Positions 1 through 25,012 of a stretch of 25,012 bases of DNA are shown here, in pieces; within the stretch, counting starts at the first letter, position 1; the number at the start of each line of letters is the position of its first letter. Source of the DNA: a virus; the IMG/VR virus record IMGVR_UViG_3300017728_000102, positions 1 through 25,012 of that record. The stretch is one strand, 5' to 3'. The translations under genes and the position numbers were made by a program. The notes beneath the pieces were generated by a model. That model searched no databases and had not been told where the DNA came from. It saw only the letters and a list, made by a program, of their open reading frames with translations.

Positions 1-911
1 ATTTCTGTATTTATCCTAACCCCTCTACCACTTGCATAGATATGTCTAATATGAAGACCATGACCAAACTCATGGCTCATTATTGATTCAAAAGTATCTC
101 CTCCATTATGCCACCACCCACTAGCAACCCAATCTTTAGCATTTTTTTCATATTTTTTAATATCTTTTAAGTGATACTTATTTAACATTAATTCTTTTGT
201 TCCTGACCTAGCAACTACATTACTTTTAGAATTATAAGACCTAATTATTTCATATTTAAAATTTGCCCCACTTTCAATATGTTTTTTAAATAATTTGTTT
301 AGTCTATTTCTAGAATCTAAATCTATTCCTGAGAGCCTAATATCTTTTGCTTTTAGATTTGATTTTAACCACTCTTCAGAATCTTTGATGCTAGTATGTT
401 TACCAGCCATTTTTAAAGATGTAATTGATTCAGGTTTTTTAGTGATTATAGGTTCTTCAATGTTCTCACCTTTATAGTTCATAGGTACTAACTGACATCT
501 GCAATTAGTCTGACATATAGAAAACCCTGAACGAGGAAGTCCAACAGTTCTGAAATATTCCATAGTTCCAGTCTGTCCATGTCTGTCCTCACAATCCTCA
601 CAAACTCTTTTGTCAGATATACCAACCCATTGAAACTCTTCTACTGATGAATCTTGATAAACCTTCTGACTTGCAATATTAGAGTTATATCCTACACCAT
701 TTTTAGTTGTCATCTTAATAGCGTTTCTATATGAACCGAATATCCTACCACCATTATTAAGGTCATTCATTAAGACTGATTTAATTTGATTGACATCCAT
801 CCCACTTAACTTCATTTGAGATATAGATTCCTCTAGGGTTATTGTAGACTTAGCAACAGAATTACTAAGTAGAGCAGACATAGTTATGAGTAGGTCTTGA
901 GGTTCAGACAT
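1..911 (-). CDS. MuF-type phage head morphogenesis protein with HExxH domain (partial)
   Basis: This reading frame starts at ATG 911 and stays open to the window edge, giving 303 residues with the C-terminus missing. The middle carries the signature of the Mu gpF / SPP1 gp7 family: a CEDCEDRHG stretch followed after about 25 residues by CQTNCRCQLVP, the usual cysteine cluster at the end of the MuF domain. These minor capsid proteins sit at the portal and help head assembly or DNA ejection. After the MuF domain comes a second domain containing HEFGH (H280, E281, H284), the zinc-binding HExxH signature of metallopeptidases. MuF proteins of other phages often carry extra C-terminal enzyme domains, so a zincin-like fusion is plausible. 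The start overlaps the stop of the upstream gene by 8 nt. Its place after terminase and portal supports the call. Activity of the HExxH domain is inferred. Confidence 0.88.
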   Translation of the reverse strand, partial: MSEPQDLLITMSALLSNSVAKSTITLEESISQMKLSGMDVNQIKSVLMNDLNNGGRIFGSYRNAIKMTTKNGVGYNSNIASQKVYQDSSVEEFQWVGISDKRVCEDCEDRHGQTGTMEYFRTVGLPRSGFSICQTNCRCQLVPMNYKGENIEEPIITKKPESITSLKMAGKHTSIKDSEEWLKSNLKAKDIRLSGIDLDSRNRLNKLFKKHIESGANFKYEIIRSYNSKSNVVARSGTKELMLNKYHLKDIKKYEKNAKDWVASGWWHNGGDTFESIMSHEFGHGLHIRHIYASGRGVRINTE

Positions 912-1350
912 TTCTTATTATCTTATCAATCTTTAGTTCTATCATTTTAATTGCTCTTAACTGAGCGTTTTTAGTAATACCAAACCATTCTCTTTTAGGT
1001 AAATTATTTGAGGGATTTCCTTGCTGATGAAATGAACCTATATCTGCATTAGTAACACCACCCTTTCTTTTTTGTTTCTTGCCAGGATGTAGTGTTACAA
1101 GTTGCTTTAGTTTGTTTGCTTTATTTAGAATAAGGTTTCTCATCTTACCAGTATCTACTAATATTTGGTCATGACCTTTTCTCTTAATGGTAGAGTCTTT
1201 TAGTTTCTGCATCCTACCATTGACACCCATACCTCTTTCTAGTCTTTGGAAATGGTCTTGTCTTACTATCCTACCAGCGTCATTAAGTTCTTTAGTGAGG
1301 TCTAACCTTAATTTTTTAAGGTCAAAGTTCATCTCTATTTTAGGTTTCAT
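904..1350 (-). CDS. phage virion morphogenesis protein, Mu gpG / tail-completion like
   Basis: A 148-residue basic protein. It resembles the Mu gpG / P2 gpS-type virion morphogenesis family (Phage_tail_S): an N-terminal helical region, LVDTGKMRNL near the middle (the family usually has LVDTGxLRxS), then FHQQG and LPKREWFG, which match the family's HxxG...PxRxFLG ending. In other phages these proteins act in head completion or head-tail joining. It starts with an ATGA overlap on the preceding gene at 1347-1350 and its TGA stop overlaps the start of the MuF gene, so the three are very likely translated together. The portal, gpG-like, MuF grouping is common. The exact role in this virion is inferred from the motifs. 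Confidence 0.8.
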   Translation of the reverse strand: MKPKIEMNFDLKKLRLDLTKELNDAGRIVRQDHFQRLERGMGVNGRMQKLKDSTIKRKGHDQILVDTGKMRNLILNKANKLKQLVTLHPGKKQKRKGGVTNADIGSFHQQGNPSNNLPKREWFGITKNAQLRAIKMIELKIDKIIRNV

Positions 1351-1577
1351 GACTCTTCTATAATCTTATTTGCAAACTTAGTACCTAATTGACCAGCTTT
1401 CTCTATTTCATCTATGTGTTCTTTAAGAAAAGCATCACCTAATGAAAGTAAATAACCTTCAGGGTCTTTTAACATCTCATCTAAATCAATAGCACCTAGT
1501 AGATTATCAGCGTTTTCTTCTATTACAGATTCTAACTTGTCTAGGTCTTCCATATACTTACGAATTAATTGTGCCAA
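1347..1577 (-). CDS. small acidic protein of unknown function in head module
   Basis: A protein of up to 76 residues, rich in Asp, Glu and Leu, predicted to be mostly helical, with no motif that I recognise. The longest version starts at TTG 1577, which overlaps the portal end by 20 nt and has GAGG a few bases upstream. An ATG at 1553, four bases after the portal stop, would give 68 residues but has no clear ribosome binding site, so the start is uncertain. The stop overlaps the ATG of the gpG-like gene (ATGA). Its position between portal and gpG-like genes suggests a head or connector accessory role. That is inference from context only. Confidence 0.6.
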   Translation of the reverse strand: MAQLIRKYMEDLDKLESVIEENADNLLGAIDLDEMLKDPEGYLLSLGDAFLKEHIDEIEKAGQLGTKFANKIIEES

Positions 1578-2919
1578 GTTTCCTCAATCCCTCAAATGTT
1601 GGTTGTGTAGGTTGTGTAGCTTCTACTGTTGCTCTTTGTTCTTCTCTTACTTCTCCTAACTTTTCATCTAACTCAGAATCAGTCATGTCAGGATTAAAGT
1701 ATAATAGTAAGTCTTTCTGAGTCATTATGTTGTTCTTAATCTTCCAGTCTAACCAGTTTCTTTCTTCTTGTGGTGACATTGGAAAACTGACCTCCCCAAA
1801 GTCAACTGCATAGTCTTCAGATAAATTAATTACATTATGTGTTTCTAAAATCCTTCTGTCTATTTCATATCTTGAATGTTCCCACTCTCTAAAAACTCCT
1901 TCATCTGACTTTCTAGATTCAAGGTTTTCAATCTCCATAATCCTTAATGCTTCTCCACTAGGTACATTACCACCTGACTCACCCCATCTAATTCTTAACT
2001 GATTGTTTTCAGCTACTTGATTAGCCATAGCTTTTACACCTTCTATCATTTCTGTTAGACTGCCACTTGGAGACTTGTAATCAAAGGTTGCACCTTCAGG
2101 AATTATAATTGCATTATCTATTCCAGCTTTTAACCTTGATTGACCTTCATCAATTCCTGTAAATACTGGTTGTCCTAACTTTGACCTTATTCCTAGGGCT
2201 ACCTCAGTCATGGCTATTGCTAAATGTAAAGAAACTCTAGTGACATCGTAAGAACTAGAAGAGAACTCAACTCTACTGATAGGGTTAATTTTATAAGGGT
2301 TTATCATGTCTTCAGACATAGCAAATCTTTCACCTTTTTGATTGAACTCAAAGTGCATACCTTGGACACCATCTCTTTCCTCAGACCAAAAAACAAACCT
2401 TTTATGATTGTCATGACTTTCTATTTCATATGAATACCCATAAGGTTCACTATCTGAAGTGTGATAATACTCCTGTACCATTGGGAGAACTTCATACTCT
2501 AGTCTCTGTTTTCTTTCATTGTACTTAGACTTCATCCAACAATGTCCTAGTAACCAAGATAACTCAGCAAATTCCTTAGTCTTAGAGTCTAATTTAAAAG
2601 ATATGTCATCATACATTTCATTTCTTTCACCACCTATAAATCTTTTAGGAGGTTCTTTGTATAACATCATCCTAGCACGAGCAAAACGAGGAACACAAGA
2701 GGTAATGTAAGGAGGAACTTGACTAAGACTCTCAGATGCAAACCATTGTTCTAGGTGTGTGTCTAGGTTCTGATTGTAATAAAAGTCTAAACTCTCTAGT
2801 ATATATGTATCTTCATTATCAATATAGTTTTCATGAGCATTAATAACACTCTGCATAACTACCATTTCAGAGAGTTCAGGGATGACCACTCTATTTACAC
2901 TTCTTCCAAAATTATACAT
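1558..2919 (-). CDS. portal protein
   Basis: A 453-residue protein placed directly after the large terminase, the normal position of a portal. The portal forms the dodecameric channel at one head vertex through which DNA is packaged and ejected, and it docks the terminase. Visible support: the SGEALR motif at residues 321-326 followed by a helical IMEIENLE segment, typical of SPP1 gp6-type portals; a long helical stem region; and an acidic, Gln/Thr-rich C-terminal tail after about residue 420. The length is in the usual 420-550 range. The start ATG follows AGAGGA by about 9 nt. Forty-eight non-coding bases separate it from terminase. Its 3' end overlaps the longest form of the next gene. Confidence 0.92.
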   Translation of the reverse strand: MYNFGRSVNRVVIPELSEMVVMQSVINAHENYIDNEDTYILESLDFYYNQNLDTHLEQWFASESLSQVPPYITSCVPRFARARMMLYKEPPKRFIGGERNEMYDDISFKLDSKTKEFAELSWLLGHCWMKSKYNERKQRLEYEVLPMVQEYYHTSDSEPYGYSYEIESHDNHKRFVFWSEERDGVQGMHFEFNQKGERFAMSEDMINPYKINPISRVEFSSSSYDVTRVSLHLAIAMTEVALGIRSKLGQPVFTGIDEGQSRLKAGIDNAIIIPEGATFDYKSPSGSLTEMIEGVKAMANQVAENNQLRIRWGESGGNVPSGEALRIMEIENLESRKSDEGVFREWEHSRYEIDRRILETHNVINLSEDYAVDFGEVSFPMSPQEERNWLDWKIKNNIMTQKDLLLYFNPDMTDSELDEKLGEVREEQRATVEATQPTQPTFEGLRKLGTINS

Positions 2920-2967
2920 CTTCCATATTCCTCTTTATTTGTTAGTTCTCCCCAACTTTTATTATTA

Positions 2968-4173
2968 TTACCAACTCCTAGTTGTTACAAAAGCTTTTCT
3001 GATAGGAAACTTATATGCCAAACCATAAGAACAAGCATCTAAAGCGTGAGTTAGGTTCATATCTGACTTATCTAGTCCACCTCTTCTATCTCTTTGACAT
3101 TGTTCTAGGTCTTTAATTAAATGAACACATGATGGGTCAACAGTCATACTTATATTACCTTCAGCGTCTTTAAGTTTTCTATTTAAAATATTTAATCTAT
3201 CTATATGACTAGGATGAGACTTCTTTGCTCTTATTATAAACCCATGTTCAGCTAATATATCATGGTCACTTCTTCTAGATGTTGTAGACCTATTCCTACC
3301 AGCGGGGTCAGGATAACACTCAATGTTAGGTGCAATCTTCTTCATCTCTATAGCAAGTTCTTCAGTATTACTATTCTTCAGTCTTATCTCATCAAAATAA
3401 TGTACTGTACCATCTGAATACTCTGTTGCTAATGTAGCCGTGTTGAAATCTACGTTGTGGTCTACTCCCCACCATAACTTATTAGATAGTTCTTTAGCTT
3501 GTACTACATGAGTTTCTCTATCAAAGTTCCAAGCGGCTCTATTACCAGTTGATTCAAAAGAACCTTCAAACTCTTGTCTAAATATAGACTCATCCATTGT
3601 TCTCTTTGCTCTTTCTATCTCTTCCTTAGGTACAAACCCACCATCTATAGTTTTAAACTGCCAACTACTCCAGTCATCTTCTGATTGACCTTTAGAGTAT
3701 AGGTCATACATAATATCGTAACCACTAGGAGTCCCAATAAATAAGACTTCTCCTTTAGTGGTTGCCAACATAGGCATGATAATCTCTTCCCACACATGAG
3801 GTTTAATATAAGCCATTTCATCCATCACACATTTTGTTAATGAAACACCTCTTAAATTATTCTCATTATCAGCACCCTTAACTGATAACTCTGCACCATT
3901 CTCAAAGATAACAGACATCTCAGTTTCATTTAACTTTGCACCAGTAAAGTTCCCAAACATTCTTCTGAGTATAGGGAATACTATCATGCGACCTTGTCTA
4001 TATGTAGGAGTGACATAAAATCTTCTTTCATCAGGTTTAAAAGGGTCTTTGAGTAAGTACATTAAACTTAATATAGTCTTTCCCCATCTACGACCAGCAA
4101 CAATAACCTTAAACCTAGATGGGTCGTTTAATATATCTCTCCTAGTCCTATTAACAGTCCATTCAATCATCAT
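2968..4173 (-). CDS. terL: terminase large subunit (ATPase and nuclease)
   Basis: A 401-residue packaging motor subunit. It shows both expected halves. The ATPase has Walker A GRRWGKT at residues 27-33, Walker B VMDE at 116-119 and the coupling motif GTPSG at 147-151. The RNase H-like nuclease supplies three likely metal-binding acidic residues: D238 in GVDHN, D289 in YPDPAG and D379 in HALDA. The enzyme translocates DNA into the prohead through the portal and cuts concatemers. The length is slightly short but complete for phage terminases. Its start overlaps the small-subunit candidate by 11 nt, so the two are translationally linked. Confidence is high from motif order and context. Confidence 0.96.
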   Translation of the reverse strand: MMIEWTVNRTRRDILNDPSRFKVIVAGRRWGKTILSLMYLLKDPFKPDERRFYVTPTYRQGRMIVFPILRRMFGNFTGAKLNETEMSVIFENGAELSVKGADNENNLRGVSLTKCVMDEMAYIKPHVWEEIIMPMLATTKGEVLFIGTPSGYDIMYDLYSKGQSEDDWSSWQFKTIDGGFVPKEEIERAKRTMDESIFRQEFEGSFESTGNRAAWNFDRETHVVQAKELSNKLWWGVDHNVDFNTATLATEYSDGTVHYFDEIRLKNSNTEELAIEMKKIAPNIECYPDPAGRNRSTTSRRSDHDILAEHGFIIRAKKSHPSHIDRLNILNRKLKDAEGNISMTVDPSCVHLIKDLEQCQRDRRGGLDKSDMNLTHALDACSYGLAYKFPIRKAFVTTRSW

Positions 4174-4498
4174 CTATTACCATGACTTGAATAGGTTCAG
4201 ACTTGGTTGTCCTCTCTTGTCTTTCTAGTGCCTTACCTTCTAGTCTTTCAATAATAAACTGCATGGCTCTTAGGTCACCTCTTTCAGCTAATGAAAACAA
4301 CTTAGACACTATGACTTCTCTTCTTTCCCTATCTCCACTCTTCTTAAAACTAAAGTCTTTAATTAAATCAGTATAGGCGTTTCTTCTACCATTAGGATTT
4401 CCCGACTCACCTTTCTTAAACCTTGTGTCAGGATTACCACTTACACCTTTTTTAAATCTACCATTAGGCGTCCTGTTTTCCTCCTGTTTGATACTCAT
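4163..4498 (-). CDS. terminase small-subunit candidate, DUF5681-like
   Basis: A 111-residue basic protein. The N-terminus holds two copies of an RFKKGxSGNP motif (GRFKKGVSGNP, then TRFKKGESGNPNGR), a hallmark of the DUF5681 family that commonly precedes terminase genes. The C-terminal part, roughly residues 40-95, is helical and charged. It overlaps the large terminase by 11 nt and starts immediately after the preceding stop, with GGAGATAG as ribosome binding site. Position and family point to DNA recognition for packaging, but no helix-turn-helix is obvious. The small-terminase role is therefore an inference, not something the sequence proves. Confidence 0.75.
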   Translation of the reverse strand: MSIKQEENRTPNGRFKKGVSGNPDTRFKKGESGNPNGRRNAYTDLIKDFSFKKSGDRERREVIVSKLFSLAERGDLRAMQFIIERLEGKALERQERTTKSEPIQVMVIDDD

Positions 4499-4684
4499 CT
4501 AATCTATCTCCACTAAACCCATCATAAATGCCTTGTTTAATTTCATTATTAATTCTGCAATTTTATGTGAGTCAATTTCAAAGACATCAAATTCTAGTCT
4601 ATAGTTACCAGTAGTTTTAAGGTTGCGAATACCTACCAGTTCAGTAGTTATTGCAATTCCTTCCTTACTTTTTTCTTTTGACAA
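4499..4684 (-). CDS. conserved-looking small protein of unknown function
   Basis: Up to 61 residues, with a lysine-rich start, a beta-like middle (NYRLEFDVFEID) and a helical end. I recognise no family. The longest version begins at TTG 4684 and overlaps the upstream 29-residue basic gene by 20 nt. The ribosome binding site for that start is weak. AAGGAAGG lies inside the first codons, so a later non-standard start (for example the ATA codon 33 nt downstream of that TTG) is possible. The stop abuts the ATG of the terminase small-subunit candidate. It is the second gene of the packaging operon; function unknown. Confidence 0.55.
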   Translation of the reverse strand: MSKEKSKEGIAITTELVGIRNLKTTGNYRLEFDVFEIDSHKIAELIMKLNKAFMMGLVEID

Positions 4685-4754
4685 TTTTTTTAGTCATCTT
4701 ACGTTTCTTCTTTGGTTTCGCTTTACCAAAGCCGTAACCTTTACCTTTAGGCAT
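4665..4754 (-). CDS. 29-residue Lys/Gly-rich basic peptide
   Basis: A very small gene from ATG 4754 to TAA 4665. The peptide begins MPKGKGYGFGKAKPKKKRK and continues Lys-rich to the stop, with almost no acidic residues. The start has AAGGAG nine bases upstream, the best ribosome binding site in this stretch, which is why I call it despite its size. It overlaps the next gene by 20 nt and is the first gene after the regulatory gap at 4755-4941. Such peptides probably bind nucleic acid. A role in DNA condensation or packaging is inference from charge and position. Confidence 0.6.
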   Translation of the reverse strand: MPKGKGYGFGKAKPKKKRKMTKKIVKRKK

Positions 4755-4800
4755 AAGATACTCCTTGTTGTTGTTGGGTCTAATTTATATCATTTAGGAG

Positions 4801-4940
4801 GTTTAATAAAATACCTAAAACTACATTAAGGTTTGTACTTAAGTGGGTAATATGATGAATCCTTAAATTCCCTTATATAGTTTCTACACGCAGAAACACG
4901 AGTATAGTAAAGAATAGTATAGTAAAGGAAAGTAGAGAGA
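4801..4940 (-). promoter_or_regulatory. regulatory gap upstream of the packaging operon
   Basis: The longest non-coding stretch of the window (4755-4995) lies between a strong terminator and the first packaging gene. On the minus strand it holds two TTTACTATACT copies and, further on, ACTATATAAGG, either of which could supply a -10 element. No convincing -35 matches them, so the promoter may need a phage factor. A short inverted repeat (TTTCT and AGAAA, 6-nt loop) lies at 4881-4896. Because the terminator at 4942-4975 should stop upstream transcripts, a promoter is expected here. Its exact position is not resolved. Confidence 0.45.
4901..4927. repeat. 12-bp direct repeat, period 15
   Basis: AGTATAGTAAAG occurs at 4901-4912 and again at 4916-4927, separated by AAT. 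A degraded third copy (AGTAGAG) follows at 4931. The repeats sit between the terminator and the packaging operon, where an operator or activator site would be expected. Confidence 0.7.
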
Positions 4941-4941
4941 G

Positions 4942-4975
4942 TAAAAAAAAAGCCCTGATTTCTCAAGGCTCTTTT
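4942..4975 (-). terminator. intrinsic terminator
   Basis: Arms at 4951-4958 and 4963-4970 form an 8-bp stem with one mismatch and a TTTC loop. Read on the minus strand, the stem is followed by nine T residues (complement of 4943-4951), a classic strong terminator after the gene at 4996-5349. The plus-strand side has only CTTTTCTTTT, so any action on plus transcripts would be weaker. Confidence 0.88.
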
Positions 4976-4995
4976 CTTTTAGGTTTATGTTAGTG

Positions 4996-5349
4996 TTATT
5001 TTATGTTAAGTCCAAATTTTCCAATCTTATTAACATTCTTAAGGTTTTTACTGTATTCTCTAACCACTTCTTTTATTTCCTCTTTGTATTCCTTCATAAC
5101 TTTTTCTAATAAGTTTACTCGACATTCAGGAACTACATAAATTCCATCTTGTTGTATAGCTACTAATTGAACTCCTCCAATACCATTCCAACAAATAGAA
5201 AGACCTTTTCCTTTTCCAACTGTATCAGCTTTAGTGACAACTATAAAATCTAAGTCAAATATAAACCAATCACTTTTGTCCACACCGCTAGAAATTTTAA
5301 AGTTATGTTTATTATCTGCACTTATGCTTAGGTTTTTAATATACTTCAT
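4996..5349 (-). CDS. unknown protein, last gene before the operon terminator
   Basis: A 117-residue protein starting at ATG 5349. The frame is open upstream to 5388, but AAGGAG lies 7-8 bases before the internal ATG and no ribosome binding site serves the upstream one, so the shorter form is chosen. The protein has a beta-rich first half (hydrophobic stretch WFIFDLDFIVV, then GLSICWNGIGGVQLVAI) and a helical Lys/Glu-rich end. I recognise no domain. It lies between two terminators (5387-5408 upstream, 4942-4975 downstream), so its message needs read-through or a local start. Function unknown; small accessory phage gene. Confidence 0.7.
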   Translation of the reverse strand: MKYIKNLSISADNKHNFKISSGVDKSDWFIFDLDFIVVTKADTVGKGKGLSICWNGIGGVQLVAIQQDGIYVVPECRVNLLEKVMKEYKEEIKEVVREYSKNLKNVNKIGKFGLNIK

Positions 5350-5386
5350 TTTACTACTCCTTATTTTGTTTTTATTCTTCATACCC

Positions 5387-5408
5387 AAAAAGCCCCATTT
5401 AAGGGGCT
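5387..5408 (-). terminator. intrinsic terminator
   Basis: AGCCCC (5391-5396) and GGGGCT (5403-5408) form a perfect 6-bp GC-rich stem with a 6-nt loop. On the minus strand the stem runs into TTTTT. It lies 19 nt after the stop of the gene at 5428-5670. Confidence 0.85.
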
Positions 5409-5427
5409 AATTGGTTTCTGTTATGAT

Positions 5428-5670
5428 TTACTTTTGGTTAAATAATCTTGTGTCGAAAGTGACTAAATAATCAAACCTACCTATCATAGCACTAAAAACT
5501 AATTTATTATTTTTATTAGCCTTTACTTCATAAACACCATCTTCTTTAACAACATTAAATATCTTTTCACCACTTGTTGTTTTTGCACCTCTTAAAGATT
5601 TTAAAGCAGACTGTACATTTGGTTTAGTCCACTTTCTAGTTACCATATTATTATTTGATACTTGACTCAT
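5428..5670 (-). CDS. small basic protein of unknown function
   Basis: An 80-residue, lysine- and asparagine-rich protein. No known motif is evident. The sequence suggests a helical N-terminal half (NVQSALKSLRGAK) and a beta-rich C-terminal half. The ATG at 5670 overlaps the TAA of the upstream gene by one base in the junction GGAGGCAAGTAATG, where the ribosome binding site also codes the last residues of the upstream protein. The gene ends before a strong terminator at 5387-5408. It is part of a two-gene unit driven by the promoter at 6053-6080. Function unknown. Confidence 0.75.
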   Translation of the reverse strand: MSQVSNNNMVTRKWTKPNVQSALKSLRGAKTTSGEKIFNVVKEDGVYEVKANKNNKLVFSAMIGRFDYLVTFDTRLFNQK

Positions 5671-6017
5671 TACTTGCCTCCTAAAACAGTATTAAAAAAA
5701 TGCTCTTTGCTAATTCCAATTCTATTTTTAGTTCTTTTACCATATGTGAAATCATTCTTTAACTTTTGATTGACTATTACATTTTTATAAAAATCATCAC
5801 TACAATCCTCTGAGGTACAAATAAACAAGTTGTTTTTTTCAAATCTTGCAATTCCACCATCTCTCTTATTATAAAAATAATCTCTTTCGTATCGAAGATT
5901 ACAACTAGTAGACCATATCTTTTCATCACCAGTACATGATGTAAGTCTATAGGCACTATTTATAGTTCCACTTTTTTTATTTACATAATAACTAAATTCA
6001 TTTTTTTGATTTTCCAT
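5670..6017 (-). CDS. unknown small protein, first gene of the 6.0 kb unit
   Basis: A 115-residue protein starting at ATG 6017. The open frame reaches 6047, but AAGGAG sits 7-8 bases before the internal ATG, and the longer version would lie inside the leader, so the shorter start is preferred. It contains five cysteines, including CTSEDC, and many Asn/Lys/Tyr residues. No family is recognised. It ends in Gly-Gly-Lys encoded by the ribosome binding site of the next gene. It is the first gene downstream of a near-consensus promoter. Early expression and a host-interaction role would fit a gene of this kind, but that is inference. Confidence 0.72.
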   Translation of the reverse strand: MENQKNEFSYYVNKKSGTINSAYRLTSCTGDEKIWSTSCNLRYERDYFYNKRDGGIARFEKNNLFICTSEDCSDDFYKNVIVNQKLKNDFTYGKRTKNRIGISKEHFFNTVLGGK

Positions 6018-6052
6018 CTTAGAACTCCTTATTTGATTAATATTCACAAAAC

Positions 6053-6109
6053 AATATACTCAATAAATTGATAATGTCAAACACTTATCTAAGGGTTACC
6101 TAAGGGTTA
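6053..6109 (-). promoter_or_regulatory. sigma70-like promoter with paired AGGGTTA boxes
   Basis: On the minus strand TTGACA (6075-6080) is followed after 16 bases by TATATT (6053-6058), about 36 nt before the chosen start at 6017. Just upstream, two CTAAGGGTTA boxes (plus-strand 6089-6098 and 6100-6109) are spaced exactly 11 bp. The same arrangement recurs before the promoter at 11464-11492, including the shared AAGTGTTTG entering the -35 element. The promoter is read directly from the sequence. A regulator binding the boxes is inferred. Confidence 0.8.
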
Positions 6110-6110
6110 G

Positions 6111-7013
6111 TTAAAATAGTTCTCTTTGAACAAATCTCTTTTCTGCTATTTTAATAAATTCAGGGTTTAGTTCTATACCTAACCACTTTCTACCAAGTCT
6201 CTGTGCAACCCAACCAGTAGTCCCTGAACCAAAGAAAGGGTCTAAAACTATATCTCCTTTTTTACTACCAGCCTTTATACATAATTCAGGTAATTTCTCG
6301 GGAAAGGTTGCAAAATGAGCCTCCTTATATGGTTTTACATTAATAGACCATACTGACCTTTTATTTGCTCCTACTTCTTCACCATAATGAGGTTTGTCTC
6401 TTATTGCATCTGAGTCATAATAGTATCTAGAAGACTTACTTAGTAAAAATATATATTCATGTGCTTTTGTGCATCTATCTTTTACAGATTCAGGCATAGG
6501 ATTAGGTTTGTGCCAGATTATGTCTTGTCTTAAATACCATCCATCTTGCTGAAGTGCAAGTGCAACCCTCCAAGGAATACCTAATAATTGTTTATTTTTA
6601 GTTTGTGAATAACTATCACCAAGATTTAGCCATAGTGTTCCATCATCTTTTAATGCTTTTTTTACTCCTCTGAATACCTTAACCATGTTTTCTATAAACT
6701 CTTCAGGTGTTTCTTCTAATCCTAATTGAGAATCTTTTCTGATAGCACCACATTTTTTACATTTAGACTTATATTGAATAGATTTTCCCTCAACTTCTTT
6801 TTTTGTAGTTTCTAAACTCATGTCTCTTAATGTTGAAGAACCTCCAAATGGTTTTTTTTCTACATGGTCACACTCTTTATCTCCCTGTTCCCATTCAGCA
6901 GTTCCATAGTCTCTTAATCCCCAATAAGGAGGACTAGTTACAACACATTGAACTGATTTCTCTTCAATGTCTTTTATTCTATCTAAGACATTACCTTGTA
7001 AAATGTTTTTCAT
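6111..7013 (-). CDS. DNA methyltransferase, N4-cytosine/N6-adenine type
   Basis: A 300-residue SAM-dependent DNA methyltransferase of the amino-methyl group. Motif IV is TSPPYW at 26-31. The SAM-binding motif is DPFFGSGTT at 258-266 with IELNPEF after it, so the order is catalytic motif before SAM motif (beta class). TSPPYW is common in N4-cytosine enzymes, but the base modified cannot be fixed from sequence. An insertion holds C48, H50, C85 and C88, a likely zinc site. No restriction enzyme gene adjoins it, so it is an orphan methylase that may protect phage DNA or mark it. It overlaps the previous gene by ATGA, has GGGGAAAA as ribosome binding site, and ends its operon. Confidence 0.92.
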   Translation of the reverse strand: MKNILQGNVLDRIKDIEEKSVQCVVTSPPYWGLRDYGTAEWEQGDKECDHVEKKPFGGSSTLRDMSLETTKKEVEGKSIQYKSKCKKCGAIRKDSQLGLEETPEEFIENMVKVFRGVKKALKDDGTLWLNLGDSYSQTKNKQLLGIPWRVALALQQDGWYLRQDIIWHKPNPMPESVKDRCTKAHEYIFLLSKSSRYYYDSDAIRDKPHYGEEVGANKRSVWSINVKPYKEAHFATFPEKLPELCIKAGSKKGDIVLDPFFGSGTTGWVAQRLGRKWLGIELNPEFIKIAEKRFVQRELF

Positions 7014-7291
7014 TGTTTTCCCCTATCTAGTTTTTCGCACATTGGACATTTCTTTTTTTCCTTGCCTATTTTTGGAACTATGTCTTTTGGATAAATTCTT
7101 AATAAACTTTTATCTACCCAATGAGCCACCTTACTCCAAAGATGCTCACAAGAAGTACAAAACTTAATCAAATCATCATGTCTGTACTTCCTATGTTCAT
7201 GTCTTGATTTATTAAATTGATTCTGATTTGTCCTAACATCAGTTTTCTCTAATATGTAGTCAATGATATGTAATTCATCCTCTCTAAGCAT
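7010..7291 (-). CDS. small zinc-ribbon-like protein
   Basis: A basic protein of 93 residues from ATG 7291, or 101 residues if the TTG at 7315 is used. The ATG is preferred because it overlaps the preceding stop (ATGCTTAG), as is usual here, and the TTG has only a badly spaced ribosome binding site. Two CxxC pairs (CTSC in the middle, CPMC near the end) suggest one zinc ion. The region between them is basic with a helical look. It overlaps the methyltransferase start by 4 nt and may be a DNA-binding partner of neighbouring replication or modification genes. Specific function unknown. Confidence 0.68.
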   Translation of the reverse strand: MLREDELHIIDYILEKTDVRTNQNQFNKSRHEHRKYRHDDLIKFCTSCEHLWSKVAHWVDKSLLRIYPKDIVPKIGKEKKKCPMCEKLDRGKQ

Positions 7292-8069
7292 GGTTTTGTT
7301 TAGGTGTATAGTCAACCCTACAACAATTAGAACCCTCTTTTAATTGCCATTTATCATTAGGCATTTCTCTTTTCCCACATTTAGAACAATAAGCTTTATA
7401 GAGTCCAGTTGGTGTTTTTTGGAAAGAAGATTCAAAACTAACTTTTTCTTTCTTTTCAATAGTCCATTCTTTCTGATTAGAAACCCATTTCACAAGTCTT
7501 CTTTTTATGTCAAAGGTTTTCTGCATCTCAAATTTCATTTTAAGACCATTTATATTTGATTCAGTCCAGTAGTCTATAAACCCATCAACTGTACTTTCTT
7601 TTACACCTTCCATGTCTTTAGCGACCTTAAAAGAATTTCTGTTAAATTCAGCTTCTCTAAGTTCTTTAGTTTTTACTTTTTCTTTAACCTTATCTTTATC
7701 TTTATCTTTAAGGGTTAGGTTAACTCTTTCTATAGGGTTATACAATCCTTTCTCATCTAATCTTTTAATTACACTTAAATGAGGTTTAGAATGTTCTTTT
7801 AATTCACCATATTGAAACTTAATAAAACTAGGAATAAAATACTGGTCTTTACCCTCTATAAATTTCATTTTATCTTTAATTACTTCAGGTAATTCATCAT
7901 ATATTACTTGTTCACCAATAATAAACTCAGATAATTCCCAATCAGCATCCCAAATACCAGCATGGTCGCATTTACCTAATAAATACACCCAAAATAATTT
8001 GTATTTAGTTGATAACTTCCTAAACCAAGCTTTGTCCCATATTTTAGTATCTATAAATCTCTTAGCCAT
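7284..8069 (-). CDS. replication initiator / replisome organizer-like protein
   Basis: A 261-residue protein. Residues 1-90 resemble the winged-helix start of many phage replisome-organizer proteins (KIWDKAWFRKLSTKYKLFWVYLL, then an aromatic GIWDADW). A lysine/aspartate linker (DKDKDKVKEKVKTKE) follows around residue 120. The C-terminal part has FIDYWTES and TFDIKRRLVKWVSNQKEW, a helical block often seen in phage initiator or helicase-loader proteins. CSKCG and a later CC pair suggest a zinc site near the end. It starts at ATG 8069 with AGGAG. It sits between an HNH nuclease and the methyltransferase in the early operon. The initiator role is inferred from resemblance. Confidence 0.65.
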   Translation of the reverse strand: MAKRFIDTKIWDKAWFRKLSTKYKLFWVYLLGKCDHAGIWDADWELSEFIIGEQVIYDELPEVIKDKMKFIEGKDQYFIPSFIKFQYGELKEHSKPHLSVIKRLDEKGLYNPIERVNLTLKDKDKDKVKEKVKTKELREAEFNRNSFKVAKDMEGVKESTVDGFIDYWTESNINGLKMKFEMQKTFDIKRRLVKWVSNQKEWTIEKKEKVSFESSFQKTPTGLYKAYCSKCGKREMPNDKWQLKEGSNCCRVDYTPKQNHA

Positions 8070-8424
8070 TTGTTATTTCTCCTATTTGTTTTTTTAATTC
8101 GATTTGTATTTCTTTAAAGTCCCAAAGTGTTTTATTTATCGTATTTGACTGCTTTTTTAATCTACTTAACCTTACCCTACCTAATGTCTTTTCTGCCCAT
8201 TCTTTCGCTTCTATAGGGTGTCTGTGCCACCAATAAAGATGACAACCTACACACAATATCTTAACATTGTCAGGATTAAACTGCATTTTAGGAAATTTAC
8301 CTTTAGGATAAATGTGAGATGCTTGAAGTGTGGTAGATTTACCACACCTCAAACAACACTTATCTCTTAGTAAACAAAGTTCTCTGACAAGTTTATTTAA
8401 CTTAGTCTTTTCAGATTTTGTCAT
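8062..8424 (-). CDS. HNH endonuclease, NinG-like
   Basis: A 120-residue basic protein with a zinc-bound HNH-type core: C24xxC27, then SH37, N53 and C58xxC61H62. The spacing C-C / H / N / C-CH is typical of HNH nucleases, and the ASHIYPKG plus NPDNVKILC wording resembles NinG/Rap recombination proteins of lambdoid phages, which act on branched DNA. A helical basic tail follows. It lies beside the SSB-like and initiator-like genes, fitting recombination or processing of replicating DNA. It could instead be a packaging-type HNH, but it is far from terminase. The ATGA overlap at 8421-8424 links it to the gene upstream. Confidence 0.8.
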   Translation of the reverse strand: MTKSEKTKLNKLVRELCLLRDKCCLRCGKSTTLQASHIYPKGKFPKMQFNPDNVKILCVGCHLYWWHRHPIEAKEWAEKTLGRVRLSRLKKQSNTINKTLWDFKEIQIELKKQIGEITNG

Positions 8425-8609
8425 AAAACTCTTATTCTTCTATCTTGCAGTTCTAACATTCTTTTATAAGCATACCCATCAGGACTAACCTTACCTGAAA
8501 GCAATAAATCTTGATAATATTTAATCCAAGCATTTAAAGTTGTTTTTTTCTTCATGCTTTGTCTTAAAACATTTGCATTTGATTGGCTTATTTTAGAATG
8601 GTAAGTCAT
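8421..8609 (-). CDS. small basic protein of unknown function
   Basis: A 62-residue protein. Three ATG codons lie in a row (8615, 8612, 8609). The ribosome binding site AGGAG ends one or two bases before the first, so the third, with proper spacing, is chosen. The product is basic and helical (SMKKKTTLNAWIKYYQDLLL), with an RMLELQDRRIRVL end. No family recognised. It overlaps the SSB-like gene by 17 nt and the HNH gene by 4 nt, so it is firmly inside the replication operon. It could be a DNA-binding accessory; that is only inference. Confidence 0.65.
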   Translation of the reverse strand: MTYHSKISQSNANVLRQSMKKKTTLNAWIKYYQDLLLSGKVSPDGYAYKRMLELQDRRIRVL

Positions 8610-9213
8610 CATCATTCTCCTGTACTTTTTTTACTTCACTAGGGACATTTTTATCTACTAAAGGTTTCATTGAACACGCAATCTCGAACATCTTAGGCAT
8701 TATTTTTTCTATCGCTTCAACTTTTTCATGATATGGCATTTTTGAATGAGTAAGTAGTCTAGTTGCATTGTTAAAAGCCATACCCCATTTTATTTCTAAA
8801 GACCTGTCATCATCTCTGTTTTTTACAGAATCATATCCATAAGGTTTAGAAGTTACACCTTCATCATAGACTGGTTTATCCCATTTACTAATGCTAGGTG
8901 CAACTCTGTAAGTAACTCCTTTATCAGTTGCAACCATTGTAATGTCTACTAATTCAGCTTTTGAATAGTCTACTAGTTTATTAAATAAAGCTGAACTGCA
9001 TTTAAGATTAAAATTGTCTGCTTTTTTAAATGTTATAGCCTCTTTTTCATTCCATTTTTCTGCTGAATAATTATCACCAATATTAGTAACTGGTAATTCA
9101 TAATCTAGTTTTTGAAAATTGTTCATCTTACCCTGTACTTGTATAGGGTCTTGTCTAAGTTGCACACTCAAAGTTTTATCTATATGAGTGTTCTTTTTTA
9201 ATTGAAGAAACAT
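8593..9213 (-). CDS. SSB-like protein with acidic C-terminal tip
   Basis: A 206-residue protein. The most telling feature is its end, NDDDLPF, which matches the acidic DDDIPF tip that bacterial and phage single-stranded DNA-binding proteins use to recruit partner enzymes. The central part (about residues 35-135) is beta-rich and could be an OB fold, and the C-terminal third is helical. The fold call is not certain from sequence alone. It starts at ATG 9213 with AAGGAG overlapping the stop of the tiny membrane gene upstream. Neighbours are an HNH nuclease and an initiator-like gene, as expected for a replication module. Could also be a recombination mediator. Confidence 0.62.
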   Translation of the reverse strand: MFLQLKKNTHIDKTLSVQLRQDPIQVQGKMNNFQKLDYELPVTNIGDNYSAEKWNEKEAITFKKADNFNLKCSSALFNKLVDYSKAELVDITMVATDKGVTYRVAPSISKWDKPVYDEGVTSKPYGYDSVKNRDDDRSLEIKWGMAFNNATRLLTHSKMPYHEKVEAIEKIMPKMFEIACSMKPLVDKNVPSEVKKVQENDDDLPF

Positions 9214-9222
9214 TATTACTCC

Positions 9223-9339
9223 TTATCTTATTATTAATTGAAAAAACAAATTTAACATTGACAAAGCTACTAAAATAAAAAACATAGCTTCCATAAAACT
9301 GAAGAATGATTCTATTTTCTTTTGATACTTATTCACCAT
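9223..9339 (-). CDS. 38-residue single-span membrane peptide
   Basis: A very short gene, ATG 9339 to TAA 9223, with AAGGAGG about 7 nt upstream of the start. The peptide has a polar, basic start (MVNKYQKKIESF) and then one continuous hydrophobic segment, MFFILVALSMLNLFFQLII, ending in Arg and the stop. It overlaps the 48-residue membrane gene by 11 nt, and its stop lies within the ribosome binding site region of the SSB-like gene. Membrane location is directly suggested by the sequence. Function unknown; superinfection exclusion or a lysis helper are possibilities but nothing shows them. Confidence 0.62.
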   Translation of the reverse strand: MVNKYQKKIESFFSFMEAMFFILVALSMLNLFFQLIIR

Positions 9340-9475
9340 TAGTGACCTCCTTAATCCCTCTTACTGCTACTGAAATCAACATCATAAATCCAAATACGAC
9401 AACAAACCATATAAAACCAGCTAAACCTAAAATTAACAAGTTTGCAATCCATTCAGCTATATTTAATACTATCAT
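9329..9475 (-). CDS. 48-residue membrane peptide
   Basis: A short gene, ATG 9475 to TAA 9329, beginning with an ATGA overlap on the HTH gene and preceded by GGAGGTGG. After a short amphipathic start (MIVLNIAEWIANL) comes a long hydrophobic stretch, LILGLAGFIWFVVVFGFMM, that continues as LISVAV before a basic end. It is at least one membrane span. Its tail carries the ribosome binding site for the next tiny membrane gene, so the pair look translationally linked. No family recognised. Confidence 0.62.
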   Translation of the reverse strand: MIVLNIAEWIANLLILGLAGFIWFVVVFGFMMLISVAVRGIKEVTNGE

Positions 9476-9699
9476 TGACCACCTCCAAATAAGTTCATGT
9501 CATCTGATTTATCTATTGAATATTCAGCAAATGTCTTTTGACCTTCCTTCATCATTGTTGTTTTAATCTTTAGACCTTGCTCTTTTAATTTATGCACTAT
9601 AGCGGCTAGTCTAAAACATCCAAACTTATCCAAAGCCTCTAGAGGTGTTATCTTATTACCTCCCTCTAAATAGTGTTTTATTTGTTTACTTTGACTCAT
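9472..9699 (-). CDS. helix-turn-helix protein, HTH_39-like
   Basis: A 75-residue protein matching the phage helix-turn-helix pattern in which ITPLEALDKFGCFRLAAIVHKL forms the two helices, followed by the wing-like GLKIKTTM. This resembles the HTH_39 family of small phage DNA-binding proteins. It probably binds DNA as a regulator or replication helper. The start has AGGAG at good spacing. Its TGA overlaps the next start (ATGA). It sits at the border between the small unknown genes and the replication genes. It could be the protein that reads the AGGGTTA boxes, but no evidence links them. Confidence 0.75.
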   Translation of the reverse strand: MSQSKQIKHYLEGGNKITPLEALDKFGCFRLAAIVHKLKEQGLKIKTTMMKEGQKTFAEYSIDKSDDMNLFGGGQ

Positions 9700-9708
9700 G
9701 TACTTCTC

Positions 9709-10116
9709 CTATTTTATTTGATTCGCTAGGTTTTGAAACTCATCAGAAACTTTAAGGTCAGGATAACTATTTGACATATGTTCTAAAGCTTCTATAATCA
9801 GTTTCTTTTCTTCTTTTGTGGTCAGTATTCTAACCTCATAAGGTTTGCCTACAGAGTCGGAAGATGCGGAGTTCCTTGCGAATAAATTACTCTGTAGGGC
9901 TTGTGTGAATTTTTCAAATCTGTTAACACCTTCGGTCACTCTAATAGTTAAAGCATTAAAATGACTTAATCTTTGAGAATCAGAATCAATATCTTTATTT
10001 TCTGTTATAGTCAAAAGACTCTGAACAAAATTATAAAGGTTTAAATAATTAGTCTCTAATTCTAGGTATTGTTTTTCAGTATGTTGAGACAATTTTTGAT
10101 TAAATGGTACTGGCAT
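9709..10116 (-). CDS. unknown helical protein in early operon
   Basis: A 135-residue protein, largely helical (leucine, asparagine and glutamate rich), with no recognised motif. It starts at ATG 10116, 17 nt inside the preceding gene, with GAGGA about 7 nt upstream, and ends 9 nt before the HTH gene. No membrane segment or cysteine is present. It is one of six adjacent small genes after the promoter at 11464-11492. Function unknown; expression early in infection is inferred from position. Confidence 0.7.
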   Translation of the reverse strand: MPVPFNQKLSQHTEKQYLELETNYLNLYNFVQSLLTITENKDIDSDSQRLSHFNALTIRVTEGVNRFEKFTQALQSNLFARNSASSDSVGKPYEVRILTTKEEKKLIIEALEHMSNSYPDLKVSDEFQNLANQIK

Positions 10117-10408
10117 TTTTATCCTCTTTGGTTATATGTTTTAAAGCGTTCTTGACACTCTCATTTTCTGTAAAGAAAGTAGTATTAGCAAACAAATAAA
10201 TATATTCATTATAGCTATCATTATATTCTGATTTACCTAAAATGGTTACTATCTTCGGACTTCTTTTTTCATACTTTGTACAAACTCTTAGAATATCTTC
10301 TTTTATTTGACCTATGGTGTTACCATTTGCATTTGTAAAATTAAAACAGTCTTCTGTTTCATATCTTATCTCAGCATGAAACTTAAAATCATAAGGGGGC
10401 TTAGTCAT
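10100..10408 (-). CDS. unknown small protein in early operon
   Basis: A 102-residue protein with alternating strand and helix character (RYETEDCFNFTNANGNTIGQI, then EYIYLFANTTFF). Two cysteines, no zinc pair. The ATG at 10408 overlaps the stop of the upstream gene by one base in the GGAGGTAAGTAATG junction. It overlaps the following gene by 17 nt. No family recognised and no function can be assigned. Confidence 0.7.
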   Translation of the reverse strand: MTKPPYDFKFHAEIRYETEDCFNFTNANGNTIGQIKEDILRVCTKYEKRSPKIVTILGKSEYNDSYNEYIYLFANTTFFTENESVKNALKHITKEDKNASTI

Positions 10409-10797
10409 TACTTACCTCCTTTTCCAGTTAGATTCAACCAACGCTCACGCATTAAACTTTCATGTTTCTTTTTAGCTTTTATAACCAATTTATCTAAATA
10501 TTTCTTACCCCATTTATAGTCACCTTTATTAACAATATCTTGATAGACCTTTAAAGCATGATTTTGATTTTGAGTATGATAAGATTGTGTTATTCCCTCG
10601 ACACCATCCTCTGTTATTTCAATTAGATAATTATGCCATTTGTTATTTTCAAAAAACAAATCAGAACGCCATTGACCATCTCTTCTGTCTTTTATTTCTA
10701 TCATAGCACCATCAGGATTATTATCGAGAGGTTGCCATATTGTATAGGTTTTTATGTTAGAATTATGACCAACATATACATCATAATAATCTTTCAT
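10408..10797 (-). CDS. unknown small protein in early operon
   Basis: A 129-residue protein rich in aromatic and charged residues (TYTIWQPLDNNPDG, RDGQWRSDLFF), with a basic helical C-terminal part (KKYLDKLVIKAKKKHES) and a Gly-Gly-Lys end. No domain recognised. Both ends use the GGAGGTAAGTAATG junction: the start overlaps the stop of the 73-residue gene, and its own stop overlaps the 102-residue gene. The shared junction implies tight translational coupling. Function unknown. Confidence 0.72.
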   Translation of the reverse strand: MKDYYDVYVGHNSNIKTYTIWQPLDNNPDGAMIEIKDRRDGQWRSDLFFENNKWHNYLIEITEDGVEGITQSYHTQNQNHALKVYQDIVNKGDYKWGKKYLDKLVIKAKKKHESLMRERWLNLTGKGGK

Positions 10798-11018
10798 TAC
10801 TTACCTCCTTCATCTTCACAACACTTATAACAATAAAACTCATACTGCCTTCCATCTACTGGACAAACCCAAGTATCTTCCCACCCAAGTGTTTCCTTCT
10901 CACACTTATAACAATAATCCTTTACGTTACTTTGTGCATCCTCAAGGTTTTGATTATTAGAACTTTTAACATCTTGTGAAAATTGATTCCACTCACTAAC
11001 ATTACCTATAAAAGACAT
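10797..11018 (-). CDS. small zinc-finger-like protein
   Basis: A 73-residue acidic protein. The C-terminal half contains CYKC, then CPVDG, then CYKCC, enough cysteines for one or two zinc sites, with aromatic residues between. The N-terminal half is polar and probably flexible. It ends in EDEGGK, where the last three residues come from the ribosome binding site of the next gene. Start and stop both use the GGAGGTAAGTAATG junction. Such small phage zinc ribbons often bind host proteins or nucleic acid, but a specific role is not visible. Confidence 0.72.
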   Translation of the reverse strand: MSFIGNVSEWNQFSQDVKSSNNQNLEDAQSNVKDYCYKCEKETLGWEDTWVCPVDGRQYEFYCYKCCEDEGGK

Positions 11019-11185
11019 TACTTACCTCCTTCTAAAGATTTTAAAGTTTCATTACATAATAAAATTTCTAATCTTATTGATTTTCCATCTTTAGTATGAG
11101 AATAAAAATTCTTACGAAGAAAGCCAAGCCTTCTCCTTTCTACCCTAACAAGCTCAATAAGTAACTCTCTTTGCTCTTTACCCAT
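11018..11185 (-). CDS. 55-residue basic protein
   Basis: A short gene, ATG 11185 to TAA 11018, easily missed for length. The product is basic and helical (ELLIELVRVERRRLGFLRKN) and ends in LEGGK. Start and stop are set in the same GGAGGTAAGTAATG junction as its neighbours, which is the main reason for calling it. It lies between the 79-residue first gene and the zinc-finger-like gene. No family recognised. Confidence 0.72.
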   Translation of the reverse strand: MGKEQRELLIELVRVERRRLGFLRKNFYSHTKDGKSIRLEILLCNETLKSLEGGK

Positions 11186-11188
11186 TAC

Positions 11189-11428
11189 TTACCTCCTTTT
11201 CCATTCAATATATTTATGAACATCTTCCCACCCATATGAACCTTTTACGAAACAATGAGTATATGTGCCTGTGATACCATTCTTTTTAACATTGTTAAAT
11301 TGCACCCAGTCATTTGTTCTATATGTACAAACACCAATAGGAAACCTTGAAAGCCCAAGATTCACAAAATCACCCTCTTGAGTTTCGTTTAGCGTTTTAC
11401 TAAATTGACCATCATATAGTTTTTTCAT
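11189..11428 (-). CDS. unknown small protein, first gene of early operon
   Basis: A 79-residue protein starting at ATG 11428 with AAGGGG upstream. It is beta-rich with several Gly and aromatic residues (GDFVNLGLSRFPIGVCTY, then GTYTHCFVKGSYGWEDV). No known family. Its stop codon is formed from the AGGAGGTAA of the downstream ribosome binding site, so it ends in Arg-Arg in a frame different from the Gly-Gly-Lys neighbours. It is the first gene after the promoter at 11464-11492, so probably expressed early. Function unknown. Confidence 0.72.
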   Translation of the reverse strand: MKKLYDGQFSKTLNETQEGDFVNLGLSRFPIGVCTYRTNDWVQFNNVKKNGITGTYTHCFVKGSYGWEDVHKYIEWKRR

Positions 11429-11463
11429 TAAAAACCCCTTATTGTTTATTTAATTCGCATACA

Positions 11464-11533
11464 ATTCTAATAAATCGTAAGCAAACATACAAACACTTTC
11501 TAAGATTATTTTATAGGGTTATTTAAGGGTTAG
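11464..11533 (-). promoter_or_regulatory. promoter with paired AGGGTTA boxes (early operon)
   Basis: On the minus strand TTGTAT (11487-11492) and TAGAAT (11464-11469) are 17 bases apart, with the first start at 11428. Upstream lie AGGGTTA boxes at plus-strand 11515-11521 and 11526-11532, spaced 11 bp, and the -35 is entered by the same AAGTGTTTG found at the 6.05 kb promoter. This should drive the operon 11428-6111. Confidence 0.68.
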
Positions 11534-11537
11534 AAAG

Positions 11538-11610
11538 ATGCTAGGGCTGGTAGTTTATATTTGCGAATAAGGATGATAGGAGACCACCCTCTACAACCCT
11601 AGCATTAGGG
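11538..11610 (-). other. long stem-loop after the tail module
   Basis: ATGCTAGGG (11538-11546) and CCCTAGCAT (11597-11605) are perfect inverted copies. As minus-strand RNA the stem extends to about 15 pairs with one GU wobble and one bulge, closing a loop of about 40 nt. TAGGG at 11606-11610 could instead pair with the CCCTA inside 11597-11605, giving a competing 5-bp hairpin. It lies 23 nt after the last tail gene and before the early promoter. A terminator, processing site or switch is possible; no good T-run follows. Confidence 0.65.
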
Positions 11611-11627
11611 TATAAATTAGTTAATAA

Positions 11628-12680
11628 TTACCAAGATTCCTCTATATTTAATTTTACATCCCAAATATTATTGGCAGATTGGTTTGCAGTAAACTTTTTA
11701 TCTTTTAATCTATACATTCCATAATCTCCTGTAGTTGTAGATGTGCCATTAATACAGAATAAAAATGGTAAATGTTGACCAATTATTTTATTATAAAAAG
11801 AATTATGAAAGTTTAATGTGTCATAAAATTCAGTAAAACTAAATCCTGAATCATTTGAAGCATAAACATCAGTATCAGTTAAGTAACTAAAATTCATAGA
11901 GTGTGATTTTCTTCCATTTCTTTTTGCAAAAGTCCATTCTTCATTATCATATGCAGTTGTAGATAAAGTGAAAGGATTTGTTTTTTTCCAAACTGGTTGA
12001 CCTAAGTTTGTAGAAGTTGAGTAGGTGTTACCTCCTAAAGATTTTTTAGTTTTTACACCATCATAATCAATAGTGGTTGATAAACTTAAATCAGGAGAAT
12101 GAGGAATATCAAAATATTCACCAAACATAATAGAACCAATAATTAAATCTGCATTAAAATTAGCGGTTGTGCTACTGTCGTCAGCAAAAGTAATTCTAAT
12201 ATATCTGTTATCTGAATCTATTGTATCCCAAGTTATTAGAGTCCACCCATTAGATGTTGGGTCTATCCAATTTGCACTAGAATCTTGAGCCCCATTTATT
12301 ATACTTGTATGGTTTGCAGATGCACTAATAACAGTTGGTGAGGACATACTAGAACTTGAGTCTATTTCAATTTTAAATACACAATCAGCAGAAGCAAAAT
12401 TATGATTTAGAATAGCTAAGAAATTAGATTCTGAACCACTTGTAATTGTATGTCCAGTATCAAATTGAATGTAAAATTGTTGATTTTCTTTAGCTATTTG
12501 AACGTAGTTAGCTGGTTTTAAGTCAAATAAATCTGCTTTAGTTCCACTATCAAAAGAAACTGAAGTAGAACCATCGTCCTGTAATATTACAATATCACTA
12601 GGTTGTCTCCATTCTGTCAGTAAATTGTTGCTTATTGTGTCTGTATATATTCTAGGTTGACCTATTCTATTATAACTCAT
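11628..12680 (-). CDS. tail tip / baseplate structural protein
   Basis: A 350-residue protein, Ser/Thr/Asn rich and strongly beta-type, with no signal peptide. Its segment WTFAKRNGRKSHSMNFSYL and the surrounding jelly-roll-like repeats look like a virion structural protein. It is the last gene of the tail module, directly following (abutting) the 814-residue protein, with AAGGGAAT as ribosome binding site. In siphophages genes after the tape measure build the tail tip and receptor-binding apparatus. The position therefore supports a baseplate or tip role. No catalytic motif is visible and I cannot assign a family with certainty. Confidence 0.7.
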   Translation of the reverse strand: MSYNRIGQPRIYTDTISNNLLTEWRQPSDIVILQDDGSTSVSFDSGTKADLFDLKPANYVQIAKENQQFYIQFDTGHTITSGSESNFLAILNHNFASADCVFKIEIDSSSSMSSPTVISASANHTSIINGAQDSSANWIDPTSNGWTLITWDTIDSDNRYIRITFADDSSTTANFNADLIIGSIMFGEYFDIPHSPDLSLSTTIDYDGVKTKKSLGGNTYSTSTNLGQPVWKKTNPFTLSTTAYDNEEWTFAKRNGRKSHSMNFSYLTDTDVYASNDSGFSFTEFYDTLNFHNSFYNKIIGQHLPFLFCINGTSTTTGDYGMYRLKDKKFTANQSANNIWDVKLNIEESW

Positions 12681-15125
12681 TTAACATTCCCTTACTTTAA
12701 TTTTTAACTGTCCTCTTTTGCGAGTAACTGAAACCACTATAAAATCTCTACTAGACCAACTTCCACCAAAAGGGTCAACACCTATATTATCAAAAGCTAA
12801 AAAGTCACCTACATCAATTCCAAAATAATAAGGATTTACTATTGTAAAGTCTATTAAATGTTTAGCTGAACCTAATATATTATCATAGTAGGTGTAAAAA
12901 TCATCATTAGGGTTACTTGAGGGAGAACTAGCTGGAGCAGATGACAAAGCGTTCAACCTGACTTTCTTTTTATTTTCTTTACTACCAATATTATAAGCAG
13001 TAATTGAGGTTGAATTACTTGCGTTTACTTCTGAAACATATCCAGTTGTGGCTGGGTGTTTTTCATACTCAATGTCCATGCTTGTCACTATGTTTTTAAA
13101 TGGTGTTAATGAAATATTAATGTTAGAAATATCCTCTTTAGTCAAAGTAAAATTTGTTGTTATTGAGTCAGGAATAAAAATATATTGATAGTTACCTTGT
13201 CCATCATATCTTCCAATAAATCCTCCATTAAACTGCAACTCTTCAAGGACTTTACTTAATGAAGTTGGTTCATTAATCCAATATCTTATATCCCAATCCT
13301 TGACACCATTAATATCTGTTCCTGTTCTCCAGTTTTTAGGGTGTAACCCTGATGAATAATCTGAATTATTACTATTAGTAAAATTTGTAAATCTTTGTAA
13401 TAAGTCTCTATGTGCTTCATGAATTTCAGTTATTGCACTACTACCAGCCCAACCATTGTCAGTAAGACCATTTGCACCACTATAAACATACTCAATGTCA
13501 TCTAAGGTTTGATATGCTACTGTTTTACCAGCTTTAGTTGTTTCTGCAAAATCTAACTGAGTTGCGGTTTCTATTGCAATATCATGTATTCTTACAAATC
13601 CGCTTACTGAACATTCAATAGAACTACTTCTTACAATCTTGACAGTTAATTTTACTGATTCACCCCAACCATTTCCTGAAGACAAATATTCATTTGAGTT
13701 GTCAAAAGCATCGCTTAAATAAGAAACACTAGAAGTATCAAGAGAACCTCCAGCAGTTTTATGAAATGTTGTTGTTGTTCCATCAGAACTTAAATCCCAG
13801 TAACCTTTGACATCAGAAGCACCAAAACTTTCATCTATTAATTGTAATTTAATATCACCTGAACCTGAAGCACCTGAAATAGTAAAACTACCAGTAATAA
13901 CTAAGTTGGTAAGTATTAAGCTAGGATAACCAGTTAATTGAGGTAGTGAATATTCAATACTAGCAGAGTCATTTGGAACAAAAGTATCATCAACAGTACA
14001 TCCTACATAAGTGTTTGTGTTGATATAGTCACCATCAAAAGCATTTCCAGTATTATTATCCCATGTAAGATTGTTTCCAGCGGTTTTACTAACAAATTCA
14101 ACAACTTTATAGAGACCTCTTTTTAATAAACTTTGGTCAAATCTAACTGCATATCCATCACCATAAGTTTCATTTTCTACATCTACAGTTGAATAATTAT
14201 CTTTATCAGTAGATAGTGGACTAAATGTGTCTGTTGATTTTTCATAGTAATGAGGAAAAGCATTTGCACTTGTACTTCTTGTTCCTGTTAAAGAAAAAAT
14301 AGTATTTCTTCTTCTCTCTTCTACTGGAATAGGGTAAAGTGTTTTTCTTTTCCTATAGTCATCTATGTCTGAGCCTGACCCAAAAGTAACTCCATTTGAA
14401 TTAGGTGTATAATCCCCATAAGCAATAGGAAAATAATTATCCTTACTTGTCTTAGTCTGAGGAATTTCAATGTCTTCCTCAGGTCTTTTAGAGACAATAG
14501 ACATCTTTATAGAGTGATGGTCATGACTAATATCTGACAATTTACCTGAATACACTAATAAACTATTAACTCTTAAATCTATATCTTTAGGAACTATATA
14601 AATAAAACACTCTCTGTTAATATAAGACCTTGTCCCATTAAATAATTCTTTACTAAATGGACTTCCTTGATAATCAAAGTTTACTACAGATAAAGAAACA
14701 TTAGATGTTTTAGAAGTTGATTTCTCTAAATTTATTGACTCTCTTACACTTGGCTCTGATGTAATTACTCCATTAGAATAATTTCCCTCAAATTGAGCAT
14801 CTGAAAAAGAAATACATTTAAAATTGTCATGAAAAATTGATGTACCTGAGTTTATATCAGAACTAGGAGTCTTGTTAATTCCTCTTACAACTGTTAATGT
14901 GTTAGAACTTACTGAAGAGACTTTCATTCTTTCTGTACCTATAAAAATAAAATCTCCTTCACTAAATTTACTTCCATCAACTACATCTATATCTGTTTCA
15001 GTAGTGTTTATTACTTCAGCCGTGTTAACTCCCGATGATGATATACCTTTATTGTAACCTAAAAGAATAACCCAATTTTCTACAATATTAGGTCTTTTAA
15101 ATGATTCAGGAAGTGTCAAACTCAT
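12681..15125 (-). CDS. large tail tip / baseplate hub-like protein
   Basis: An 814-residue protein encoded right after the tape measure (ATGA overlap at 15122-15125). It is beta-rich and full of Ser, Thr, Asn and Asp. The first third has a VPKDIDLRVNSLLVYSGKL / SIKMSIVSKRPEEDI segment. The last 200 residues (FNGGFIGRYDGQGNYQYIF, then FGIDVGDFLAFDNIG) look like a hub or tail-tip domain that deals with a membrane-proximal ring. Between them is a variable region that may be carbohydrate-binding. In siphophages the slot after the tape measure belongs to distal tail and hub proteins. Function is inferred from position and composition; no enzyme motif was recognised. Confidence 0.72.
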   Translation of the reverse strand: MSLTLPESFKRPNIVENWVILLGYNKGISSSGVNTAEVINTTETDIDVVDGSKFSEGDFIFIGTERMKVSSVSSNTLTVVRGINKTPSSDINSGTSIFHDNFKCISFSDAQFEGNYSNGVITSEPSVRESINLEKSTSKTSNVSLSVVNFDYQGSPFSKELFNGTRSYINRECFIYIVPKDIDLRVNSLLVYSGKLSDISHDHHSIKMSIVSKRPEEDIEIPQTKTSKDNYFPIAYGDYTPNSNGVTFGSGSDIDDYRKRKTLYPIPVEERRRNTIFSLTGTRSTSANAFPHYYEKSTDTFSPLSTDKDNYSTVDVENETYGDGYAVRFDQSLLKRGLYKVVEFVSKTAGNNLTWDNNTGNAFDGDYINTNTYVGCTVDDTFVPNDSASIEYSLPQLTGYPSLILTNLVITGSFTISGASGSGDIKLQLIDESFGASDVKGYWDLSSDGTTTTFHKTAGGSLDTSSVSYLSDAFDNSNEYLSSGNGWGESVKLTVKIVRSSSIECSVSGFVRIHDIAIETATQLDFAETTKAGKTVAYQTLDDIEYVYSGANGLTDNGWAGSSAITEIHEAHRDLLQRFTNFTNSNNSDYSSGLHPKNWRTGTDINGVKDWDIRYWINEPTSLSKVLEELQFNGGFIGRYDGQGNYQYIFIPDSITTNFTLTKEDISNINISLTPFKNIVTSMDIEYEKHPATTGYVSEVNASNSTSITAYNIGSKENKKKVRLNALSSAPASSPSSNPNDDFYTYYDNILGSAKHLIDFTIVNPYYFGIDVGDFLAFDNIGVDPFGGSWSSRDFIVVSVTRKRGQLKIKVREC

Positions 15126-16888
15126 GCTAGGTTTATTCCTCTCTGTATTTCAGGTATAAGTGTATCTCTTACAAATTCTTCTGTCCCTAATACATTTCCT
15201 TGAATATTAACTGTTGTTCCCATGTTTGAGGTTAAATTTTCTTGTTGTGCTTGATTTAAAATGACTTCGCCAGGCGTTAACATAGCTGGAACTGTATCCC
15301 CTTGACCTCTGTCTGTGCCAGGCACTACACCACCATCAGCAAACCCAACTCTCTGAATTGCACTTCCCATTAATGAACCAAAAGCCGCTCCACCAGCTAA
15401 GGCTAAAGGTGCTGAGATAATAGGAGGTAAAGGAGTAGTCTCTAAAAACTTTCTAATATATTGTGCAACTGCTTTCATTATTTCAGAACTTACAACCTGA
15501 GTTGCAACTTGTTTAGCCGCTTCTCCTGAGGCAAATAAAGCATCAGATGTACTTGTAATAGCCGCACCAGCTTGAACACTTGATGCAGTTGCTACATCTA
15601 TATTTTTCTTAAAGTCTTTAAATGCAGAAGTTGATTCAGTTGTTTTTACTTTCACTAAACCTAATTTTTTAGATAATTCAGGATATTGAACTATTAATCT
15701 ACTTAAATTATTAGACTCTTGTTCTTGTTGTGATAATTGTTGAGTTTTAGAAGCAACAAAAGCCTCATAGCTTTCATTAATGTTAGGTAAAATTTCAGAT
15801 TCTATTTTTTTTATTTCTAAATTAGATTCTTGAGCAATATTTAAATTTTCTTGTGCTTCTGTTTGAGATTCTAAAGTAGTAGCAATTAATTCAAGTTGTT
15901 TCTGTAAACCATCATATAATTCTTTACTACCTACTATAGTTTGATTAGAACCAATCATAGCATCTCTTTGAGATTGAATAGCTAATCCCATTTTTTCTAA
16001 TTGTTGAGGTGTTTTAGTTCCTATAGTATTAGCTAACTTTTCAAATTGTTGATTTGCTATTTCAGTAGGTGTTAATATTGCTCCTTGAACTTCTTCACCA
16101 AAATTTTTAAATCTTTCAACTAAACTTGATACTCCTTCAGCTAAAAACTTAATTCCCTTTGCAGTTGTTACAACAACTGGTGCTAATAATGTTCCTAATG
16201 CTTCACCAGCATCACCAACTGCATTAGTCATTTGTTCCAGTCCTCCAGCCATAGTTTCTGCTGATGCTCTAGCAAGTCCACCAAATTGAGTTTCTAATTC
16301 TCCTAAAATAACTTTTTGAGCAGATGCAACATCACCCATTTCAGTAAATTTTTTAATCTGTTCTTTTTGAGTTTCTGTTAATTGAACACCTACCCTAGAT
16401 AATGCACCAATTCCAGCAATAGGGTCATTTAATGCTTTACCTAATTGAACAGTAGAACTTTGTAAGTCTGTTCCCATAGCAGTAGACATATTAAGTATTG
16501 TCTCAGTTGCTTGAGGAAATACATCTTCACCTACTTTAGTAAATGTAAGTAATAGACTCTGAGCCTCTAAAATAGCTTCATCTCCAAAAGTGGTAACTTG
16601 CTGAAGACTATTAGCCATATTTTTTAATTCATTTGCAGTCAATCCAGCTACCCCAGCCGTAGATTTTAAAACTGCATTTAATTGGGCTTCTGCTTTTTCT
16701 TGTTGTCCAGCTAGTCTTATGACAGAACTAAAACCTGAAATAATACCTTGAGCGGCAAAAAATGCACCTCCAACCTTTAATGCAGAACTCCCTAAATTAC
16801 TTAGTGAACCATTGACACCTTTTATTTTTTTCTCAGCATCCTTAGAACCAAGGACACCCATTCTTATAAATAAGTCTTTAACTGCCAT
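15122..16888 (-). CDS. tail tape measure protein
   Basis: A 588-residue protein. It begins with a conserved tape-measure start (LFIRMGVLGSKDAEKKIKGV), has a hydrophobic segment around residues 33-60 and another near 485-510, long helical Gln/Glu/Ala-rich stretches, and ends with ADGGVVPGTDRG followed by TPGEVILNQAQQ, a very common tape-measure ending. These proteins set tail length and help eject DNA. At about 1.5 angstrom per residue it predicts a tail near 90 nm. It lies after the two tail chaperone frames, as in lambda-like siphophages. It has AGAGGAAAG as ribosome binding site and overlaps the next gene by ATGA. Confidence 0.92.
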   Translation of the reverse strand: MAVKDLFIRMGVLGSKDAEKKIKGVNGSLSNLGSSALKVGGAFFAAQGIISGFSSVIRLAGQQEKAEAQLNAVLKSTAGVAGLTANELKNMANSLQQVTTFGDEAILEAQSLLLTFTKVGEDVFPQATETILNMSTAMGTDLQSSTVQLGKALNDPIAGIGALSRVGVQLTETQKEQIKKFTEMGDVASAQKVILGELETQFGGLARASAETMAGGLEQMTNAVGDAGEALGTLLAPVVVTTAKGIKFLAEGVSSLVERFKNFGEEVQGAILTPTEIANQQFEKLANTIGTKTPQQLEKMGLAIQSQRDAMIGSNQTIVGSKELYDGLQKQLELIATTLESQTEAQENLNIAQESNLEIKKIESEILPNINESYEAFVASKTQQLSQQEQESNNLSRLIVQYPELSKKLGLVKVKTTESTSAFKDFKKNIDVATASSVQAGAAITSTSDALFASGEAAKQVATQVVSSEIMKAVAQYIRKFLETTPLPPIISAPLALAGGAAFGSLMGSAIQRVGFADGGVVPGTDRGQGDTVPAMLTPGEVILNQAQQENLTSNMGTTVNIQGNVLGTEEFVRDTLIPEIQRGINLA

Positions 16889-17276
16889 TCTTTCCTCTTT
16901 CGTGCTTTGAAATATTATCTATTTCATTTTCAATTATTGCAAAACAATCCATCATCCATGAATCTGCACTATCTAAGTCTTTTGATATAGGTATATTATA
17001 TTTTTTTACAGAAAAGTAATCAGAAATCATATCCCAACACCAGTCAGGAATAATTTTACTAGGGTCACAAAAGAAAGGTAATTGATAATATAGACTTTCT
17101 CCTACTTTATAATCTCTATTCTTACTCTCATGCAATATAGTTTCCACCTCATTAAATATATCTTTTTCAGTCTTAAAAGAAACTTTCTTCAAAGATACTG
17201 GCGACCGAGCGTTATAGGGGAGGTCATAGTTAACTTTTGGTAATCCATAATTAGAAAACCAAACAGTCATCCTCAA
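16878..17276 (-). CDS. tail assembly chaperone, GT-type extension
   Basis: A 132-residue frame located between the G-type chaperone and the tape measure, where lambda has its T frame. It has no good own start: the longest version needs TTG 17276, and ATG 17270 is only moderately served by the GAGG next to it. Instead, a slippery G_GGA_AAC at 17288-17294 in the G gene gives a -1 shift straight into this frame with no stop between. The fused protein would be about 223 residues. The fused G-T form binds the tape measure and tail protein in lambda. The protein itself is polar and aromatic with no other motif. Confidence 0.7.
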   Translation of the reverse strand: MRMTVWFSNYGLPKVNYDLPYNARSPVSLKKVSFKTEKDIFNEVETILHESKNRDYKVGESLYYQLPFFCDPSKIIPDWCWDMISDYFSVKKYNIPISKDLDSADSWMMDCFAIIENEIDNISKHERGKNGS

Positions 17277-17548
17277 TCGCCAGTAAGGTTTCCCAAGTCA
17301 AGACCCATGTAACTACTTATAATAGAAGTTAAGACCTCATCTTCTTCTATTGCAGTCAAATTACCTAATTGTTCTTCAGAGTTCTTCTCATCTCCAAAGG
17401 CAAATAGAGCAAACTCATCACCTAAGTCATGAAGTTGTTCTAAGTCTCCACTAGCAAAAACTTTTTTTACTTTTTTATACAGTTCTCGTCTTTGTTTTCT
17501 TGTCATTTTTTGACATTCAAACTCACCATGCTTTGTTGTTATTATCAT
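17273..17548 (-). CDS. tail assembly chaperone, G-type
   Basis: A 91-residue acidic protein just after the major tail protein, the position of lambda gpG. It has a basic helical region (RKQRRELYKKVKKVF) and an acidic tail. It starts at ATG 17548 with GGGAGGTC upstream. Its last codons, LGNLTGD, overlap the slippery site used to make the G-T fusion. Lambda uses GGGAAAG; here it is GGGAAAC. The TGA is part of a TTGAGGATG overlap with the next frame. Chaperone role is inferred from gene order, size and the frameshift site. Confidence 0.78.
   Translation of the reverse strand: MIITTKHGEFECQKMTRKQRRELYKKVKKVFASGDLEQLHDLGDEFALFAFGDEKNSEEQLGNLTAIEEDEVLTSIISSYMGLDLGNLTGD
17288..17294 (-). promoter_or_regulatory. 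-1 programmed frameshift site G_GGA_AAC
   Basis: Read on the minus strand in the G frame as TTG GGA AAC, this heptamer fits X_XXY_YYZ. A -1 slip gives GGG AAA and then reads on, without a stop, into the downstream chaperone frame. The spacing to the G stop is four codons (CTT, ACT, GGC, GAT). Confidence 0.78.
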
Positions 17549-17567
17549 ACTGACCTCCCCTTATTAT

Positions 17568-18650
17568 TTACCAGCTTGTTACGGCTTCATTCTTAAAGAC
17601 CTCTAATTTAAAAGCCTCTGTTGTACTATTTTGAACACATTCAAACTCAAGTGTATGAAATACTCCACTTTCACTTAAATCTTGAGATGGGTCACCAGTA
17701 TACTGAATTTCAGCAGTTATTTCCATCTCACCTTCTGCGTCATTACCATCTCCACAAATAAGATTTAATGTTAATGTATCACCATCAAGAAAATCTTGAA
17801 TGACATTTGTACCAGCACTATAATCAAATAAATCATCATATTTAATTGTAAGACTCCCAGTTACGACATACTCAGGAAGAGCATATAGTTCAGCGTTTCC
17901 ATTTGTGTCAAAACCAACTCTATTGACACCATTAGCAATATTAAAAGTAAATGCTTTCATGATAAAAACTTGATTAGCGTTTCCTTCTACATCTAGGGTT
18001 CTAGTATCAAAGTCTAAAACATTAAAATAAGTAGATTCAGGAGCAACCCAAGTTCCATCAAAAGTCTGTTCTAGGACTGTTGATGTTGCTACAGAATTAG
18101 GATTTGAGAATCCTGAGAAATAATTCCCACTCATGGAAACCATTCCATTATTTGCCGCTACATCACCTGAAATAGTTAAATCTGAGCATATTACACCACA
18201 AACTTTAATCCCTTCACCAGCATTAGGATAATAAGCAAGATTAACGCTATGAGGTAAACCACCTGATATAGTACCTCCTATAGAGGTTGAATTACTTGAA
18301 CCATCTACTTCCATTTCATGAACTATTGAACCACTTTGACCATTTTCCTGACCAACCAATAAAGCGTGTTGTGCTAAATTTCTAGGTGTTGCCAACATTT
18401 CAAAAGGCATTGTAACAGTTCCACCTCTTGTATTTGTAACAGTATCAGCGGCGTTCTTAACTGAACCTCTACCACTTAATAACCTAGACTCTCTCATTAT
18501 GTTAAAAGTAGGTTTTTGAACTTGCACTACTCCTTGCGTTAAGTAGTTTGTACTATCTGCTCCACTACTATCTAAACCAACCCCAAAAGATGTTTCTGCT
18601 TTTAAGCCATATTTTACATTACTTACAGGGAGGACTCTTGTATCAGCCAT
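17568..18650 (-). CDS. major tail protein (tail tube)
   Basis: A 360-residue protein rich in Gly, Ser, Thr, Asn and Asp and predicted to be beta-rich, with an RESRLLSGRGSVKNAADT stretch near the start and TVTMPFEMLATPRN that look like a tube protein of the phage tail family. It stacks as rings that form the tail tube around the tape measure. Position is exactly as expected: after the tail terminator candidate and directly before the two chaperone frames. It starts at ATG 18650 with AAGGAG. The exact family is not assigned, but the slot and composition make the call firm. Confidence 0.85.
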   Translation of the reverse strand: MADTRVLPVSNVKYGLKAETSFGVGLDSSGADSTNYLTQGVVQVQKPTFNIMRESRLLSGRGSVKNAADTVTNTRGGTVTMPFEMLATPRNLAQHALLVGQENGQSGSIVHEMEVDGSSNSTSIGGTISGGLPHSVNLAYYPNAGEGIKVCGVICSDLTISGDVAANNGMVSMSGNYFSGFSNPNSVATSTVLEQTFDGTWVAPESTYFNVLDFDTRTLDVEGNANQVFIMKAFTFNIANGVNRVGFDTNGNAELYALPEYVVTGSLTIKYDDLFDYSAGTNVIQDFLDGDTLTLNLICGDGNDAEGEMEITAEIQYTGDPSQDLSESGVFHTLEFECVQNSTTEAFKLEVFKNEAVTSW

Positions 18651-18840
18651 TGTTTACTCCTTTTTTACTTTTCTTATTTACGACTTTCTCAACAACTCCC
18701 ATATTTAGAAGTTCTTTAGCCACTTCCTCAGTTACATCTACAGACTCACCTAACCTGAGTTTATCAAGTGAACCCTTATCACACATTACACCATTTGGGT
18801 TTATTCTGTGAATTTTATTAATTCTTGATTTAATTTTCAT
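18643..18840 (-). CDS. small protein between tail terminator and major tail protein
   Basis: A 65-residue basic protein with a compact beta/helix look (GSLDKLRLGESVDVTEEVAKELL, then VVEKVV) and a lysine-rich tail. Comparable short proteins with a similar DKG...G..V.VTEE.A.EL pattern occur among tail or connector genes of siphophages, but I cannot name a family. It overlaps the major tail protein by 8 nt and begins with a TAATG overlap on the preceding gene, with GAGGTGAT upstream. Role unknown. Confidence 0.72.
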   Translation of the reverse strand: MKIKSRINKIHRINPNGVMCDKGSLDKLRLGESVDVTEEVAKELLNMGVVEKVVNKKSKKGVNNG

Positions 18841-19262
18841 TATATCACCTCAATATTCTGACAGTTAAAAGTTGCAATTCCTCTTAATAGTGAAGAATCA
18901 TCTTCATCTCTTTCATATTCTATACTAGTTAAATTAGCATCAAACCATTCTGCACCATTAGAATAAGATGAATTATTATGAATTAATCTCTTCAACCTTT
19001 CCATGATTTGACTTACTTGGTTTAAATTATTTTTAGTGTATTGACCACCTGACTTTAATTGATAACTAATTAGCACATCATATTCTCTATGAGAGCCAGT
19101 AGACATCTTAACTACTAAAGAATCTGATTCAGGTGTAAATAAAAAGGATTGGTTGCCTTTATGCTCATCATAATAAACTGGTATAGAAAATTCTCCATTT
19201 ACTAGATTAGCAAGATTCTCCATAATCTCATCGTAAATTATATTTGTGTAATCTGTTGGCAT
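18840..19262 (-). CDS. tail terminator / tail completion candidate
   Basis: A 140-residue protein just upstream of the major tail protein, where siphophages encode the tail terminator that caps the tube and joins it to the head. It has the expected size and a mixed alpha/beta pattern: a helical start (IIYDEIMENLANLV), strands (VLISYQLKSGG, ATFNCQNIEVI) and a helix of NQVSQIMERLKRLIH. That helix-strand order resembles the terminator fold, but the call is mostly from position. Starts at ATG 19262 with CGAGGTAT and a TAATG overlap with the connector gene. Confidence 0.65.
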   Translation of the reverse strand: MPTDYTNIIYDEIMENLANLVNGEFSIPVYYDEHKGNQSFLFTPESDSLVVKMSTGSHREYDVLISYQLKSGGQYTKNNLNQVSQIMERLKRLIHNNSSYSNGAEWFDANLTSIEYERDEDDSSLLRGIATFNCQNIEVI

Positions 19263-20251
19263 TAATACCTCGAAGTTCTTATACTTTTAATAGGTGTGAA
19301 AGATTGGTCTAGTTCACCACTCACCTCAAGTTCCCACTCATCATTAGTTGTGTATAAGCCTGGCGAGAACCTTACATACATATCATGACCAATTAACTGC
19401 CAATAACAGTCTATAATTTCATCAGTTGCCATAGGTTCTAATTTTAATCCATTCTCATTCCCTATTAAGGAATCAAACTTGACTGTGGTGTTAGAAGTTC
19501 CAGCAGTTATAGTTCCACCATTACTAATTTTTATTTTTATAATATCCCAAGGATAGGTTGACCTTCCTCTAACATCCACTATTGAACCAGTTGTGTTTTC
19601 ATTTACTGAGACTGTTCTAAGTATACCTTTATGTTTTGACTCACTTTCACTTGAATAAAGTGACATCTCACCTTTTCTAAGCATATCAATAAAACCAGTT
19701 TCCTCATCATTCATAGCCTGTGATTTTATTATGTCTGCTTTTTCTACATCGTAAGGTCTCACAAGTGATTCAACCGCCATTATAGCCGTACTTCTAACAA
19801 TAATCTCAGGGTAATCATTACCAACTGCATCCTGAGTTCCTACACCTTTGTTTTTGTATATAGGAAAAGGTAAGATTGACCTTATAAAGTCACTTGCTCT
19901 TTTTACTGATTCAGTTTTTAATTCTACCCAATCTCTAGAAGACTCAAACACACTACTATTTAAAGTGTTTACACTTCCACCCTGATAATAATATTCTAGT
20001 AAGTCTGTACTAGCCGTGTACCTATATTCATCATTTGAATTAGGTGCATCAGTTACAGAAGTTAATTCTTTTCCATCTCTATAAACTTGACCACTACAAT
20101 CACCAACATTATATAGGTAAAATAGATGAGAAGTTCCTGAAGTCACCCAACTACTAGGTAGAACTCTTTTATGGTCATATTCGGATAAATTTGGTTCAAT
20201 AAATAATAAGTCTGTTGTAATATTGCAGTAACTTTCTTGATATGTACTCAT
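19262..20251 (-). CDS. head-tail connector-like protein
   Basis: A 329-residue protein. Its middle contains a helical segment (EIIVRSTAIMAVESLVRPYD, then SQAMNDEETGFIDMLRKGEMSL) that resembles the DUF1320-type head-tail connector that sits under the portal. The last 110 residues, from about 219 (DVRGRSTYPWDIIKIKIS onward), are beta-rich and may be an added structural domain. The N-terminal part has an unusual polar beta region. The position before the terminator candidate fits a connector. It overlaps neighbours by 1 and 4 nt. Role is inferred; the family match is partial. Confidence 0.65.
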   Translation of the reverse strand: MSTYQESYCNITTDLLFIEPNLSEYDHKRVLPSSWVTSGTSHLFYLYNVGDCSGQVYRDGKELTSVTDAPNSNDEYRYTASTDLLEYYYQGGSVNTLNSSVFESSRDWVELKTESVKRASDFIRSILPFPIYKNKGVGTQDAVGNDYPEIIVRSTAIMAVESLVRPYDVEKADIIKSQAMNDEETGFIDMLRKGEMSLYSSESESKHKGILRTVSVNENTTGSIVDVRGRSTYPWDIIKIKISNGGTITAGTSNTTVKFDSLIGNENGLKLEPMATDEIIDCYWQLIGHDMYVRFSPGLYTTNDEWELEVSGELDQSFTPIKSIRTSRY

Positions 20252-20475
20252 GCTTCAGCCTCAATAGTAAAGTTTGGTTGTACTTCTATAATTTCTAATT
20301 CTAAACCTCTTAATGATTCTATTAAATTTATAAGCATTTCTTTTTCATCAATACAAGTAGAGTCTAAAATAATATTTGATATGTCAATCTGTCTTGCAAA
20401 CTCTTTACACCTCATAATAACATCAAAGGCGTTTAAAGTCTTATCTTTTGTGGTTATTTCTGTGACCTTTTCCAT
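20248..20475 (-). CDS. small protein of unknown function before the connector
   Basis: A 75-residue acidic, mainly helical protein (AFDVIMRCKEFARQIDIS, then EKEMLINLIESLRGLELEI). No motif recognised. It overlaps the metallophosphoesterase end by 22 nt and the connector start by 4 nt. CAGAG upstream is only a fair ribosome binding site, so translational coupling is likely. Sits at the start of the head-tail joining genes; function unknown. Confidence 0.65.
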   Translation of the reverse strand: MEKVTEITTKDKTLNAFDVIMRCKEFARQIDISNIILDSTCIDEKEMLINLIESLRGLELEIIEVQPNFTIEAEA

Positions 20476-21527
20476 TTTAGATACTCTGCCGCTTCATAAG
20501 GGTTAAAGATTGTAGTTATTTTTCTGTTATCATCATCAGAATATTTAGGGTCTATTATCGTAACTGGACAATTAAAAATATTCTTATCATCTAGTCCTAA
20601 TCTGTTTGCATATTCATCCATTCTTTTAAAAGATGCAACTTGTAAGGCATGAGAAATTAACCCTGAAGCTGGGTCTTTTAAAACTTGATAGCCAGAAACA
20701 TGAGTATGTCCAGCGGTTACTATGTGGTCTCTCCATCCCATCTGAATAGCTTTACTGACACCATGAGCAGAGTTCCACATGGAGTTTCCTTTAAAAGTGT
20801 GTCTAGCATTAACTCTTACAGATGATTTATTAGGAAAGTTTAAATTAAGTCTTACTCCATGATTTGCATAAGTGGTTCTAGTGTTACCTCTCATTATAAA
20901 CTCTATAGGGTCACCATCTCCTGACCATACATCATGATTTCCACCTACTAAATAAAGCCAAGGAAGTTTATTTAAAAAGTATTCTGTTAACTTCCATGAT
21001 TCTTTAGCAGTTGTACTTTGTTGACTATATAAAGCCGCTAGTCTACCTACCCAGTTGTTTTGAATGTCTCCAAGATTTCCAGCAAACATTCCTTCTGTAT
21101 TCTTAATAACATCACATATTCCAAACAATTCACCTAAGTCTGTTCCATCATCATCAACATGAGGGTCACCAAAATGACAGATTCCTATTACACCATCTAT
21201 TTTTATATTAACATGAGTTAAATTATAATATTCTTGAACATTATTTTTAATTTTAAACTTTTTAACTCTGTACTTAATAATATCATCAACATTCATTTCA
21301 GGTTCAGGTCTTAGGTCAGAAACTTCAAAAGAACTTTCTTCTTTTAATTCTAGTGCATTTGTAAAAACAGAAGAACACTCATTACATTTATATCTCTGTT
21401 TTGCTTTTTTATTTTTTAAATGTTGAACACCAGCCCTGACTAACCTTGGTGATAAACATTGGGGGCAACCTATTAAGACATTGTCTTTAGTTTTAAAAAG
21501 TTTTGTAATATCATCTCTTTTAATCAT
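20454..21527 (-). CDS. metallophosphoesterase with N-terminal zinc ribbon
   Basis: A 357-residue fusion. Residues about 18-55 form a zinc ribbon (C21, C24, C48, C51) like that at the start of many transposases and DNA-binding proteins. After it comes a calcineurin-like phosphoesterase: GDPH with D121 and H123, GD at 153-154, GNHD with N197 and H198, H243, and GHTH at 273-276, the set of metal ligands needed for a two-metal site. The family cleaves phosphodiesters or phosphomonoesters, including nucleases, so nucleic-acid targeting by the ribbon is plausible. It lies between the lysozyme-like and connector genes, an odd place for an enzyme. Substrate unknown. Confidence 0.87.
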   Translation of the reverse strand: MIKRDDITKLFKTKDNVLIGCPQCLSPRLVRAGVQHLKNKKAKQRYKCNECSSVFTNALELKEESSFEVSDLRPEPEMNVDDIIKYRVKKFKIKNNVQEYYNLTHVNIKIDGVIGICHFGDPHVDDDGTDLGELFGICDVIKNTEGMFAGNLGDIQNNWVGRLAALYSQQSTTAKESWKLTEYFLNKLPWLYLVGGNHDVWSGDGDPIEFIMRGNTRTTYANHGVRLNLNFPNKSSVRVNARHTFKGNSMWNSAHGVSKAIQMGWRDHIVTAGHTHVSGYQVLKDPASGLISHALQVASFKRMDEYANRLGLDDKNIFNCPVTIIDPKYSDDDNRKITTIFNPYEAAEYLKWKRSQK

Positions 21528-22002
21528 TTATAATATCCTTGAAATGTTTAATAGTTCCAGCCCCTTTCTCAGTATTATAATATTTTTTCCAATATAAAGC
21601 CTGTTCATCTATTGTTTTAGGAAGTTTTTTAGGGACTCTCCAATAATGCAATCTACAAAATACTATTTGAGCAGTAATGTTTGTTGTGAGAATGTTTTTC
21701 CAATCATCTTTATTAGGTTTAATAAAATATTTTAAATCTAGATAACAGACTTCTGCAACTTTTTTCATTAAAGATTCTCTATATTGCAGATAGTCCTTAC
21801 AAACAGAAACTGCAACCCAAGGTTCACATTGAAAAAACCCCCTAGCAACATTAGTTCCTCCTTTCTGCATTAAATATTTATATCTAGACTCAACTAGACC
21901 AGTATTATAAATAAGCATCATAGCATCATGCGAATAGTATTTTTCCCCTAAAGATTCTAATGTTTCTTTAATTAATACATACATTTGTAATGTGTATATC
22001 AT
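21520..22002 (-). CDS. lysozyme-like / transglycosylase-like protein
   Basis: A 160-residue protein with TGLVESRYKYL (E38 candidate catalytic glutamate) and GFFQCEPW, a pattern seen in lysozyme-like phage proteins where the Glu of an ESxY segment and a GFFQ.EP motif mark the active-site cleft. No signal peptide or membrane segment. It would cut peptidoglycan, either for lysis or as a virion enzyme for entry. It lies next to the lysis-like membrane genes and before the connector genes, which leaves both options open. It starts at ATG 22002 with AGGAGGTC and ATGA overlap. Confidence 0.68.
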   Translation of the reverse strand: MIYTLQMYVLIKETLESLGEKYYSHDAMMLIYNTGLVESRYKYLMQKGGTNVARGFFQCEPWVAVSVCKDYLQYRESLMKKVAEVCYLDLKYFIKPNKDDWKNILTTNITAQIVFCRLHYWRVPKKLPKTIDEQALYWKKYYNTEKGAGTIKHFKDIIND

Positions 22003-22397
22003 CTAGACCTCCTGACTTTTCTAGCCGTTTTCCTTGAATATTTAGCTTTTTGTTTTCCTTTTGCAGTAGCTTTTCTTTTCTTTCTATTTTCATAAGCTTT
22101 CTGACTAGGTGTTAACTTCTTCCTAACTGACTCAGGTAAATATCTACCTCTTTTGGCTCTTGGTTTTTTTACATCACTTTTTGTAATATAACCCCATTTC
22201 TGTTTTGACCATTTAGATAAAGAGTTTTTACTAGACTTTTTACCTCTATACCCACCACCAGCCTTCTTATATCTCTGAACTGCTAATTGACTTTTCCTTG
22301 CAGACCATTGACCTTTTCTTCCTCCCTTATTACTAGACTTAACAGAAGAGACAATTCTTTTCCATAATTTAGGTTTAGTTTTGACTGATGTAGCCAT
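21999..22397 (-). CDS. very basic protein, DUF5872-like
   Basis: A 132-residue protein in which roughly 40 percent of residues are Lys or Arg, with almost no acidic ones. The central region SKWSKQKWGYI, then GRYLPESVRKKLTPSQKA and NRKKR, resembles the DUF5872 family found in aquatic phages and large viruses. A basic, tail-like C-terminus follows. The charge suggests nucleic-acid binding or a structural role with packaged DNA. It overlaps the lysozyme-like gene by ATGA. No enzyme motif. Function unknown; resemblance to DUF5872 is from memory and not a search. Confidence 0.7.
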   Translation of the reverse strand: MATSVKTKPKLWKRIVSSVKSSNKGGRKGQWSARKSQLAVQRYKKAGGGYRGKKSSKNSLSKWSKQKWGYITKSDVKKPRAKRGRYLPESVRKKLTPSQKAYENRKKRKATAKGKQKAKYSRKTARKVRRSR

Positions 22398-22711
22398 TAA
22401 CTACCTTTTTTCCATTTCATAGACTTAGACTTAGTCTTACTAGGACTCCATTTAACACGATTTGACCAATAAGCCGCACTACTCTTACCCTTTGCAATTG
22501 ACTTAGCATGGCGAGATTTAAACGCTCTTCTTTGACCTACTGTCTGATTAGTCCTTACCTTCTGTTGACCAAATCTAATTAATTTAGTCTTCATTTTACC
22601 TGACTGTTTAAATTTAGCCAAAACAACATGGCTTTTAGTCTTATGTCTAGGCGTTTTTTTAGGTTTGTTATATCCCTTTAAGCCAAATCTTTTTAGTCTA
22701 GGGTCTTTAAT
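22397..22711 (-). CDS. basic MKDPRLKR-type phage protein, ATT start
   Basis: A 104-residue basic protein. The conventional annotation would start at TTG 22621 (74 residues), but the frame is open upstream to a TAA at 22727-22729 and reads KDPRLKRFGLKGYNKPKKTP, TKSHVV, then IRFGQQ. That matches the N-terminus I know from aquatic phage proteins of this type, which usually begin MxDPRLKRxGVxGFNKPKRTP. No ATG, GTG or TTG lies before that motif. AGGAG is placed seven bases before ATT 22711, so ATT is the likely start. The C-terminal RHAKSIAKGKSSAAYWSNRVKW is the other hallmark. Function is unknown; DNA binding is plausible from charge. Confidence 0.78.
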   Translation of the reverse strand: MKDPRLKRFGLKGYNKPKKTPRHKTKSHVVLAKFKQSGKMKTKLIRFGQQKVRTNQTVGQRRAFKSRHAKSIAKGKSSAAYWSNRVKWSPSKTKSKSMKWKKGS

Positions 22712-22713
22712 AT

Positions 22714-22890
22714 TTAGACTCCTAATTTAGTGAGTAAGACTTTTTTTATTATTTTCCAAAGTGCTTCTAATATTGCTTTTTCAGTTTTTTCACTAATTAT
22801 AGGTATATCTATAGATTTATTTAATTCTGCAATTAATTCATCTTTTGTTTCATTACCTAACAATTCATTTGCTATCATTTTTTTTAACAT
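22714..22890 (-). CDS. small helical protein in lysis-like cassette
   Basis: A 58-residue protein starting at ATG 22890, chosen because GAGG precedes it and the stop of the upstream gene overlaps it (TAATG). A longer in-frame version to 22953 lies inside the upstream gene and is not favoured. The peptide is helical: MLKKMIANELLGNETKDELI, then an amphipathic AILEALWKIIKKVLL end. Its last codons (GGAGTC) hold the ribosome binding site for the ATT-start gene. The hydrophobic end may contact membrane; no clear span. Function unknown. Confidence 0.65.
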   Translation of the reverse strand: MLKKMIANELLGNETKDELIAELNKSIDIPIISEKTEKAILEALWKIIKKVLLTKLGV

Positions 22891-23102
22891 TACATTATCC
22901 TCATTATTGTATTTACTATTATTGGAAATGTTACTAATGCAACACCTCCCCAAACTTGCATCTTAGCTATGTTTATTTCATGTCTACCAACAGAACCATT
23001 TAAATCTTTTAACTGCTTTTCCATTCTATTTAAAGTAGAATAGATGTTTTTTAATTTTTCATCATGCCTTGCATAAGTTGTTCTATAATCTTGATTATCC
23101 AT
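22890..23102 (-). CDS. coiled-coil protein with C-terminal membrane anchor
   Basis: A 70-residue protein. Residues 10-45 are a heptad-like coiled coil (LKNIYSTLNRMEKQLKDL), and residues about 50-67 (VWGGVALVTFPIIVNTIM) form one membrane span at the C-terminus. This layout resembles XhlA-type proteins that sit beside holins. It starts with a TAATG overlap and ends with TAATG into the next gene. A lysis-accessory role is inferred from topology and neighbours. Confidence 0.7.
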   Translation of the reverse strand: MDNQDYRTTYARHDEKLKNIYSTLNRMEKQLKDLNGSVGRHEINIAKMQVWGGVALVTFPIIVNTIMRIM

Positions 23103-23458
23103 TAAGGTCTGCTATTCCCATTTATTCTTCCTGATATATATGAAATTTTATCACTAACATCATCAAACTCTTTTAATAAACTTTGATGTGACTGCATTAC
23201 ACTCTCATGTCTTCTATTTCTTTCATCAGATTGTTGTTCATTAATTCTTTGAGTTTTATCCACTAACTTTAGAATAATAGATTGTGAGTTAGAAATAACC
23301 TCACTCATCTTACTAATATTCTCTCTAATAGTTTCTAATTCTCCATCTTGTGCTTTCTGACTTTTTACTAAATTAATTAACATATACCCTAAAAAAACTA
23401 CACAAAATCCTGACGCTCCTAGTGTCATGTAACTCTCTAATAATACTTCACTACCCAT
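23102..23458 (-). CDS. N-terminal membrane anchor with coiled coil, holin-like candidate
   Basis: A 118-residue protein: a short outer segment, one membrane span at about residues 12-31 (TLGASGFCVVFLGYMLINLV), then a long, polar coiled coil with Gln, Glu, Ser and Arg. Resembles small BhlA/UviB-type holin-associated proteins. It starts directly after the previous stop with CGGAG as ribosome binding site. It is probably part of the lysis cassette, though a structural role cannot be excluded. Confidence 0.68.
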   Translation of the reverse strand: MGSEVLLESYMTLGASGFCVVFLGYMLINLVKSQKAQDGELETIRENISKMSEVISNSQSIILKLVDKTQRINEQQSDERNRRHESVMQSHQSLLKEFDDVSDKISYISGRINGNSRP

Positions 23459-23773
23459 CTATTTTCTCCGCTTTTTACCCCAACTTAATGGGTTAATATT
23501 TTTTTCATACCACGCTACTTTTTCTGCCAAGACCTCTCTTTCAGTCCTCTCTTCCACGATGTGTTTATTAAGTAAATCCCCAATGCGTTCATCTGCATTA
23601 GCAAAGTTTGTTTCAAGTGTTCCCAGTCTAGTCTCAATCCTATAGTAACCATAGACGAGAGTGCCAACAAGAATAAGAATCTGACCAAACCACTTAAGGT
23701 TAATACTGACAATAGCATTGTCATCCACAATACCACCTCTATAACTTCTAGCAGTTTTGACTTCTTCACTCAT
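23459..23773 (-). CDS. membrane-anchored coiled-coil protein, spanin-like candidate
   Basis: A 104-residue protein from ATG 23773. A 10-residue longer form is open but lacks a good site, and the chosen start overlaps the lipoprotein gene by ATGA with AAGGAAAAG upstream. One membrane span at about 26-44 (LKWFGQILILVGTLVYGYY) is followed by a charged coiled coil (ETRLGTLETNFANADERIG, EERTEREVLAEK). Next to a lipoprotein this could be the inner-membrane half of a two-component spanin, but the lysis role is inferred and the cytoplasmic N-terminus is longer than usual. Confidence 0.65.
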   Translation of the reverse strand: MSEEVKTARSYRGGIVDDNAIVSINLKWFGQILILVGTLVYGYYRIETRLGTLETNFANADERIGDLLNKHIVEERTEREVLAEKVAWYEKNINPLSWGKKRRK

Positions 23774-23997
23774 CTTTTCCTTACTATTTCCCACCTTGAG
23801 CAACTAAAGCACCACATATCCCTATTGAACCTAATATGGTCATTATAAAAATGACTTATAGAATCTTCACTAACCACCTCAACAAAAGTATACATAGAAT
23901 CTTCAGGTGTTGGATTCATATTTCCTACCGACCACCCATTTGAACAACTACTTAACATAAATATACTTAACCCTAATCCCATAACTCGTATTAACAC
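23770..23997 (-). CDS. small lipoprotein, outer spanin candidate
   Basis: A 75-residue protein that begins with a classic lipoprotein signal: a short hydrophobic h-region (VMGLGLSIFML) and lipobox LSSC with the cysteine at residue 18. The mature part is about 58 residues with two further cysteines near the end (WCFSCS). The start is GTG 23997 with AAGGA upstream; the ATG at 23982 has none. It overlaps a membrane-anchored coiled-coil gene by ATGA, the arrangement of Rz/Rz1-type spanin pairs, but it is not proline-rich. An alternative is a superinfection-exclusion lipoprotein. Confidence 0.68.
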   Translation of the reverse strand: MLIRVMGLGLSIFMLSSCSNGWSVGNMNPTPEDSMYTFVEVVSEDSISHFYNDHIRFNRDMWCFSCSRWEIVRKR

Positions 23998-24033
23998 TTT
24001 CTTTTTCCTTTGTTTTTAGTTTAAATCTTCTTT

Positions 24034-24327
24034 TCATATTACCATCCATAATGCCATAGATGTTTCTACAAATAAGTCAGATGCGGTATTATATGCCCAT
24101 CGTTTATTAGTCCCATAAGTCCGAGCAGTACCCTCAACAAACACCTCAAATACTTCCCACAAAACTCCTATAATAAAAACTCCCATGACACACCAAAAAT
24201 CACTCCAGTTCATCCATTGAAATATCTTACAAAAAAATGCACCAGCACCAATATGGTATGCAGTCCACCCATCAAGTTGTCCTGTTTTTAATTGCCAAGA
24301 TACTAGCTTAGATAGTGGGTTGTTCAT
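24034..24327 (-). CDS. multi-span membrane protein of unknown function
   Basis: A 97-residue protein with about three hydrophobic segments: near 25-38 (YHIGAGAFFCKIF), 44-63 (FWCVMGVFIIGVLWEVFEVF) and the C-terminus (LFVETSMALWMVI). The YHxGAG, GVLWEVFE and SDLFVE pattern is reminiscent of VanZ/DUF2279-like membrane proteins. Starts with an ATGA overlap on the previous gene and lies at the head of the lysis-like run. Could be a holin by size and position; not proven. Confidence 0.65.
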   Translation of the reverse strand: MNNPLSKLVSWQLKTGQLDGWTAYHIGAGAFFCKIFQWMNWSDFWCVMGVFIIGVLWEVFEVFVEGTARTYGTNKRWAYNTASDLFVETSMALWMVI

Positions 24328-24614
24328 CTATTTACCACCTTATTATTTATTAGTTTATGTTGTACTAAGTCAATACGCCCATTAGTCTGATTGTGTTTTT
24401 TCTCGCACTCATCCAAATAAAACTCTTCAGCAGTTTGAAATGAGTCAGTCCTTTTTTCTATTACCCCATCAACTAAAACAAAATAATCTTTAGAATTAGG
24501 ATAGGTAATAGATACTACAGATTCATCCGCCATTTGAACTTTCTTAACCATATTAGGCTTAGTGTTCTTGTGAATTACAACATCGTGACCTTGGGCGCAT
24601 CTCCTTACAATCAT
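24324..24614 (-). CDS. unknown small protein after the fibre-like gene
   Basis: A 96-residue protein with mixed strands and helices (VVSITYPNSKDYFVLVDGVI), two cysteines and a basic end. No motif recognised. It begins with TAATG on the preceding gene and overlaps the next by ATGA, so it is tightly coupled to both. The context is the end of virion structural genes and the start of the lysis-like cassette. Function unknown. Confidence 0.68.
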   Translation of the reverse strand: MIVRRCAQGHDVVIHKNTKPNMVKKVQMADESVVSITYPNSKDYFVLVDGVIEKRTDSFQTAEEFYLDECEKKHNQTNGRIDLVQHKLINNKVVNR

Positions 24615-24841
24615 TACTCTACTTCAGCCTCTACGACTTCATCGTTAAGTGATTGCCTAAGCATATTAATGAACGCTTCCTTACCTACAGATAACTGGTC
24701 AGCTATAAACTGATTACTATTCTGCTTGTTTTGAATATCGTTTATATGATTCACCATCATCTTTTGCTCATCAGTCATATCTTCAATAACGTATTCTTTG
24801 TCATCAAGATTCAGGACTGGCTTCTTTTCTTTTTTTGCCAT
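24614..24841 (-). CDS. small protein, DUF6447-like
   Basis: A 75-residue acidic protein. The pattern LNLDDKEYVIEDMTDEQK, then an amphipathic helix to QLSVGKEAF and a helical end, resembles the short DUF6447-type proteins common among tail genes of aquatic phages. It starts with AAGGAG at good spacing after a 24-nt gap behind the fibre-like gene. Role unknown; placed with virion genes. Confidence 0.72.
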   Translation of the reverse strand: MAKKEKKPVLNLDDKEYVIEDMTDEQKMMVNHINDIQNKQNSNQFIADQLSVGKEAFINMLRQSLNDEVVEAEVE

Positions 24842-24865
24842 TATTGACTCCTTGTTTGTTAATTA

Positions 24866-25012
24866 TTATCCACAATAAAGCACACAACTAACCATTTTAA
24901 CTTCTTCAGTTGAGTTACCCATTGTTACTTTTCCAATTGTTTTACTTCTAATAATATCGTCACTCTGTACTTTAGCAGTTCCATCTCCATTACTTTCTAG
25001 TAAATCTCCACC
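24866..25012 (-). CDS. tail fibre-like virion protein (C-terminal end, partial)
   Basis: The last 48 residues of a protein whose start lies beyond the window. The sequence GDLLESNGDGTAKVQSDDI, then RSKTIGKVTM and VSCVLYCG, matches the C-terminal repeat-like tail seen in many aquatic phage tail fibre or decoration proteins. The frame is open to the window edge and ends at TAA 24866. Only the C-terminus is visible, so the total size and domain layout are unknown. Confidence 0.72.
   Translation of the reverse strand, partial: GGDLLESNGDGTAKVQSDDIIRSKTIGKVTMGNSTEEVKMVSCVLYCG

Follow-up and report, generated by a model that had tools for sequence, protein, structure and literature searches.

The minus strand of IMG/VR virus record IMGVR_UViG_3300017728_000102 (25,012 bases, 32% G+C; hereafter the window) raises the question of whether a small phage protein is translated from an AUU codon. 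The frame between TAA 22729-22727 and TAA 22399-22397, the latter being the stop of the gene in question, reads IRSLNIKDPRLKRFGLKGYNKPKKTP..., and its upstream stop is followed by ATT AGG AGT CTA AAT ATT AAA GAC. Between that stop and the conserved motif of the protein we found no ATG, GTG or TTG, the first canonical start being TTG 22621 (Table 1). The original prediction placed the start at ATT 22711, and when the sequence was re-read its coordinates, its motif, the missing canonical starts and the well-spaced AGGAG all proved correct. We consider initiation at this AUU, with a Shine-Dalgarno (SD) sequence and probable coupling to the gene upstream, to be the best reading of the locus and a probable one.

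Table 1. Positions of the features around the proposed AUU start in the window.
Feature	Position	Strand	Remarks
Basic-protein gene read from ATT	22397..22711	-	104 codons + TAA; phrog_7595
Proposed AUU initiation codon	22709..22711	-	Present in the window and L001-L005
Shine-Dalgarno AGGAG	22719..22723	-	7 nt before ATT; predicted -6.8 kcal/mol
29 codons KDPRLKRFGLKGYNKPKKTPRHKTKSHVV	22622..22708	-	Lost with a TTG start; conserved, under purifying selection
TTG, start expected from automatic callers	22619..22621	-	Lacks a Shine-Dalgarno; falls within the beta strand predicted at residues 27-36
Upstream 58-aa gene (MLKKMIANELLG...LGV)	22714..22890	-	Stop TAA 22716-22714 is 2 nt from ATT; likely partner in coupling
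In-frame TAA closing the basic-protein frame upstream	22727..22729	-	Blocks fusion via a -1 slip on the upstream gene's A-run
Weak predicted hairpin	22701..22724 (ends approximate)	-	Shine-Dalgarno in 5' arm, AUU in loop
Next gene, second basic protein (132 aa)	21999..22397	-	Overlap with the ATT-started gene is TAATG

Read from ATT, the product comprises 104 residues, of which 34 are Lys or Arg and one is Asp or Glu, giving a computed pI of about 12. It matched the phrog_7595 profile with an E value of 3.8e-24, residues 3-89 aligning to positions 5-96 of 96, and relatives were found at 57 IMG/VR loci and in 38 phage records, many of the latter being Roseobacter phages, cobaviruses and cyanophages. 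The N-terminal motif of the family (G, N-PK-TP-H, SH-V) is present and corresponds in alignment A1 to invariant columns G10, N15, P17, K18, T20, P21, H23, S27, H28 and V30, so that 10 of the 21 invariant columns lie before TTG 22621. The part upstream of the TTG is thus genuine phage family sequence, as had been proposed. Members of phrog_7595 in cobaviruses, cyanophages and Roseobacter phages share this motif; those whose starts were read use ATG or GTG, in contrast to the ATT of the window gene. In an AlphaFold model built from alignment A2, which holds no rows from phage records (mean pLDDT 76.9), the first long strand spans residues 27-36, and a start at TTG 22621 would therefore cut a predicted strand. 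Searches with the basic protein returned only matches below the cut-off in Pfam, none in NCBIfam and a single chance-level match among PDB sequences, and no relative was confirmed in the cellular genomes searched. The predicted model had no match at E<=0.001 in a PDB fold search; viral fold matches exist, none with a known function. At the DNA level there was no match to named phages. Separately, Roseophage SIO1 (NC_002519.1) encodes a phrog_7595-family member at 24071-24304 that is unannotated in its record.

The codons before the TTG carry the mark of translation. Between the window and the related contig L003 these 29 codons show 6 synonymous changes (17.8 sites) and 1 nonsynonymous change (69.2 sites), and between L003 and L005 the counts are 5 and 0 (Fisher p about 2e-4 for each pair, the p-values not being independent as the pairs share history). 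This is strong purifying selection at the protein level, acting in genomes where a canonical start for the segment is missing. Since the 29 codons are constrained and account for about half of the invariant residues, initiation at TTG 22621 would strip the protein of a conserved segment. Pairing with the anti-SD is predicted at -6.8 kcal/mol for ATT, within the range of the phage's other genes, versus -1.2 kcal/mol for TTG 22621. Among about 45 window genes examined, no other had conserved coding sequence reaching far ahead of the first canonical start; shorter conserved extensions at other genes are, on our reading, overlaps with the preceding gene or ribosome-binding sites, and we saw no wider use of noncanonical starts in this set. 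The claim that the N-terminus reaches ATT 22711 is supported. It was also anticipated that ordinary annotation would shorten the protein, and gene finders limited to ATG, GTG and TTG would indeed take TTG 22621, a systematic error that would drop a highly conserved protein part.

We compared start regions in every row whose 5' end was readable. ATT stands at the same place, without a canonical start, in five IMG/VR contigs from other metagenomes (L001-L005; 96-99% protein identity), and a second scan with the junction pattern recovered the same five contigs and none further. The window and L001-L004 read CTA AAT ATT AAA and L005 reads ATA ATA ATT AAA; the SD lies 7 nt from ATT in all six rows. 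The arrangement found here is an in-frame AUU that has an SD and opens conserved coding sequence with no canonical start ahead of it. Each remaining row offers an ATG or GTG, either no more than ten codons away or, in L049-L051, as an ATG at the first position of the motif. Outside the ATT group the closest relative is L006 (93%), which begins GTG CCA AAA. In L005 an ATA occupies the position of the relatives' GTG and may for that reason be a start. Comparison of homologous starts, which had been suggested as a check, thus gave ATT in the window and L001-L005 and ATG or GTG elsewhere; SD spacing, conservation and this recurrence support AUU as the likely initiator.

The upstream 58-aa gene is also conserved and shows purifying selection, with 9 synonymous and 1 nonsynonymous differences between the window and L003. 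Its stop overlaps a GTG start as TAGTG in L006, L032, L036 and L046; the window and L003 have TAA, 2 nt, ATT, and L005 has TAATA plus TAA, 2 nt, ATT. Stop and start therefore overlap or lie a few nucleotides apart throughout these relatives. As the upstream gene is conserved and this geometry is kept, translational coupling between the two genes is likely. In E. coli gene pairs with a 2-nt gap, losses of 5, 20 and 70% were found and reinitiation was still possible (PMC10666635). The same paper cites Hecht 2017 for an ATT efficiency in E. coli of about 0.3% of that of ATG, so output from the window gene may be very low. We rejected an RNA regulatory element at the junction: Rfam gave no match anywhere in the window, and the predicted hairpin, weaker in L005, did not outdo shuffled sequences (z -0.12 and -0.70). 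Nor was there a sign of extra constraint at the junction, as the 38-nt block identical between the window and L003 is exceeded by three longer blocks within the same 480 nt.

Several other accounts of the missing start were weighed. Single-contig metagenome sequences may carry base errors and ATT is one base from ATG, but it is barely credible that ATG or some other start was misread here in sequencing or assembly, because ATT recurs in five contigs from other metagenomes and the L003/L004 and L005 haplotypes differ from the window at many synonymous sites near the junction; an error at 22709-22711, against which the original prediction had cautioned, is thus contradicted. Initiation at TTG 22621, with the upstream 29 codons a decaying remnant, would make use of a canonical codon that is kept in L003, L005 and L006, the last of which also has its GTG. 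Against it stand the lack of an SD at this codon, the selection upstream of it inside the ATT group, the loss of half of the invariant residues and the cut strand, and we regard it as very improbable. The two frames are adjacent (-1) and the upstream gene contains an A-run (ATA AAA AAA), which would suit a -1 frameshift yielding a fusion protein with no separate start. In every haplotype, however, a slip on this run leads into the in-frame TAA 22729-22727, no obvious site for re-pairing is seen in the codons that follow the run (ACT AAA TTA GGA GTC), and the GTG and ATG relatives possess their own start; this route is very unlikely, and with its in-frame stop and no obvious slip site we rejected it. 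Initiation might instead occur at a neighbouring noncanonical codon, ATA in L005 or AAT in the window, with ATT as the second codon, given that both align with the GTG of L006. Yet AAT pairs with the initiator anticodon worse than ATT does, and ATT is the codon common to all six rows, at the same SD spacing in each, which leaves this variant rather improbable.

AUU initiation can be placed in an evolutionary sequence. In an unrooted protein tree one change suffices for the noncanonical state, and the six ATT rows form one clade with modest support (83/67). Because the nearest relative, L006, has GTG, the tree, though unrooted, suggests that GTG is ancestral. The ancestral start was most likely a GTG overlapping the upstream gene's stop (TAGTG); it would have been lost in one small phage clade, initiation most likely shifting to the ATT three bases on. 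We infer that this ATT is the actual initiator, helped by the AGGAG at 7 nt and by ribosomes that complete the 58-aa gene 2 nt upstream, and that the product would begin fMet-Lys-Asp and be made at a reduced level. Prokaryotic switches to AUU are rare, at 1 of 61,358 ancestral AUG and 1 of 5,080 ancestral GUG starts, and SD strengthening has been proposed as compensation for weak starts (PMC5622118). AGGAG in the window corresponds to AGGTT in L006 and AGGTG in L032; the apparently stronger SD of the window fits the compensation idea as a single case. With GTG, ATA/ATT and ATT at one start site, these close relatives make a natural comparison set, in which start-codon decay and its tolerance via SD and coupling become directly testable.

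The original prediction had further suggested a tie to levels of initiation factor IF3, and this link was not supported. The AUU could have been selected as a regulator, tying output to IF3 level or holding a harmful basic protein at low stoichiometry, an idea that overlaps with the explanation favoured above. Both infC and sigR, the latter with a GTC start, respond to IF3 (PMC5472188), elevated IF3 lowers initiation from noncanonical codons and also reinitiation without an SD (PMC2268962), although an SD is present at the ATT here, and ATT is retained in several haplotypes. Such persistence is, however, also expected of a merely tolerated change, and no IF3 gene was found in the window record and four relatives (five records, which may be fragments). 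Since the close relative L006 does without AUU, no regulatory need is apparent, and we consider the regulator idea unlikely. Tolerated decay of a GTG start would explain the data with less than IF3 regulation calls for. That selection keeps the AUU as a throttle, through upstream coupling and host IF3 discrimination, is quite unlikely; were it true, the strongly basic protein would be made in a low, fixed proportion to the other products of its operon, and phage output would follow the host's IF3 state.

Natural AUU starts have precedents to which the proposed AUU initiation in the window can be compared. Phage T4 gene 26* has an internal AUU start, and the AUU start of the mobile element IS911 is coupled to an overlapping upstream frame. 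The T4 case likewise places AUU in a tailed phage gene, but as an internal second start with a shorter product, whereas in the window AUU would be the full protein's only start. IS911 shares the AUU start as a mobile element; it also frameshifts, a route that the in-frame TAA blocks in the window. Its initiation at AUU was described by Polard 1991, as cited in PMC9523058. The Escherichia coli infC gene, encoding IF3, has a natural AUU start at which initiation is repressed by IF3 (PMC5472188); this gene is cellular and autoregulated, while the window gene, which shares the AUU start, belongs to a phage in whose record no IF3 gene was found and for which no feedback loop is evident. Another precedent is Staphylococcus aureus cvfC1, a 61-aa protein whose AUU start is conserved and preceded by a putative extended SD (PMC13009471); it shares small size, AUU and SD with the window gene but is chromosomal and proven by retapamulin profiling and reporters, the window gene being known from sequence. 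In a search of the open-access literature, outside which most subscription journals lie, no publication describing a phage gene started at AUU came up. AUU starts are already known as a kind, and the phage basic-protein gene adds a case with useful relatives.

Some further features of these genomes deserve record. An extra 57-aa gene (MKIKGVDLSGLTKRQVSAMRRHSKHHTAKH...) lies between the two basic-protein genes in relatives of the L003/L004 type (L003:3319-3492); the window is without it, its two basic-protein genes being joined by TAATG. In the window region 4499-4693 (minus strand) a gene at 4499-4684 has a weak SD and TTG as its only start; the preceding small frame overlaps it with its 3' end, an arrangement kept in two relatives. 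At 5388 and 6047 (minus strand) two listed ORFs have a better start site further downstream, AAGGAG and then ATG (IRSSKM), and because of this site the listed TTG and GTG starts are probably wrong. The 160-aa protein at 21520-22002 gave no alignment with the putative endolysin of CRP-13. Finally, at 23459-24327 (minus strand) a short lipoprotein-like ORF (23770-23997) sits beside small, apparently membrane proteins, and by eye this region looks like a lysis or spanin cassette.
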